Shown here: positions 1-64,000 of the stretch, piece by piece | Numbering within the stretch: the first letter of the stretch is position 1 | How the letters are laid out: each line of letters begins with the position of its first letter | DNA from: Aquipluma nitroreducens | Lineage (GTDB): Bacteria; Bacteroidota; Bacteroidia; Bacteroidales; Prolixibacteraceae | Length of the DNA: 64,000 nucleotides | Assembly (NCBI RefSeq): GCF_009689585.1 | Contig: NZ_AP018694.1 | Coordinates: forward strand, 1 to 64,000 | Reading direction: 5' to 3' | Notes under the pieces: generated by a model | The model's input: the letters and a program-made list of their open reading frames with translations, nothing else | Told to the model about the DNA's origin: nothing | Databases searched by the model: none | Translations under genes and position numbers: made by a program

Positions 1-230
1 TTAAATTATCACTCTAACAAACATGCTCATAATCAGCAATTTAGCCACATTAAAAAAATATTAAAATATTTTTTATTTTTAAATGCCTGAGCCTTAAAGA
101 CCTTATCTTATTTTTATAAAAGTCAAGTATAAATCCATTTTTTTTCTACATTTTTTTTCACAAAATTTGTTTCAGGGAAAAATAATCAGGGAATATAGTT
201 TTGTCAAATTTTTTAATATCCGGCTCCAAA
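1..230. other. AT-rich region upstream of dnaA
   Basis: Very AT-rich leader with poly-A/T tracts and an imperfect AT palindrome near 51-80. No clear TTATCCACA-type DnaA box is visible, so I do not call an origin here, although dnaA is often near oriC. The dnaA promoter must lie here, but no convincing TTTG/TAnnTTTG pair was found. Confidence 0.4.
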
Positions 231-1661
231 ATGATTAATGATCATCGTTTGGTTTGGGATCGTTGTCTTTCAGTCATTCGCGACAACGTACCAGGCATCA
301 GTTTTAAGACATGGTTTGAACCAATCGTTCCGGTTAATCTGGATGATGAAGTACTTACAATTCAAGTTCCAAGTCCATTTTTTTATGAATATCTCGAAGA
401 ACAGTACATCGATTTACTCAGAAAAACACTGAGAAAAGAAGTTGGGGTTGGTGCCAAGCTCGAATACGTTGTGGTTATGGGTAACAATCAAAGTAACTCA
501 CAACCATACACCGTCAAATATCCGACAAACAACAACAGCAAGATTCAGAATAAACCAATGAGCATCCCACTGAAAAGTGAAGGAAAATCATCGATAAAGA
601 ATCCATTTATTATTCCCGGAATTCAAAAAATCCAGATTGATCCACAATTACGTCTGGATAACACGTTCGATAATTTTGTTGAAGGCGAATGTAATCGTTT
701 GGCCCGAAGCGCTGGATATGCTGTTTCCCAAAATCCGGGAGGCACTGCCTTCAATCCGCTGATGATCTACGGCAATTCAGGCCTTGGAAAAACTCATTTG
801 GCTCACGCCATTGGAATTGAAGTGAAGGAACGCCATCCTGACAAAGTCGTATTGTATGTCAATTCAAATAAATTTCAGACTCAATTCACTGAAGCCACAA
901 GGAACAACAACCGGAACGACTTTTTGAATTTCTATCAGATGATTGATGTTCTGATTATTGATGATGTTCAGGAATTTGCCGGAAAGGAAAAAACTCAGGA
1001 AACCTTTTTCCATATTTTCAACCATTTGCATCAAAGCGGGAAACAGCTTATTCTGACATCCGATAAGCCACCGATTGAATTAAAAGGACTTGAACAACGC
1101 TTACTATCACGTTTCAAATGGGGTTTGACTGCCGATTTGCAACAACCTGGTTTCGAAACCAGAATGGATATTTTGAGGCGCAAAATCTACAAAGACGGAA
1201 TCGAAATTTCTGACGAAGTATTGGAATACATTGCTTCTCACATTACAAATAACATCAGGGAACTCGAAGGAGCACTCGTTTCTCTTTTGGCTCAGTCGAC
1301 ACTGAACCGTAAAGAAATCACCATTGAATTAGCCAGCGAGATGATTAACAAGCTAGTTAAGAACTCGAAACGCGAATTATCGATCGACTACATTTCCAAA
1401 GTAGTTTGCGATTATTTCAATATGCCGGTCGATTCGCTTCAGGCAAAAACCCGCAAACGCGAAGTTGTTCAGGCCCGGCAACTGGCTATGTACTTCTCGA
1501 AAAACATGACCAAATCGTCGCTGGCATCCATCGGTTCACAAATCGGGCATAAAGACCACGCCACCGTGTTACATGCCTGCAAAACAGTGAACAACCTGAA
1601 AGAAACAGACAAAGCATTTAAACTTTGTGTCGACGAGATTGAAAAGAAATTAAAATTGTAA
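231..1661 (+). CDS. dnaA: Chromosomal replication initiator DnaA
   Basis: DnaA binds oriC and opens it to start chromosome replication. The 476-residue protein has the family layout: an N-terminal interaction domain, a variable linker (about 95-130), the AAA+ domain with Walker A GNSGLGKTHLAHA and Walker B VLIIDDVQ, and a C-terminal DNA-binding domain with RKREVVQARQLAMYF and the DHATVLHA signature. I choose ATG 231 because the product then begins MINDHRLVWDRC, like family members. An in-frame TTG at 201 would add ten residues without family support. There is no clear Shine-Dalgarno, as is usual in Bacteroidota. A terminator follows, so the gene looks monocistronic. Confidence 0.97.
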   Translation: MINDHRLVWDRCLSVIRDNVPGISFKTWFEPIVPVNLDDEVLTIQVPSPFFYEYLEEQYIDLLRKTLRKEVGVGAKLEYVVVMGNNQSNSQPYTVKYPTNNNSKIQNKPMSIPLKSEGKSSIKNPFIIPGIQKIQIDPQLRLDNTFDNFVEGECNRLARSAGYAVSQNPGGTAFNPLMIYGNSGLGKTHLAHAIGIEVKERHPDKVVLYVNSNKFQTQFTEATRNNNRNDFLNFYQMIDVLIIDDVQEFAGKEKTQETFFHIFNHLHQSGKQLILTSDKPPIELKGLEQRLLSRFKWGLTADLQQPGFETRMDILRRKIYKDGIEISDEVLEYIASHITNNIRELEGALVSLLAQSTLNRKEITIELASEMINKLVKNSKRELSIDYISKVVCDYFNMPVDSLQAKTRKREVVQARQLAMYFSKNMTKSSLASIGSQIGHKDHATVLHACKTVNNLKETDKAFKLCVDEIEKKLKL

Positions 1662-1669
1662 CAGATATA

Positions 1670-1697
1670 AAGCAGGTCAATTTCGATCTGCTTTTTT
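1670..1697 (+). terminator. Intrinsic terminator after dnaA
   Basis: Arms AGCAGGTC and GATCTGCT pair with one G-T wobble around a short AATTTC loop and are followed by CTTTTTTCTT. It begins 9 bases past the dnaA stop. Confidence 0.8.
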
Positions 1698-1719
1698 CTT
1701 GTATATAAAATCACATCAG

Positions 1720-2583
1720 ATGATTTATCTTTTGCTGAGCATCCTTTCGTCATCAGTAATTTTCATCACCTTCAAAGTTACTGAGCGGTTTAAAACCAAC
1801 CTGATCAAGCTGATTACAGTCAATTATCTGGTGGCTGCCATTCTCGGTTTTAGCTTCAACCGCCACCCCATTTCAATCCTGAATGTTTTTACTTCAAATT
1901 GGCTTCCATTTGCCCTATTGATTGGGTTCTCTTTTATCCTGATGTTTTTTCTGATCGGTTATTCAACCCGCCTTTCCGGAGTGGCAGTTACTACCATTGC
2001 AGGGAAATTGTCAATGGTTATTCCAATTTTATTCTCCATTCTATATTTTTCAGAGAAAACAACCGTTCTTAAAATTTCGGGATTGGTATTGGCCACCATC
2101 GCTGTCATTCTTACCAGTTACCGACCAATTGATAAAGCAAAAAACATTAAACTGATCATTTTACCAATTGCCATTTTTCTGGGATCAGGAATAACCGATT
2201 CGATCGTAAAGTTTGCGCAAACATACCATGTGCCAAACAGCATGAGTTTGTTGTTTTCAGCAGTAGTTTTCCTTTCTGCCCTGATTCTTGGTTTGATATT
2301 CATCTTGATAAAACCAAAGTCGCTTTCAAAGAACATTTCTATTGCGGAATTGATTGGCGGGACAATTTTGGGAATCGCTAATTTTGGCTCATTGTACTTC
2401 TTTATATTGGCTTTAAACAATAGCAAACTTGATAGTTCTGTAGTTTTTGGATTGAATAACATCTGTATTGTATTATTTTCCATCTTTATTGGATTAGTAT
2501 TCTTTAAAGAAAAGTTTTCAAGAGTTAACTTTGCCGGAGTTTTCATGGCTGTTATTGCCATTCTGATTTTAATGAATTTCTGA
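1720..2583 (+). CDS. DMT-superfamily (EamA-like) membrane transporter
   Basis: A 287-residue protein made almost entirely of hydrophobic helices, about ten in two similar halves, as in the drug/metabolite transporter superfamily. It starts MIYLLLSILSSS and ends in a hydrophobic helix. The substrate cannot be inferred; amino acids or other small metabolites are typical for the family. ATG 1720 is preferred over an in-frame TTG at 1699 that lies inside the dnaA terminator T-run. Its stop overlaps the start of the next gene (TGATG), so the two are probably translationally coupled. Confidence 0.8.
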   Translation: MIYLLLSILSSSVIFITFKVTERFKTNLIKLITVNYLVAAILGFSFNRHPISILNVFTSNWLPFALLIGFSFILMFFLIGYSTRLSGVAVTTIAGKLSMVIPILFSILYFSEKTTVLKISGLVLATIAVILTSYRPIDKAKNIKLIILPIAIFLGSGITDSIVKFAQTYHVPNSMSLLFSAVVFLSALILGLIFILIKPKSLSKNISIAELIGGTILGIANFGSLYFFILALNNSKLDSSVVFGLNNICIVLFSIFIGLVFFKEKFSRVNFAGVFMAVIAILILMNF

Positions 2584-3185
2584 TGGAAGATACATACAAA
2601 ACGATTTCGAACCCTGCGGAGGGACTTTTCAAGGATAAAGGCAGCAAATTTATTGCCTATTCTTATCCTGTTACTTCCGAAGATCAGATTAAAGAAATTG
2701 TTCAGGGTATAAAGAAGGAACATTATTCGGCGCGACACCATTGCTATGCCTGGCGGTTAGGACACGAGAAATTGCTTTTCAGAGCCAATGATGACGGCGA
2801 GCCTTCGTCGACCGCCGGAAAGCCAATCTTGGGGCAAATACAGAGTTTCGATCTGACCAATATTCTGATCGTAGTTGTTCGTTATTTTGGCGGAACTTTA
2901 TTGGGTGTGAGTGGTTTAATTAATGCGTATCGCAACGCAGCCCTCGATGCTATCAATCAGGCCGAAATCGTTGAGAAACTTGTAGAGAAGCAACTTCTAA
3001 TTGAGTTTGATTACGGGGTAATGAACGATGTAATGAAACTATTCAAAGATGAAAAGCTTCCCCAGATTGACCCGCAGTTCGATTTGAGATGTCGGATCAA
3101 AACACACATTAGGTTGAGTGAACTAAGCCGGATTGAAGAAGGGCTGAACAAAATAGAAGGTTTGAAGGTTACCGAATTGCCATAG
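2583..3185 (+). CDS. yigZ: YigZ/IMPACT (UPF0029) family protein
   Basis: A 200-residue protein of the YigZ/IMPACT family. The N-terminal half carries the hallmark stretch with SARHHCYAWRLG, DDGEPSSTAGKPIL and VVVRYFGGTLLGVSGL; the C-terminal half matches the small DUF1949-type domain. Bacterial members are poorly characterised, while eukaryotic IMPACT influences translation control. The start overlaps the upstream transporter stop by one base. Recognition rests on the conserved core motifs, and the cellular role remains unknown. Confidence 0.9.
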   Translation: MEDTYKTISNPAEGLFKDKGSKFIAYSYPVTSEDQIKEIVQGIKKEHYSARHHCYAWRLGHEKLLFRANDDGEPSSTAGKPILGQIQSFDLTNILIVVVRYFGGTLLGVSGLINAYRNAALDAINQAEIVEKLVEKQLLIEFDYGVMNDVMKLFKDEKLPQIDPQFDLRCRIKTHIRLSELSRIEEGLNKIEGLKVTELP

Positions 3186-3247
3186 ATTTCAATCTTGCAC
3201 CCGAAATTAATGGTGTTAATAACCTTTTCATAACTAATAAACGACTA

Positions 3248-3280
3248 TTTAGAATAGATTGCAAAAACACTCTAATTTTG
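3248..3280 (+). promoter_or_regulatory. Candidate pyr leader promoter
   Basis: A perfect TAnnTTTG element (TAATTTTG, 3273-3280) lies 21 bases downstream of TTTA (3248-3251), a near match to the -33 TTTG. Transcription would begin at about 3285-3288, practically at the leader ORF start codon, so either the leader mRNA is almost leaderless or another promoter lies upstream. Confidence 0.45.
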
Positions 3281-3287
3281 GATTTTG

Positions 3288-3500
3288 ATGGAACACCTGA
3301 TCAGACAATATTCCCACTTTTCCAGTGAAACTCTTCACCGGGAAAAGTTTTTCCCAAATTCCCTGTTTTGTTTCCATCATGATAACAATTTAGCTCAACA
3401 TTATTTTATCCGGTTTCGCCGGAAATACTTAAAAACCAACAGAAATATCCTTTCTGTTGGTTTTTTTTTTGCTTTACCATCTTTAAAACACATCACATAA
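3288..3500 (+). CDS. Putative pyrBI leader peptide (70 codons)
   Basis: An ORF beginning [11 protein letters not shown] and ending LPSLKHIT, with its stop one base before the pyrB start codon. It has no recognisable domain. It runs straight through a perfect intrinsic terminator whose T-run encodes Phe-Phe-Phe. This is the arrangement of the E. coli pyrBI leader, where a ribosome following closely behind an RNA polymerase slowed by low UTP prevents terminator formation. Several T-rich tracts lie in the leader. The function is inferred from layout only. Confidence 0.55.
3316..3348 (+). promoter_or_regulatory. Candidate pause hairpin in pyr leader
   Basis: ACTTTTCC (3316-3323) pairs perfectly with GGAAAAGT (3341-3348), with an inner TGAA/TTCA stem. 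It is followed by a TTTTTCCC tract. It sits where a transcriptional pause hairpin would be expected upstream of a UTP-sensitive attenuator. Confidence 0.45.
3431..3470 (+). terminator. pyrBI attenuator terminator
   Basis: A perfect 15-bp stem (AAAAACCAACAGAAA with its complement), a 5-base loop TATCC, and ten T from 3461. It lies 31 bases before pyrB and inside the leader ORF, so it must be regulated or leaky for pyrB to be expressed. Confidence 0.88.
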
Positions 3501-3501
3501 A

Positions 3502-4413
3502 ATGAAGAAGAAAGATTTAATTTCGATTACTGACTATTCAAAAGAAGACTACCTGCGAATTTTAGAACTCGCGGCTGATTTTGAGAAAAATCCCAACCAG
3601 AGATTGCTTGAAGGAAAAGTAGTAGCTTCTTTGTTTTTTGAACCATCGACCCGCACCCGGCTTAGCTTCGAAACAGCAATCAACCGTTTGGGCGGCCGAA
3701 TTATCGGATTCTCGGATGCCGGATCATCCAGCGTTTCGAAGGGCGAAACTTTGCACGACACCACGAGAATGGTGAGCAATTATGTCGATTTAATTGTGAT
3801 GCGCCACCCGCTGGAAGGCAGCTCGCGGTATGCAGCCGAAGTGGCCGATGTTCCGGTGATCAATGCTGGCGATGGCGCCAATCAACATCCCACCCAAACA
3901 CTGCTCGACATGTATTCGATCCTGAAAACACAGGGAACCCTCGATAACATCAATATTTTCATGATTGGCGACCTGAAATACGGACGCACCGTTCATTCCC
4001 TGCTGATGGCTATGTCTCAATTCGAGAACCCGATTTTTAACTTCATTGCTCCTGATGAACTGGCCATGCCCGAAGAATACAAACTTTTCCTGAAAGAAAA
4101 GGGTATCCGTTATTTCGAGCACACCGAAATCAACGAGAATATCAATCACGCCGACATTATTTACATGACCCGCGTTCAGAAAGAGCGTTTTATGGATCCG
4201 ATTGAATACGAAAAAGTGAAAAATGTTTATATTCTCCGGAACAATATGCTCGCTAATACCAAGCCAAATATGCGTATTCTGCATCCGCTTCCCCGCGTCA
4301 ACGAAATACATCCGGATGTTGACAGCAACGAGAAAGCTTATTATTTTGAACAGGCCCGCAACGGTGTTTACACCCGTCAGGCCATTATTGCCCATATTCT
4401 CAACCTTAAATAA
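3502..4413 (+). CDS. pyrB: Aspartate carbamoyltransferase, catalytic chain
   Basis: Joins carbamoyl phosphate and aspartate to make carbamoyl aspartate, the committed step of pyrimidine synthesis. The 303-residue protein has the carbamoyl-phosphate loop STRTRLSF (about 49-56), SSSVSKGET, the [13 protein letters not shown] helix and HPLPR near the C-terminus. pyrI follows after 8 bases, which implies an E. coli-like holoenzyme of catalytic trimers and regulatory dimers. Expression probably depends on the attenuator just upstream. Family and length agree fully. Confidence 0.97.
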
Positions 4414-4421
4414 TTACAGCC

Positions 4422-4892
4422 ATGCCCGATAGTTTAAAAAAGAAACTCAAACTAAAAGTCAGTGCAATCAACAACGGCACTGTAATCGATCATATTCCTT
4501 CCGAAAATCTGTTTAAGGTTATTTCCATTCTGGGACTTCAAAATGTGAAATCGCAAATTACCTTTGGAGCCAATTTCGAGAGCGAAAAATTAGGCAGCAA
4601 AGCCATCATCAAGCTTTCCGACGTATTTTTTGAAGATGACGAGATCAACAAAATTTCGCTCATTGCACGGAATGCCAAGCTGAATATTATCCGTGATTAC
4701 GAAGTGGTTGAAAAGCGGGTGGTTGAAGTTCCCGACAAAGTAATCGGAATAGTGAAATGCTTTAACCCGAAATGCATCACCAACAACGAGGAAATTACCA
4801 CTCATTTTACGGTCATTTCAAAAAATCCGTTAGATTTGAAATGTAAATACTGCGAAAAGATTACTCACGAAGACCAGATGGTAATCAAGTAA
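4422..4892 (+). CDS. pyrI: Aspartate carbamoyltransferase, regulatory chain
   Basis: Binds nucleotide effectors and zinc and gives allosteric control to PyrB. The 156-residue length is typical. The N-terminal part holds the nucleotide-binding region (VSAINNGTVIDHIP). The C-terminal zinc site shows four cysteines as C-x4-C (CFNPKC) and C-x2-C (CKYC). The gene is 8 bases after pyrB and surely co-transcribed. A long palindrome closes the operon. Confidence 0.96.
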   Translation: MPDSLKKKLKLKVSAINNGTVIDHIPSENLFKVISILGLQNVKSQITFGANFESEKLGSKAIIKLSDVFFEDDEINKISLIARNAKLNIIRDYEVVEKRVVEVPDKVIGIVKCFNPKCITNNEEITTHFTVISKNPLDLKCKYCEKITHEDQMVIK

Positions 4893-4894
4893 AT

Positions 4895-4963
4895 TGGAAA
4901 AAGTCATCAGTCATTCGAAAAAAATCTATAAAACATTTTCCCAATGACTATTGACTTTTTCCA
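4895..4963. terminator. Long palindrome after pyrI, likely terminator
   Basis: TGGAAAAAGTCA...TCATT is mirrored by AATGACTATTGACTTTTTCCA-type sequence: about 21-base arms with two mismatches around a 27-base centre. The arms contain A/T tracts, so it could terminate in either direction, or be a dispersed palindromic repeat used as one. Confidence 0.6.
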
Positions 4964-4993
4964 GTATATTAAAGGTGAAAACAGAATAAGAAT

Positions 4994-5452
4994 ATGACGA
5001 TTACAACTAATTTTGAAGAAGTATATCAAAAGATTGCCGCATTGGTAAAAATTAATCCGGAAGACCTTTTGCTGCGGATTTGCGAACTTTTGAAACAGGA
5101 AGTTTATCATTACGACTGGGTAGGCTTTTACATTTTAGATCAGAAAAAGGATGAGCTTGTTTTGGGCTCATTTGTAGGAAAGCCAACACAGCACACCCAC
5201 ATTGCTGTGGGGAAAGGGATTTGCGGGCAGGTAGCCGCCAGTGGCCAAACCATGGTAGTTCAGGATGTGACTCAGGTTGAAAACTATATTTCGTGTGGAT
5301 TGGAAGTTCAGTCGGAAATTGTGGTACCCGTTTTAAAAAATGGGAAATTTGTAGCCGAACTCGACATCGACAGCCACTCTCCTGCTCCATTTACCAACAA
5401 GGACAATGAATTTCTGGCTAAAGTTTGTGATTTATTGGCCGATTGCTTTTAG
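4994..5452 (+). CDS. GAF-domain protein, free-methionine-sulfoxide-reductase-like
   Basis: A 152-residue single GAF domain resembling free methionine-(R)-sulfoxide reductase (YebR type): DWVGFYIL, VGKGICGQVAASG, SEIVVPV and ELDIDS align well. Two of the three cysteines of the E. coli enzyme are present (GICG, Cys77; ISCG, Cys101). The first one, in the loop after FxGK, is replaced: the sequence there reads GKPTQHTH. The disulfide chemistry may therefore differ, or the protein may be a ligand-binding GAF relative. It stands alone between two intergenic regions. Confidence 0.75.
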   Translation: MTITTNFEEVYQKIAALVKINPEDLLLRICELLKQEVYHYDWVGFYILDQKKDELVLGSFVGKPTQHTHIAVGKGICGQVAASGQTMVVQDVTQVENYISCGLEVQSEIVVPVLKNGKFVAELDIDSHSPAPFTNKDNEFLAKVCDLLADCF

Positions 5453-5638
5453 TTCAGCGAAGCAATTAATCTCAGGATTAACACGTGTTTAGAAAAATTA
5501 ACTGAAATAGTTCGTAGAATCCGCATCAAGTTTGGCTTAAGTTTGTTTAGATGGTGTAATTTGCAGTAATTTTATACGTTCTGTAAACTACACCATTTAT
5601 TTTGGGCGAGACACAAGTCAATTAATTCAACGAATAAG

Positions 5639-6316
5639 ATGCTGGAACAAATTTACCACATACTCTTTCATACCAACGAGGCCATTTTTGCCTTGGTTGA
5701 CGAAAACGTTTGGGAAGCTTATCTGGTTTTATTCCTGATTATCTTTCTGGAAACCGGATTAATTGTTTTTCCATTTTTGCCTGGCGATGGGTTGCTTTTC
5801 TCTGCAGGTGTAATTGCAGCTTCTTCTGACATGAGTATCTGGGTGTTGGTGCCGATCTTAATTTTCGCAGCAATATTGGGAAATCATTTTAATTACCAGA
5901 TTGGAGCGTTGATCGGACACCGTATTGAGCGCAGCCATCGAAAACTCATCCAAAAATATCTGGTTCCCTCAATTGTCAAAACTCGTGAATTTTACCACAA
6001 ACACGGGAAAAAGTCAATTATCTTTGGCCGTTTCTTTCCGGTAATCCGAACCTATATTCCTTTTTTTGCCGGAACAGTCTCGTTTGATTTTCCGATTTTT
6101 AAACAATATACCATTATTGGGTCGGCAATTTGGGTGCCTTTCTTTACCTTAACCGGATACTTTCTTGGAGAATTGACCTGGATTAAAGATAATTTCGAGA
6201 TTGTTTTCCTTGGACTCATCATCGTAACGTTAATTCCATTCTTCTACGCTGCATTCAAAACATTTATATTTAATAAAAAAGCCAAATACCCCCCAACAAA
6301 TTACCAGGACAACTGA
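5639..6316 (+). CDS. DedA-family membrane protein
   Basis: A 225-residue integral membrane protein of the DedA/SNARE-associated (VTT) superfamily, whose members are linked to lipid-carrier flipping and membrane homeostasis. It carries [19 protein letters not shown] and [17 protein letters not shown], the two family signatures with conserved Glu, Pro-Gly-Asp and Arg residues. About five to six hydrophobic helices are visible. The substrate is not deducible. It is preceded by 186 bases without a gene, in which I see no strong signal. Confidence 0.88.
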
Positions 6317-6333
6317 TTTATTAAACAAAAAAG

Positions 6334-6357
6334 CTATTTTTGAGTCTTCAAAAATAG
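6334..6357. other. Short hairpin between dedA-like gene and permease
   Basis: CTATTTTTGA (6334-6343) pairs perfectly with TCAAAAATAG (6348-6357) over a 4-base loop. It includes TATTTTTG, which also fits a -7 element. It may be a weak terminator or part of the permease promoter. Confidence 0.4.
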
Positions 6358-6362
6358 ACCCA

Positions 6363-7886
6363 ATGTCCAAATTATTTCTTACAAAACCTTTATCACTATT
6401 AATGGCCGAATCCAATTCCGATCACGGCCTGCGAAAATCGTTAAGCGCATTTAACCTTACAACTTTAGGAATTGGTGCCGTTATTGGTGCCGGAATATTT
6501 GTATTAACGGGTCAGGCTGCTGCTCAATATGCTGGTCCTGCAATTGTTATCTCGTTCCTGATTTCCGGACTTGCCTGTTTGTTTGCAGGCTTGTGCTATG
6601 CCGAGTTTGCTTCAATGATCCCGATTTCGGGTAGTGCATATACTTACGCTTATGCCACGATGGGCGAATTTGTGGCCTGGATCATTGGCTGGGATTTAAT
6701 TCTGGAATACCTTTTTGCTGCATCAACAGTTGCAGTGGGTTGGTCGGGCTATGTAGTAAGCTTCCTGAAAGACTTTGGCATTAGCATTCCGGCACAATTT
6801 ACGGCAGCTATGGGAACTGTTATGGTGGACGTGCCACAAGCTGGGTGGAAATCGTTGACTCCTGAACTAACCCGGAATTTAGCTGACACAGGGATTTCTA
6901 TCGACAGCCTGCCACATCTTACTGGTATCCTGAACTTACCAGCAATGTTTGTTGTAGCAGCAATTTCGCTTTTACTTCTGATTGGAATCAAAGAATCGGC
7001 AAAGTTCAACAATACCATGGTCGTCATTAAAGTGTTTGTTATTCTGTTGTTCATAGGAATCGGATTCATGTTTGTAAATAAAGCCAACTGGCATCCATTC
7101 ATTCCAAAGAACACAGGCGAATGGGGGCATTATGGCTGGAGTGGAATCTTCCGCGGAGCTGCGGTTATATTCTTTGCATACATTGGCTTCGATGCCGTTT
7201 CAACGGCGGCGCAGGAAGCTAAAAACCCGAAACGTGATATGCCTATCGGAATTTTAGGATCCCTGGGAATTTCGACACTGCTCTACATTTTTGTTGCCAT
7301 TGTGTTAACCGGTATCGTAAGTTATACCTTTCTGAACGTGGCCGACCCTATTGCAGTTGGTGTTAATGCCATGGGCGAAGGCCTTTTCTGGTTACGACCG
7401 ATTATTAAGATTGCAGCAATCGCCGGACTTAGTTCAGTCATTCTGGTCATGTTATTGGGTCAGCCACGAATCTTCTTCTCGATGGCTAAAGACGGGCTTT
7501 TACCACCCATTTTTGCAAAAGTTCATCCACGTTTTAAAACGCCACATGTCAGTACTTTAGTTACAGGATTTGTAGCCATGATTATTGCAGGAATTCTGCC
7601 AATTAATATTCTCGGCGAATTGGTCTCGATTGGTACTTTGCTGGCATTTGCTATCGTTTGTATCGGAATTATCGTTCTGAGGGTGAAACGTCCAGATATT
7701 GAACGAACATTTAAAACTCCGTTCGTTCCACTTGTTCCGATTTTGGGCGCCGGCATTTGTATTTTGCAGATGGCTTCGCTTCCTTTAGATACCTGGCTTC
7801 GGCTGATTATTTGGATGGCCATTGGGTTTGCCATTTATTTTACCTACGGAATCAGGAATAGCAAAATCCGAAATCAAAAACCGTAA
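6363..7886 (+). CDS. APC-superfamily amino acid permease (CAT-like)
   Basis: A 507-residue permease with about twelve or more transmembrane helices. The N-terminus reads [25 protein letters not shown], the APC helix-1 motif with the unwound [26 protein letters not shown] and [20 protein letters not shown] follow. This is the cationic amino acid transporter subgroup (YfnA/YhdG-like). The exact substrate is unknown. It is converging with purT, with a strong bidirectional terminator between them. Confidence 0.92.
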
Positions 7887-7906
7887 TAAACACATGACAT
7901 AAAATA

Positions 7907-7950
7907 CGAAAGAGGCTGTCGGAATTAAAACCTGACAGCCTCTTTCGTTT
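7907..7950. terminator. Bidirectional terminator between permease and purT
   Basis: CGAAAGAGGCTGTC (7907-7920) pairs with GACAGCCTCTTTCG (7934-7947) around a short loop, with T-rich sequence on the plus side. It is placed between two convergent genes. Confidence 0.85.
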
Positions 7951-7963
7951 GAAGGGGTCTCTA

Positions 7964-9136
7964 TTATTTTGAAGGCTTCACTTCTACCAGATCAGCAAGA
8001 TTTCGGGCGGTTTGCTTTAATTCCAACACATCAGTACCAAGTTCAGCATTTACGACTACCACGCCCATACGACGATGAATGCGGGCGGTCTCTTTCCCAA
8101 ATATCCGGACATCAGCATGCGAATTTTGACACACCAAATCAATACCCGCATATTCCGGAGAAATGGTTTCGATACCTGAAAGAATAACCGCGCTGGCTCC
8201 CGCTTTTTCCTGCCTGATTTCAGGAATAGGTAAGCCCAGAACAGCCCGGCAATGCAATTCAAATTCGCTGAGATTTTGCGTTCCGGCCAAAGTTACCATA
8301 CCGGTATCGTGCGGACGAGGCGACAATTCTGAAAACACCACACCTTCTTCAACGATAAAAAACTCAACACCCCAAATACCAACGCCTCCCAAAGCTTTGG
8401 TTACCATCGCAGCCATGCGGCGGGCTTCTTCTTCAAAACCTTCAGGAAGGAATACCGGCTGCCAACTTTCCTGGTAATCGCCACGTTCCTGACGGTGACC
8501 AATTGGTGCGCAAAATAGTGTTTCGCCATTTTTCTGAGTCACAGTGAGCAGCGTAATTTCGCTTAAGAAAGGAACAAAAGCTTCAACAATCACTTCGTTT
8601 AAGTCGCCGCGCCCTTTATCTGAAGCCGTATTCCATGCCTTTTCGAAGTCGGCCTCGCTTTTGATGGTCGATTGTCCTTTACCCGACGACGACATCAGTG
8701 GTTTAACCACGCATGGCATTCCAACCTCAGCTACTGCAGCCTTCAGCTCTTCAAAAGTTTTCGAGTAACGATAATTGGCAGTTTTCAAACCAAGTTCCTG
8801 GGCAGCCAGATCGCGAATAGCCTTGCGATTCATGGTAAAATTGGCCGCTTTGGCCGAAGGAACCACCTGAATTCCTGCTTTTTCGTAATCGTAAAAACGT
8901 TCGGTACGAATGGCTTCAATTTCAGGCACAATCAGGTCGGGTCGGTGTTTGTCCACGATGCGGTCGAGCTCAGCGCCATCGAGCATATTAATCACTTCGA
9001 ACTGATCGGCAACCTGCATGGCCGGAGCTCCAGCATAACTATCAACGGCAATCACTGTTTGGCCAAGGCGTTTGGCGGCAATTACAAACTCTTTTCCCAA
9101 CTCGCCCGAACCCAGCAACATTATTTTCTTTAGCAT
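7964..9136 (-). CDS. purT: Formate-dependent GAR transformylase 2
   Basis: Uses formate and ATP to formylate glycinamide ribonucleotide in purine synthesis. The 390-residue protein is the usual PurT length. It begins [17 protein letters not shown] (nucleotide-binding fold), has the ATP-grasp core with [14 protein letters not shown], and the metal site around [26 protein letters not shown] 9136 is preceded on the minus strand by AAGGAAAAGT, a plausible ribosome site; a longer in-frame start at 9160 is less likely. A TATCTTTG element (9165-9172, minus) could be its -7 box. Confidence 0.96.
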
Positions 9137-9287
9137 ACTTTTCCTTTTATAAACGAACAAGTCGCAAAGATAAAATTTTAGAAAGCCGGTACATTAGCGT
9201 TCTGTACATTTCACCGAATCAGTCAAGAGTAAAATCTATGTAAATACGTAAAAAAACGCTGTAACCCGCGAAAGGACACAACAACCA

Positions 9288-9374
9288 TTAGCAGGACGGC
9301 TAGAAAACCTACAAGACGGCTAAATCTTTAACAGGGAAACCAGAAACTTTAGCAGGACGCCCAGAACTTTAACT
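9288..9374. repeat. Degenerate ~20-bp tandem repeat, 4-5 units
   Basis: Units resembling TTAGCAGGACGGCTAGAAACT recur about every 20-21 bases between purT and the HNH gene, e.g. TTAGCAGGACGGCTAG, ACAAGACGGCTAAATC, TTAACAGGGAAACCAG and TTAGCAGGACGCCCAG. Copies diverge clearly from each other. No spacers occur, so this is not a CRISPR. Confidence 0.55.
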
Positions 9375-9531
9375 CGTGTGGCAAAAAACTCTTCAGGGTG
9401 AGTGGCGGCGAGCATTTTACCAATCCATCAATAGAAAAGTGGCTCAAATAAAGCTGCTTAACAGAAGGAAAAGATGGGAAAAGTGGCTTATATTTGATGA
9501 AACATTCAAATTTTGCAAAATATTAAATGGT

Positions 9532-10452
9532 ATGCGATGCATTTTCTGTAAAAGTGAAAGTACTAATTCAAAAAGCGTTGAGCATGTGATACCTGAATCA
9601 TTGGGTAGTAAAACCATTGTTTTACCACAAGGATTGGTTTGTGATAAATGCAATAACTATTTCTCTAACAAAGTAGAAAGACCATTATTGACTCATCCAT
9701 CATTTAGAAACATTAGGGCGTGGTATCAAGTTCCTAATAAGAAAGGTAAATTACCCTCGGTTAAAGGCATTATTGCTGGAGAAGATGTTGACATTTCATT
9801 GAAAATTGGTAAAAATGGAAAGTTCATAATCCAACCAGAGGAGGAAAAATTCAGAAACAAATTAGAAATCCAGATAGATAAAGCGGCTAATGGGGAGGTT
9901 TTTAGTCCATTTATTTTTAAACTTGAATTTGATCCTCCGAAAAAGGAAATGTCAAGATTTTTAGCTAAAATGGGATTAGAATTTTTAGCATTTCGATTTC
10001 TAAAGAACAAAGATTTAATAGAATTTTTAATTGATTCAGATCATTACGACCCTATTAGAAATTTTGCAAAAACTGGTAATAATTCGATAGAATGGACTTA
10101 CAGTATGAGAAAGCTTTATCCTATTGAGACAAAGATGTGCCACCCAGTGACTGGTGAACTCGTTATGGCGGGTTTCGGATATGATTTATTATTAAATCAC
10201 CGCAGAGAATCTTATTTTATTTTTCTTTATTATGGATTCGAGTTTGCTATCAATCTTGGAGGACCTTCGATAAAAGGATATGAAGAATGGCTGGAAAAGA
10301 ACGATCAGATAAGCCCAATAATTGAAAGAAATGGGGCAAAGGTTGTAAAAGAGATAATCGATGGTAAAGATACCTTTGTTATTCGAGGAGATTTAGATTT
10401 GAATACCGGGAGAATATTTGACAATAAACAACTAAAAGAATACTTTATATAA
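9532..10452 (+). CDS. HNH-endonuclease-domain protein
   Basis: A 306-residue protein with an N-terminal HNH/zinc module (RCIFC at 2-6, VEHVIPESLG, CDKCNNYF), an architecture seen in the HNH_5-like family. The remaining ~240 residues have no domain I recognise. I choose ATG 9532 because the product then starts MRCIFCKSES, as such proteins do; the frame stays open upstream to a GTG at 9376. The gene is more AT-rich than its neighbours and is flanked by a tandem repeat and an odd GC-richer stretch, which suggests an acquired gene. Whether it is a defence nuclease or a mobile-element remnant is not known. Confidence 0.75.
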   Translation: MRCIFCKSESTNSKSVEHVIPESLGSKTIVLPQGLVCDKCNNYFSNKVERPLLTHPSFRNIRAWYQVPNKKGKLPSVKGIIAGEDVDISLKIGKNGKFIIQPEEEKFRNKLEIQIDKAANGEVFSPFIFKLEFDPPKKEMSRFLAKMGLEFLAFRFLKNKDLIEFLIDSDHYDPIRNFAKTGNNSIEWTYSMRKLYPIETKMCHPVTGELVMAGFGYDLLLNHRRESYFIFLYYGFEFAINLGGPSIKGYEEWLEKNDQISPIIERNGAKVVKEIIDGKDTFVIRGDLDLNTGRIFDNKQLKEYFI

Positions 10453-10827
10453 CTTCAACTACCCGCCCTGTGCGGCAGCAGTGGTTTTCGGTGGGCATTT
10501 TTTCGCCCAAACTGCTTTTCTGCTTGACAGGAAATTTCCCGCAATCCGCCCACTCCGCATGTAGCTTATTGCCAGCCCGCTAATATCCAAAATAGTGCTC
10601 CGGAAAAAGTATATAGAAATATAAAAAAGCACGAACGGACAATCTAGTAGCGGGGGGAGTGAGCACTTCGATAAACTATGACTTCTCTTTCCGCGGCTCC
10701 CGTAAGCTGGCAAATAGAGTAATTTTGGCGTAATAAAAGCAAACTATTCGTAAGTTTGATTTTCACGCTTCATTAACCCAAAAATCCTAAATTTGCCAAC
10801 TTAAACAAATAACACTACAACTCACCC
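10453..10827. other. 375-bp stretch without convincing gene
   Basis: GC-richer in its first half than neighbouring intergenic DNA, with small inverted repeats (for example AGTGCTC...GAGCACT and GTGGGC...GCCCAC). A minus-strand 84-codon frame crosses it but resembles no protein. The last part holds TAAATTTG (10788-10795), a plausible -7 element for the next gene. The first half could be the tail of a mobile cassette carrying the HNH gene. Confidence 0.4.
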
Positions 10828-11736
10828 ATGTCGCACCAAAGTTCATCTGTAAAATCGATCATATTTGCTTTGCTGGCCAACCTGGGCATTGCCATTACCA
10901 AAACGGTTGCCGCAATCATAACCGGCTCGGGAGCCATGCTGGCCGAATCGATCCACTCGTTTGCCGACTGTGGCAACCAGGGATTGCTGTTTGTGGGGCT
11001 AAAAAACGCGAAGAAAGCACCAACCATCGATCATCCACTGGGACACGGGAAAGCCATCTATTTCTGGTCGTTTATCGTGGCCCTGATTTTATTCAGCATG
11101 GGCGGTTTGTTTTCGATTTACGAAGGTGTTCATAAACTCAATTCGAGCGAAGAAATAAGCAATCCGTACATTGCCATCGCAGTGCTATCGGTAAGTATGC
11201 TGCTCGAAGGGGCTTCGCTTTGGGGCTGCATTACCCAAATAAACAAAATCAGGCATGGCCAAAGTTTGTGGAAATGGTTCAGGAATAGTCGCAAAAGCGA
11301 ATTGGTTGTGGTAATGGGCGAAGATGTTGCGGCGTTGCTTGGTTTGGCTTTTGCACTTCTGTCAGTTGTTTTGTCCATGATTACCGGAAACCCAATTTAC
11401 GATGCCATTGGCAGTATTGGAATCGGCGCTTTGCTGGTTGTTATTTCCATATTTCTGGCGGTTAAAATCAAAGGATTACTCATCGGACAAAGCATCGCTC
11501 CTGAAGTTCGGCAAGAGATCATTGATTTTCTGGAAGCTCAGCCTGAAGTAAAATCGGTATTGAACCTGATCACACTTCAATTGGGAGAACAAATTATGGT
11601 CGCTGTAAAAGCAAAGATGGAAAATACAGAAACGGTTGACGAACTGATTCAGAACATTAACCGGTGCGAAGTAGAGTTGAAAAAGCACAACCCGGCCATT
11701 CAATGGAGCTTCTTTGAACCTGATGTGACCGATTAA
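10828..11736 (+). CDS. Cation diffusion facilitator transporter
   Basis: A 302-residue CDF-family transporter that should export divalent metal ions in exchange for protons. Helix 2 carries the metal-site motif in ESIHSFADCGNQ (His-x3-Asp). The helix-5 site reads GEDVAALLG, as in the ZnT9-like subgroup, rather than a second His-x3-Asp. The cytosolic C-terminal domain (from about 210) is present. The metal specificity is not visible. It stands alone, followed by a palindromic repeat and an insertion sequence. Confidence 0.88.
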   Translation: MSHQSSSVKSIIFALLANLGIAITKTVAAIITGSGAMLAESIHSFADCGNQGLLFVGLKNAKKAPTIDHPLGHGKAIYFWSFIVALILFSMGGLFSIYEGVHKLNSSEEISNPYIAIAVLSVSMLLEGASLWGCITQINKIRHGQSLWKWFRNSRKSELVVVMGEDVAALLGLAFALLSVVLSMITGNPIYDAIGSIGIGALLVVISIFLAVKIKGLLIGQSIAPEVRQEIIDFLEAQPEVKSVLNLITLQLGEQIMVAVKAKMENTETVDELIQNINRCEVELKKHNPAIQWSFFEPDVTD

Positions 11737-11800
11737 ACTCGGCATAGTCTTTCCGGAAAGATAAAATAGCTAATCATAACCCGATGTCGTTTAGTCAGTG

Positions 11801-11866
11801 TCGTCATTGCGAACGAAGTGAAGCAATCTGTTGATTTAAAGATTGCTTCGTTCCTCGCAATGACGA
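11801..11866. repeat. Palindromic intergenic repeat
   Basis: TCGTCATTGCGAACGAAG.. and its complement ..CTTCGTTCCTCGCAATGACGA form a long imperfect hairpin containing AAGCAATCT/AGATTGCTT. Sequences of this kind are dispersed in many Bacteroidota genomes. It may serve as a terminator for the efflux gene. Confidence 0.7.
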
Positions 11867-11900
11867 ACTTTTCAGTTGTTTTCTTAACAAAATGACATCG

Positions 11901-11929
11901 AACCATAAATTCCAGATCGACTGACATTT
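11901..11929. repeat. Left copy of 29-bp target duplication
   Basis: Begins AACCATAAATTCC and ends GACTGACATTT. It is identical over 29 bases to 13561-13589 on the other side of the insertion sequence. Confidence 0.9.
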
Positions 11930-13560
11930 CCTGACTTGTGACATTTAGTGCGGTAGCAGATTCCATTTGGTAATAAGGTTTGCAAGTTGGCTATTCATGA
12001 TTTCCTTTGTGGGGGATCGGAAGACAAATGTTTGTTTGGTCAATCGGTCTTGAATATGGGTTTCTGTTATGTTCCAGACAAGGAACCGGATTTCCCTCAA
12101 TGATAATTTGGTGATTATTTCCAGGTATTTTTCTGCTATCAGAGCGACAAAACAAATCAGTACGTGAGCCTTGATCGCTTCTTGTTTTTGATGGTATATT
12201 GGGCGGGTTTGCAAATCAAACTTACTCATGCGGAACGATTGTTCAATGTGCCAGAGCTGGTGGTAACGGTCTATGACCATTTGGTTGGACAGTTGTTGTT
12301 CGGGCAAGTTGGTGCAATACCCCTTAATTCCAAGCAACAGCCTCCTTTTTTCTATCAATGTCGTGTTGAGTTCTATTTTTTCTTTAGTAACCTTCCTGAC
12401 AAATTGAGCCTTCACTTTCAGTGACTGCTTTGCCACCAGCTCTTCGGCTTTTTGAACAAGCTTGTTTAGCTCGTTCAATTCCTTTTTATACCGTTTGAGT
12501 GAAAAATCGCACACCAAATAACCGTATCGCGATGGAAAGCGGGCTATGGCACCGTGTTTCCCGTTCAATGTTGCATGGATTTGTTTTACCAATCCAAGTT
12601 CCGCATTGGCCAGCCGTGCACCAACAATGTACGATAGTTTCTTTTCCCTGAGTTCGGCAAGCCTTTCTTCATCCAGCATTGCGGCATCGGCTACAATAAT
12701 TGGCCGTGTCTGCGGGTGGGCTGAGGTAAACGTTTCCACAACCGGGAGCATTGTCTTTCCTTCGAATGTGTTGCCTGCAAAAACCTGATACGACAGTGGA
12801 AACCCTGTTTGTGTTACCAGCAGCCCGATGACAATTTGGGGTTGCTGTGACTTGTTGTCCTTTGAGAACCCTTGTATTTTAAACTCATCGGCCTTAAACG
12901 ACTCGAAATACAATGTGGTAACATCGTACAGCACAAAATAGAAAGGTTCATTGAACTTCTGTTGTGCCACCCTGTAAGCACATTGCTCAATATCTGCCTT
13001 GTATGCTGACAACTTTGGAATATTGCGGTAAATCCGTTGAGAATATTTAATGCCGAAGTAATATCCCAGCAGTTCAACAGAGCGGAGTTTTGAAGCAGGC
13101 TCGATAAGGCGCATAATGGCCAGATCAAGCAACAGGCGGGGAAGATGGGATAAACCGCATTCATCGAAACAGCCCATGAAGAACCGAAAAGCAAAGTGGT
13201 GCGTCACCCCAATGCATTCGCCCCTGTCTACAACTAAAAGTTTTTGTTTTTGGGCAGGGAACAACGATAACTGGGCGGTTTGTTCATCGATCCATTCCAA
13301 TGCCCTTTGCCTCAAAACAGCCTCTTCTATCTGGTCTTTGGCGCTACCAATATGTTTGCCTACAATCGATCTGTGACCAACATACCTGACAACCTGAACC
13401 GCAACAGATCCCGACTTAGTTTTGACTTTTCGTACTGAATACATACCGCAAAATTAGGCGTTAGTGCGGTGAAATCAATAAATATTAATTGCTAAATTGT
13501 TAATAATGTGGAATTTAAAAATTGATCTCTGTGGAAAAATCAAAAGTGTCACAAGTCAGG
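11930..13560 (-). mobile_element. Complete IS1634-type insertion sequence (1631 bp)
   Basis: Bounded by perfect 14-bp inverted ends: CCTGACTTGTGACA (11930-11943) and TGTCACAAGTCAGG (13547-13560). It contains one intact transposase gene on the minus strand and is flanked by an identical 29-bp direct repeat. Known IS1634-family members (IS1634, IS1549) make unusually long target duplications, so the flank agrees with the family. Intact ends and ORF suggest recent insertion. It interrupts only intergenic DNA. Confidence 0.92.
11945..13444 (-). CDS. IS1634-family transposase
   Basis: A 499-residue DDE transposase that should cut and join the ends of this element. The N-terminus YSVRKVKTKSGSVAVQVV is typical of the family. 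The catalytic core shows DVTTLYFES (first Asp), IIVADAAML (second Asp) and the region YHQLWHIEQSFRMSKFDLQT (Glu). The frame is open from ATG to TAA and nearly fills the element; the stop lies two bases inside the left inverted end. No sign of decay is visible. Confidence 0.92.
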   Translation of the reverse strand: MYSVRKVKTKSGSVAVQVVRYVGHRSIVGKHIGSAKDQIEEAVLRQRALEWIDEQTAQLSLFPAQKQKLLVVDRGECIGVTHHFAFRFFMGCFDECGLSHLPRLLLDLAIMRLIEPASKLRSVELLGYYFGIKYSQRIYRNIPKLSAYKADIEQCAYRVAQQKFNEPFYFVLYDVTTLYFESFKADEFKIQGFSKDNKSQQPQIVIGLLVTQTGFPLSYQVFAGNTFEGKTMLPVVETFTSAHPQTRPIIVADAAMLDEERLAELREKKLSYIVGARLANAELGLVKQIHATLNGKHGAIARFPSRYGYLVCDFSLKRYKKELNELNKLVQKAEELVAKQSLKVKAQFVRKVTKEKIELNTTLIEKRRLLLGIKGYCTNLPEQQLSNQMVIDRYHQLWHIEQSFRMSKFDLQTRPIYHQKQEAIKAHVLICFVALIAEKYLEIITKLSLREIRFLVWNITETHIQDRLTKQTFVFRSPTKEIMNSQLANLITKWNLLPH

Positions 13561-13589
13561 AACCATAAATTCCAGATCGACTGACATTT
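13561..13589. repeat. Right copy of 29-bp target duplication
   Basis: Identical over 29 bases to 11901-11929 and directly abutting the right inverted end of the insertion sequence. Confidence 0.9.
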
Positions 13590-13704
13590 AACAATTACAT
13601 AGCATTCAAGACTTTTAAAAGGGTAATTTTGCGCCTTGTTAAAAAAGCCGGGTAACGATACCCAAGGTTTTGTTAAAGATCAGAAAATTAAGAAAGAAGC
13701 ATCT

Positions 13705-14151
13705 ATGAAGCGTATTAATGAATACAAGAAATTGTTCAATGTTGAAGCTGACACCGACCTCAAAACATTAAAATCGACATACCGGAATTTGGTAAAAGAA
13801 TGGCATCCCGACAAGTTTCAGGAAGAAGAAATGGCAAAAGAGGCCGAATTGAAAAGCCGTCAAATCATTGATGCGTATCATTTTCTGGTGAGTATTGCGC
13901 CTGAAACGATAGCTGCTAATTTAGAAGAATACAACACCATTACATCCGAATCGAATATCGCTGATTTCAAACACAAAGGACTTTTACTTGAAGTTACTTT
14001 TCTGGATGGCACCACCTACGAATATTTCGGTGTTCCGAAAAGTGTGTACATTAAATTGGTGAATTCGGATAAACAATTGCGGTTTGCAAAGAGGAATATT
14101 TTTAATTCTTACCTGTACCGGAAATCAAAAAGAAGTCTGGAAGTAGCCTAG
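13705..14151 (+). CDS. J-domain protein with KTSC-like C-terminus
   Basis: A 148-residue protein with an N-terminal J domain (KLFNVEADTDLKTLKSTYRN, then WHPDKF with the HPD motif needed to stimulate Hsp70) and a C-terminal KTSC-like domain (LEVTFLDGTTYEYFGVPKSVY). It is probably a DnaK co-chaperone with an unknown client. ATG 13705 begins MKRINEYKKLF; the open frame extends upstream to a TTG at 13636 without domain support. The insertion sequence ends 116 bases before the chosen start and may have disturbed its promoter. Confidence 0.8.
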   Translation: MKRINEYKKLFNVEADTDLKTLKSTYRNLVKEWHPDKFQEEEMAKEAELKSRQIIDAYHFLVSIAPETIAANLEEYNTITSESNIADFKHKGLLLEVTFLDGTTYEYFGVPKSVYIKLVNSDKQLRFAKRNIFNSYLYRKSKRSLEVA

Positions 14152-14259
14152 TGTTGTGTTCACTGTCATGCTGAATTTATTTCAGCATCTATTGATAGAT
14201 AACAGATTCCGAAACAAGTTCGGAATGACTTTCCTTCATTAGACGCACATCACAACACT
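14150..14259. repeat. 110-bp inverted-repeat element with nested hairpins
   Basis: AGTGTTGTG (14150-14158) and CACAACACT (14251-14259) bound the element. Inside are two hairpins, ATGCTGAA..TTTCAGCAT and ATTCCGAA..TTCGGAAT. It looks like a small non-autonomous palindromic repeat and separates two convergent genes. Confidence 0.6.
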
Positions 14260-14279
14260 CGTTTTTTGATCCTCAGCGT

Positions 14280-15017
14280 TTACTTACTCAATCGCTCCAC
14301 ATTTTTGCCAATAATAACCAAGGCAGGCATAGGTGGCTTTTCGGTCTCCAGTATCTGGGCAATGTTTCCGAGCGTACCTTCGAAAGCTACCGAGTCGGGC
14401 TGCGAAACTTTGCTTAAAATCTGAACTTTTATTTCCGGAGAAATGGCCTGATCCATTAATCGTTGGGCCAACCGGACCAGTTTATTGAGGCCCATAAAGA
14501 AAATAATGGGAGAACCCGATTTTAGCACCGAAACGAATGTTTCCAGATCGCAGAAATCACCTTCGCAATAGTGACCGGTACCAAACAAAACCATGCTGTT
14601 CTTGCCTCGTTCGGTGAGTGGAATGCCATACAAAGAAGCAGCTCCAAGTGCGGAAGTCACACCGGGGATAACTTCGTAATTCAAACTGTTTTCAATGCAA
14701 AACCTGATTTCTTCGGCGCCACGGCCAAAAATCATCGGATCGCCCGATTTTAGCCTAACCACTTTTTGTCCTTTACCCGCCAATTCAATAATCAACTGGT
14801 TGATCCATTCCTGACGATCGGTTTGATCTTGCCCATCCTGATACAGTTTCCCAACGTAAATCCGCTGAGCATCAGGTTTAGCCAGATTCATTATCTCGTC
14901 ACTAACCAGCGCGTCGTGTAATATACAGTCAGCGTCCTGAATGCGTTTCAATGCTTTAATGGTCAGTAATTCCGGATCACCGGGACCAGCGCCAACTATA
15001 GAAATGAGTGAACCCAT
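14280..15017 (-). CDS. cobA: Uroporphyrinogen-III C-methyltransferase
   Basis: Adds two methyl groups from SAM to uroporphyrinogen III, giving precorrin-2 for siroheme. The 245-residue protein shows SUMT signatures: VGAGPGDPELLTIKA, VRLKSGDPMIFGRGAEE and PGVTSALGAASLYGIPLTER. It is the last gene of the minus-strand sulfite/siroheme operon. Single-domain SUMT agrees with a separate dehydrogenase gene in the same operon (20272-20733) in place of a fused CysG. About 87 bases separate it from the upstream Rossmann-fold gene. Confidence 0.95.
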   Translation of the reverse strand: MGSLISIVGAGPGDPELLTIKALKRIQDADCILHDALVSDEIMNLAKPDAQRIYVGKLYQDGQDQTDRQEWINQLIIELAGKGQKVVRLKSGDPMIFGRGAEEIRFCIENSLNYEVIPGVTSALGAASLYGIPLTERGKNSMVLFGTGHYCEGDFCDLETFVSVLKSGSPIIFFMGLNKLVRLAQRLMDQAISPEIKVQILSKVSQPDSVAFEGTLGNIAQILETEKPPMPALVIIGKNVERLSK

Positions 15018-15104
15018 TCAGAATTATGAATTATGAGTTATGAACGAAAAAGCAATTAGGATTATTGAAAAATTTCGTTTCGTCAACTCTTTTCCATTGA
15101 CTTT

Positions 15105-15941
15105 TTACTTTTTACTTGTCACCAGGCTATCGAGGTAATCCATCGGACTTGGGTATTTAAACTTATATTTAAGTAATCGTGCTAATTTACTGCTGTCAAC
15201 TATTTTATAAGCTTCAGCTTCATCAGAAATCAGTGGTGCAGGAAAGCCTGAAATTTGAGCTGCCTTTCCGTAGAAATCCTTTTTGAGCGGATGTTCCGGA
15301 CAGCAGGCGTTCAATGTTTCTCCCCATAGATCTTTTTCCAGAATTGCATCAATTATGCCGATGCAATCATCCTGATGAATCAAGTTCACCGGAATATTTG
15401 CAACTGGACGAGCAGATTTCAGGAGAAAACGTGCCGGATTTCGATCGGCACCAATTAATCCGCCAAACCGCAGAATTGTCGTTTCAAAATCGGTCAGATT
15501 ATTCAACAGATTCTCAGCAGCCAAACAGGCCTTTCCGCTTGCTTTGTCCGGATAAAGCACATCACTTTCATGTGCCGTCTTTAAATTTTCAGGATAAACC
15601 GACGTTGATGAAATGAAAATCACCTTTCGGATACCTGACTTCAGGATGATTGGAATCAGTTGCGCAATCTGAGTTGGAAATATACGCTCAATCTCATCAA
15701 TACGACGAGGAGGAATGGCAATAACCAGCACATCAGTTTCAAAAAATGCAGGGTCATCAACTTCTACATTGTTTTCATTCAACACAATCCGGAATGGCAC
15801 AATGCCTGAAGTACGAAGCAGTCCAAACTTTTCAGGAGAAGTAACCGAGCCTTTTACCGAAAATCGTCGATTCCGTAAATGTTTTCCCAGAGCTACTCCC
15901 AACCAACCGCATCCCAAAATTGAAACTGTTCCCGACTTCAT
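15105..15941 (-). CDS. NAD(P)-binding epimerase-like protein (YeeZ type)
   Basis: A 278-residue Rossmann-fold protein, extended short-chain-dehydrogenase/epimerase type, resembling E. coli YeeZ. It begins with VSILGCGWLGVALGKHL (nucleotide-binding Gly motif), then IFISSTSVYPEN. The substrate is unknown. It lies between hemD and cobA in the siroheme operon, so a link to tetrapyrrole or sulfur metabolism is possible but only inferred from position. Confidence 0.75.
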   Translation of the reverse strand: MKSGTVSILGCGWLGVALGKHLRNRRFSVKGSVTSPEKFGLLRTSGIVPFRIVLNENNVEVDDPAFFETDVLVIAIPPRRIDEIERIFPTQIAQLIPIILKSGIRKVIFISSTSVYPENLKTAHESDVLYPDKASGKACLAAENLLNNLTDFETTILRFGGLIGADRNPARFLLKSARPVANIPVNLIHQDDCIGIIDAILEKDLWGETLNACCPEHPLKKDFYGKAAQISGFPAPLISDEAEAYKIVDSSKLARLLKYKFKYPSPMDYLDSLVTSKK

Positions 15942-15950
15942 CCAGATTTG

Positions 15951-16658
15951 TTAAATGTTTTCTTTCTTCCAGCGCGCTATCGAATCTTGAACAAACGACA
16001 ACTCTTCCTGTTCAGGCGAAAGATAAACTTTATTATCGAATACTCGCCAGGCAGCTCTTGCTGTCGAATTTTCGTTAGCCAAAATGAGCGAGGTTTGATT
16101 TGTGAAATTACCCGATGCTTTGAAATTCTCGATGCTCGAAGGACTAAAAAACAGATAAGCGTCGAATATTCCACTTACAAATTTCTCAATCGGCGTGTTC
16201 TTATACACCTCAATTTCAGAGTATTGAAGAGGAAATACGGAGAACACTGAGGTTATTTCGCTATGCAGCTTGTCGCCACGCAAAAACAAAACAGAGTCGC
16301 CCTGATTTTGACTAATCACATTCTCAGCTAAATCGGATATATTGGAATACGAAGAAATCGAAATTGGCAGATTGAGGTCTTTTAGAATCCCGGCTTCCTT
16401 TTCAGACCAGCAGTACAAACGATCCGACTCGCCCAAGCCAATCTGTGAATGGAATCTGATCAACCAATGAGCCGCATAAACACTGGTAATAACCCATTGC
16501 TTGCGGGTATTTGTCATTGTGCTAAAAAATGACAGATTTGGTTTTTTGTACTCGATACGAAAAAAAGGTTGTTCAATGTATTGAACGTGTTGCTTTTGCA
16601 ACCACTGGCGAGTAACTGCTGAGAGTTTTTCGCCGATAAAAAATACGGGTGTCTTCAT
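15951..16658 (-). CDS. hemD: Uroporphyrinogen-III synthase (HemD-like)
   Basis: Should cyclise hydroxymethylbilane to uroporphyrinogen III, the substrate of the nearby cobA product. HemD sequences are poorly conserved. Here I see two alpha/beta halves, the WVITSVYAAHW stretch that corresponds to the usual 'FTS.NAV' region, and a C-terminal FFSPSSIENF motif typical of the family. ATG 16658 (MKTPVFFIGEKL) lies 13 bases after the cysI stop; an upstream in-frame start at 16688 would overlap cysI. Position between cysI and cobA supports the call. Confidence 0.78.
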   Translation of the reverse strand: MKTPVFFIGEKLSAVTRQWLQKQHVQYIEQPFFRIEYKKPNLSFFSTMTNTRKQWVITSVYAAHWLIRFHSQIGLGESDRLYCWSEKEAGILKDLNLPISISSYSNISDLAENVISQNQGDSVLFLRGDKLHSEITSVFSVFPLQYSEIEVYKNTPIEKFVSGIFDAYLFFSPSSIENFKASGNFTNQTSLILANENSTARAAWRVFDNKVYLSPEQEELSFVQDSIARWKKENI

Positions 16659-16671
16659 GATAAAATATTTT

Positions 16672-18372
16672 TTAATGTCTGAAATCACTTCCTTTCACTA
16701 TTTCATTTACATATTGCTTACGGATAACAAAATCGCCAAACTTTTCCCCTGTGTTTCGGTTCGTTGCGTAATCGGCAATGATGGGATCTAATTCAGCCAG
16801 AATATCATCTTCGGTAAGCGTTTCCTTGTAGAGCGTATTGAGGCGGGTCCCATTAAAATTTCCGCCCAAATAAAGATTATAGTGTCCTTCCGATTTTCCG
16901 ACAAACCCAATTTCAGCCAAATATGGCCGACCACAACCGTTCGGGCAACCGGTCATACGAATCACGATTTCTTCCTGAAACAAGTCGTGCTGATTCAAAA
17001 TCGATTCAATTTTGCTGACCAGTGATGGCAAGTACCTTTCTGCTTCGGCAAACGCCAAACTACAGGTATTGAGCGCTACACAAGCGATTGAATTCTGACG
17101 TAATCCTGAAATTTCGCCAGGCAAAACCCCATTATTTTTCAGGATTTCGCCCACTGTATTCTTTTCATCAGCCGTTACATTAGCAATGATCAAATTTTGA
17201 TTTCCTGTCAGAATAAATTGGCCATTGATGTGTTGAGCCACTTCACGGAGCGCCGATTTCAGATTAAAACCGTTCCGGTCGGCAACCCGGCCACCTTCAA
17301 CAAAAAGCGAAAGGCTCCATTTCGAATCGGTACCTTTCTTCCAGCCCAAACGATCACCATTTCGTGTAAAAGCGTACGGTTTAGCTTCCTGAAGTTCGTA
17401 TCCAAGATAATTGTACAATTCAGCTTTAAACGCTTCGATTCCTAATCGGTCAATCGTATATTTCAGCCTTGAAATTTTACGGTTCTGACGGTTTCCGTTG
17501 TCGCGCTGCACCAAAACCACTTTTTCAGCCACATCAATCACCTGCTCAGGAGTGCAAAAACCAATCACTTCGGCCAATCGCGGATAAGTTTCAGGCATTC
17601 CGAAAGTAGTGCCCATTCCGCCGCCAACTGCCACATTATAGCCAATAATCCGGTTATTCCCGACAATGGCTATAAAACCCAGATCCTGCGAAAAAACATC
17701 AGAATCGTTGTATGGCGGAATTGCAATCGCGATCTTAAATTTCCTTGGCAGATAGCGGTCTCCGTAAATCGGTTCGACATCTTTCTTGCTGTCGGCTATC
17801 AGTTTCTGATCGAGCCAGATTTCATGATATGCAGTAGTCGATGGCAATAAATGCTCACTGATGCGACGCGCAGTTTCATAAACTTCGGCATGCAACTCCG
17901 ACTCTGACGGATTGGGATGACTCATCACATTTCGGTTCACATCGCCACAAGCTGCAATTGTGTCCAGCAATGCGGTATTGATTCCCTGGATGGTTTTCTT
18001 CAGATTCGATTTAATCACACCATGTAACTGAAAAGCCTGACGCGTAGTCAGTTTCAGCGTATGATTGGCATATTGCTCCGAGATTTCATCCATTTGCAGC
18101 CATTGCTTTGGAGTTACAACTCCACCGGGAAGCCTCACCCGAATCAGGAAAGAATAGGCCGGTTCCAGTTTCTGGCGTTTGCGTTCTTTTTCCAAATCAC
18201 GGTCGAACTGTTGGTACAAACCGTGAAACTTTGAGAGCTGGGTATCGGCATAAGCAATTGATCCGGTTATCGGATCGGCTAGGCTCTCAACCAAAGTACC
18301 CCTGAGGTAATTACTTTCGTATTTGATTCGCTCTAACTCTGAAAGTTCATCCCAATTAATAGTATCGTTCAT
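16672..18372 (-). CDS. cysI: Sulfite reductase hemoprotein subunit
   Basis: Reduces sulfite to sulfide by six electrons on a siroheme-[4Fe-4S] centre. The 566-residue length is normal. The cluster ligands are visible as C-x5-C in [19 protein letters not shown] and C-x3-C in [20 protein letters not shown] and CGDVNRNVM are the conserved siroheme-binding stretches. It works with CysJ, encoded 130 bases upstream in the same operon, and needs siroheme made by the products of flanking genes. Confidence 0.95.
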
Positions 18373-18502
18373 CTTCAGTCAGTTTTTATACGTACGAACA
18401 AGTAAGTATTTATACCACTAAGATACATTTCAAAACTCACTTTGTTCATTTTTTATTGTTATTAATTACTATTGTTTAAATCTTTTAACATTGAATTCCG
18501 GT

Positions 18503-20275
18503 TTAATACACATCCGTTTGAAAACGTTTCTCCTTTTTCAGGGTTTTCAGGTATTCCAGCGCTTTTTCTTCTGTCAATCCGCCTTGTGTTTCAAATATCC
18601 TGAGTAAAGTGTTTTGTACATCGTGAGCCATTTGTTTCATATCGCCACAGAGGTAAATGTTTGCACCATTTTTCAGCCATTCAAAAACTTCCTTTTGCTT
18701 TTCGATCAAACGGGTTTGCACGTATATTTTTTCCTCCTGATCACGCGAAAAAGCAACGTCAATTTTCTCGAGATAGCCTTCTTTTAGGAGCTTCTGCCAT
18801 TCGACCTGGTATAAAAAGTCGGAATGAAAACGTCGTTCGCCAAAGAACAACCAGGTTTTTCCTTTCTGATTGTTGGCCTCGCGTTGTTGCAAAAATGCTC
18901 GGTATGGTGCAACTCCGGTACCTGCTCCAATCAAGATCACGGGTGTTTCTTCATTTTCCGGAAGCTTGAATGCCGGATTCTTTTCGATGAACACCGTAAC
19001 CTGCGAATCAATTTCAATGCGGTCGGCTAAATAAGTTGAACAGGCTCCACCGCGTAAACGGCCTTTATTTGAATAGCGAACTGTTGATACCGTAATATGG
19101 ACTTCATCGCCAACAGCTGCCTGACTTGAAGAAATAGAATACAAACGCGCAGGAAATGCCCGTAAAACATCAGCTAAATCCTGTGCTGAGAATGAGAATG
19201 GGAAGTCTTCCAAAAGGTCAAGAACATCGTTTCCATATAAATATCGATCAAGAAGTTCCTCATTTTCAATTACTTTATGCAACTCATTGTTTCCGGTCTT
19301 TGCCTGATATTTCTGAATCACATCCCGATTAATAACAGTAATTTCCAAGTGGTTTGACAAGGCCTCCAATAGCGAAAAGACACCGTCTTTAATGGTTACT
19401 GACTCAGTTCCATCGAAACCTAAATGATTGAGAATGTCATCGACCAACTGAGGTGGATTGTTGGCCAGAATACCCACAGAATCACCAGGTTCGTAAGTAA
19501 TTCCAGATCCCTCAAGCGAAAGCTCTACATGATAAACTTCCTTATCCGAATCGCGACCAGTAATTTTCACTTTGTCAACAACAGTGGCAAGGAAAGGATT
19601 CTTTCGCGTGTAATTTTCAATGTTTTCAGTACTATTTTGAATATTTGATGGAGTATTATCAGTCGGAATTTCGGCAAAAACATCAGTAAAATCAGCAATC
19701 CAGCGATCTACTTCTTCATCAAAATCAACATCTAAAGTCAGAATTGGCAAAATAGAATTTGCCCCTGATTTTTCTAAAGCCTGATCGATATCGATTCCTG
19801 TTTTGCAAAAAAACTTGTAACTCCTATCGCCCAATGCCACCACCGAATAGTTTAGATTGGGCAGTTTTGGCGAACGTTTTCCGGTAATAAAACCATGAAA
19901 ATCTTCAGCCATTGCAGGTGGCTCGCCTTCGCCATGAGTACTTACAATGAAAACCACATTGGTTTCCGAGATCAATTGTCGGGTCTTGTAATCGTCCAGA
20001 GCAACCGAAACGACTTCGACGCCACGATTGGCAAGCTTTCCGGCCAGTTTTCCGGCAATGATTTTACTTCGTCCGGTATGTGTACCATAAAGTATTTTCA
20101 GCTGTTTATCGCTTTTGGGCTGACTTTTAACAACCTGCTGAGTAGTTCCGGAAGAAGCCAAAAATCCCTGGAAATAACCATTTATCCAGAGCAATTGCTC
20201 TCGGTTTAAACCGGCAGTCAAGCTGGTCAAGGCGTTTAACTGCTGTTCATTTAATGGACTCAATTGAATGCTCAT
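18503..20275 (-). CDS. cysJ: Sulfite reductase flavoprotein subunit
   Basis: Transfers electrons from NADPH through FAD and FMN to CysI. The 590 residues comprise an N-terminal flavodoxin domain (LYGTHTGRSKIIAGKLA; VALGDRSYKFFC), an FAD domain (RLYSISSSQ; GACSTYLAD) and an NADPH domain (LIGAGTGVAPYRAFLQQR; LFFGERR) ending in VY. Its start overlaps the end of the precorrin-2 dehydrogenase gene by four bases, which couples siroheme formation and sulfite reduction. Confidence 0.95.
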   Translation of the reverse strand: MSIQLSPLNEQQLNALTSLTAGLNREQLLWINGYFQGFLASSGTTQQVVKSQPKSDKQLKILYGTHTGRSKIIAGKLAGKLANRGVEVVSVALDDYKTRQLISETNVVFIVSTHGEGEPPAMAEDFHGFITGKRSPKLPNLNYSVVALGDRSYKFFCKTGIDIDQALEKSGANSILPILTLDVDFDEEVDRWIADFTDVFAEIPTDNTPSNIQNSTENIENYTRKNPFLATVVDKVKITGRDSDKEVYHVELSLEGSGITYEPGDSVGILANNPPQLVDDILNHLGFDGTESVTIKDGVFSLLEALSNHLEITVINRDVIQKYQAKTGNNELHKVIENEELLDRYLYGNDVLDLLEDFPFSFSAQDLADVLRAFPARLYSISSSQAAVGDEVHITVSTVRYSNKGRLRGGACSTYLADRIEIDSQVTVFIEKNPAFKLPENEETPVILIGAGTGVAPYRAFLQQREANNQKGKTWLFFGERRFHSDFLYQVEWQKLLKEGYLEKIDVAFSRDQEEKIYVQTRLIEKQKEVFEWLKNGANIYLCGDMKQMAHDVQNTLLRIFETQGGLTEEKALEYLKTLKKEKRFQTDVY

Positions 20276-20733
20276 ATTTGTGTGTTTTTAAGATTTTCTA
20301 AATATTCCTGAATCAGATTCCTGACTCGAATTGCTTCGTAAACATTTTCAGCATTTGAGTTTACAGCAACCGACAGATTTCCATCGCGATAAATTGCCGG
20401 GGAAACAAACTGACAAAGAGTTGGATTATCATGAACATTAACCAAAACACCGGCCTCTTTCCCATCCTCCGCAATCTGCTTGTCAAGCGTTTCGTTATTT
20501 GTGCAGGAATAAAGCATCAGATAGCCGTTCAAATCGCTTTTTTCATACTTTTTCAGGTGACAAATTACACCTGAAGCATAAACTTCGTCGACGATATTCC
20601 CGGCCACCACTTCGATATTTGCACCAGAGCGCTGCAAAATCCTGATTTTCTTCAAAGCGCTCTGCCCGCCGCCAATGATCAATATTTTACTGTTCGAAAT
20701 ATCGATTGCTATAGGTAAATAGTTCTTTTCCAT
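20272..20733 (-). CDS. Precorrin-2 dehydrogenase (CysG-N/Met8-like), short
   Basis: Should oxidise precorrin-2 to sirohydrochlorin and possibly insert iron. The 153-residue protein has the NAD-binding core KILIIGGGQSALKKIRIL and the family stretch VLVNVHDNPTLCQFVSPA with the conserved Asp. It ends soon after (YLENLKNTQI), so the C-terminal dimerisation part found in CysG and Met8 is mostly missing. Chelation may be weak or done elsewhere. It overlaps cysJ by four bases and follows DUF2061 after 8 bases. Confidence 0.85.
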   Translation of the reverse strand: MEKNYLPIAIDISNSKILIIGGGQSALKKIRILQRSGANIEVVAGNIVDEVYASGVICHLKKYEKSDLNGYLMLYSCTNNETLDKQIAEDGKEAGVLVNVHDNPTLCQFVSPAIYRDGNLSVAVNSNAENVYEAIRVRNLIQEYLENLKNTQI

Positions 20734-20741
20734 ACACTTGA

Positions 20742-20972
20742 TTATATTTGATAGTCTGAATCTATTTTCTTAATCCGGCCAAAATTGATCCGATTCCAGG
20801 TTCGTTCATGAAAGTAATACAGAGCCATTTTGGTAAACACTTCAATTCCGCCAATCGATAAAGCTAACGTAGGTTTTCCCGTAATTATCAACGAAATAAT
20901 AATGGTATCAATGGTTCCAATGGTTCGCCATGAAATCGACTTTACAATACTCCGGTATGATTTTTCACTCAT
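20742..20972 (-). CDS. DUF2061 small membrane protein
   Basis: A 76-residue protein with the DUF2061 pattern: KSISWRTIGTIDTIIISLIITG, then IGGIEVFTKMALYYFHERTWNRI. Two short hydrophobic helices are visible. The function is unknown. It is the first gene after the attenuator of the sulfite/siroheme operon, which ties it to sulfur assimilation by context only. ATG 20972 is chosen; an in-frame TTG at 20993 lies inside the terminator T-run and cannot be the main start. Confidence 0.82.
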   Translation of the reverse strand: MSEKSYRSIVKSISWRTIGTIDTIIISLIITGKPTLALSIGGIEVFTKMALYYFHERTWNRINFGRIKKIDSDYQI

Positions 20973-20991
20973 GTTCGTGCTATTTGATGTC

Positions 20992-21025
20992 AAAAAAAAA
21001 GCCCCTCTGATTTCCAGAAGGGCTT
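20992..21025 (-). terminator. Attenuator terminator before the sulfite/siroheme operon
   Basis: On the minus strand AAGCCCTTCTG and CAGAGGGGCTT form an 11-bp stem with one G-T wobble and a GAAAT loop, followed by nine T (20992-21000). It ends 20 bases before the DUF2061 start codon and follows the leader stop by 25 bases. Confidence 0.88.
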
Positions 21026-21074
21026 ATAAATATCTTGGTAACGATTCACTTATATCCTGACCACCTTCTGAAAA
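21011..21074 (-). promoter_or_regulatory. Antiterminator stem of the Met-Cys leader
   Basis: TTTTCAGAAGG in the leader ORF (21064-21074) can pair with CCTTCTGGAAA (21011-21021), giving 11 bp with one G-U. The second strand is the 5' arm of the terminator, so the two structures exclude each other. The first strand begins five codons after the last Cys codon. Confidence 0.72.
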
Positions 21075-21169
21075 GTCGAATTAAAACACATACACATGCA
21101 CATACACATAGTATGAGCCATGATCAGTGAAGAATTCATTTTTGCTATTTCAGAAGAATATTGTTTCAT
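21050..21169 (-). CDS. Met-Cys-rich leader peptide (39 residues)
   Basis: An ORF that starts MKQYSSEIAKMN, contains MAHTMCMCMCMCF and ends FQKVVRI. Four cysteine codons (TGT/TGC) alternate with four methionine codons. Inner ATGs at 21139 and 21121 are alternative starts that keep the Cys run. The stop lies just before the operon terminator. The layout fits a leader whose translation senses charged tRNA-Cys and/or tRNA-Met: stalling on the run would leave TTTTCAGAAGG free to form the antiterminator. The protein itself has no recognisable function. The run derives from a simple ATGTGY repeat, so chance is not excluded. Confidence 0.7.
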   Translation of the reverse strand: MKQYSSEIAKMNSSLIMAHTMCMCMCMCFNSTFQKVVRI

Positions 21170-21207
21170 TAGAAAAAGACTTTATTGTCTGTAATTACTT
21201 TATAGTG

Positions 21208-21237
21208 CAAATGTAGATTCTAATTCTACAAATCAAA
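21208..21237 (-). promoter_or_regulatory. Promoter of the sulfite/siroheme operon
   Basis: TTTG (21234-21237) and TACATTTG (21208-21215) are separated by 18 bases on the minus strand and match the Bacteroidota -33/-7 pattern. Transcription would begin near 21201, about 32 bases before the leader ATG. TGTAGA and TCTACA, separated by 7 bases, form an inverted repeat between the two elements and could be an operator. Confidence 0.62.
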
Positions 21238-21290
21238 ACAATTTGATGTTTATTTTTCATTAAAAAATGAAAATGCTACAAATTGGGTTC

Positions 21291-21298
21291 TATATTTG
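21291..21298 (+). promoter_or_regulatory. -7 element of the ATP-grasp gene
   Basis: TATATTTG matches TAnnTTTG and lies 24 bases before the chosen ATG. No clear -33 TTTG was found at the right distance. Confidence 0.45.
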
Positions 21299-21321
21299 CC
21301 TTCTGGTTTAAGCAAAATTTT

Positions 21322-22551
21322 ATGGCCGAGGCAAATGTTTACTATTTCAATCCAACGTGCGAACTGGCTGTTGCCAATGGATCATTCAGTTATCAGCCTC
21401 CGCTTTTGCTTCAGGAAATGGAACGCGACTTATCAATACTTCCTTTCGCCTTTTGTACTGAAAATGATTTTGTACTGGCCGAAAACCAACCTACTCCCGA
21501 TTTTCAACAAAAAATGCGTATGGCAGGATTTGCGTTGCCACAGTTTTGCAGTATAGCCGAACTGGAAGCTCTTCCCAATGGTTCAATTGATGCCATTTAT
21601 CCCTGGGGTTGGAGTCCAGCAGCTCATTTCAAACTTAAAAATCTGAAAGAAAAATGCTCTGTCAAATTCAGAGAAAGTCCGGTTTTTAACTGGGAAGAGG
21701 AACATAAATTACTCTTTGAGCGCTCTACATCACTTGATTTTCTAAAAGGAATACTAGCAAACAATGCTCCTGACTGGTTTATCAAAAAAGAAATGACAGG
21801 TTCCAAAGTGACCACCTGTGAAGAAATTGACTTAATTTTAAGGGATCATTCACCATTGGTTCTGAAGGCTCCAATGAGTTCTTCCGGAAGAGGAATTCAG
21901 ATTATCCGGAATACCAAATTGAATACATCAAACAAACAATGGATTTTAGGAGTATTAAAACAACAAAGTTACCTGATTGCAGAACCTCACCTCGAAAAGT
22001 TGATTGATTTATCGTTTCAGTTTCGGGTATTGTCCGACTCCAAAATTGAATATCTGGGCTTTTCAATCTTCGAAACCAATTCGAATGGACAGTATCGGGG
22101 AACCTTAATCCATCCGGATTTGAAGAAGATTGCACCTGATGAAAATGCATCTGAATTAATGGAAATGATTAGCGCAACGGCCAAAATAACAAGCAGAGCG
22201 TTGGAAAGCTCGAACTACGCCCACTGTCACCGTGGATTTTTGGGAGTTGACGCGATGATCTTCAAACATCAGAAAGACTTATTGATGCAGCCGTGTATCG
22301 AAATAAACAGCCGCATGAATATGGGAGTTTTAACGATGTTTATAGAGAAACGAATCCATCCGGATGCAACGGGAAAATTTGAGCTCTTTTATGGGAAAAC
22401 TGGAGATTTTGAAACTTGTACGTTAAACCAAATGCAACTTAAACCACCCCATTGGGGGGAAGGAAAGCTTTTTTCGGGATTTGTAACCTTGATTGAACCA
22501 AGCAAACAAAATAAGTTTGGAGCCTATATTTCTTTGGGTGAAGCTAAATAG
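21322..22551 (+). CDS. Uncharacterised ATP-grasp-like protein
   Basis: A 409-residue protein with signs of an ATP-grasp ligase: SPLVLKAPMSSSGRGIQII resembles the ATP-binding Lys and Gly-rich loop, and PCIEINSRMNMG resembles the metal-binding Glu-x-Asn. The N-terminal ~130 residues begin VYYFNPTCELAVANGS and form a domain I do not recognise. The substrate is unknown. It is divergent from the sulfite operon and overlaps the end of the receiver gene on the other strand by 28 bases. ATG 21322 starts MAEANVYYFNP; the frame extends upstream to 21283 without support. Confidence 0.65.
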   Translation: MAEANVYYFNPTCELAVANGSFSYQPPLLLQEMERDLSILPFAFCTENDFVLAENQPTPDFQQKMRMAGFALPQFCSIAELEALPNGSIDAIYPWGWSPAAHFKLKNLKEKCSVKFRESPVFNWEEEHKLLFERSTSLDFLKGILANNAPDWFIKKEMTGSKVTTCEEIDLILRDHSPLVLKAPMSSSGRGIQIIRNTKLNTSNKQWILGVLKQQSYLIAEPHLEKLIDLSFQFRVLSDSKIEYLGFSIFETNSNGQYRGTLIHPDLKKIAPDENASELMEMISATAKITSRALESSNYAHCHRGFLGVDAMIFKHQKDLLMQPCIEINSRMNMGVLTMFIEKRIHPDATGKFELFYGKTGDFETCTLNQMQLKPPHWGEGKLFSGFVTLIEPSKQNKFGAYISLGEAK

Positions 22552-22937
22552 CGATTAAGGGTATCGAGAAGATATTTAAGACGAATTGGCTTGGTAATGA
22601 ACTCATCGCAACCAGCTTCCTGGCACATTCGTTCTTCTCCGGATAGGATAAAAGCCGTCTGTACAACAATTACAATTTCAGGATTAATGCCTTTAATAAT
22701 ACGTGTAGCTTCAATGCCGTCTAATTTGGGCATATTAATATCCATTAAAATCAGGTCAACCTGATTCTTGTTTTTAACAATTTCAACTGCATCCAACCCA
22801 TTCCTGGCCCAAATCAAAACTGCTTTAGTTTTTCTCAATGCAGCTTCAAAATAGATATTACTGGTTTCGTTGTCTTCAACGATCAATACTGTTTTTCCTA
22901 ACCACGAATAAGTTGTATCAGAAAATTCCATATCCAA
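22524..22937 (-). CDS. Single-domain response regulator
   Basis: A 137-residue receiver domain with the acidic pair in VEDNE, the phospho-acceptor Asp in LILMDINMPKLDG, the switch residue in VQTAF and the conserved Lys in FITKPI. There is no output domain, so it likely relays phosphate or acts by protein contact. It lies 9 bases after the hybrid kinase in the chemotaxis-type operon and may take phosphate from it. Confidence 0.88.
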   Translation of the reverse strand: MDMEFSDTTYSWLGKTVLIVEDNETSNIYFEAALRKTKAVLIWARNGLDAVEIVKNKNQVDLILMDINMPKLDGIEATRIIKGINPEIVIVVQTAFILSGEERMCQEAGCDEFITKPIRLKYLLDTLNRYLASPKEI

Positions 22938-22946
22938 AATATTAAA

Positions 22947-24529
22947 TTATATATTCTTGCGCTCCAGTTGCTTATGAATCCTATCGCAAAGCCGAACTAA
23001 CTCACTAACATTAAAAGGTTTACTCACATAATCATCCATACCAGCAGCCACGAATAAATCTTTATCATTTTTATTTGTATTGGCAGTCATCGCAACTATC
23101 GGAACACGATTAGTTATGTTATTTATTCTCTCCCACTCTCGGATTTTAGCTGTTGCCTCTACCCCATCCATATTTGGCATAAATACATCCATAAATATCA
23201 CATCGGGTAATTCCTTTATAAACTGCTCAACTGCCTGAATACCATCGGAAACAACAATAACTGAATGTCCAAGTTTTTCCAGATTTAATTTAGCAACTTT
23301 TTGGTTAATTACGTTGTCTTCAGCCAATAATATTTTCAAATTTAGATCGTGGTGAGCTGATTCTTCCAGTTCATGATTCTCGGCTTCCGTAAGTTCATGC
23401 CCGGCTATTTCAAATTTACCTTCGAAATGGAAAATAGCTCCTTTCCCTTCTTCGCTGATAATACCTATTTCGCCACCCATTAACTGCACCAAATTTTTTG
23501 AAATAGCAAGTCCAAGCCCGGTCCCTCCAAATTTTCTTGTGGTTGATACATCGGCCTGAGCAAACGATTTAAATAGTTTCAATTGATTTTCAGGCGAAAT
23601 TCCAATTCCCGTATCTTTAACATCAAATTGCAAACGAATAGCATTTTCATTTTTTTCCTTAAGCTTCACATATACATGTACAAATCCTTCAGCTGTAAAT
23701 TTGATCGAATTGTTGCAAAGATTAATCAATACCTGTTTCAGCCTCAAAGGGTCGCCAATAAGAAGTTGAGGGACATCAGGAGCAATTTCAAACCTGAGGT
23801 CAAGATTCTTCTGTATCGCTTTGTAGCGGAGAATTTTTACAACCTCATTAATTTCATCCCACAAGTTAAACCTGATGTGCTCAAAAGTTATCTGACCTGC
23901 TTCAATCTTCGAAAAGTCGAGCACATCATTAATTATCATCAGCAGGTTTTCGCCTGAGATACCAATAATATCAATATATTCGTGCTGTTCTGGCGTCAGT
24001 GAAGTTCGTTTGAGTATGTCAATCATTCCAATAATTCCATTCATAGGAGTTCTGATTTCATGCGAAATATTGGCCAAAAAGCTGGCTTTAGCCTGCGCTG
24101 ATGCTTCAGCCATTTCTTTTGAATGAATAAGTTCGTCCTGATATTTACGCAAGGTCAGATGAAGGTTTACCCGGGCCAAAAGTTCTTCCTTACTGAAAGG
24201 TTTAGGAATGTAATCAACTGCTCCAAGATTAAACCCATGTGTGATGTTGTCTTTTTCTTTTTTGCTGTCAGGAAAATAATTGGAATATCCTGAGTCTGTG
24301 AATTTGCCTTTAAGTGAGAACAGACCTCAAACCCATCAATATCAGGCAAAACGACATCAAGTAATATCAAGTCAAATTTATGAGCCTTTGCCTTGGCAAT
24401 AGCTGATCTGCCATTAACCGCAGTTGCAATCAGGTAGCCCTTGTCTGACAATATTTCTTTCATCAGATCAAGATTTAACTGAACATCATCTACAATAAGA
24501 ATTTTTGATCCTTGATCCTTATCCATCAT
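22947..24529 (-). CDS. Hybrid histidine kinase, REC-HisKA-HATPase-REC, split by a -1 frame change
   Basis: Frame 0 from ATG 24529 encodes a receiver domain up to IPIIFLTAKK, then runs into a stop at 24167. Continuing in the -1 frame from 24257 gives the expected receiver end (GFNLGAVDYIPKPF), a HisKA domain with SHEIRTPMNG, a HATPase domain with GTGLGLAISK and a second receiver with VIFMDVFMPNMDG. The joined product has 527 residues. The switch falls exactly on A_AAA_AAG. It may be programmed frameshifting, a recent one-base deletion in an A-run, or a sequencing error. It is the second-to-last gene of the che-type operon. Confidence 0.8.
24257..24263 (-). other. Slippery heptamer A_AAA_AAG at the kinase frame junction
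   Basis: In frame 0 the codons read GCA AAA AAG, which is the same heptamer as in E. coli dnaX. A -1 slip here continues GAA AAA GAC and restores the kinase reading frame with no missing or extra residue. No strong downstream stem-loop is obvious to me. Confidence 0.6.
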
Positions 24530-24530
24530 T

Positions 24531-25592
24531 TTACTGAAATATTGTATTTAGCCAAACTATTAATTCATCCGGATTTCCGATCATTTTTGCGGCATTTAAC
24601 TTGATCGCTTCATTGGGCATACCAAATATAACTGATGATTGTTCATCCTGAGCAAATGTTCTTGCGTCAATTTTGTACAGTTCAAGCAATCCTTTAGCAC
24701 CATCAGATCCCATACCGGTAAGCAAAATTGCGGTTATATCTTTACCCTGAAATTTACTGGCTGATTTGAACAAAACATCCACCGAAGGGCGATGCCTGTT
24801 AACCAACTCACTCATTTCCAATTTACATTTATATTTACCATTTTCCCTAACAACAGAAAGATGGTGAAATCCATTTGCAATATACGCATATCCGCGCTTA
24901 ATTACATCATCTTGCTCTGCTTCTTTTACTTGCAGATTGCACTCCATATTCAGCCTGTTGGCAAATGCTTTTGTAAATTCTCCGGGCATATGCTGAACAA
25001 TTAGTATTCCGGGCAAATCGTTCCGAAGACCTTTCAGTATTTTAGAAATGACCTCGGTACCACCTGTTGAAGCACCAATCAGGATTAATTTATCAGAAAT
25101 CTGATCGTTATTTTGATTATCAGCTGAAGACGAATCCCCATTATTTATTGGAATATCTTCTTTTTTTTGCGATTTTTTAGGGATATGAATAGTTTGGGCA
25201 GAAGCTTTTATGGCATCAACAATGCGGATACTGTATTCTTCGAACTCTTTCGGGCTGGATAATCTGGGTTTTGTAATGATTTCACTCGCCCCCAGCTTTA
25301 AAGCCTGGATGCCATTGTACGAACCTTCGCCGACAACAGAAGAAATGACAACAACCGGGATCGGATGTTGCTTCATCAGTTTTCTCAAAAATGTAATCCC
25401 GTCCATCCGTGGCATTTCAATGTCAAGGGTAATTACATCCGGAAGAATCTCCGCAATTTTGGCTACCGCTTCGTAAGGATTGGAAGCTGTCCCAATAACT
25501 TCAATTTCAGGATCATTTGTTAATATCCCCTGAAGCACATTTTGCACTGAAACAGAATCATCAACAATCAATACTTTTATTTTCCTGTTCAT
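24531..25592 (-). CDS. cheB: Chemotaxis protein-glutamate methylesterase
   Basis: Removes methyl groups from (and can deamidate) chemoreceptors when phosphorylated. The 353 residues form an N-terminal receiver (VLIVDDSVS; VITLDIEMPRMDG) and a C-terminal esterase with the Ser in GASTGGTEVI, His in VQHMPGEFTKAFA and Asp in TGMGSDGAKG. A Ser/Asn/Asp-rich linker (about 150-165) joins them. It lies next to cheD and the kinase genes in one operon. Confidence 0.95.
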   Translation of the reverse strand: MNRKIKVLIVDDSVSVQNVLQGILTNDPEIEVIGTASNPYEAVAKIAEILPDVITLDIEMPRMDGITFLRKLMKQHPIPVVVISSVVGEGSYNGIQALKLGASEIITKPRLSSPKEFEEYSIRIVDAIKASAQTIHIPKKSQKKEDIPINNGDSSSADNQNNDQISDKLILIGASTGGTEVISKILKGLRNDLPGILIVQHMPGEFTKAFANRLNMECNLQVKEAEQDDVIKRGYAYIANGFHHLSVVRENGKYKCKLEMSELVNRHRPSVDVLFKSASKFQGKDITAILLTGMGSDGAKGLLELYKIDARTFAQDEQSSVIFGMPNEAIKLNAAKMIGNPDELIVWLNTIFQ

Positions 25593-25598
25593 TGGGGT

Positions 25599-26072
25599 TC
25601 ATTTTGAATTACTCTTTACCAGATATTTTTGCAAAACTTCACCTGTTCCAGCATTAAAATAAATTTTTCGGCCCAGTTTTCCGCCAGTACTTGAACTAAC
25701 CACTGAAATGCCTAATTCAGCAACCATTTTGTAGGCTAATTCAATATTTCTTTGTCCGACATTAAATACTGAAAGTTGTTCACTTAATACTTCGGCACCT
25801 CCAAATATTTTACATACAATATCTTCTTTTTTTGCACCAAAGTCAAGCATTTTCTGAAATAATTGTATAATTGATACATTGCCATATTTGGGCGATTCCA
25901 ACCCTTCGCCATTCCAATAGGGCGTCATATAATGGTTGATTCCTCCGATACGTTTTTTTGTATCGAAAAAACAAACAGACACGCACGATCCAAGAATTGT
26001 AACGATCCATTGTGAATCACGACTGACATAAATCGTTGACGGATGCAGAAAATATGGATTTTGCCTGTCCAT
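25599..26072 (-). CDS. cheD: Chemoreceptor glutamine deamidase
   Basis: Converts receptor glutamines to glutamates and is often linked to CheC/CheY feedback in other bacteria. The 157-residue protein shows the catalytic Cys in ILGSCVSVCF, the His in GGINHYMTP, and a later CKIFGGAEVL segment. It sits between cheB and a kinase-like gene. No cheC is seen in the window. Confidence 0.93.
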   Translation of the reverse strand: MDRQNPYFLHPSTIYVSRDSQWIVTILGSCVSVCFFDTKKRIGGINHYMTPYWNGEGLESPKYGNVSIIQLFQKMLDFGAKKEDIVCKIFGGAEVLSEQLSVFNVGQRNIELAYKMVAELGISVVSSSTGGKLGRKIYFNAGTGEVLQKYLVKSNSK

Positions 26073-26077
26073 AATTA

Positions 26078-26962
26078 TTAGTAGCTGGCTTCAGAATCGA
26101 GTAAAAAATCTTCCAGATCATCCCAATCGCTGGCTTCGGCGCTTTCAGGAATAATAACCATTACATTGACTCCTTTATCAAAGTTATCGTTCAGCCTGAC
26201 TTTTCCACCTAACATTTCGGCATAAGCCTGAACAATTGACAGTCCCAAACCGTGACCCGTATTGATTGAGTTTATTTTCTCGTCGAGTTGTTTAAAACGA
26301 TCAAAAATTATCTTTCGATCGTCTGGATTAATTCCCTTTCCCTGATCGTAGACTTCAAAATGAAGTTCTTTTTTACCCATAAAATATTTCAATTCAACAA
26401 CAGAATCTTCCGGACTGTATTTAATCGAATTACTGATCAGATTTTTAAGGATTAAATCCAGTTTTTCCCGATCAGAAGTAAACAAAATCTGATCATTTTC
26501 AGTTGATTCATTCGAAAAGTGGATTGAAAGTTGAATTCGTTTTTTGTCGAGCAGTTGCCGGAAGTACTCACTGATCTGATGGTTTAAATCATTCAGGTTA
26601 ATGACAGAGCATTTGACTTGTTCTTTGCCTGCCTCAATAAGCGCGGCGGCAAATATATTTTTGAGCTGAAAATCAAGATGAAACGCTTCTTCAAAAATCA
26701 GTTCAGCCATATGGTGAGCCATCGGGATTTCGCCTTCTTTCAACCGTTTAATATTTTCGGCCAATGCAATAACACTGGTGAATGGATTTACAATTTCGTT
26801 GGTTATATTGCTGATAAAATGACCTTTTAGTCGTTCTGAATCGTGCAATTTTTCGTTGACTTCAGAAAGACTTCTGACCAATTCTTCATTTTCCTTTTCG
26901 AGTTTCAAAAGCTGCATTCTGCAATTTTCTAACTCTGATTCAATTTCATTTCTGGAATTCAT
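26078..26962 (-). CDS. Histidine-kinase-like protein lacking the phospho-acceptor His
   Basis: A 294-residue soluble protein: an N-terminal coiled coil (about 5-45), a HisKA-like dimerisation helix and a HATPase domain. The usual SHELRTP box reads TNEIVNP, so Asn55 stands where the phosphorylated His should be. The ATP-binding part looks intact (NLISNSIKYS, YDQGKGINPDD, GHGLGLSIV). It may be a pseudokinase that binds ATP as a scaffold or regulator. It overlaps cheR by four bases and lies just upstream of cheD. Confidence 0.82.
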   Translation of the reverse strand: MNSRNEIESELENCRMQLLKLEKENEELVRSLSEVNEKLHDSERLKGHFISNITNEIVNPFTSVIALAENIKRLKEGEIPMAHHMAELIFEEAFHLDFQLKNIFAAALIEAGKEQVKCSVINLNDLNHQISEYFRQLLDKKRIQLSIHFSNESTENDQILFTSDREKLDLILKNLISNSIKYSPEDSVVELKYFMGKKELHFEVYDQGKGINPDDRKIIFDRFKQLDEKINSINTGHGLGLSIVQAYAEMLGGKVRLNDNFDKGVNVMVIIPESAEASDWDDLEDFLLDSEASY

Positions 26963-27822
26963 AACCCTTCTGTATTGATTTTAATGTAAACACTTGGAGC
27001 GATTGACTTAATTGGCAAATGTAGGTTTATCAATGATTCTGAATGACCTATAAAAAGATAACCTCCTGTTTTTAAACTACCTAAAACCTTCGTCAAGACT
27101 TTTAACTGAGTCATTTGATCGAAGTATATCAGTGTATTCCGGAGAAATATTACATCAAATTGCGTATCAAACGGATACAAACCGTCCATTAAATTCAGAT
27201 AGCCTACCTTTACTCTTTCCCTAATCGCTTTTACTACTTTAACTTTCGGGTCTTTTGAATTTTTACTTTTCAAAAAATAGCGATGTTTAAGTTCAATGGG
27301 TATTTCGTCAACCTGCTCCATTGGGTAAACGGCCTCCCTTGCAAATCGCAACATCTTTCCTGAAATATCAGTTGCCAGGATTGAGTATTTGAATTGAATT
27401 CCACTCAATCGCATAAATTCTTCGATTTGAATTCCGATAGAATAAGCCTCCTGACCGCTTGAACAGCCAGCGCTCCATAAGTTCCATTCAGGAAACAGAT
27501 TGGAGGTATTATTTTCGATGTATTCAGGCAAAATTTTTTCGGTCAGGAAACGAAAATGCTCTTTCTCACGAAAAAATTCAGTTTTATTGGTCGAAATAAA
27601 ATCGGCAAGTAAATTGAATTCCATTGATTTGTTATTATCTGAGAACAATCTCATTGCATATTCATCAAACGAACCGATATTAAGGTCACGCAAACGACGC
27701 TGAAGTCGGGACTGAAACATGATCTTCTTCTCCAGAGGCATTTTAATCCCATACTTTTCAGTGATCATCTTTCCAACCTTAAGAAAAAGCTCATCCGATA
27801 TTTCGATAAATTCTGACTTCAC
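26959..27822 (-). CDS. cheR: Chemotaxis protein methyltransferase
   Basis: Methylates receptor glutamates using SAM. The 287-residue protein has the N-terminal helical domain (with SRLQRRLRDL), then the SAM domain with NLWSAGCSSGQEAYSIGI, ILATDISGKMLRFAREAVY and VIFLRNTLIYFD. It stands between the receptor and the kinase-like gene. The neighbouring receptor ends in a possible CheR-docking motif. Confidence 0.95.
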   Translation of the reverse strand: MKSEFIEISDELFLKVGKMITEKYGIKMPLEKKIMFQSRLQRRLRDLNIGSFDEYAMRLFSDNNKSMEFNLLADFISTNKTEFFREKEHFRFLTEKILPEYIENNTSNLFPEWNLWSAGCSSGQEAYSIGIQIEEFMRLSGIQFKYSILATDISGKMLRFAREAVYPMEQVDEIPIELKHRYFLKSKNSKDPKVKVVKAIRERVKVGYLNLMDGLYPFDTQFDVIFLRNTLIYFDQMTQLKVLTKVLGSLKTGGYLFIGHSESLINLHLPIKSIAPSVYIKINTEGL

Positions 27823-27856
27823 TACTTAGACTTTATTTTTAATCTGTATAATGGTT

Positions 27857-29644
27857 TTAAAATCGTTCAAACTCATCGTCTGAAATATCATCGATCTCAT
27901 CCAACTCAATAATAACACCTCGCTTAACATCTTCTGATACAACTTCATGGGGAACAGAGGTCTGGGATATCGTTGTGGTCCTCACTGGATCATGACGTTC
28001 ATTATCTATTTTGAAGAAAGAAATAATCTCCTGAAGCTGCTCTGCCTGAGCCGATAATTCAACCGCATTGGTAGAGAGCTCTTCCGAAGTTGCCGCATTT
28101 CGCTGCGTTACCATATTGAGTTGCTGAATTGCCATATTGATTTGATCAGCTCCGGCACTTTGCTCTTTATTGGCTGCCGATATTTCATGAATTAGTTGTG
28201 AAGTCCTTTGAATTTCGGGAACGATTTCACTCATAAGTTTTCCGGCCTCTTCTGCATTAAAAACACTTGATTTGGTAAGCTTATCAATTTCTGAAGCCGC
28301 CAATTTACTTCGTTCTGACAGTTTCCCGACTTCAGTAGCCACAACACCAAATCCACGTCCGTGCTCGCCAGCTCTCGCAGCTTCAACAGCAGCATTCAGT
28401 GCCAGAATATTAGTCTGAAAAGCGATGTCGCCAATAATTGAAATCTTATTGACAATTACACGCATAGCATCAACCGTTTCAACGACTTTCTCGCTGCCGA
28501 AATGAATATCTTTTTCTGCTTTAACCGCTATCTTTTCGGTTTGATTTGCATTCTCTTTGTTTTGTTGAATATTAGCTGCCATTTCTTCAATTGCAGCCGA
28601 GACTTCTTCAGCAGAAGAAGCCTGCTCTGATGCTCCCTGAGAAACAATTTGCGAAGTAGAGCTTAGTTCCAGGCTTGCCGCAGAAAGATTTTCCGCAGTA
28701 GTAGACACGTAGGTAATTACTTCCCGTAAACGAACGCTCATCATTTGCAGATTCTGAGCCAGATCACCAATTTCATCCTTTTGGTCGATGTCAATTGTAG
28801 CCGTTAAATCGCCCTTTGCCATATTTTGCGCAAACTCAATTCCTTTCAAAAGAGGTTGGGTAATCATCCGTGAAATGAAAATGATAACAAAAAGCGCAAA
28901 ACCCAACGAAATGAAAACAATGACAATCGTAATAATAATGGATGACAGGATTGAATGATCAAAATTCTCGGCAACTTCAGAAGTGTAAGCTACAACCGAA
29001 CTTCGGAGGTTTTCTGATCTTGTTTTCAGGTCATCTAAAATTGCTGAATTTTTTACTTTCAATTTTAGAAGCTGGGTGTTCTTTTCGGCCAGCTCGCCAC
29101 TAACGTCAGGATAGGTAATTTTTGGTCTTGAATTTAGATTAGCACCTTTTTTTTTCTTTTTCGATACAATATTTTCAGCAGGAGCATTTGTCTCCTGAAT
29201 CTGTTTTCCTTTATTCTGTAAAATATTGATGTCCTGAATAACCTTAAAAGTCATCATCATGTTCTGTTCACATTGGGGAATCAATATTTTTGCTTCGCTT
29301 AAATTCTCCTCAAGACTGATTAGCTTTTTCGAGTTCTCCAGAAGTTCCACACCTTCATCAAGTGATTTCTTTAGCGATGCGAGTTCAACCTCAGCTTTGG
29401 AAAAATAATAGGGTTTTCCCGTCAAATAATAACCTTCCATATTAAACGAAAGCATTTGAGTTTCAGAATTAATCCGTTTGGACAACTCCAATTGAGGAAT
29501 AAACTCTGTGGTAAATGAGTTAATATCTTTTTTAAAGAATAACAGGGTTACTATCGTGTTGATCGACAAAATGAAAGCGATAAGAATCAGAACTCCGAAT
29601 GCCCCCATTAATTTTGTCCGAATTTTATAATCAACAAATCTCAT
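27857..29644 (-). CDS. Methyl-accepting chemotaxis protein
   Basis: A 595-residue transmembrane receptor: helix 1 (about 13-35), a mostly helical periplasmic region of about 200 residues, helix 2 (about 235-258), a HAMP domain ([20 protein letters not shown]) and a signalling domain with [18 protein letters not shown]. The periplasmic part contains a lysine run, SKKKKKG (about 162-168). The extreme C-terminus EFERF fits the aromatic-x-x-aromatic docking pattern for CheR. It is the only receptor in the window, and its ligand is unknown. Confidence 0.92.
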
Positions 29645-29662
29645 TGCTTTGAATTTATTTGG

Positions 29663-30145
29663 TTATTCAACAGTAATTATCAATTTAATTTCTTCTTCTG
29701 AAAATACCTTCTCAATATTCAGGAAAATGACAGATTCATTATTAAAAGTTGCTATTCCACTTACGAATTCCGGATTAAACTCTTTCTCAGAGATTAGAGC
29801 AGGCCTAATCAGCTCCGGTTCAAAAATCAGAACCTTTTCAACCGAATCAACAGTAATTCCTGAATTATAGAACTGTCCATCAAATTCAAAAGCAAAAATC
29901 AGGATGCATGTCTCACGTGTATTTTCAGCTTCCTGAAATCCAAATTTTAATCTACCATCAAATACGGGTATAACATCGCCAAAAAGATTAATTATTCCTT
30001 TAAAATACTTCGGTGAATTAGGCACCTTTGTAATCTTGGTTAATTCCAGAATCTTTGTTAACTGACCAACATTTACAGCAAAAAGTTTACCTCCCATTCT
30101 GAAAGTAAAATATGAATTGAGTCCATCTATAATACTTGCAACCAT
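29663..30145 (-). CDS. cheW: CheW-like coupling protein
   Basis: A 160-residue CheW domain that links receptors to CheA. It shows YFTFRMGGKLFAVNVGQL, IKGIINLFGDVIPVFDGRLKFG and VDSVEKVLIF, in the order typical of the fold. It lies between cheA and the receptor, separated by 4 and 18 bases. No enzymatic activity is expected. Confidence 0.9.
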   Translation of the reverse strand: MVASIIDGLNSYFTFRMGGKLFAVNVGQLTKILELTKITKVPNSPKYFKGIINLFGDVIPVFDGRLKFGFQEAENTRETCILIFAFEFDGQFYNSGITVDSVEKVLIFEPELIRPALISEKEFNPEFVSGIATFNNESVIFLNIEKVFSEEEIKLIITVE

Positions 30146-30149
30146 TGTT

Positions 30150-32210
30150 TTACGAATTTTCTTGTATCAATTTATTGGTATCTATCACAAGAGCCAACTC
30201 TCCCGATCCCAGAATACTGGCTCCTGAAAACATATCCTGACTTTTAGGCATTCGCCCCAATGGTTTAATAGCCGCCTGATATTCACGAATTACTTCATCA
30301 ACCACTAACCCAAAGAAATGATTGCCGTAAAAAACAACGACCATAAACTGTTCTTCCGGAACTTTTCCATCACCATCAAACTCTTCATGCAAATTTAAAT
30401 ACGGAATCTGAAGCCCGTCAAGTTCAATAACCCGACGAGTTTCTTTTTTCAGAAGTTCTGACCTTATCAGGTGCAACTTACTGACTAAGGATGATGGAAT
30501 AATATAGTAACTATCACCTATTCGAATTAATAACCCATCGATGATCGATAATGAAAGCGGTAATTTGATGATAAACCGGGTAAATTGATCTCGTTCTGAA
30601 ACCAACTCAACAAAGCCGCGCATCGCCTGCACACTGTTTCTAACCACATCCATACCAGTGCCCCGACCGGATAAACTATTAATCGATTCTGAGGTTGAAA
30701 ACCCGGGTTCAAAAATTAACTGACAAACTTCTTCGTCAGTCAGGTTCTCTTGATTGGAAATAAGTCCACTGGCAATCGCCTTTTCGCGAATCTGATCAAC
30801 ACTCAATCCATTTCCGTCATCCTCAATTTCAATCTGCACATAACTTCCAATTGTCGAAGCCTTTACCGAGATTGTTCCGATCAAATCTTTCTGTTTCGAC
30901 AGTCGCTCATTTTTGCTTTCAATGCCGTGATCCATTGAATTCCGGATGATATGCAACAATGGTTCAATCAGTTTTTCAATGATGTTTTTATCCAACTCTG
31001 CCTCCAGGCCTTCTGTAACCAAAACAACTTCTTTATCGAGTGATTTCGATAAATCATGAACAAGTCGTTTCAAACGGATAGTCAGGCTCTCTATTGGTAT
31101 TAAGCTCATATCGAAAGCATTGTCGCGTAATTGTTTGTTTAATTTTTCAAAGGTTTCGGTAACTAACTCCAGTTCCGGATTTTTCAGGCTCAACGAAATC
31201 TGTTCAAGTCTCGATTGTGCAGTGAGAAATTCACTTACCAGATTCATGTAAAGATCAATCTTGCTTGAATCAACCCGTATCGAATCAACAGTTGTTTGGG
31301 TGAAACCTGTATTTTTACTGACTTCAGTTGAAGACTTCAACAATACGCCCGCAATTTCTTTTTCTTCAGTCCTGTCAACATCATTACTGGCTTTAGATTC
31401 CTGAAGATCAGACTCGGGTAACGTCCAGGGTTCTTCATTAATTTGAGCATTCAGGAAAGCAGCTAAAACGACTTCTTTATGAATCACATTTTCGTTGGCT
31501 ACTTTTTGAATTGTAATCAGTGCGTTATTGGCAACAAAAATAAACACATCTTGCAATGTATCAATGCTTTCAGATGTTGATATAAACAAATACCACGAAA
31601 TGTAGCATTTCAATGGATCGATTTCTGCCAATGGAGGAAGACGATCGAATGAAACCTGAATGTTGCATTCGCCTAGAGCATTTAGTTCATCGATCAAATA
31701 AAGTGGATTGGTTCCGTTAATTAAAATATTTTCATCGGGGACAAACGAAATATAATAGGTAATTTGCTTAGCTTCAACACTATTTTCAGCGCTGTTACCT
31801 GGCAGTATTCCAATCTCACTATTTAATTGAGTCTGAGAAAAACGTGTAATCCGCAACTGGGTATCCGATTTCAATTTCGAAGCCAATAATCTGTTTTCAT
31901 CGGTTGGATCCTCAACCATGAGCTGTTTCAATCCATCAATCGCATTTAAAGTAAAGCTTATAACCTCAGAATCAACAATTTTCTCTTTCGATCTAAAAAT
32001 CTCGAATAGTGACTCCAAATCATGGGTAACATCGCTCAGTAAATCAAAACCGAACATTCCTCCACTACCTTTCATGGTGTGCATAATCCTGAAAATCTCT
32101 CCAATGATCAGGAGATTCTCCGGATCCTGCTCCAATTGGAGTAATCCGGATTCGAGCCGTTCGAAATACTCACTAACCTCAACTTTAAACTTCTCGACAA
32201 ATGAGTTCAT
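30150..32210 (-). CDS. cheA: Chemotaxis histidine kinase CheA
   Basis: The central kinase of the pathway. The 686 residues hold an N-terminal Hpt domain with the phosphorylated His in IMHTMKGSGGMFGF (His44), a middle region about 150-300 that may bind the receiver, a dimerisation part, an HATPase with RNSMDHGIESKNERL, DDGNGLSVDQI and GRGTGMDVVR, and a C-terminal CheW-like domain. It overlaps the upstream cheY by one base. All catalytic motifs are intact. Confidence 0.95.
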   Translation of the reverse strand: MNSFVEKFKVEVSEYFERLESGLLQLEQDPENLLIIGEIFRIMHTMKGSGGMFGFDLLSDVTHDLESLFEIFRSKEKIVDSEVISFTLNAIDGLKQLMVEDPTDENRLLASKLKSDTQLRITRFSQTQLNSEIGILPGNSAENSVEAKQITYYISFVPDENILINGTNPLYLIDELNALGECNIQVSFDRLPPLAEIDPLKCYISWYLFISTSESIDTLQDVFIFVANNALITIQKVANENVIHKEVVLAAFLNAQINEEPWTLPESDLQESKASNDVDRTEEKEIAGVLLKSSTEVSKNTGFTQTTVDSIRVDSSKIDLYMNLVSEFLTAQSRLEQISLSLKNPELELVTETFEKLNKQLRDNAFDMSLIPIESLTIRLKRLVHDLSKSLDKEVVLVTEGLEAELDKNIIEKLIEPLLHIIRNSMDHGIESKNERLSKQKDLIGTISVKASTIGSYVQIEIEDDGNGLSVDQIREKAIASGLISNQENLTDEEVCQLIFEPGFSTSESINSLSGRGTGMDVVRNSVQAMRGFVELVSERDQFTRFIIKLPLSLSIIDGLLIRIGDSYYIIPSSLVSKLHLIRSELLKKETRRVIELDGLQIPYLNLHEEFDGDGKVPEEQFMVVVFYGNHFFGLVVDEVIREYQAAIKPLGRMPKSQDMFSGASILGSGELALVIDTNKLIQENS

Positions 32211-32575
32211 TATCGAATTATTTTTCGCAAGGTTTGGATAAGCTTTTCAGAATTGAAGGGTTTCAATAACCAACCTGTTGCCCCTGAATCCCGGGCCTCA
32301 CGGATAATCTCAACCTGCTTTTCTGTAGTAAGCACCAAAATTGGGATGAATTTGTATTTTTCTATCTGTCTAACTCTAACAATTAAATCAAGCCCGCTAA
32401 GATTCGGCATGTGATAATCTGTCAACAATAAATCGATCGATCTTCCATCTAAAAATTGCATCGCATCCAAACCGTCTTTCGCGACCAAAACTTCATATCC
32501 GGCATTCTTTAGGTTAAAAGCTAATATTTCACGGATACTTTCAGAATCATCAGCAATTAAAATTTGTTTAGGCAT
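32210..32575 (-). CDS. cheY: CheY-like response regulator
   Basis: A 121-residue receiver with IADDSE, the phospho-acceptor Asp in LLLTDYHMPNLSG, VLTTEK and the Lys in LLKPFNSEK. It is adjacent to cheA and probably its main target. Because no flagellar or pilus genes are near, what it controls is unknown. Bacteroidota lack flagella in most lineages, so the output may be another cell behaviour. Confidence 0.9.
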   Translation of the reverse strand: MPKQILIADDSESIREILAFNLKNAGYEVLVAKDGLDAMQFLDGRSIDLLLTDYHMPNLSGLDLIVRVRQIEKYKFIPILVLTTEKQVEIIREARDSGATGWLLKPFNSEKLIQTLRKIIR

Positions 32576-32576
32576 A

Positions 32577-32900
32577 TCAATTATTCATAATTAATTCGTT
32601 ACTCAAACCTACATTTTCAAATAAAGTCTTTTGATCTTCATCAAGCTTCCACTCAAACTGACACGCCACGTGAGCGATATTCATTTGTCTCACAAAGGCC
32701 ATAAATAGCTGAACGAATGAAAGATCTATATCTGTAACATTTGAAATATTTATTTTTAACCGATTACCCAGACTATCAATTAGTCCGAGAAATTCTTTTT
32801 TCAGCTCTTGTGAATTTTCAAGTATTAGTAATCCACTTATTTTAATACTGACAATCCGGCCTTGTTCGTCTTGTGTTTTGTGAAAAATAAAGTTCTCCAT
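32577..32900 (-). CDS. STAS-domain-like protein
   Basis: A 107-residue protein beginning MENFIFHKTQDEQGRI. The pattern ISGLLILENSQELKKEFLGLI followed by KINISNVTDIDLSFVQLFMAFVRQ fits a STAS domain of the anti-sigma-antagonist type, with Asp/Ser near the usual phosphorylation site (DLSF). It is first in the che-type operon, one base before cheY. ATG 32900 is preferred; the frame is open to 32963 with a residue string that fits no family start. Confidence 0.68.
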   Translation of the reverse strand: MENFIFHKTQDEQGRIVSIKISGLLILENSQELKKEFLGLIDSLGNRLKINISNVTDIDLSFVQLFMAFVRQMNIAHVACQFEWKLDEDQKTLFENVGLSNELIMNN

Positions 32901-33040
32901 CTGATCGTTTATTGGAAAAATAAAGATAATCGAAATTCTCAAATTATAGTTTATTACCAGCAAATTGACAAAATCGGCTTGATTAGAATTTTTTATACTG
33001 TTTTAAGATTTTTTTAAATTCAAAATTCAGGTTTTGACGC

Positions 33041-33048
33041 TATTTTTG
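33041..33048 (+). promoter_or_regulatory. -7 element before the secreted Met-rich protein gene
   Basis: TATTTTTG matches TAnnTTTG, 24 bases upstream of ATG 33072. No TTTG at the right distance was found. Confidence 0.4.
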
Positions 33049-33071
33049 AATTGAATTTAAATCATCTGGCT

Positions 33072-33680
33072 ATGAAACGTTTTGCTGTTATTTTACTCTT
33101 TAGTGTAGGATTGATTATTGGCCTTTTGGCGCAAAATCCAATAAAAAAGCAAACCCAACCTCAGGAAAATTCAAAGGTTACAAAAGAATACGATGAAAAG
33201 GGTAACCTTACCAGATTTGACTCAGTTTATACCTATAGTTGGTCGGGAAATGACACAACCATGCTGAAATCGTTTTCTCCCAAAGATTTTCCTGATATGT
33301 TTGGAAACGATTTTGGTTTCTTTGCCGACAGTACCTTTAAAGGACATCCATTCTTTGATGATTTTGACCAACTTTTTGCCCAGCCATTTAACGGAGTCAG
33401 GGATTCAATGATGATTAAGAGGTTTGAACGGTTTCATAATTTAAAAGATTTCGATTCTCGCAATGATTCAATTGCACTAAATTTCAATATGCCTAATCAC
33501 TTCTTTGACCAAAATGGCAACGATAAAAAAGACAGCATTTCCTCAAAATCACCACAAAATTCACTCGGATTGCATCCTAAAACTATGGAAGAAATGATGC
33601 AGATGATGCAGATGCAAATGGAGAAAATGGAGAAAATGGAGGAATACCAACGCCAATTTTTCCAGAAACAATCGAAATAA
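33072..33680 (+). CDS. Secreted Phe/Asp/Met-rich protein, unknown
   Basis: A 202-residue protein with an N-terminal signal peptide (MKRFAVILLFSVGLIIGLLAQ). The mature part is rich in Phe, Asp and Asn (for example GNDFGFFADSTFKGHPFFDD) and ends in a Met/Glu/Gln repeat MEEMMQMMQMQMEKMEKMEE, probably a helix. I recognise no family. It lies between the chemotaxis operon and the metal-efflux genes, and Met-rich tails are common in copper-handling proteins, but no function can be assigned. Confidence 0.7.
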   Translation: MKRFAVILLFSVGLIIGLLAQNPIKKQTQPQENSKVTKEYDEKGNLTRFDSVYTYSWSGNDTTMLKSFSPKDFPDMFGNDFGFFADSTFKGHPFFDDFDQLFAQPFNGVRDSMMIKRFERFHNLKDFDSRNDSIALNFNMPNHFFDQNGNDKKDSISSKSPQNSLGLHPKTMEEMMQMMQMQMEKMEKMEEYQRQFFQKQSK

Positions 33681-33759
33681 AAACACATTGCCTTGCCATT
33701 TCTGAAGCCTGATTCTAAAAACCAGAATTGATAATTGCATCAATAATGTCATCTTTTTA

Positions 33760-33767
33760 TATCTTTG
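33760..33767 (+). promoter_or_regulatory. -7 element before the DUF6660-like gene
   Basis: TATCTTTG matches TAnnTTTG and lies 17 bases before ATG 33785. ATTG at 33734-33737 is a weak -33 candidate with 22-base spacing. Confidence 0.45.
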
Positions 33768-33784
33768 TTGATATAAATCGACAG

Positions 33785-34102
33785 ATGAAACTTTTTGCCT
33801 GCATATTATCCATTTACATCGTGGCGCTCACTGCAATTCCTTGCATTGACCGACCAGAGGATAGCCATTTGCAAAAATCAGAAATTGGAGGTAATGCAGC
33901 AAATAGTCATCAGCATACTGAAGGCGACCAATGTTCTCCGTTTTGCACTTGTAATTGCTGTGCAACGCCCGTTATTTATCAGGATTTCAGCGTTCAGTTC
34001 GATGGGTTCTCCTTTATCGAACAAAGTATTTCTGTCGAATATACATCCGCAATATTTTCCTGTCATCTCAGCTCCATTTGGCAACCTCCGCAAATAGCTT
34101 AA
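33785..34102 (+). CDS. Small Cys/His-rich secreted protein (DUF6660-like)
   Basis: A 105-residue protein with an N-terminal signal or anchor helix (MKLFACILSIYIVALTAIPC) and a His/Cys cluster HQHTEGDQCSPFCTCNCC that could bind copper or another soft metal. Similar small proteins stand before CusA-type genes in Bacteroidota. Its stop precedes the efflux gene by 136 bases. A metal-sensing or metal-carrying role is inferred from composition and place. ATG 33785 is preferred over an upstream in-frame start at 33728. Confidence 0.68.
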   Translation: MKLFACILSIYIVALTAIPCIDRPEDSHLQKSEIGGNAANSHQHTEGDQCSPFCTCNCCATPVIYQDFSVQFDGFSFIEQSISVEYTSAIFSCHLSSIWQPPQIA

Positions 34103-34238
34103 TTCCAATTACTTATTAGATTTCAGCAACGAGACCGGCTTGTACTTTTATGACAAGCTGCTGTCGTTCATGTTTTTAAATCTTTTAAGCTCACCGATAA
34201 TTTTCAAATTGTTTCATTTTCAAATTATCAAATTACTC

Positions 34239-37200
34239 ATGATCGAACGTATCATTCATTTTTCAATCAAAAATAAATTTATTGTTGGATTGTTTATCGT
34301 TGCTTTAATTGGCTGGGGAGGCTATTCGCTTGTCCGATTGCCAATTGATGCCATTCCCGATATCACCAACAATCAGGTGCAGGTTATTTCCATTGCACCT
34401 TCGCTTGCGGTTCAGGAAGTTGAAAGCTTCATCACCGCTCCCATTGAAGTGGCTGTGGCCAGCATTCCTGACATCATTGAACTTCGCTCCATTTCGCGCC
34501 TCGGACTTTCAGTAATTACTGTCGTTTTTAAAGACGATGTGGATGTTTACTGGGCGCGCCAGCAATTAAACGAGCGGCTGAAAGAAGCCGAAGAAGATAT
34601 TCCTGCCGGATTGGCAAAAATTGAGCTCGCCCCTATTTCATCCGGATTGGGCGAAATTTTCCAGTACCGACTTGCTGTTGACAAAGGCCTGGAAAAGAAG
34701 TACAACCCGATGGAATTGCGTACCCTCCAGGATTGGGTGGTTCGGCGCGAAATGCTCGGGACTCCCGGCGTCGCAGACATCAACAGTTATGGCGGTTTTG
34801 TAAAGCAGTACGAAATTGCTGTTAATCCGGAACGGTTACGGGGGATGAATCTCTCGCTAACAGACATTTTCAGTGCACTCGAAAAAAACAACGAGAATAC
34901 CGGTAGCGCCTACATCGACAAAAAACCGAATGCCTATTTTATTCGCGGTATCGGCCTGGTGAAAACTATCGACGACATCGAAAAAATTGTAGTAAAAAAT
35001 AACAACTCCGGAATTCCAATTCTGGTCAGAGACATCGCCACAGTGCAATATGGAAGCGCGATACGTTATGGCGCTTTTGTGGTGGATACCACCGAAGCCG
35101 TTGGCGGTGTGGTCATGATGCTGAAGGGAGCCAATGCGCATCAGGTGATTGATGATGTTGAAACACGCATTGCTACCATCCAAAAATCGCTTCCTGATGG
35201 AGTAAAAATCGAACCGTTCCTGAACCGCTCTGACCTGGTGGGCCGTGCCATTGGCACTGTATCACGAAACCTGCTGGAAGGTGCGTTGATTGTAATTTTC
35301 ATTCTGGTACTGATGTTGGGGAATGTTCGCGCCGGGCTGATTGTCGCTTCGGTCATTCCACTTTCGATGCTCTTTGCCATTTCGTTGATGAACCTCTTTG
35401 GCGTGTCGGGCAACCTGATGAGTTTGGGAGCCATCGACTTCGGATTGATTGTAGATGGCGCGGTAATCATTGTAGAAAGCGTGGTTCACCGGATATTCAT
35501 GAGCAAACAACACCATGTGGGAGTTGAAAAGCTGACTCAGGAACAAATGGACGAAAACGTATTCGAATCGGCAAAGCGAATGATGAGTTCTGCCACTTTC
35601 GGACAGGTGATCATCCTGATTGTTTATCTGCCAATTATGGCATTGGTCGGCATCGAAGGAAAGATGTTCCGCCCGATGGCACAGGTCGTAGTTTTTGCTT
35701 TAGTTGGAGCAGCCATCCTTTCGCTCACCTATGTTCCAATGGTTTCGTCCCTGTTCCTGAGTAAAAAAACTGAACACAAGCGCACCATTTCCGACCGGTT
35801 GATGGATCGTCTTCACAAGGCTTTTAATCCAGTAATCAATTTTGCTTTGAAATTTAAATTGCTGGTTTCGGCGTCTGCCATTGTGCTTTTCCTGATCAGC
35901 ATTCTACTGTTCACCCGTTTGGGTGGTGAGTTTATTCCGCAACTCGAAGAAGGCGACCTGGCAGCCGGAGTAATGACATTGCAAGGAGGTTCACTTTCGC
36001 ACACGGTAGAAATGGTTGAAAAAGCCAACAAAATATTGCTTGATAACTTTCCGGAGATCAAACATACCGTCTGTAAAATCGGAGCTGGTGAAATTCCAAC
36101 AGATCCAACCCCGATGGAAACCGGCGATTACATCATTACCCTGAAGGACAAAGATGAATGGACTTCAGCCAGAACCCGCGAAGAGCTGGTTGCAAAAATG
36201 GAAGAAGCGCTGATTCCACTGGCTGGTGTAAAATTTGAGTTTCAGCAACCAATCCAGATGCGTTTCAATGAACTGATGACTGGATCGAAACAGGATGTGG
36301 CCATTAAAATATTTGGTGACGACTTGAATACGTTAGCAGAAAAAGCTTCGGAAGTTGAACGGATCATCATGAATATTGAGGGTGTGGAAGATATAAATGT
36401 CGAAAAAGTAACCGGATTATCGCAGGTTCAGGTGGATTATAACCGTGATCGGTTGGCGCAATACGGCCTTTCGGTTGAAGATGTAAACCGTGTCCTGCGA
36501 GCTGCTTTTGCCGGGAGTCAGGCAGGTGTGGTTTTCGATGAAGAGAAACGCTTCGGTTTGGTAGTGCGCCTTGATAAAGATTACCGCCAAAGTCTGGACG
36601 ATGTAAAAAATCTGTCGGTGGCCCTTCCGAATGGCGGGCAAATTCCGTTTGAACAGGTAGCAGATATTTCGATTCGTTCGGGTCCTGCACAAGTTTCGCG
36701 CGAAGATACCAAACGCCGCATTACCGTTGGGTTTAATGTCCGAAACCGCGATGTTGCAGCCGTGATACAAGATGTTTCGGGAAAAATTGACCGGCAGGTA
36801 AAACTTCCTGCAGCCTATTACGTGTCGTATGGCGGTCAGTTTGAAAACCTCGAAGCAGCCAAAAACCGTTTGGCAATTGCCGTTCCGGTGGCGCTACTGT
36901 TAATTTTCGTTTTACTTTATTTTTCATTCAATTCGATAAAACAATCGCTACTGATTTTTACCGCTGTACCGATGTCGGCCATTGGTGGAGTGTTTGCACT
37001 TTGGATGCGCGGAATGAATTTTTCGATTTCAGCTGGAGTTGGCTTTATCGCCTTGTTTGGGGTAGCGGTACTCAACGGAATTGTACTGATTGCCGAGTTT
37101 AACCGTCTCGAAAAAGAAGGCGTCACCGACATTACTGAACGCGTAAAGAAAGGTCTGCACACCCGGCTTCGCCCGGTAATTATGACCGCTGCCGTTGCTT

Positions 37201-38627
37201 CGCTAGGCTTTTTGCCAATGGCTTTGTCGAGTTCAGCCGGTGCCGAAGTGCAGAAACCGCTTGCAACAGTTGTGATTGGCGGATTGATCACAGCAACCTT
37301 GTTAACCCTAGTGATCCTACCAATATTCTACATCTTTTTCTCACGCAAATTCCGGTTCCCAATGGAAAACAATTCTGTTAAAACGCTTATTGTTTTGCTG
37401 ATGTTGATTTTCGGTTCATCGTTTTTAAGTCCAATTCAGGCGCAAAAAGCAAAGACCATCAATTTGCACGAAGCCATTCAAATGGCTCTGGACAGTAACC
37501 TGAATGTACGTTCCTCAGCTTATTCGGTAGAAGTACAAAAAGCTTTGAAAGGCGCATCCTGGGATTTGGACAAGACCAACATTGACATGCAGTTCGGGCA
37601 ATTCAATTCGTACACCAAAGACAATAGTTTTACCCTTTCGCAGTCGTTCGCGTTTCCTTCGGTTTACATCAATCAGAATAAGCTGGGCAAGGCCAATGTG
37701 AAAAGCAGCGAATGGCAACTGAAAACGTCGCAGCTCGAAACTGCTACGCAAGTGAAACAGGTGTACTGGCAACTGGCTTACCTTCATACGAAACAAAAGC
37801 TTCTGACTTATCAGGATAGTTTGTTTTCAGGTTTCAGTCGGGCCGCCGAACTCCGCGCCAAGGTAGGCGAAACCAACAAGTTGGAAATGATTACCGCCCG
37901 TTCGCAAAGCATGGAAATCAAAAACCAGTTGCAGCAATTGATTTCCGATAAAGCCATCCTCAACCGGCAATTGCAAACGCTCCTGAATGTCAGAATGGCT
38001 TTGTATCCGGCTGATACCGTTTTGCGACGCATCGATTTTACACCAACTGCAAACAGTTCGGCTCTATCGGATAATCCTTCGATAAGCTACACCAACCAAC
38101 AGGTTCAGGTTTCTCATATCGAAAAGCAACTGGAAGTTAGTCGCGCCCTACCCGATTTCAGTATCGGTTATTTTAGCCAAACCATGCAGGGAACTCAGGA
38201 GGTGAATGGCGTTCCCCGGTTTTTTGGTTCCGGAGATCGTTTTAACGGTATTCAGGCCGGAATCGCTATTCCGCTTTGGGTTTCGCCGTTTGCATCAAAA
38301 GTGAAAGCAGCCAAAATAAAAGAACAGATTGCCAGCACGAATGCTGAACAGTACACCAAGTCGCTTCAGGGAAATTACCAATCGTTACTTGATGAGTTCG
38401 AAAAATACAGCAAGAGTATTGACTATTACGAAAAACAGGCCGTTCCGGAAGCCAATCTAATCATCGATCAATCGACCCGAGCTTACAAAGCCGGAGCATT
38501 GGATTATCTGGATTACGTGCTGAGCCTGAGCCGGGCACTGACAATCAAGCAGAATTATCTGGATGCTATAAACAGTTGCAACCAGACGATTATCAACATC
38601 GAATTCATTTCAGGAAAAACGTTTTAA
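34239..38627 (+). CDS. CusA/CzcA-type RND efflux pump fused to a TolC-type domain
   Basis: A 1462-residue fusion. Residues 1-1041 form an RND heavy-metal pump: MIERIIHFSIKNKFIVGLF start, periplasmic lobes, and the helix-4 motif FGLIVDGAVIIVESVVHR. From residue 1042 a Met is followed by a signal-peptide-like helix (LIVLLMLIFGSSFLSPIQAQ) and about 400 residues of an outer-membrane TolC-family protein starting INLHEAIQMALDSNLNVR. The pump would export monovalent or divalent metal ions together with the adaptor encoded next. ATG 34239 is chosen; the frame is open back to 34140. This fused architecture occurs in Bacteroidota. Confidence 0.9.
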   Translation: MIERIIHFSIKNKFIVGLFIVALIGWGGYSLVRLPIDAIPDITNNQVQVISIAPSLAVQEVESFITAPIEVAVASIPDIIELRSISRLGLSVITVVFKDDVDVYWARQQLNERLKEAEEDIPAGLAKIELAPISSGLGEIFQYRLAVDKGLEKKYNPMELRTLQDWVVRREMLGTPGVADINSYGGFVKQYEIAVNPERLRGMNLSLTDIFSALEKNNENTGSAYIDKKPNAYFIRGIGLVKTIDDIEKIVVKNNNSGIPILVRDIATVQYGSAIRYGAFVVDTTEAVGGVVMMLKGANAHQVIDDVETRIATIQKSLPDGVKIEPFLNRSDLVGRAIGTVSRNLLEGALIVIFILVLMLGNVRAGLIVASVIPLSMLFAISLMNLFGVSGNLMSLGAIDFGLIVDGAVIIVESVVHRIFMSKQHHVGVEKLTQEQMDENVFESAKRMMSSATFGQVIILIVYLPIMALVGIEGKMFRPMAQVVVFALVGAAILSLTYVPMVSSLFLSKKTEHKRTISDRLMDRLHKAFNPVINFALKFKLLVSASAIVLFLISILLFTRLGGEFIPQLEEGDLAAGVMTLQGGSLSHTVEMVEKANKILLDNFPEIKHTVCKIGAGEIPTDPTPMETGDYIITLKDKDEWTSARTREELVAKMEEALIPLAGVKFEFQQPIQMRFNELMTGSKQDVAIKIFGDDLNTLAEKASEVERIIMNIEGVEDINVEKVTGLSQVQVDYNRDRLAQYGLSVEDVNRVLRAAFAGSQAGVVFDEEKRFGLVVRLDKDYRQSLDDVKNLSVALPNGGQIPFEQVADISIRSGPAQVSREDTKRRITVGFNVRNRDVAAVIQDVSGKIDRQVKLPAAYYVSYGGQFENLEAAKNRLAIAVPVALLLIFVLLYFSFNSIKQSLLIFTAVPMSAIGGVFALWMRGMNFSISAGVGFIALFGVAVLNGIVLIAEFNRLEKEGVTDITERVKKGLHTRLRPVIMTAAVASLGFLPMALSSSAGAEVQKPLATVVIGGLITATLLTLVILPIFYIFFSRKFRFPMENNSVKTLIVLLMLIFGSSFLSPIQAQKAKTINLHEAIQMALDSNLNVRSSAYSVEVQKALKGASWDLDKTNIDMQFGQFNSYTKDNSFTLSQSFAFPSVYINQNKLGKANVKSSEWQLKTSQLETATQVKQVYWQLAYLHTKQKLLTYQDSLFSGFSRAAELRAKVGETNKLEMITARSQSMEIKNQLQQLISDKAILNRQLQTLLNVRMALYPADTVLRRIDFTPTANSSALSDNPSISYTNQQVQVSHIEKQLEVSRALPDFSIGYFSQTMQGTQEVNGVPRFFGSGDRFNGIQAGIAIPLWVSPFASKVKAAKIKEQIASTNAEQYTKSLQGNYQSLLDEFEKYSKSIDYYEKQAVPEANLIIDQSTRAYKAGALDYLDYVLSLSRALTIKQNYLDAINSCNQTIINIEFISGKTF

Positions 38628-38681
38628 AAATGATTGATGATGAATTATAAATTATTAATGCTAAAAAACTTAAAGAACATC

Positions 38682-39869
38682 ATGACAAATTATATATTTT
38701 CCCGGAAGAGCGTTTTCTCTCTATTTCTGTTAATCCTTTTTGCGTGCAATGGAACTCCGAAAAAAGCAGAGGAAAGCAAAGAGGTAGAAGAAGTTCTGCC
38801 GGAAGACATTGTGGAAATGCGTGCCGACCAGATTAAACTGGCCAACATCGAAACCGGCACAATCGAAATGCGTTCGATGAGCGGGACTTTGAAAGTGAAT
38901 GGAACCATTGCCGTTGCCCCGCAAAATCTCGCAACTGTTTGCGCTCCGATGGGCGGTTTCATTAAAAGCACTACGCTGATGCCGGGCAATTCAGTCTCCA
39001 AAGGACAAACGTTAGCCTTGATCGAGAATCAGGAGTTTGTCGACATTCAGCAAAGTTATCTGGAAGCCAAAAACAAGTTCGAATTTGCTGAAAGCGAGTA
39101 TAAACGCCATACCGAATTGTATAAAAACGAGGTGTATTCGCAGCAAAACCTTCAACAGGTGACTTCCGACTACAAAAGCCTGAAATCGCAGGTAAAAGCG
39201 CTGGAACAGAAACTAACCCTGATTGGGATCAATCCAGCCAACCTTCACGAAGACGACATCAGCAGTTCCGTCAAAATTGTCGCACCAATTTCAGGGTTCC
39301 TGAAAACGGTGAACATCAACCTGGGAAAATTCGTTGCCCCCGCCGACGTCATGTTCGAAATCGTCAATAGTGACAAGCTTTTCCTTGAACTTACCCTGTT
39401 TGAAAAAGATGCAGACAAAATAGCACAGGGACAAAAAATACGCTTCTTCATCAACAACGAAACTGAACCTCACGAAGCAATCATTACCCAACCCGGACGT
39501 GCAATTGATGCAGATAAAACCTACAAAGTATATGCTAACGTTACCGGAACGTGCAAAAATGTGCTACCCGGAATGTATGTGAATGCCATCATCGAAACTT
39601 CTGGAAATCAGGTTGCCGCATTACCTTCTGAGGCCGTAGTTAGCTTCGACGACAAGGATTATATTTTCGTTTTCGACAAAAATAAGGAAGAAGCCGGACA
39701 GCCTTTTACCGAATATCGAATTATTGAAGTACACAAAGGCGTGACAGACGGAGGTTTTACTGAGGTTACTTTACCTGAAGGATTTAACATTGCAGCAGAA
39801 AAGGTTGTATTAAAAGGAGCTTATAATCTGCTATCGGCAAAGAAAAACGCCGGAGAAATGGCTTGCTAA
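38682..39869 (+). CDS. RND periplasmic adaptor (CusB/CzcB-like lipoprotein)
   Basis: Joins the pump to the outer-membrane channel. With ATG 38682 the 395-residue protein starts MTNYIFSRKSVFSLFLLILFAC, a lipoprotein signal with a lipobox Cys. A barrel-sandwich/hairpin region with VCAPMGGFIKS and EAKNKFEFAESEYKRHTELY follows, then membrane-proximal domains. The frame is open from 38634, so the exact start is uncertain. It belongs with the preceding fused pump, and a terminator follows. Confidence 0.86.
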   Translation: MTNYIFSRKSVFSLFLLILFACNGTPKKAEESKEVEEVLPEDIVEMRADQIKLANIETGTIEMRSMSGTLKVNGTIAVAPQNLATVCAPMGGFIKSTTLMPGNSVSKGQTLALIENQEFVDIQQSYLEAKNKFEFAESEYKRHTELYKNEVYSQQNLQQVTSDYKSLKSQVKALEQKLTLIGINPANLHEDDISSSVKIVAPISGFLKTVNINLGKFVAPADVMFEIVNSDKLFLELTLFEKDADKIAQGQKIRFFINNETEPHEAIITQPGRAIDADKTYKVYANVTGTCKNVLPGMYVNAIIETSGNQVAALPSEAVVSFDDKDYIFVFDKNKEEAGQPFTEYRIIEVHKGVTDGGFTEVTLPEGFNIAAEKVVLKGAYNLLSAKKNAGEMAC

Positions 39870-39877
39870 TTTGACTT

Positions 39878-39914
39878 AGTCAGGGCGTGACTTGAAGTCA
39901 CACCCTGACTTTTG
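39878..39914 (+). terminator. Intrinsic terminator after the first efflux pair
   Basis: AGTCAGGGCGTGACTT pairs with AGTCACACCCTGACT with one mismatch around a tiny loop, followed by TTTGCTT. It begins 9 bases past the adaptor stop. Confidence 0.82.
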
Positions 39915-40025
39915 CTTGCACTCAATATGGCTATTTGCAATTATTAACAAGCTATTATTCTTTCCATTTACAAATAATTCTACTTTTGAAGAACATTTTT
40001 TTATCAATTTGCGTTTGAAAAATAG

Positions 40026-40445
40026 ATGAAGAAACTTCTTTCCATATCAATTGCTTTACTCATGTTGCTTTCGGGCATGCAACTCACGATCTCGCAGCAT
40101 TACTGCGGAGGTGAATTGGCTCAGTCGAAAGTTTCGTTGACTGGGCATGTGGCATCCTGCGGTATGGAAACAGCAACTGATGATTGCGCTCAACCGGGCA
40201 ACCATGTCGAATCGAATTGCTGTAGTAACAAGGTTTCGGTTTACGAAATCGATCACAACTATTCTCCTTCGTTTACAGAATTCAAAGTATTCACACAAAC
40301 GGTGTTTCAAGTATTTGTTATACCTAAAAATATTACTTTTCATTCGCTGACTGCTGAAAACCAGACTTTAACAGATGTCAGTCCACCAGGAAACTTACTG
40401 CTCCATGCTGTAAGCCTGCCCAAAATATGCGTTTTCCGTATTTGA
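40026..40445 (+). CDS. HYC_CC_PP-family secreted protein
   Basis: A 139-residue protein with a signal peptide (MKKLLSISIALLMLLSGMQL) and the three hallmarks of this Bacteroidota family: QHYCGG, SNCCSN and SPPG. Further Cys residues suggest metal binding. It is usually found near copper-efflux genes, as here, but its role is not established. TACTTTTG (39981-39988) may be its -7 element. Confidence 0.82.
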   Translation: MKKLLSISIALLMLLSGMQLTISQHYCGGELAQSKVSLTGHVASCGMETATDDCAQPGNHVESNCCSNKVSVYEIDHNYSPSFTEFKVFTQTVFQVFVIPKNITFHSLTAENQTLTDVSPPGNLLLHAVSLPKICVFRI

Positions 40446-40460
40446 TGTTTTCTTTTTAAA

Positions 40461-40585
40461 CACGAAGAACACAAAGGTTTTTCACGAAGGACACAAAGAT
40501 TAAAATCTAATCTTTGGATATTGGTTTAGTGCTTCAATCAGTGAAAATCTTAGATTAGTTAAACAAATTCATGGTGTTCTTCGTG
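40461..40585. repeat. Palindromic repeat with CACGAAGAACAC ends
   Basis: CACGAAGAACAC (40461-40472) and GTGTTCTTCGTG (40574-40585) are exact complements about 100 bases apart, with more matching inside (AATCTAATCTTT / TCTTAGATTAG). CACGAAGGACACAAAG (40493-40508) is a partial second copy. It looks like a dispersed small palindromic repeat. Confidence 0.6.
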
Positions 40586-40643
40586 CATTCTTTGAGCCCT
40601 TTTGGGTTAATCATATTTTCAAAAACATCAAATACAAAATAGA

Positions 40644-40988
40644 ATGAAAACATTAGTTAAAATCACCATCATAGCCCTACTGGCAATCGTATATACTTCA
40701 AATACAAACGCTCAAACTCCTGCAACCAAGTCTAAAACCGAAACCATCAAAGTTTCGGGCAATTGCGACATGTGTAAAGCTCGCATTGAGAAGGCTGCAA
40801 AAATTGACGGCGTTAGCAAAGCCGAATGGAACAAAAAAGACAAAATGTTGGCCGTAACATTCGATCCTGTAAAAACAAGCATGGATGTAATTGGTAAGAA
40901 AGTAGCTGCTGCGGGTCACGATACCGAAAAAGTAAAAGCTGAAGCTCAAGCCTACGATAAGCTTCCAAGCTGTTGTAAATACCGGTAA
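40644..40988 (+). CDS. Periplasmic heavy-metal-associated (HMA) domain protein
   Basis: A 114-residue protein with a signal peptide (cut near NTNAQT) and one HMA domain: SGNCDMCKARIEKAAK carries the metal-binding Cys-x2-Cys. It ends LPSCCKYR, with two more cysteines. It is probably a copper chaperone that feeds the CusABC-type pump encoded next. The same domain, with the same ending pattern, is fused to the second CusB (46461-48065). Confidence 0.88.
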   Translation: MKTLVKITIIALLAIVYTSNTNAQTPATKSKTETIKVSGNCDMCKARIEKAAKIDGVSKAEWNKKDKMLAVTFDPVKTSMDVIGKKVAAAGHDTEKVKAEAQAYDKLPSCCKYR

Positions 40989-41091
40989 AGATATAGCCAC
41001 CTAAATCCCCAATGGGGGACCTAGGGTTTTATGCAAATTCAGAATAACCATTTTCAAAAATCTGATTTTAAGAATTCTCATTGCCCAAGCT

Positions 41092-41112
41092 CCCTTCCCT
41101 CTCGGGGAAGGG
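41092..41112. other. GC-rich hairpin before cusA
   Basis: CCCTTCCC and GGGAAGGG pair around TCTCG. It lies 28 bases before the cusA ATG in a run of degenerate repeat-like sequence. It has no T-run, so its role (mRNA stability or repeat remnant) is open. Confidence 0.4.
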
Positions 41113-41140
41113 CTGGGGATGGGGCTAATACTTTTTCACC

Positions 41141-44100
41141 ATGTTTAACCGACTTGTCAAATATTTTCTTGAGAACCGGCTGATTACCTTTATTTTCCTG
41201 ATCGCGTTTGTGGTTTTGGGGATGGTTTTCATGCCGTTCAACTGGAAAACAGATTTTTTTCCGCGCGATCCGATTGCCGTGGACGCTATTCCCGATATTG
41301 GGGAAAACCAACAGATTGTGGCTACCGAATGGATGGGACGTTCGCCAAAAGACATTCAGGATCAGGTAACTTATCCGCTGACCACTGCCTTGCTTGGAAT
41401 TCCGGGTGTGCAGACCATTCGCAGTACTTCCATGTTCGGAATGTCTTTCATCTACATCATTTTTAAAGACAATGTAGAATTCTACTGGAGCCGCTCGCGC
41501 ATCCTCGAAAAGCTTAATTCGCTTCCATCAGGCACTTTGCCGCAGGGAGTGCAACCCACTTTAGGGCCCGATGCCACAGCGCTTGGACAGATTTACTGGT
41601 ACACGCTGGAAGGTCGCGATCCAAAAACCGGAAAGCCAACCGGAGGTTGGGATCCTCAGGAATTACGCACCATTCAGGATTTCTACGTGAAATACGGACT
41701 GACAACTGCTGAAGGCGTTTCAGAAGTGGCATCCGCTGGTGGTTTTATTAAAGAATACCAGATCGATTTAAATCCTGAAGCCTTGAAAGCCTTCAATGTT
41801 TCGACCATGGATGTGATGAACGCCGTGCGCAAAAGTAACCTCGACATTGGCGCCGAAACCATTGAACTGAATAATGTGGAATACATCATTCGCGGCCTGG
41901 GATATGTCAAAAACCTGAATGATCTTGAAATTTCGGTGGTCGCTGTTCGTAATAATGTTCCGGTGCGAATTAAAGATGTGGCGCATGTTTCGTTTGGTCC
42001 GGCAACCCGCCGTGGTGGACTGGACAAAGCCGGATCAGAAGCGGTCGGAGCCGTTGTAGTTGCACGCTACGGGTCAAACCCCATGGATGTAATCAACAAT
42101 GTGAAAGGCAAAATAAAGGAATTGGAAGCCGGAATGCCGCAAAAAACCTTACCCGACGGAACGGTTTCGAAAGTAACCATTGTTCCGTTTTACGACCGGA
42201 CCGGCCTGATCAAAGAAACTATCGGGACACTCGAATCGGCTCTTTCGCACGAAATCCTGATCAGTATTATTGTGATCATTGTACTGGTTATGAATATGCG
42301 GGCATCACTTATTGTCGCCGGACTGCTGCCCATCGGCGTTTTAATGACCTTCATCCTGATGCGCTTATTCGGTATCGAAGCCAATGTGGTCGCTCTTTCG
42401 GGTATTGCAATCGCCATTGGTGTCATGGTCGATATAGGGATTGTGGATGTGGAAAACATCCTTCGACATCTCGAAATGCCAGAGAACAAAGGCATCCGTG
42501 GAAAGAAACTGATGTCGGTAATTTACCAGGCAACAACCGAAGTGCGTGCTGCCGTGGTAACGTCCATTGCAACGACAATCGTCAGTTTCCTTCCGGTTTT
42601 TGCCATGCAGGCAGCCGAAGGGAAGCTGTTTCATCCACTGGCTTTCACTAAAACATTTGCGCTGATCGCTGCATTTGTTCTCGGGATTGTGGTTCTGCCT
42701 ACATTGACCTATCTGTTCTTCAATATTCGGTTCGATACCAAAAAGATCCGCAAAATATGGAACGGAAGCCTTATTTTAGCAGGGGTCGCTTTTATCATTC
42801 TTTGGCAAACCTGGCCAGCGCTGGCTTTGATCGCTATTGGGATCAATAATTTGCTCGATGACCGCTGGCCCGAAAATCGCAAAGAATTCCCAAACTACAT
42901 CAACATTGCCATAACAGTGCTGGTTGCGGCCTGGTTTCTCACCATCGAGTGGCTTCCGTTAGGCGCGCACAACAGCACGTTGGTCAACTACTTGTTTGTT
43001 GGTGGCATCATTGCTGTAATTCTTGCCGTCCTGATGTCGATGGTTCATTTTTATGAAGAAATCATGCGATGGGCACTTGAAAACAAATGGAAATTTCTGA
43101 TGATTCCGGCCACTACCCTAATCTTCGGTTTATTGGCATGGCAAGGTTTCGACAAGACTTTCGGTATTGTAGCTTCCGGTGCTGAAAAAGTGGGCTGGAA
43201 AAACGTCAGACAAACGGCCATGTGGCAAAAGCCTGAAAAGCTATTTCCGGGAACCGGTAAGGAATTTATGCCCTCGCTCAACGAAGGTTCATTTCTGTTG
43301 ATGCCCACCAGTATGCCACATTCAGGAATTCAGAAAAATCTGGAATACGTTGAATTACTTGACAAACGCTTGTCAGCCATTCCTGAAGTAGAAATAGCTG
43401 TCGGAAAATGGGGTCGTGTTAATTCGGCGCTCGATCCGGCTCCGGTGCAGATGTTCGAGAATACGATCAATTACCGTCCGGAGTATATTCTCGATGAAAA
43501 TGGTCAGCGCATGCAATTTAAAGTCGACCGCGATGGCAGTTATGTCCTGAAAAACGGTTCGAAATACAATCCGGAGAAAGAAGGTTTCAAGGTCATTCCG
43601 GCCGATAGTTTAATTCCAGATCAGAATGGCGAATTTTTCCGCCAATGGAGACCCGAAATTAAACGACCCGACGACATTTGGAATGAAATAGTGAAAGTGA
43701 CCAACATTCCGGGTTTGACTTCAGCGCCGAAATTACAACCGATTGAAACGCGTTTGGTGATGCTTTCAACCGGAATGCGCGCACCGATGGGATTGAAAGT
43801 TTTTGGTCCCGATCTGGATGCCATCGAAAAAGGCGGAATGCTGCTCGAACAGGCACTGAAAGAAGTGCCGTCCATCAAAGGTTCTTCGGTATTTTACGAC
43901 CGGGCAGTGGGCGCTCCCTATCTTGAAATAAAGCTTAACCGTGAAGCCATGGCCCGCTACGGTATGAGTGTGAGCGACGTACAGGAAGTGCTTTCGGTGG
44001 CCGTTGGTGGAATGGCGCTCTCTTCGTCGGTTGAAGGGCGTGAACGGTTCCCGATTCGGGTTCGTTATGCCCGCGAATTACGCGACAATCCTGACGATAT

Positions 44101-44974
44101 CAAACGCATCCTGATTCCGGCCATGAACGGCGTTCAGATTCCATTGAGCGAAATTGCCGAAGTCGACTACACCAAAGGCGCACAAATGATCCGAAGCGAA
44201 AATACGTTCCTGAATGGCTATGTGATTTTCGACAAAAATGAAGGCAAAGCCGAGGTTGATGTGGTTGAAGAAGCCAGCAAATTCCTTCAGGGGAAAATAA
44301 GTTCAGGTTCGCTGGTGCTGCCTGCCGGGGTGTCGTATAAATTTGCCGGAAATTACGAACATCAGATGCGGGCTACCAAGCGATTGGCAATTGTAATTCC
44401 GATCAGTTTGCTCCTGATTTTGTTGTTGCTTTATTTTCAGTTTAGAACAGTTACGGCCTCATTTATTCACTTTTCAGGCGTATTTGTGGCTTTTGCCGGA
44501 GGTTTCATCATGCTTTGGCTGTATGGTCAGGATTGGTTCCTGAATTTCACAGTCGTGGGAATCAACCTTCGGGATATGTTCCAAATGCACACCATTAACC
44601 TGAGTGTGGCTGTTTGGGTCGGATTTATTGCGCTCTTTGGCATTGCGACCAACGACGGCGTCATTATGGGAACCTACATCCATCAGGTCTTTGAAGACCG
44701 TCACCCAGCAACCGTTCACGATGTTCGCGAAGCAGTGGTCGCCGCCGGAATGAAACGTGTCCGGCCAGCGATGATGACCACTGCGGTTGCTGTCATTGCT
44801 TTGTTGCCGGTTTTGTCGTCCACCGGAAAAGGCTCCGACATCATGATTCCCATGGCTATCCCAATGTTTGGCGGAATGGTTATTCAGGTCATGACTGTTT
44901 TTGTTGTGCCGATGTTTCAGTCGATGTGGCGGGAATCGGCAGTGAGAAAGGAAATTAACCACATAGACACATAG
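41141..44974 (+). CDS. cusA: CusA-type copper/silver RND efflux pump
   Basis: A 1277-residue RND pump of the heavy-metal class. It shows MFNRLVKYFLENRLITFIF, DAIPDIGENQQIV, the helix-4 motif GVMVDIGIVDVENILRHLE and the CusA-like MLSTGMRAPMGLKVFGPDL. It is about 230 residues longer than E. coli CusA. The extra length is an insert with about four hydrophobic helices between the halves (about 540-700) and a periplasmic loop (about 780-845); such long forms occur in Bacteroidota. Its C-terminal residues lie inside a palindromic repeat. Genes for the channel and adaptor follow directly. Confidence 0.93.
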   Translation: MFNRLVKYFLENRLITFIFLIAFVVLGMVFMPFNWKTDFFPRDPIAVDAIPDIGENQQIVATEWMGRSPKDIQDQVTYPLTTALLGIPGVQTIRSTSMFGMSFIYIIFKDNVEFYWSRSRILEKLNSLPSGTLPQGVQPTLGPDATALGQIYWYTLEGRDPKTGKPTGGWDPQELRTIQDFYVKYGLTTAEGVSEVASAGGFIKEYQIDLNPEALKAFNVSTMDVMNAVRKSNLDIGAETIELNNVEYIIRGLGYVKNLNDLEISVVAVRNNVPVRIKDVAHVSFGPATRRGGLDKAGSEAVGAVVVARYGSNPMDVINNVKGKIKELEAGMPQKTLPDGTVSKVTIVPFYDRTGLIKETIGTLESALSHEILISIIVIIVLVMNMRASLIVAGLLPIGVLMTFILMRLFGIEANVVALSGIAIAIGVMVDIGIVDVENILRHLEMPENKGIRGKKLMSVIYQATTEVRAAVVTSIATTIVSFLPVFAMQAAEGKLFHPLAFTKTFALIAAFVLGIVVLPTLTYLFFNIRFDTKKIRKIWNGSLILAGVAFIILWQTWPALALIAIGINNLLDDRWPENRKEFPNYINIAITVLVAAWFLTIEWLPLGAHNSTLVNYLFVGGIIAVILAVLMSMVHFYEEIMRWALENKWKFLMIPATTLIFGLLAWQGFDKTFGIVASGAEKVGWKNVRQTAMWQKPEKLFPGTGKEFMPSLNEGSFLLMPTSMPHSGIQKNLEYVELLDKRLSAIPEVEIAVGKWGRVNSALDPAPVQMFENTINYRPEYILDENGQRMQFKVDRDGSYVLKNGSKYNPEKEGFKVIPADSLIPDQNGEFFRQWRPEIKRPDDIWNEIVKVTNIPGLTSAPKLQPIETRLVMLSTGMRAPMGLKVFGPDLDAIEKGGMLLEQALKEVPSIKGSSVFYDRAVGAPYLEIKLNREAMARYGMSVSDVQEVLSVAVGGMALSSSVEGRERFPIRVRYARELRDNPDDIKRILIPAMNGVQIPLSEIAEVDYTKGAQMIRSENTFLNGYVIFDKNEGKAEVDVVEEASKFLQGKISSGSLVLPAGVSYKFAGNYEHQMRATKRLAIVIPISLLLILLLLYFQFRTVTASFIHFSGVFVAFAGGFIMLWLYGQDWFLNFTVVGINLRDMFQMHTINLSVAVWVGFIALFGIATNDGVIMGTYIHQVFEDRHPATVHDVREAVVAAGMKRVRPAMMTTAVAVIALLPVLSSTGKGSDIMIPMAIPMFGGMVIQVMTVFVVPMFQSMWRESAVRKEINHIDT

Positions 44975-45028
44975 TTCACATAGAAATTTTAAAACTAAAA
45001 CTATGTGTTCTATGTGCCTATTGTGGTT
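44957..45028. repeat. Palindromic repeat overlapping the end of cusA
   Basis: AACCACATAGACACATAG (44957-44974) is mirrored by CTATGTG..TTGTGGTT (to 45028) with small differences. The first arm encodes the last residues of CusA and its stop. Confidence 0.6.
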
Positions 45029-45043
45029 CAAAAAATTTGACAA

Positions 45044-46450
45044 ATGAAGAAACTTATAATATTAGCCAGCATAATTACTCTCAGCTTGTCCTGCTATTCG
45101 CAGGATTCGTTGATGGTTTATCTGGAACTGGCGGCCAAGAATAATCCGTCCGTTCAGCAAAAATTTGCTGAATATCAGGCGGCTCTGCAAAAGGTTCCGC
45201 AGGTAGGCAGTTTGCCCGATCCGGAACTGAATGTGGGCGTGTTTCTGAGTCCGATGGAACTGGTCGCCGGAAAACAGGTCGCTGACATTCGACTAATGCA
45301 AATGTTTCCGTGGTTTGGCGTGCTAAAAAATGCCAAAGACGAAATGAGCCTGATGGCCAAAGCCAAATTCGAATCGTTTCGCGAAACCAAATTGCAGGTA
45401 TTTTACGATGTGCAGCGCACTTGGAATGAGTTGCAAAAAGTACAGCAATCAATCCTGATCAATGAGAAAAATCTGGAAATTTTGCACTCACTCGAACGGC
45501 TTTCGCTGGTAAAATTCAAAGCCGGTTCATCAGGTGGTGGATCGCCTTCTGGAAGTTCTGGCTCGCCAGGGAATTCAGCATCAGCGCAAAGTTCATCAGG
45601 AATGAATACAATGGGTGGTAATTCCGGAAATTCGGCACCAACGACTTCGGCAGCAATGCCAGCAAGTCCCATGGCGGCTTCCGGAGGTTCAGGATTGGCC
45701 GATATTTACCGCATACAAATGGAAACCGGGGAACTGGAGAACAATATTGCCTTGCTGAAAAATCAGGAACAAACCATTGCTGTCCGATTTAATAAATATC
45801 TGAATCGTCCGTCGAAAACGCTGGTAACACTTCCGGGGAAACTTAAAGCGGACTCACTTACCTATTCGCTTTCAGCGGTTTCCGACAGCATGCTAAGTCA
45901 AAGTCCGATGCTCGGAATGCTTGACTATGAGCAGCAATCGCTCGAAGCGCGGAAGACGATGGTCACAAAAATGGGTTACCCGATGGTTGGTTTGGGAATG
46001 AATTATTCGCTGATTGGAAAAGATCCGTTAGCCATGGCTCCGGACATGAACGGCAAGGATATGATTATGCCCATGGTGACGGTTACTTTACCCATTTACC
46101 GGAAGAAATACAAAGCGATGCGCGAAGAAGTTGAGCTAATGAAAACGGCGAACAAGCAAGGTTATCAGGCAACGGCCAATGCATTGCAAACCGAATATTA
46201 CGAAGCACTCCAGCTTTTTCAGGATGCTAAACGACGGATGAAGCTCTATGAAAATCAATACGATTTGGCTGAACGATCGCTTAATATTCTTCAGAAAAGT
46301 TTCGCAGTTTCGGGTACAGGACTGACTGATGTTTTACGAATCAGGCAGCAAGCACTCGATTATGAGTTGAAAAAGATTGAAGCGATTTCGGATAACAACA
46401 CGGCCATTGCATGGCTCAAACGCCTGATGGCATGTTCACAAATTCAATAA
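45044..46450 (+). CDS. TolC-family outer-membrane channel (CusC-like)
   Basis: A 468-residue TolC-type protein with a signal peptide ending near SCYSQ and two helical halves (QKFAEYQAALQKVPQVGSLP; later MKLYENQYDLAERSLNILQK). Residues about 161-217 form a Gly/Ser/Pro/Met-rich insert (GSSGGGSPSGSSGSPGNS...) not typical of TolC. It should form the outer-membrane exit for the CusA/CusB pump encoded around it. It lies 10 bases before the adaptor gene. Confidence 0.85.
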   Translation: MKKLIILASIITLSLSCYSQDSLMVYLELAAKNNPSVQQKFAEYQAALQKVPQVGSLPDPELNVGVFLSPMELVAGKQVADIRLMQMFPWFGVLKNAKDEMSLMAKAKFESFRETKLQVFYDVQRTWNELQKVQQSILINEKNLEILHSLERLSLVKFKAGSSGGGSPSGSSGSPGNSASAQSSSGMNTMGGNSGNSAPTTSAAMPASPMAASGGSGLADIYRIQMETGELENNIALLKNQEQTIAVRFNKYLNRPSKTLVTLPGKLKADSLTYSLSAVSDSMLSQSPMLGMLDYEQQSLEARKTMVTKMGYPMVGLGMNYSLIGKDPLAMAPDMNGKDMIMPMVTVTLPIYRKKYKAMREEVELMKTANKQGYQATANALQTEYYEALQLFQDAKRRMKLYENQYDLAERSLNILQKSFAVSGTGLTDVLRIRQQALDYELKKIEAISDNNTAIAWLKRLMACSQIQ

Positions 46451-46460
46451 AATACATTAC

Positions 46461-48065
46461 ATGAAAAAGATATTTTTAAATCAATATTTCCGAAACAGTT
46501 TGTTTGTCGTAATCGGGCTGTTTATTGGATGGGCAATTTTTCATTCTTCGGAGCAAAAAGAAGAAACGCACAATCATTCGGCTGACGAGACGAAAGCAGA
46601 AATATGGACATGCTCGATGCATCCGCAAATCCGGATGGATAAACCTGGCAAATGCCCGATTTGCGCGATGGATCTGATTCCGCTCGTTCAAAGCGAAACT
46701 TCCGGAATGGATCCGGCAGCGGTGCATTTCACCAAAGAATCGGCCGCTCTTGCCAATGTGTTGACAACCATTGTTAGCAGCCAGAATCCGGTTAAAGAGC
46801 TGCGTTTATATGGAAAAGTACAAGCAGACGAACGTCTGCTAAAAAATCAGGTGGCCTATATTCCCGGGCGAATCGAAAAACTGATGGTCAACTTTACCGG
46901 TGAAATGGTGAGAAAAGGACAGCCACTGGCTCTCATTTATTCGCCGGAATTGGTCACTGCTCAGCAGGAATTGCTTGAGGCAGCAAAAACAAAACAGTCG
47001 CAGCCCGAAATTTACGAAGCTGCCAAAGAAAAACTTCATCAATGGAAGTTAACTGACAAGCAAATCGCGGAAATCGAAAATTCAGGAAAAGTGCAGGCCA
47101 ATATGGAAGTGGAATCGACGGCAAGCGGGATTGTTACCGCCCGGCGAGTCAACAATGGCGACTATGTGAGTCAGGGATCGGTATTGTATGAAGTTTCTGA
47201 TTTATCGAGTATTTGGGTGCTGTTTGATGCTTACGAAAGCGATCTGCCGTTCCTGAAGAAAGGTGACAAAATTGATTTTTCGATTCAGGCATTGCCTGGC
47301 TCTGCATATTCTGGTAACATCATGTTTATCGATCCGGTGATTGATCCGGTGAACCGTGTGGCCAAAGTCAGGTTGGAAATGAGCAATCCCGGCGCTAAAC
47401 TGAAACCAGAAATGTTTGTCACCGGTATCGTTAAATCGAACCTGGATGAGTTCAAAAATAAACTCGTTATTCCGCGCTCTGCAGTGCTTTGGACAGGCAA
47501 ACGATCGATTGTTTACGTCAAACAACCCGGAGACGAGCCAATATTTAAAATCCGCGAAATTGAACTTGGACCTCAGCTCGGTAATAGCTATGTGGTGACC
47601 AATGGATTAGCAGATGGCGAAGAAATTGTTACTGAAGGCGCATTTAGTGTTGACGCGGCTGCCCAATTGGAAGGCAAACCCAGCATGATGAATCAGGAAG
47701 GAAACCAGATTTCATCGGGAAGTATGCCCGGAATGGATATGGGAAGTGAAGCAACTACTCAGCAGGTGACTCCAAGTCACCCGCTGAGTGACAAAATGCA
47801 GATGCAACATCAAATGATTAAGGTTTCGGGCAACTGCGAGATGTGCAAAGATCGCATTGAAACTGCAGCAAAATCAGTTTCAGGAGTGACTTTGGCCGAT
47901 TGGAGTACAGAAACAAAAATGCTTCATGTTGCATTTGATTCAAAAAAAACAAATTCAGATGACATTCAGAAAGCCATCGCCAAGGTTGGTCACGACACGG
48001 AAAAATTTAAAGCTCCAGACGATGTTTACAAAGCGCTTCCGGAATGCTGTTTGTACCGTAAATAG
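46461..48065 (+). CDS. RND adaptor (CusB-like) with N-terminal metal-binding motif and C-terminal HMA domain
   Basis: A 534-residue adaptor. After an N-terminal anchor helix comes the heavy-metal-binding motif WTCSMHPQIRMDKPGKCP. It is followed by the barrel-sandwich and hairpin (LEAAKTKQSQPEIYEAAKEK), then beta-barrel parts. From about 455 there is an HMA domain with SGNCEMCKDRIETAAKS and the ending LPECCLYRK. It likely receives copper and opens CusA. The HMA tail is a close relative of the stand-alone protein at 40644-40988, which suggests domain duplication. Confidence 0.9.
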   Translation: MKKIFLNQYFRNSLFVVIGLFIGWAIFHSSEQKEETHNHSADETKAEIWTCSMHPQIRMDKPGKCPICAMDLIPLVQSETSGMDPAAVHFTKESAALANVLTTIVSSQNPVKELRLYGKVQADERLLKNQVAYIPGRIEKLMVNFTGEMVRKGQPLALIYSPELVTAQQELLEAAKTKQSQPEIYEAAKEKLHQWKLTDKQIAEIENSGKVQANMEVESTASGIVTARRVNNGDYVSQGSVLYEVSDLSSIWVLFDAYESDLPFLKKGDKIDFSIQALPGSAYSGNIMFIDPVIDPVNRVAKVRLEMSNPGAKLKPEMFVTGIVKSNLDEFKNKLVIPRSAVLWTGKRSIVYVKQPGDEPIFKIREIELGPQLGNSYVVTNGLADGEEIVTEGAFSVDAAAQLEGKPSMMNQEGNQISSGSMPGMDMGSEATTQQVTPSHPLSDKMQMQHQMIKVSGNCEMCKDRIETAAKSVSGVTLADWSTETKMLHVAFDSKKTNSDDIQKAIAKVGHDTEKFKAPDDVYKALPECCLYRK

Positions 48066-48076
48066 CTTCTCCATTT

Positions 48077-48110
48077 TTACTGAGGGAAAATTTGAGTAAC
48101 CCCTCAGTAA
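48077..48110. other. Stem-loop after the second efflux operon
   Basis: TTACTGAGGG (48077-48086) and CCCTCAGTAA (48101-48110) form a perfect 10-bp stem with a 14-base loop. There is no T-run behind it, so it is a weak terminator or a processing signal. Confidence 0.5.
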
Positions 48111-48184
48111 TATAAATTCACCTGATTGCAAACTTTTCCATTTTTAATTGTTTAAAGAACTACAAACCATTTAAACTTGAGAAA

Positions 48185-48601
48185 ATGAAATATTACATCA
48201 CGAAAAAAATCGACGCCACGTTTGAACAGGCAATTGATCGCGTAAAAGAATCTTTGGGAATCGAAGGATTCGGAGTTTTGTCAGAAATCAACCTTCATGA
48301 TAAATTCAAGGAAAAACTAAATGTCGATTTCAGAAAATACACCATACTGGGTGCATGCAATCCGGCCTATGCCTACAAAGCTGTACAGAGTGAAGACAAA
48401 ATCGGCACCATGCTTCCCTGTAATGTTGTGGTTCAGGATTTAGGAAAAAATGTGATTGAAGTGACCGCCGTTGACCCGGTTGCTTCGATGATGGCCATTG
48501 ATAACCCCAAACTTGCCCCCATTGCTGAGGAAGTAAAAAGAAAATTAACGCGGGCTATTGAATCGCTGCACAACGGAGTAGAATCGTTCGGCTTGGTTTA
48601 A
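48185..48601 (+). CDS. DUF302-domain protein
   Basis: A 138-residue single DUF302 domain: VKESLGIEGFGVLSEINLHD, ILGACNPAYAYKAV, TMLPCNVVVQD. The conserved Cys of CNP and LPC are present. The family is common next to copper-resistance and thiol-redox genes, but the activity is unknown. It follows the second CusB by 119 bases that contain a stem-loop. Confidence 0.88.
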   Translation: MKYYITKKIDATFEQAIDRVKESLGIEGFGVLSEINLHDKFKEKLNVDFRKYTILGACNPAYAYKAVQSEDKIGTMLPCNVVVQDLGKNVIEVTAVDPVASMMAIDNPKLAPIAEEVKRKLTRAIESLHNGVESFGLV

Positions 48602-48693
48602 ATTTGTTTATACGTTTTTAAAGATGAAAATGACCTTTCTGATAGCTACCCAAAGGTTATCATTTTATTACGACGAATTATTGAACATTGAAT

Positions 48694-49326
48694 ATGCTAC
48701 GTGATTTACGCACCAATTATCAGAAATCTGAGCTTACTGAAGAATCGATCAACTCAGATCCCTTCAGGCAATTAGAAGAATGGTTGAAATCGGCCATCGA
48801 TGAGAAAAATCAGGAGCCAACCGCCATGGTGCTCTCAACAGTTGATGCCAGGGGATTTCCGGATTCAAGAGTAGTTCTTTTGAAAGAAATCAACTCAGAT
48901 GGATTGGTGTTTTTCACCAATTACAACAGTAAAAAAGGGCGTCAAATTACAGCAAGCCCAAATGTTGCCGTAAACTTCTTCTGGTCTAAAATGGAAAGGC
49001 AGGTTCGGATTAAAGGAGTGGCGGAACAAATTCCAGAAGAATATTCTGTGGATTATTTCAAGTCTCGTCCAATCGACAGTCAACTGGGAGCCTGGGCTTC
49101 GCCTCAAAGTAGGATTATTGAAAACAGAAAGTTTCTTGAAGAAAACTTCTCTCTTTATCAGCACTATTTTCAGGATCACGAAATTATAAAACCACCTCAT
49201 TGGGGTGGTTTCCTTATTCGTCCTGAATATTTTGAATTCTGGCAGGGACGTTCAAATCGCCTGCACGACCGGATTGCGTTTCAAAAATCAAACGGAGCAT
49301 GGGATATTTTCCGACTTGCCCCCTAA
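48694..49326 (+). CDS. pdxH: Pyridoxine/pyridoxamine 5'-phosphate oxidase
   Basis: Oxidises pyridoxamine or pyridoxine 5'-phosphate to pyridoxal 5'-phosphate with FMN. The 210-residue protein shows FPDSRVVLLKEI, FFTNYNSKKGRQI, and the C-terminal HWGGFLIRPEYFEFWQGR and RLHDRI. ATG 48694 begins MLRDLRTNYQKSEL; a TTG two codons upstream is unlikely. It stands alone, converging with a putative anti-sigma gene after 4 bases. Confidence 0.95.
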   Translation: MLRDLRTNYQKSELTEESINSDPFRQLEEWLKSAIDEKNQEPTAMVLSTVDARGFPDSRVVLLKEINSDGLVFFTNYNSKKGRQITASPNVAVNFFWSKMERQVRIKGVAEQIPEEYSVDYFKSRPIDSQLGAWASPQSRIIENRKFLEENFSLYQHYFQDHEIIKPPHWGGFLIRPEYFEFWQGRSNRLHDRIAFQKSNGAWDIFRLAP

Positions 49327-49330
49327 TCGG

Positions 49331-49765
49331 TTATTCGATGTTGGATGGATGATGTTTTAGTTTTGATAGAAATGAATCGAGTGTCCATAGTGACAATGAG
49401 GCCAGTACAATTAAATAGGCTACTGTTGGTATGGAGGAAAACAAACCAAATCCTTTCTTCACCAAAGATGTATTTACCTTCGACATCGAATCTGTAAAGG
49501 TTGACAAAACACCCTGATCGACCTGCGATGGAGCTGCATTTATGGCCTGAAAAATAACAAATGACACTAAGGCAACAAAGATTCCACTTAAAACGATCCA
49601 GGTTCGGTTACTGATTACGGGCTTGTAGTCCTGCAACAAAGGTCTCCTCATCACAGCGGCTTCCGCCAAAATCCTGTTCATCACCTTAATCCTGAAATCT
49701 TCTGAAGGAGATTCAACTTTTACACCCTTCATCATTTGTTCGAATTGTTTGTCGAGCTTATTCAT
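49331..49765 (-). CDS. Membrane protein, putative anti-sigma factor
   Basis: A 144-residue protein: a charged N-terminal cytoplasmic part (KLDKQFEQMMKGVKVESPSEDF) and two transmembrane helices (about 58-78 and 112-132). I recognise no named family. It follows the sigma-factor gene in the same direction by 58 bases, the usual place of an anti-sigma factor. ATG 49765 is preferred; a start at 49795 is possible. The regulatory role is inferred from position only. Confidence 0.6.
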   Translation of the reverse strand: MNKLDKQFEQMMKGVKVESPSEDFRIKVMNRILAEAAVMRRPLLQDYKPVISNRTWIVLSGIFVALVSFVIFQAINAAPSQVDQGVLSTFTDSMSKVNTSLVKKGFGLFSSIPTVAYLIVLASLSLWTLDSFLSKLKHHPSNIE

Positions 49766-49823
49766 GGTTTCAAATATCAATATTTTCAAATACAATTACA
49801 ATTTTAATTCATCCTCGTCCAAC

Positions 49824-50399
49824 CTACATCAAAGAATAAACTTCTTCTTTCAGCATTTCGTGAAGCAGAATATACATTCGCTTCCTTGCCCGATGAATCT
49901 TCACTTTTATATTGCTTACAGTCAATCCTGTAATCTGGCTTATTTCATCCATCGATTGACTCTCGTAATAATAAAGAGTAACTAATACCTGATCATCTTC
50001 CGGCAATTTTGCCAGAGCCAAATTCAAATATTTTTCCTGATCTTCTTTTCTGGTCTCCCTGTAATAATCATGCATTTTCTGTTCATCCTGATCAGATATT
50101 TGCCGATCATCCAGTGATTTAAATTCAATTCTCCGCTTTCTTAATTCAGAAATGCATGCATTATAGGTAATACTGTACAGCCAGGTCGAAAATTTCGATT
50201 TACCTTCATAACTATCAAGCTTTTGAAATGCCTTTATGAAAGTATCCTGAGCCATTTCTTCAGCCTCTTCAGGCTTCTTCAATAATTTCAAAGCCAATGT
50301 ATATACCAGTTTCTGATACTTCTCAACCAGAAATGAGAATGCCTGCACATTGCCTTTCCTGACAGCCTCAATGTAGTATATGTCATCGGTTTTATTCAT
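49824..50399 (-). CDS. ECF-type RNA polymerase sigma factor
   Basis: A 191-residue sigma-70-family protein with region 2 (FLVEKYQKLVYTLALKLLKKPEEAEEMAQDTFIKAF, in part) and region 4 (MDEISQITGLTVSNIKVKIHRARKRM). It should direct polymerase to its own promoter set. An ECF-like promoter, TGTAACC-N15-CGTC, lies directly upstream (50412-50437), and the same motif precedes the divergent DUF6249 gene, so autoregulation is likely. If that promoter is used, the mRNA has almost no 5' leader. Confidence 0.92.
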   Translation of the reverse strand: MNKTDDIYYIEAVRKGNVQAFSFLVEKYQKLVYTLALKLLKKPEEAEEMAQDTFIKAFQKLDSYEGKSKFSTWLYSITYNACISELRKRRIEFKSLDDRQISDQDEQKMHDYYRETRKEDQEKYLNLALAKLPEDDQVLVTLYYYESQSMDEISQITGLTVSNIKVKIHRARKRMYILLHEMLKEEVYSLM

Positions 50400-50411
50400 T
50401 CTAAAACAATA

Positions 50412-50437
50412 GACGAACTTTTTTCGAGACGGTTACA
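50412..50437 (-). promoter_or_regulatory. ECF-type promoter of the sigma-factor gene
   Basis: On the minus strand TGTAACC (50431-50437) and CGTC (50412-50415) are 15 bases apart. The spacing and both boxes are identical to the promoter at 50673-50698. A start near 50404 would leave only about five bases before the ATG. Confidence 0.68.
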
Positions 50438-50672
50438 GTATTCAAAGAAAAAACAACTAAAGATATTTGAGGATTTGGAAATTTGAAGATTTTAAAATGT
50501 AGAAAAATAGGGTTACATAGCTAAATTGATAAATGGCTAAGAATGAAAATTTTCGTCCACAGGCTTATTAATAGACAGGGCCTGAAGCTGTTCATGAAAC
50601 TTGTAACCCGCAACTATTTTCAACTCCTAACTTTAGCTCACTTTAGGCACTTCCCACTTTTTTGAAAAATTT
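50438..50672. other. Intergenic region between sigma gene and DUF6249 gene
   Basis: AT-rich, with degenerate stretches such as GGAAATTTGAAGATTT and two further TGTAACC copies (minus strand near 50510; plus strand 50601-50607) that have no CGTC at the right distance. I see no gene here. Confidence 0.5.
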
Positions 50673-50698
50673 TGTAACCGCTGCAAAATACCTGCGTC
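50673..50698 (+). promoter_or_regulatory. ECF-type promoter of the DUF6249 gene
   Basis: TGTAACC (50673-50679), 15 bases, CGTC (50695-50698), then the ATG 46 bases later. It is the same pattern as in front of the neighbouring sigma gene. Confidence 0.72.
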
Positions 50699-50743
50699 AT
50701 ACTGGCAAGTTCGAAAACAATTAAACACTTTAAATTTAATATT

Positions 50744-51088
50744 ATGCAAGTCGAAATTTTAGGAGTTCTAATCCCGTTTGCTTTCTTTGCTCTGGTATTT
50801 GCATCATTGTATGTCCATCTAACCACAAGGAACAAAGAACGCTTGGCATTAATCGAGAAAGGTGCAAGTCCCGATCTTTTTAAAGCAAAACCTACCGAAA
50901 GTTCTGGCTACACAACATTTAAGTCGGGTCTTTTCCTGATCGGAATTGCTTTGGGCATCATCGCTGGTTATTTCCTGACCGAATCAGGAATGGACGAAAC
51001 GGCTGCCTATTTTTCAATGATTTTCCTTTTTGGCGGAATTGGACTGGTAGTTTCATTTTTACTTCAGGGAAAGTTCAAAAACAAGTAA
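50744..51088 (+). CDS. DUF6249-family small membrane protein
   Basis: A 114-residue protein with three hydrophobic helices (about 5-25, 62-82, 88-107) and the family stretch HLTTRNKERLALIEKGASPDLF between the first two. The function is unknown; it may sense or respond to membrane state. It is divergent from the ECF sigma gene and carries the same promoter type, so it is likely a direct target of that sigma factor. Confidence 0.82.
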   Translation: MQVEILGVLIPFAFFALVFASLYVHLTTRNKERLALIEKGASPDLFKAKPTESSGYTTFKSGLFLIGIALGIIAGYFLTESGMDETAAYFSMIFLFGGIGLVVSFLLQGKFKNK

Positions 51089-51110
51089 ACAGATTCCGTT
51101 TTCTTCAGGA

Positions 51111-51156
51111 ACTGTCATTTGGGTCTTAGATAAAGAGCCTGAATGACAGTTTTTTA
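51111..51156 (+). terminator. Intrinsic terminator before ligA
   Basis: ACTGTCATT (51111-51119) pairs with AATGACAGT (51142-51150), with extra GG/CC pairing inside, followed by TTTTTATTTT. Confidence 0.82.
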
Positions 51157-51254
51157 TTTTGAAAAATTAGTTTTCAAAAAAACAACTTGATCCTGAAAGT
51201 GTTTTTCGAATGATACAGGCTCTTTCTTTTTTGTATTTTAGTGCAAATTTTTGA

Positions 51255-53264
<2,010 letters not shown>

Positions 53265-53367
53265 AAGTAATAGATTATCGTTTTATTAAGGTTTTTTGTA
53301 TCAATCTAAAACTTTTAGCGAATTTAAACATCGTAAAACAAACGAATTGTTATTTTTGCACAAAATC

Positions 53368-53892
53368 ATGGGAATAAAATCAAAGTTTGCCAATCGGATA
53401 CTGAATTCGAAATTGAATTTAGTAGTCAGGGAGAAAAAAGTGGTCAATCTTGATTCTGCTCAAACTGTTGGAATCCTTTGGGAGATCGATCAGCAGGAAG
53501 CTTTTATCAAGATTAAAAATGAACTTTACTTAGCTGGAATTAAGGCTGATGGACTTTGTTACTTCCCATTAAAGAAGGCTTTGATTCCTGAAGAAATCAA
53601 TGGCTTTTCGAGAAAACAAACAAGCTGGTGGCTCGAAATTCCAAAAACGCAGGTGGTCGAGGATTTTATTCGCCAGAAATTTGACATTCTGATTGATATA
53701 ACCGGGCAAAAAAGCTTTCCTATGGTTTACGCAACTGCCTTATCAGAAGCGACATTTAAAGTTGGTTATGCCGGTGGTTCAACGAATTATTTCGACCTGA
53801 ATATTGAATTTCCAGATAGACCAGAAGCGAGCCAATTGGCTGAACAAATTTTGTATTATTTAAAACGGATTAATAAAACAACGATAGAATGA
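53368..53892 (+). CDS. DUF6913-like hypothetical protein
   Basis: A 174-residue soluble protein starting MGIKSKFANRILNSKLN. An alpha/beta pattern is visible (VGILWEIDQQEAFIKIKNEL; FDILIDITGQKSFPMVYATA). It resembles a small Bacteroidota family placed next to dapA, which I believe is DUF6913, but no function is known. Its end overlaps the dapA start by four bases (ATGA), so the two are translationally coupled. A TATTTTTG element (53351-53358) lies just before ATG 53368; the frame extends upstream to 53296. Confidence 0.62.
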   Translation: MGIKSKFANRILNSKLNLVVREKKVVNLDSAQTVGILWEIDQQEAFIKIKNELYLAGIKADGLCYFPLKKALIPEEINGFSRKQTSWWLEIPKTQVVEDFIRQKFDILIDITGQKSFPMVYATALSEATFKVGYAGGSTNYFDLNIEFPDRPEASQLAEQILYYLKRINKTTIE

Positions 53893-54770
53893 CACATCCA
53901 TTTACGGGAGCCGGAGTAGCATTGATAACTCCTTTTAATGAAGATATGAGCGTTGATTACAGCGCATTGGAAAGATTAGTTGAAGATCAGATTTCAGGAG
54001 GAATTGATTATTTGGTGGTGCTTGGAACCACAGGTGAAACCCCTGCCCTTTCGGATGAAGAAAAGAAGGAAATCGTACGTTTTGTAATCGAAAAAAATGC
54101 CGGACGGTTGAAAATTGTAGTTGGAATTGGCAGCAACAATACGCTTGCCTTGGTTCATTCCATTCAGAACTACAATTTTGAAGGTATTGATGCCATTCTT
54201 TCGGTAACACCATATTACAACAAACCTACTCAGGAAGGTCTTTTCCAACATTTTAAAGCTGTTGTTGAAGCGAGTCCGGTTCCAGTCATTTTGTACAATG
54301 TACCTGGCCGTACAGGCGTAAATATGGAAGCCGAAACCACACTTCGTATTGCGCGACTTTCTGAAAAAGTGGTTGGAATTAAGGAGGCATGCGGCGTTTT
54401 AGCTCAATTTACTAAGATTATCAATGAAGCGCCAAGCTATTTTAAGGTTATTTCAGGCGACGATGGTTTGACCCTACCCTCTATTGTCATCGGCTCAATT
54501 GGTGTAATTTCGGTTATTGCCAATGCATTACCTAAAAAATTAAGCCAATTAACACGTGCATCGCTCGAAGGAAACATGCCTCTTGCCACTCAGTTACATT
54601 TAGAAATGGCTGAAATGCTGAAACTGATTTTCAAAGAAGGAAGTCCTGCCGGAGTTAAAGCCTTGATGGAAATAATGGGAACCGTAAAAAATCAGGTACG
54701 ATTGCCAAACGTTCCGGTTTCAGCAGCCACCTTTTCATTAATTGAAAATGAACTAAAGCTAATAAACTAA
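53889..54770 (+). CDS. dapA: 4-hydroxy-tetrahydrodipicolinate synthase
   Basis: Condenses pyruvate and aspartate semialdehyde in lysine and diaminopimelate synthesis. The 293-residue barrel has GTTGETPAL, the catalytic Tyr in VILYNVPGRTG, the Schiff-base Lys in VVGIKEACG and SGDDGLTLP. It overlaps the previous gene by four bases. All active-site residues are present. Confidence 0.96.
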   Translation: MTHPFTGAGVALITPFNEDMSVDYSALERLVEDQISGGIDYLVVLGTTGETPALSDEEKKEIVRFVIEKNAGRLKIVVGIGSNNTLALVHSIQNYNFEGIDAILSVTPYYNKPTQEGLFQHFKAVVEASPVPVILYNVPGRTGVNMEAETTLRIARLSEKVVGIKEACGVLAQFTKIINEAPSYFKVISGDDGLTLPSIVIGSIGVISVIANALPKKLSQLTRASLEGNMPLATQLHLEMAEMLKLIFKEGSPAGVKALMEIMGTVKNQVRLPNVPVSAATFSLIENELKLIN

Positions 54771-54951
54771 TGACGCTTGCATTTTGATATACATTGAGGT
54801 ATTCAAATCTCATCACATCTGGCTCATAAATCCAAAATAGATGTGCTTGCTAAAACAAGATAAATTTGTGTTATGTTTGTCATATAGTTGATAAAACTGT
54901 ATCGGCTAATCTTAAACATTAGCAAAACTAATATCTAAATACCATCTTGTA

Positions 54952-56283
54952 ATGAGCACTTTAACTATCTCGATTCTTGTAATTTCAAGTATAGTAAGTA
55001 TCATTATTCTGACCTCCAGATTAAAGATAAATGCTTTCATTTCGCTTTTTCTGGTATCCCTTTTATTGGCTCTGGTAGCTCTACCAAATGCCGACATCCT
55101 GAAAATTTTGAAAGATGGTTTTGGAAATACGATGGGATCAATCGGTTTTCTAATCATATTTGGTGCTGTTATAGCTATAGTGTTGGAAAAAAGTGGAGGT
55201 GCTTTGAGTATTGCCAGCTATCTGCTTTCAAAAACAGGAGATAAGCAAGCGCCGGCAGCATTAGGAATTACTGGTTTTTTGGCAGGCTTGCCTATTTTCT
55301 GCGATTCAGGATATATTATTCTTAGTGGTTTGGCTAAATCGTTCAGCGCCAAAACAAAAATTGCCATGCCGTTTATTGCTGTTGTTCTTGCCTGTTCGTT
55401 GTATTCTGTCCATTGCCTCGTACCTACTCATCCTGGCGCTTTGGCGGCTGCAGGCATCATGAATGTGAATATCGGGAATTTCATCCTTTGGGGGATAGCA
55501 TTTGCAATACCAGGCGCTTTGGCAGCATTCTTCTGGACTAAAAGAATAACAAAAAACAAAGGGTACAGACCGGCGCAATATGAACAGTCAAACAAGGAGT
55601 TAACTGATGAAAAACTCCCTTCTCCCCTTCTATCAATTTTACCTGTAATTGTTCCATTAATGCTAATTACATTGGCTTCAATTTTCGCTGTATTTGGCTG
55701 GAAAGATCAAATCTATTTCTTCAAAATAATACTTTTCATCGGACAACCCATTATCGCCCTTTTCGTTGGAATGCTTTTTTCATTCTTACTTCTGAAAAAT
55801 TTAAACCGAGCGAAACTAAATGGCATTTTTGAAACAGCCATTGAAAAAGCCGGACCTATTCTGATTGTCACTGCTGCTGGTGGTATGTTTGGAATGGTTA
55901 TTAAAGAAACTGGTATTGGATTGGAAGCGGGTAAATTTCTCAGTCAAACTGGCTTAGGCATTGCTGTACCATTTCTGATTGCCTTTTTGATGAAAACAGC
56001 TCAAGGCTCTTCAACTGTTGCGATTATTACCACTGCATCGTTTGTTGCACCAATGCTCTCGTTGTTAGGTCTGGATACCGAATCTGGAAGGTTGTTTGCT
56101 ACTTTGGCTATGGGCGCCGGGTCAATGATGATCTCACACGCAAACGATTCGTATTTCTGGGTGGTTACAAAATTTTCTGAATTGGATACCAATACAACTT
56201 TAAAGGTTTATTCGAGCGCAACTATTGTTATGGGTACAACCGTTTTTGCGTGTATCTGGATTACATCACTATTTATTCTCTAA
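54952..56283 (+). CDS. GntP-family permease
   Basis: A 443-residue membrane protein of the gluconate:proton symporter (GntP) family with about 12-14 helices. FGNTMGSIGFLIIFGAVIAIVLEKSG, HPGALAAAGIMNVNIG and AQGSSTVAIITTASF are typical. It probably imports gluconate or a related acid; no sugar-acid kinase or catabolic gene is next to it, so the substrate is open. TAAATTTG (54861-54868) is a possible -7 element. It converges with the CzcD-type gene after 7 bases. Confidence 0.9.
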   Translation: MSTLTISILVISSIVSIIILTSRLKINAFISLFLVSLLLALVALPNADILKILKDGFGNTMGSIGFLIIFGAVIAIVLEKSGGALSIASYLLSKTGDKQAPAALGITGFLAGLPIFCDSGYIILSGLAKSFSAKTKIAMPFIAVVLACSLYSVHCLVPTHPGALAAAGIMNVNIGNFILWGIAFAIPGALAAFFWTKRITKNKGYRPAQYEQSNKELTDEKLPSPLLSILPVIVPLMLITLASIFAVFGWKDQIYFFKIILFIGQPIIALFVGMLFSFLLLKNLNRAKLNGIFETAIEKAGPILIVTAAGGMFGMVIKETGIGLEAGKFLSQTGLGIAVPFLIAFLMKTAQGSSTVAIITTASFVAPMLSLLGLDTESGRLFATLAMGAGSMMISHANDSYFWVVTKFSELDTNTTLKVYSSATIVMGTTVFACIWITSLFIL

Positions 56284-56290
56284 TCGACAT

Positions 56291-57169
56291 CTAACACTTG
56301 CAACCCTCTCCTGAATTATATTCGTACTGAAAAGTGGTATGAGTGATCCCAAATCGGCTGTTTAGTAGCTGTTTTGCCTTTTTATTGATATTTAATGTAT
56401 CCGAAACCGGAAAATTTTTAATCAACTCCAGGTGCGCTTCGAAGTAAATCTGATGATCGGCCAATTGCCATAAATGCACATGATGAACGTTTCGGATTTC
56501 AACAATTTCTTCCATCGCTGAAATAACATCCTCCTGATCAATTTCTGGTGGTGAAAACTGCATTAAAATTCCAACGCTCTCTTTCAGAATTGTATAGGTG
56601 TGTACAAAAATATAAATACTGATCAAAACTGTAACCAGCGGATCGATCCAGTAAATCTGGAAAAGCCAGATACAAACAGCGCCAACAACAACTGCCACAG
56701 AAGTTAACGCATCACCAATCAAATGCAAATAGGCTGCTCTGATGTTCAGATTCTCATCTTTATTGTGATGAAGTATTAAAACCGACAATCCATTGGCAAC
56801 AATTCCCAAAATTCCAAGTCCAAGCATCCACAAATAATCAACTTCCTTCGGATTGAGAAACCTTTTTACAGCTTCAACCATCAAATAAACTGAAATGGCG
56901 ATCAATGTGATCGCATTGATGAATGCAGCCAGGATTTCTGCTCGTTTGTACCCAAATGTTGATTTCTGAGTTTGAGGGCGAAGTCCGATTCGATGAGCCA
57001 GATAAGCCAAAACTACCGAAATGACATCACTTAGGTTGTGAAGTGCGTCTGAAATTAGCGCCAGGCTTCCGGAGATAATACCGCCGGCAAACTGACCAAC
57101 AGTAATAATTCCGTTCAAGATAACGGTAATTGCCAGATTTCGCCCTGTATGTTCATGATTGTGTGACAT
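56291..57169 (-). CDS. CzcD/ZitB-type cation diffusion facilitator
   Basis: A 292-residue zinc/cobalt/cadmium-type exporter of the CDF family. It has the His-rich start SHNHEHTGR, helix-2 site SDALHNLSDV, helix-5 site HLIGDALTSV (two His-x3-Asp motifs) and a cytosolic C-terminal domain with HHVHLWQL. It ends in GEGCKC, two Cys that may bind metal. ATG 57169 is preferred to 57187. It differs from the ZnT9-like CDF at 10828-11736. Confidence 0.92.
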   Translation of the reverse strand: MSHNHEHTGRNLAITVILNGIITVGQFAGGIISGSLALISDALHNLSDVISVVLAYLAHRIGLRPQTQKSTFGYKRAEILAAFINAITLIAISVYLMVEAVKRFLNPKEVDYLWMLGLGILGIVANGLSVLILHHNKDENLNIRAAYLHLIGDALTSVAVVVGAVCIWLFQIYWIDPLVTVLISIYIFVHTYTILKESVGILMQFSPPEIDQEDVISAMEEIVEIRNVHHVHLWQLADHQIYFEAHLELIKNFPVSDTLNINKKAKQLLNSRFGITHTTFQYEYNSGEGCKC

Positions 57170-57243
57170 CTTTTCTATATTTAACAAACAATAAAAATCA
57201 AAATTTCCTTTACCAAAAATAACATTCGATAAAAATAAACAAT

Positions 57244-57942
57244 ATGAGAACGGTTTTGATCATTCTTTCGGCATTAATATGGACAGGACAAGCATATGGA
57301 CAGGTTAAAGATTATTCAGAAGCGAAAGATGTAGGATACGAAGTCGCGAAGTTAAATTTGATAAACCAGAACCACGAAAAGAAACTTTTGGAAGAAAGGG
57401 ACATTGCAGGAAGCCCATTTCTCGACAGGCAATTTCAGAATTCATACATTTTAAAGACCAATGGTGTCGAAATAAAGGATGTACCATTAAGATTCAACCT
57501 CTACAGCAACAACATGGAATTTAAGAAAGATGGAACGATTCTCGCCATTGGATTTCCATCGGAAATACAACGAATAAAAATGGGTAGTAAGATATTTGTC
57601 TACGCCAAATATATGAAACCCAAAAACATCGACTACGGTTTCTTTCAGGTATTGTATGAAGGGGATTATCAATTACTAAAAAAAGATCAGGTCATCCTTA
57701 AATCGCCTTCGGATAAAACAAACCCGAACGATTCCCTGCGATTTGAGAAACTACCACCCCAGTTTTATTTGCTTTATGGCAATGGCATGGCACATTTGGT
57801 TTATTCGCAAAAAAAACTGATTAAAACACTACAACCCATATCACAACAGGTAATTGACTACATAAAATCGAACAAAATCGATACAAAAGACGAATCACAA
57901 TTGATTCATCTGATGGAATATATGGCCGACACTCCAAATTAG
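57244..57942 (+). CDS. Secreted protein of unknown function
   Basis: A 232-residue protein with a signal peptide (MRTVLIILSALIWTGQAYGQ) and a mixed beta-rich mature part (for example YILKTNGVEIKDVPLRFNLY; FFQVLYEGDYQLLKKDQVIL). I recognise no family. It lies divergent from the CzcD-type gene and 50 bases before a sigma-factor gene in the same direction. Confidence 0.7.
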   Translation: MRTVLIILSALIWTGQAYGQVKDYSEAKDVGYEVAKLNLINQNHEKKLLEERDIAGSPFLDRQFQNSYILKTNGVEIKDVPLRFNLYSNNMEFKKDGTILAIGFPSEIQRIKMGSKIFVYAKYMKPKNIDYGFFQVLYEGDYQLLKKDQVILKSPSDKTNPNDSLRFEKLPPQFYLLYGNGMAHLVYSQKKLIKTLQPISQQVIDYIKSNKIDTKDESQLIHLMEYMADTPN

Positions 57943-57992
57943 CACAATTCATATTTGCCAGTTTTTTTTCACTTTCATGCAACATTCCTAAT

Positions 57993-58586
57993 TTGACCCT
58001 CGTCATTCAATCAGAAAACAAATTCAAATACTTGGAAACGCAGTACCCAAATATTCATCATGATGCGATTGAAAGGTGTCGAAAAGGCGATACTCAGGCA
58101 CAATTTGAGCTCTATAAGCTTTATTACAAGCCCATGTACAACGTTTGTCTGCGCATGGTTGGCAATGCGGTTGAAGCTGAAGATGTGATGCAGGAAGCCT
58201 TTTTAAAAGCGTTTACAAAGATTGACAGTTACGAAGGGAAAGTGAGTTTTGGCGCCTGGTTAAAGAAAATTGTGATTAACCGCTCATTGGATCAACTGAA
58301 AAAGCGAAAAGTGAAATTTGAAGAACTGAATGAAAAAATTCCTGACGAAGAACCCGTTGGGCTTGAGATTTCAGAAATTCAGATGGAGCAGTTAAAAAAG
58401 GCCATTCAACGGTTGCCCGATGGCTACAGGGTGGTTTTGAACCTTTATTTACTTGAAGGATATGACCATGAAGAGATTTCGCAAATTCTCGGAATTACGA
58501 ATGTTTCATCGCGTTCGCAATATTTACGGGCCAAGCTGAAACTTCGGGAGATGTTGCACAAAGAAGAATTGTTTGAATACAATTAA
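57993..58586 (+). CDS. ECF-like RNA polymerase sigma factor
   Basis: A sigma-70-family protein of about 197 residues with region 2 (CRKGDTQAQFELYKLYYKPM; EAEDVMQEAFLKAF) and region 4 (YDHEEISQILGITNVSSRSQYLRAKLKL, in part). No ATG is available near the expected start; TTG 57993 is the best initiator, so the N-terminus is uncertain. It heads a set with a single-helix membrane protein and a repeat-rich surface protein. Confidence 0.88.
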   Translation: MTLVIQSENKFKYLETQYPNIHHDAIERCRKGDTQAQFELYKLYYKPMYNVCLRMVGNAVEAEDVMQEAFLKAFTKIDSYEGKVSFGAWLKKIVINRSLDQLKKRKVKFEELNEKIPDEEPVGLEISEIQMEQLKKAIQRLPDGYRVVLNLYLLEGYDHEEISQILGITNVSSRSQYLRAKLKLREMLHKEELFEYN

Positions 58587-58706
58587 AAATGATTTGAAAA
58601 TGAGATAATTTGAAGATTTGGGAAAAGCATGGAGCATGGGGCATAGAGATAAAGCCCGTACCACGCAATCCGGAACTTGAAATTTGAAACTTGAAACTTA
58701 CATGTC

Positions 58707-59264
58707 ATGAAAGACGAACTAGAAAGATTAATCTTAAATAACCAACATTCTTTTCAGAACGAAGAACCGCTGGAAGGTCACTTCGAGCGATTTGAAGCCC
58801 GGCTTCAGAAAGCATCGAAACCGACCCGGAAATTCGATTTCCAAATGGTACTGAAAGTTGCTGCCATCGTAGTTTTCGCGCTACTGGTAGTCAATCAGGC
58901 ACGCATTTGGTTAACTCCTGAAAAGAAAGAAACCCTCTCACTGGGTTCAATTTCGCCCGAATACCGCGAAGTTGAATTTTACTACACCAATGCAATACAA
59001 GCAGACATCAAACAATTGGATGTATTTGAAAAGGAAGGATTGATTACAGAATCAGAACAACAAATGATGTTGAAGGAACAAAAAGAGTTTGACCAGATGT
59101 ATCAAAAGTTGATCGAAGACCTGAAAGCAAATCCTGATGACGAGCGGGTTATAAACGCCATGCTTGAATACTACCAGTCGAGAATAAATGTATTATCATT
59201 GGTTATCAACAAATTAAAAGAAGTAAAACAACATAAACGTTTACACAATGAAATCGATATTTAA
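58707..59264 (+). CDS. Single-helix membrane protein, putative anti-sigma factor
   Basis: A 185-residue protein: an acidic N-terminus (DELERLILNNQHSFQNEEPL), one transmembrane helix (about 47-66, VLKVAAIVVFALLVVNQ) and a C-terminal helical, charged part (TESEQQMMLKEQKEFDQMYQ) likely outside the cytoplasmic membrane. Position after a sigma gene suggests an anti-sigma role, but I see no classical zinc-finger motif. It overlaps the next gene by 17 bases. The 120 bases before it are low-complexity repeats such as AACTTGAAATTTGAAACTTG. Confidence 0.62.
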   Translation: MKDELERLILNNQHSFQNEEPLEGHFERFEARLQKASKPTRKFDFQMVLKVAAIVVFALLVVNQARIWLTPEKKETLSLGSISPEYREVEFYYTNAIQADIKQLDVFEKEGLITESEQQMMLKEQKEFDQMYQKLIEDLKANPDDERVINAMLEYYQSRINVLSLVINKLKEVKQHKRLHNEIDI

Positions 59265-60288
59265 CCTCACCCTTGCATTATTGTTATTTTCAACACTTTT
59301 GGTCAATGCCACAGGAGCCGAATTCAGCAAACAATACCGGAAAGGCTGGCAAAAAAGTGGAATTACAGGATTACAAATTATCAACAAATTTGGCGAAGTA
59401 AAAGTCAACGATATGGGAGGCGACTCAATTACAATTAAAGTATTGATTACCATCGACAATGCTTCTGAAAGCCGGGCCAAAGCGCTGATGGAAAAGATAC
59501 ACATCAACCTCCAGAAAAATGGTAGCCAGGTGATAGGTGAAACTGAAATTGAGGAAAACTTTAAAGGGAATAATTCATTCTCAATTGATTACCTCATCAA
59601 TATTCCAAAAGATAGGGATTTGACCATCACGAACAAGTACGGCAATGTAGTGATTAACGAATTGGATGCAAAAGGCACATTTGATGTTAGCTACGGATCG
59701 ATGACCGCTGGAAAGATGAAGTCACCTGCCGGAAACCCAATAAAGATTACCTTAGGTTACGGGAAAGCAACATTGGAAACAATAAACGACGCCGATATGG
59801 AAATCAAGTATTCAAAACTGTATGCTGATGAAATTAATCATGTCGTTATGGATTCGAAGTATTCTTCTGTAAATCTGGGAAAAACATCAAGCCTGACACT
59901 GGATTCGAAGTACGATGGAATTAACATCGACGAAATTGGCAAATTGAAATCGATATCCAAATACACCAATTATAAAATCGGTACATTAACCGAAAGTTTG
60001 GACCTCGATACGGGCTACGGATCTGTAAGGATTGAAAAAGTTGGGTCGAAATTCGACAAAATTCAAATCACAAACAGTTATGGAGGCATCAAAATTGGAT
60101 TAAACGAATTAAACTACAGGCTTAAGGCCGATTGCAGTTATTGCGATGTAAAATATCCTGCCAATCGCTACAAGGGAAACAAGATTCGCGAAAACACAAA
60201 ATTTTCGCTTGAAGGAACTGTTGGGAGCGGTGGTGGAACAGTTTTGATCGAAAGCCGTTATGGTGAAGTAAAACTCAACGAAGAGTAA
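59248..60288 (+). CDS. Secreted beta-repeat protein (DUF4097-like)
   Basis: A 346-residue secreted protein (signal MKSIFNLTLALLLFSTLLVNA). From about residue 130 it shows a recurring short motif of aromatic Tyr followed by Gly/Ser and alternating hydrophobics: KYGNVVI, SYGSM, GYGKATLE, KYSKLY, KYSSVNL, KYDGINI, KYTNYKI, GYGSVRI, SYGGIKI, SYCDVKY, RYGEVKL. The spacing is about 17-27 residues, which suggests a right-handed beta-helix as in DUF4097-like proteins. It is probably periplasmic or surface exposed. It overlaps the upstream gene by 17 bases and ends at a strong terminator. Confidence 0.75.
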   Translation: MKSIFNLTLALLLFSTLLVNATGAEFSKQYRKGWQKSGITGLQIINKFGEVKVNDMGGDSITIKVLITIDNASESRAKALMEKIHINLQKNGSQVIGETEIEENFKGNNSFSIDYLINIPKDRDLTITNKYGNVVINELDAKGTFDVSYGSMTAGKMKSPAGNPIKITLGYGKATLETINDADMEIKYSKLYADEINHVVMDSKYSSVNLGKTSSLTLDSKYDGINIDEIGKLKSISKYTNYKIGTLTESLDLDTGYGSVRIEKVGSKFDKIQITNSYGGIKIGLNELNYRLKADCSYCDVKYPANRYKGNKIRENTKFSLEGTVGSGGGTVLIESRYGEVKLNEE

Positions 60289-60335
60289 AAAAATATTCAG
60301 TCGCAGTTTGCAGTCGCATGCGTTTTCAAATTGTT

Positions 60336-60391
60336 ACGGGTTACGAGTTTCGGGATCTATCCCGAATCTCATAACCCGTATCGTTTTTTTT
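60336..60391 (+). terminator. Strong terminator after the sigma/beta-repeat operon
   Basis: ACGGGTTACGAGTTTCGGGAT and its near-perfect complement (to 60379) form a 21-bp stem with three mismatches and a 2-base loop. A run of eight T follows at 60384-60391. Confidence 0.88.
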
Positions 60392-60465
60392 GACCACTGA
60401 GACTGATCACTAAACTCTTTGTCTTTTCGTGGTTTTTCTTTTATATTTAGAATAAAATTTCAGCA

Positions 60466-61584
60466 TTGGAAACAGCACTTCAATTGGTAGCTTTTAATAT
60501 TCCTTACCCTCCTGATTATGGTGGCGTAATCGATATTTTCTACAAAATTAAAGCACTTGCTGAAAATGGCGTTTCGGTTTACCTCCATTGTTTCGAATAC
60601 AATCGTCCACAGGCAGTAGAGCTTGAAAAGTACTGCACGAAGGTTTTTTATTATCCAAGAAAATACGGCATTCGCTACCAATTATCAACTAAACCATACA
60701 TTGTAATTACTCGCCATAACAATCAATTATTAAACAACTTATCATCAAAAAATTACCCAATACTATTCGAAGGACTTCATACTTGCTTAAATCTCGAGAA
60801 TGAAGCTCTAAAAAACAATACAAAATTGGTTCGGACTCACAATGTGGAACACGAATATTACCTGAATTTGTGCAAAGCAGAACCAAATATCTTCCGAAAA
60901 ATGTTTTTCAGAATAGAGGCTTGCAAATTAAAACGGTATGAAAATGTACTTAAAAGCGCCTCTCACCTGCTCTGTATTTCGCCAAACGACAATTTATATT
61001 TCGACCAAAAATTCGGCAACTCACATTTTATTCCGGCCTTTCATCCGTTCAACGAAATCAAATCGAAAGAAGGTCGTGGCGAATACATCCTGTTTCATGG
61101 GAATCTTTCAGTATCAGAAAATATTCAGGCAGTTGAATACCTGATTCAGCATGTTTTTTCGAAAATCAGCCAACCGGTTATTATTGCCGGAAAAAATCCT
61201 TCGGAAAGATTGGCTCATAAGATACATAAACTCGCTAACATTCAACTGGTTTCAAATCCTGAAAATGATCAAATGGAGAATCTGATTCAAAATTCGCACA
61301 TTTGCTTGATACCCACCTTTCAGGATACCGGATTGAAGCTCAAACTACTGGCTTCACTATTCTCCGGACGCTTTTGTATAGCCAATGCGCCAATGATCCA
61401 CAAAACAGGATTGGAACACCTTTGTCATCAGGCAGATACGCCTGAAGATATGATTGCCTGTGTAAATGAATTGTTTGAATTGGATTTTACTTCCGAAGAA
61501 ACTGAAAAGCGAAAATTAATACTCGAAGACGCTTTTTCAAACCGCCACAATGCACTGAATATAGTTAAGTTGCTAAAGAATTAA
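60466..61584 (+). CDS. Glycosyltransferase, group-1-like
   Basis: A 372-residue two-domain glycosyltransferase: the N-terminal half with VAFNIPYPPDYGGVIDIFYK and RTHNVEHEYY, and the C-terminal half with ILFHGNLSVSENIQAVEYL, IAGKNPSERL and PTFQDTGLKLKLLASLFSG, resembling the GT4 nucleotide-sugar region. The donor and acceptor are unknown. No ATG is at the expected start; TTG 60466 is used (product begins METALQLVAFNIPYPP). No other polysaccharide genes are beside it. Confidence 0.82.
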   Translation: METALQLVAFNIPYPPDYGGVIDIFYKIKALAENGVSVYLHCFEYNRPQAVELEKYCTKVFYYPRKYGIRYQLSTKPYIVITRHNNQLLNNLSSKNYPILFEGLHTCLNLENEALKNNTKLVRTHNVEHEYYLNLCKAEPNIFRKMFFRIEACKLKRYENVLKSASHLLCISPNDNLYFDQKFGNSHFIPAFHPFNEIKSKEGRGEYILFHGNLSVSENIQAVEYLIQHVFSKISQPVIIAGKNPSERLAHKIHKLANIQLVSNPENDQMENLIQNSHICLIPTFQDTGLKLKLLASLFSGRFCIANAPMIHKTGLEHLCHQADTPEDMIACVNELFELDFTSEETEKRKLILEDAFSNRHNALNIVKLLKN

Positions 61585-61594
61585 AAATGGCCTA

Positions 61595-62935
61595 TTATCT
61601 TTTTGCAGCTCGTTTACGTTCAACTCCACGATTTCGCGATTTTGTTTTTCGTGGGTTCCGCTCTCCGGGACCACCCAGATTAACCTTTTTATTTTTCTCC
61701 TTTTTCTCGTGAAAAGCGCCCTGCGAATCCGTGATCACATTTGATTTGCCTAAATATTCCTTATCAAAAAGCACAGGTCGTTCCTCGTCAGTAAAAACAT
61801 TCGAAATTTTCAAATCCGAAGGCAAAGGTTTTTCCTCCATGACCCGGTTCATGAACTCTTCAATTTCAGCAAAATGTTTTATTTCAGGTTCATTCACAAA
61901 AGTGATTGCAATTCCAGCCTTTTCAGCCCTTCCGGTGCGCCCGATGCGGTGCATGTAATCTTCCGGAATGTCTGGCACATCAAAATTAATCACGTGCGAA
62001 ACATCCAAAATATCTAATCCCCTGGCGGCAACATCCGTTGCAATCAACATCCTGAAAGTTCCGTTTCTGAATTTTTCCAACGAGTTAATCCGGAGATTTT
62101 GCGATTTATTGGAGTGCAAAACGCCAATTTGCTCCGGATAAATTGGATTAAGAAGCTCGAAAACCCGGTCGGCAAATTGCTTACTGGATACAAAAATCAA
62201 TACACGGGAAAACTCTTCCTGACTGGCAAGCAGGTTTTCAAGTAAATTTACTTTGGTAAAAAAATTCGGTACAGAATAAAAATATTGGGTAATCTGTTCG
62301 AGCGGAGTACGTTGATTTTCAATCTCAACAGTAATTGGCTCGTAAAAATAACTATCAATCAAAGCGGCGACTTCTTCAGTCAAAGTGGCCGAGAACATTA
62401 GGTTTTGCCTGCGCTGCGGCAAACTATCCATAAAACTCATCAATTGCGGACGAAATCCGAGGTTTAGCATTTCATCAACTTCATCAATCACCAGTTTCTG
62501 AATGGCTTTCAGGCGTAAAACGCCAGTCATCACCAAATCGACCAGACGACCTGGAGTGGCCACTAAAATGTCCATTCCATTATAAACAACCTGTTTTTGT
62601 GTATTGATGTTTGTACCGCCATACACACCAACGACCCTGACATTCATATATTTTGCCAATTTCTCAGCTTCACCAACCACCTGCAAAACCAACTCGCGGG
62701 TTGGCACAACCACCAATATTCTCGGATATTTCTGATCGGAATATTTAAGTTGGCGAAGAATAGGCAGCAAATACGAAAAAGTCTTACCTGTACCCGTTTG
62801 TGCAATGCCAACAGCATCGCGTCCCGACATCACTACCGGATATACTTTTTCCTGAATGGGTGTCGGAGTTGTAAAACCCAGATCACTCAAGGCATTCAGA
62901 AGCGGAGTATTTAAATTTAATTCCTGAAAAGTCAC
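61595..62935 (-). CDS. DEAD-box RNA helicase
   Basis: A 446-residue ATP-dependent RNA helicase. Motifs: Q motif with FTTPTPIQ, I AQTGTGKT, Ia PTRELVLQV, II read as DEVD instead of DEAD, III SAT, and VI HRIGRTGRAEKAG. The basic C-terminal tail (KKEKNKKVNLGGPGERNPRK) likely binds RNA. It would act in RNA folding, ribosome assembly or decay. It is convergent with the glycosyltransferase gene, 10 bases apart. Confidence 0.93.
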   Translation of the reverse strand: MTFQELNLNTPLLNALSDLGFTTPTPIQEKVYPVVMSGRDAVGIAQTGTGKTFSYLLPILRQLKYSDQKYPRILVVVPTRELVLQVVGEAEKLAKYMNVRVVGVYGGTNINTQKQVVYNGMDILVATPGRLVDLVMTGVLRLKAIQKLVIDEVDEMLNLGFRPQLMSFMDSLPQRRQNLMFSATLTEEVAALIDSYFYEPITVEIENQRTPLEQITQYFYSVPNFFTKVNLLENLLASQEEFSRVLIFVSSKQFADRVFELLNPIYPEQIGVLHSNKSQNLRINSLEKFRNGTFRMLIATDVAARGLDILDVSHVINFDVPDIPEDYMHRIGRTGRAEKAGIAITFVNEPEIKHFAEIEEFMNRVMEEKPLPSDLKISNVFTDEERPVLFDKEYLGKSNVITDSQGAFHEKKEKNKKVNLGGPGERNPRKTKSRNRGVERKRAAKR

Positions 62936-62988
62936 TGTACGAAAATTTTAATTCGCTGCAAAGGTAATCCGAAAAAGTTAACAGTCAC

Positions 62989-63036
62989 AGTTTTCAGTCT
63001 CAGGGCTTGCAATTCTAAACACTGAGACTGAAAACT
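62989..63036. repeat. 15-bp perfect inverted repeat between helicase and synthetase genes
   Basis: AGTTTTCAGTCTCAG (62989-63003) and CTGAGACTGAAAACT (63022-63036) are exact complements. It lies just after the synthetase stop, where it may act as a terminator. Related CACTGAGACTGATCAC sequence occurs near 60394. Confidence 0.62.
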
Positions 63037-63049
63037 GACCACTGAAAAC

Positions 63050-64000
63050 TTATTCATTCCCATCCTCTTCACGAATCTGCACCCGCCGAATTTTGCCGCT
63101 GATTGTTTTGGGCAATTCGGTTACAAACTCAACAATACGAGGATATTTATAGGGAGCAGTCACTTTTTTTACGTGTTCCTGAAGTTCTTTGGCCAATTCG
63201 TCGCTGGCAGTGTAACTTTTCGACAGAATAATGGTTGCTTTTACCACCTGACCACGATCGGGATCGGGAACCGCAGTAATCGCACATTCCAATACCGCCG
63301 GATGTTCCATCAGTGCACTTTCAACCTCGAAAGGCCCGATCCGGTAGCCTGAGCTCTTAATCACATCATCAGCACGGCCAACAAACCAATAATAGCCATC
63401 TTCGTCGCGCCAGGCCATATCGCCGGTATAATAAACGTCATCGTGCCAAACCTTTTGTGTCAATTTTTCATCGCGATAATAGCCATTAAACATTCCTGTC
63501 GGAGGTTGTTGATCCGTATATAGAATAATTTGCCCTTCCTCTCCAATTTCGCACGAATTGCCTTCATCATCAATCAAATCAATTCCGTAACCGGGCGAAG
63601 GTTTACCCATCGATCCCGGCTTGGGTTCCATCCACGAATAAGTTGCCAAAGCAACAGTCAGTTCGGTTTGTCCATAGCCTTCCATCAATTTGATTCCGGT
63701 AGCATCCAGAAACTGCTTATACACTTCAGGATTCAACGGTTCACCAGCTACCACGCAGTATTTCAGGGCGCTCAAATCAAATTTAGTCAGGTCTTCCTTG
63801 ATCAGAAAGCGATAAATGGTAGGCGGAGCACAAAATGTTGTAACTTTATATTTTTCAATAACTTCCATTAAGTTCTTTGGAACAAACTTATCGAAATCGT
63901 AAGTCATCACTGCACTGCCCGACAACCATTGTCCATATAATTTTCCCCATGCCGATTTGGCCCAACCGGTGTCGGCAACCGTAAAATGCAATCCGTTATC
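63050..64000 (-). CDS. Acyl-CoA synthetase / AMP-binding enzyme, partial
   Basis: Adenylates a carboxylic acid and transfers it to CoA; this resembles acetyl- or medium-chain acyl-CoA synthetases. Only the C-terminal 316 residues lie in the window; the frame runs off the end at 64000. Motifs: [40 protein letters not shown] and the catalytic Lys in [11 protein letters not shown]. The substrate-binding half is missing, so chain-length preference is open. Confidence 0.93.

Follow-up and report, generated by a model that had tools for sequence, protein, structure and literature searches.

Ribosome-mediated transcription attenuation governs the trp, his, thr, and ilv attenuators of enterobacteria, and those of thr and ilv respond to more than one amino acid. 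Attenuators of this kind are described in the available portions of PMC13236596 and PMC10272879. For cysteine, the excerpted text of Seliverstov 2005 (PMC1262725) describes ORFs with Cys runs close to the stop codon before mycobacterial cys operons, no conserved terminator having been found there, and Canestrari 2020, by its title, presents poly-cysteine leaderless ORFs as cysteine-responsive attenuators; that work is cited as translation attenuation. An excerpt of PMC9723704 speaks of "strong clues" that amino-acid operons of Flavobacterium psychrophilum have leader-peptide attenuation ahead of them, and also mentions the absence of Shine-Dalgarno sequences. An excerpt of PMC7366714, likewise on Bacteroidota, mentions short ORFs resembling leader peptides and names no cysteine or methionine leaders, nor are such leaders named in the available parts of PMC2965389 or PMC4833913. 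Searches of open-licence full texts yielded no account of Met-Cys leaders, of a cysteine leader followed by an intrinsic terminator, or of serial Cys leaders; the comparative survey of Lopatovskaya 2010 could hold related cases. A preliminary description of the locus analysed here had known of no such layout in Bacteroidota, and that statement agrees with the literature found, in which the accessible text of PMC9723704 gives clues to leader-peptide attenuation and names no cysteine or methionine leaders.

The window, i.e., the whole 64,000-nucleotide stretch of Aquipluma nitroreducens DNA that was analysed, carries on its minus strand a leader peptide ORF of 39 codons plus TAA at 21169..21050, identified from the ORF list and its translation, MKQYSSEIAKMNSSLIMAHTMCMCMCMCFNSTFQKVVRI. 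Its control-codon run, MCMCMCMC (ATG TGT ATG TGC ATG TGT ATG TGT), lies at 21109..21086 and ends 33 nt before the stop. The arrangement originally reported, a 39-codon minus-strand ORF with a Met-Cys run, a stop, and a terminator just before the first gene, is real and was confirmed at 21169..20992. The TGYATGTGYATGTGY run occurs in the 5.71-Mb genome only at the leader (two overlapping matches), and the reversed control pattern has one match; the spaced pair CAGAAGG..CCCTTCTG has a single genome match, at the leader locus, and its control pattern has none. The leader RNA folds with z = -2.83, none of 200 shuffles being as stable. Upstream, a TTTG (21237..21234), an 18-nt gap, and TACATTTG (21215..21208; TAnnTTTG) make up a putative promoter at 21208..21237 on the minus strand, which we take to be of the Bacteroidota form; judged from this motif, the RNA presumably starts near 21201. 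TAnnTTTG ends 38 nt before the leader ATG, a position that would correspond to some 30 nt of 5' leader. The same motif, TANNTTTG, is found in the 100 nt before 61/139 leader ORFs, at a median of 46 nt before the ATG, vs. 9.4 (sd 2.9) in shuffles. ATG is the aligned start codon in all 17 leaders of the genus.

A full trp-like set of arms, 1:2, 2:3, and 3:4, is present in the leader, all on the minus strand. Arm 1, TTCTTCTGAAA (21158..21148), spans the codons for FSSEI and pairs with arm 2 in the minimum free energy fold. Arm 2, TTTTCAGAAGG (21074..21064; codons FQK), was assigned as the 5' half of the antiterminator from pairing, geometry, and co-variation, and arm 3, CCTTCTGGAAA (21021..21011), as its 3' half from pairing and co-variation; the latter overlaps the 5' half of the intrinsic terminator. 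The terminator (arms 3 and 4 with the T tract; 20992..21025) was recognised by the terminator scan and by a consensus stem, and consists of a stem-loop at 21025..20999 followed by nine T residues. The mutually exclusive antiterminator and terminator pairing proposed at the outset, over 11 bp, was borne out as 11 positions, one of them G-U, between TTTTCAGAAGG and CCTTCTGGAAA. Counted from its first base, the last Cys codon precedes arm 2 by 14 nt, the stop codon lies 11 nt beyond arm 2, and the end of the T tract is 19 nt from the DUF2061 ATG (20972). Two terminator-like sites occur between 20500 and 22000, of which the leader's is the stronger (shuffles average 0.9). Because the upstream neighbour (21283..22551, plus strand) is divergent from the leader, the terminator belongs to no upstream gene, a reading that was thereby ruled out, and acts on the leader transcript only. 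In the genus leaders the peptide residues SSEI are conserved in 15/17, 15/17, 16/17, and 17/17, respectively; this may be due to the pairing of arm 1, and the peptide would then need no function of its own.

The operon downstream is also entirely on the minus strand. It begins with the DUF2061 membrane protein (20742..20972; PF09834, 79.5 bits), followed by a precorrin-2 dehydrogenase or siroheme synthase N-terminal domain (20272..20733; TIGR01470 over its cut-off, and PF13241), cysJ (18503..20275; TIGR01931, 723 bits, over cut-off), and cysI (16672..18372; TIGR02041, 816.9 bits, over cut-off). A hemD-like uroporphyrinogen-III synthase (15951..16688) exceeds the cut-off of PF02602 at 36.8 bits and falls below the NCBIfam cut-off; the cobA/cysG C-terminal uroporphyrinogen-III C-methyltransferase (14280..15017) is over the TIGR01469 cut-off. 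The gene names first given to the operon thus hold over curated cut-offs for DUF2061, precorrin-2 dehydrogenase, cysJ, cysI, and cobA, and in Pfam only for hemD. Between hemD and cobA lies an SDR-like NAD(P)-binding protein (15105..15941; PF13460, just over cut-off); this gene, arm 1, and the likely Bacteroidota-type promoter had been missed at first.

We read the leader, with a probability of about 0.84, as a ribosome-mediated transcription attenuator of the trp type. The reading draws on the anatomy of the locus, its conservation, the co-variation of the arms, their geometry, the constraint on codons, and the association with sulfur genes, and the main sequence tests (operon association, arm co-variation, geometry, and codon excess) came out as the attenuator proposed earlier predicts. 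Leader translation, ribosome stalling, a response to both amino acids, and the size of any effect are what we infer from this, the least secure step being that a shortage of either amino acid by itself would be enough. RNA polymerase would start near 21201, and a ribosome would translate the 39-codon leader. With charged tRNA-Cys and tRNA-Met plentiful, the ribosome would reach the TAA and cover arm 2, arm 3 would pair with arm 4, and transcription would stop before DUF2061. Were either charged tRNA scarce, the ribosome would stall in the Met-Cys run, having opened the arm 1:arm 2 hairpin; the free arm 2 would pair with arm 3 ahead of the synthesis of arm 4, and the polymerase would continue into DUF2061, precorrin-2 dehydrogenase, cysJ, cysI, hemD, the SDR gene, and cobA. 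In a leader left untranslated, arm 1 would hold arm 2, and the terminator would form.

Co-variation of the arms was assessed on ORFs that are rich in Cys/Met and have a terminator behind them: 139 distinct ones were taken from all loci and reduced to 61 representatives of <45% end-anchored identity; leaders with an ORF shorter than 45 nt were excluded before the arm test. The 139 records were picked by Cys/Met density and terminator, and those two features are therefore not independent evidence within that set; the pairs in the arm 2:arm 3 test were chosen by neither. When the arm 2 window of each of the 61 divergent leaders was matched with its own arm 3, the best helix score was 19.84, vs. 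14.95 (sd 0.34) on permutation, and 0/2000 permutations reached the native value. This excess was absent from control windows, the native score being reached in 710/2000 permutations for the 59 nt before the ORF, in 835/2000 for its first 30 nt (52 leaders), and in 634/2000 for the 59 nt after the T tract. The effect is present in the 28 sulfite-reductase-type leaders alone and in the 33 others, and is illustrated by arm pairs with quite unlike letters: CGAGAGGTAGTGG/CCACTACCTGTCG (L207), ATTCGCGGAGGGC/GCCCTTCACGGAT (L181), and CAAGAGGC/GCCTCTTG (L184). Arms 1 and 2 behave likewise: in 26 sulfite-reductase-type leaders the native score was 16.42, vs. 14.39 (sd 0.44) when permuted (0/2000), and in 28 other leaders 1/2000 permutations reached the native score. 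The consensus stem of the terminator has 5/11 pairs changed on both sides (36 leaders). By comparison of sequences, we judge the leader arms to be under selection. Arm 1 is weak in some lineages, e.g., the second leaders of the Marinifilum type, where the best helix scores are 9-13.

The position of arm 2 can be set against the size of a ribosome, whose footprint, when it is stalled at the last Cys codon, would leave arm 2 free and, at the stop, would cover it. For sulfite-reductase-type leaders, of which 68 gave a clear helix, the median distance from the beginning of the last Cys codon to arm 2 is 15 nt (at least 12 nt in 54/68), and arm 2 ends at a median of 8 nt before the stop codon. The last Cys codon is less than 12 nt from arm 2 in the other 14/68, which counts against the model. 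Folding with a ribosome on the run was suggested in the preliminary description. With the ribosome halted at the last Cys codon, the RNA from its leading edge through arm 3, with arm 4 still to come, folds into the antiterminator at -16.9 kcal/mol; once arm 4 is present the terminator form is the lower, at -25.6 vs. -20.2 with 2:3 enforced. Since the terminator form is favoured at equilibrium even after a stall, antitermination would have to be kinetic. Kinetic antitermination also holds for trp.

The association of the leader with particular operons was examined around relatives of DUF2061 from named genomes, the best 80 of 99 being kept. Among these, all 33 loci in which DUF2061 is followed by precorrin-2 dehydrogenase (at least 47% identity) have the leader; the names include Prolixibacteraceae, Draconibacterium, Mariniphaga, Maribellus, Marinifilum, and Labilibaculum. 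The remaining 47 yielded a leader in two, a Melioribacter DUF2061-cysH-cysD locus (L045) and a Vicinamibacterales DUF2061-cysH locus (L078), both judged from their ORFs to be sulfate-assimilation operons. In the GTDB family of the window, DUF2061 was found in 67/140 genomes, and the tally that follows covers 77 of the 79 DUF2061 matches listed. Precorrin-2 dehydrogenase or cysJ lies within 1 kb downstream in 65/77 of these loci: 51 have the leader directly upstream, and the 14/65 in which the detector gave none there comprise six in which a leader opens a longer operon, three with an eroded run, and five in which none was found. The six stand before hemA (four, of which one was checked by TIGR01035 and two are from nearly identical genomes) or cysD (two, one checked by TIGR02039). 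Operons without the Cys run or the pairing, which had been named as the case that would tell against an attenuator, do occur in part. The three eroded loci (L091, L104, and L115, all of the genus) keep the ORF, all arms, and the terminator, the run being replaced by MYMCMW or MDMCMW, with one cysteine left and the methionines retained. The genomes concerned are G008, G018, and G019, of which G008 carries an intact leader in addition, at L094. In the five family operons L114, L145, L146, L150, and L160, no leader was found (about 720 nt were covered for L150, and L146 was covered to the contig end).

None of the 12 family DUF2061 loci without precorrin-2 dehydrogenase or cysJ has a leader, and 5/7 of those whose upstream side was covered have cysC- or cysQ-like neighbours, as judged by eye; these loci are thus probably concerned with sulfation rather than assimilation. 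DUF2061 itself was therefore rejected as the partner of the leader, and across the phylum 2/29 DUF2061 loci examined have one. The family counts indicate that the leader goes with assimilatory operons and is placed before whichever gene comes first. The comparison of relatives called for initially, for Cys/Met codons, antiterminator, and terminator, accordingly found the leader tracking assimilatory sulfur operons, with arms that co-vary in 61 leaders.

A second leader, MKANFSYMYMCCCYKRSGEGMFSTNI with a terminator, precedes cysK (TIGR01139 over cut-off) in the same genome, with 94 nt between the leader's stop codon and the gene. Such a cysK leader is present in 27/30 best-matching cysK loci examined in the family, and is missing in G008 and G019, two eroded-run genomes whose cysK upstream region was covered. 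The covariance model R1 matched in 190/395 phylum genomes at E <= 0.05, but many matches begin inside the model and resemble bare terminators, and besides the window's own locus a leader plus terminator was confirmed in 26/49 R1-derived loci (L194 and L211 overlap, and one is this genome's cysK); 190 genomes is therefore not a leader count. In the window's genome, 15 R1 matches at E <= 5 included a leader only at the window locus and at cysK, and no leader was found there at cysH, SLC13-cysDN, or the two OAH-sulfhydrylase genes. First genes after R1-found leaders include, over cut-off, OAH sulfhydrylase (two were checked, the remaining cases being identified by their N-termini alone), cysH, metN, and a sulfate-binding protein. 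Three others pass Pfam cut-offs but not those of NCBIfam, namely a protein with a rhodanese domain that comes closest to 3-mercaptopyruvate sulfurtransferase, an OsmC-like protein, and an EamA exporter. Upstream regions of OAH sulfhydrylase in the phylum gave a leader in 1/30 best-scoring loci and 1/20 further regions. Leaders are patchy across the phylum, which, like the absences in this genome and the missing cysK leaders of G008 and G019, weighs against the attenuator. Some leaders stand in series, each with its own terminator: 19 such pairs were counted in 18 loci, every one of the 11 Marinifilum/Labilibaculum-type loci having a pair and seven further loci holding the other eight. The chances seem about even that many Bacteroidota would control a regulon for sulfur amino acids through leader peptides with both Met and Cys, acting as two-signal sensors at sites without a known riboswitch. 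The genes under such control would be those for taking up sulfate, for reducing sulfate and sulfite, for making siroheme and, by hemA, its precursor, and for importing methionine, together with cysK, OAH sulfhydrylase, and sulfur-carbon enzymes, and in several lineages two attenuators in series would multiply repression.

The leader might respond to cysteine alone, the Met codons being neutral filler or keeping the run unstructured, and the operon genes do serve to reduce sulfate and make cysteine, the mycobacterial leaders are described in the available text as cysteine runs, and the genus cysK leader centres on CCC. These cysK leaders lean to Cys (MYMCCC), the CCC positions being conserved in 15, 14, and 14 of 15; the alignment pattern required MC and took in 15/16 leaders, L313 not fitting. 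Our first detector counted Met, and the selection was therefore repeated on Cys alone. In 235 gene-anchored loci, cysK being among the anchors because a leader had been noticed there, the 34 representative Cys-selected ORFs with a terminator contain 13.8% internal Met and 14.7% Cys, whereas 147 Cys-rich control ORFs without a terminator contain 1.8% internal Met; on all loci the Met values are 14.5% vs. 2.1%. In 17 genus leaders, constraint is stronger on the three aligned Met columns (50/51 Met) than on the three Cys columns (37/51 Cys), one of which is 17/17 Cys with both TGT and TGC used. The three eroded runs, furthermore, lose Cys and keep Met, and the methionine genes OAH sulfhydrylase and metN have leaders with the same mixture. 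Sensing of cysteine alone is thus judged unlikely, and the leader probably senses both amino acids rather than one. The relative weights of Cys and Met would appear, from codon constraint, to differ by operon. TGT and TGC number 420 and 132 in the leaders (a redundant set), and 55 and 60 in the window's mechanical ORFs of at least 200 codons.

Control might instead be exerted on translation, with the leader and its hairpins governing ribosome access to DUF2061 and transcription termination absent. Shine-Dalgarno use is sparse in Bacteroidota, which is compatible with such a scheme, as are the second leaders in L045 and L330, in which the Cys run comes last and no terminator was seen. Yet a hairpin and T tract follow 76/79 distinct Cys/Met-rich ORFs in loci L001-L177, the DUF2061 start lies outside the hairpins, 19 nt past the T tract, and in Draconibacterium and Maribellus 74-124 nt separate the T tract from the matched part of DUF2061 (whose start codon may lie some tens of nt closer); we consider this scheme very improbable. 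Even less probable is a metabolite- or protein-binding RNA of the riboswitch type beside an incidental short ORF. SAM riboswitches regulate sulfur genes in many bacteria, and one SAM-II occurs near the tandem leaders of L187, but what is conserved is codons and complementary arms, not an aptamer fold, and the seven Rfam matches in the leader, at E = 1 or lower, all fall well short of their gathering scores. The riboswitch reading was rejected, as no Rfam covariance model reaches its gathering score in the window. The leader run is four copies of ATGTGY, which fits chance or a simple (ATGTGY)n repeat of six nucleotides next to an ordinary terminator. The same residues are, however, made from different DNA in other leaders (MTCMMCMCC, CCCMCM, MYMCCC, MMMCCMM), TGT and TGC vary among leaders, and the run plays no part in the co-variation of the arms; a simple repeat was rejected on these grounds and is barely conceivable. 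The trp-type attenuator is the reading carried forward below.

If that attenuator is real, amino-acid attenuation extends to cysteine with an intrinsic terminator, and the recurrence of small Cys-Met peptides upstream of sulfur genes would be explained. An attenuator for two sulfur amino acids, repeated and sometimes doubled, would be a sulfur control mechanism readable from sequence alone, and the sulfur regulons of uncultured Bacteroidota would become predictable. DUF2061, a family without assigned function, is placed by its operon context under likely sulfur control.

The kind of attenuation proposed is already known, and a Met-Cys leader with a terminator would make a variant of the trp type. 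With the trp, his, thr, and ilv attenuators the locus shares a leader ORF of control codons, the arm pairings 1:2, 2:3, and 3:4, a terminator before the first gene, and a stop codon adjoining arm 2, and with thr and ilv it would share control by more than one amino acid. It differs from them in the pair of amino acids, Cys and Met, in belonging to Bacteroidota, in the placing of arm 1 within the first ten codons of the 39-codon leader, and in that some relatives have two attenuators in series. The ilvBNC uORF attenuators, as given in the accessible text of PMC10272879 and PMC13236596, similarly combine a terminator and antiterminator with a uORF in which cognate codons are over-represented, but concern branched-chain amino acids in Actinobacteria. 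The F. psychrophilum attenuators, as excerpted in PMC9723704, are of the same phylum and are likewise proposed to involve leader peptides before amino-acid biosynthesis operons, but are named there without an amino acid or a sulfur operon. The mycobacterial poly-Cys ORFs, in the available text, resemble the present leader in having Cys codons upstream of cys operons and cysteine shortage as the proposed signal. Those ORFs, leaderless by title, are runs of Cys close to the stop, for which no conserved terminator was found; here Met and Cys alternate 33 nt from the stop, ahead of a clear terminator and antiterminator and presumably behind a 5' leader of ~30 nt.

Leaders in series were a recurrent arrangement among the loci read in relatives, where 19 pairs of Met-Cys leaders lie one behind the other, each leader with a terminator of its own. 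Tandem leaders precede DUF2061 at L028, L030-L032, L034, L035 and L039-L043 and are found at the further loci L181, L184, L187, L190, L191, L195 (on both strands) and L218. In pairs of the Marinifilum type, the antiterminator arm of the second leader spans the stop codon instead of lying within the ORF. At L187, a SAM-II riboswitch (Rfam RF01726, above the gathering score) occupies positions 1043-1149 of the minus strand and adjoins the tandem leaders on the opposite strand, thus placing two predicted sulfur-sensing RNAs near each other.

The Met-Cys run is not always retained. It is eroded in the sulfite-reductase leader of three loci from the window's own genus (L091, L104 and L115), and the cysK leader is absent from both eroded-run genomes whose cysK region was read (L311, L312); one eroded-run genome also carries an intact copy of the leader (L094). 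This lineage may be losing leader control. Within the window's operon, an SDR-like gene (15105-15941, minus strand), whose name has no tie to siroheme synthesis, lies between hemD and cobA, and a plus-strand gene with DnaJ and KTSC domains (13636-14151) is convergent with the operon's 3' end.

An AACRCCCC leader from another phylum (L078, Vicinamibacterales), followed by a strong terminator, precedes DUF2061-cysH; its arm 2:arm 3 (antiterminator) pairing is weak. A glycine-cysteine-rich peptide (..NKVRNQSEIVTG..CAS), similar in two genomes of one genus (L165:3281-3382 and L170), lies ~400-800 nt upstream of cysD, without a terminator at either locus.

Second ORFs also occur behind leaders. One at L180, which ends in MSCLMYCCCCC, follows a Met-Cys leader and precedes the gene for a sulfate-binding protein. 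At L045 and L330, the second ORF follows a normal leader and terminator, ~100 nt 5' of DUF2061, and its C-terminal end is MCCC or MHTCMCNNCMCCC, directly before the stop codon. No terminator was seen after either of these two ORFs, and in this, as in having cysteines at the ORF end, they resemble the poly-Cys leader ORFs of mycobacterial cys operons, in which the Cys run lies near the stop codon.
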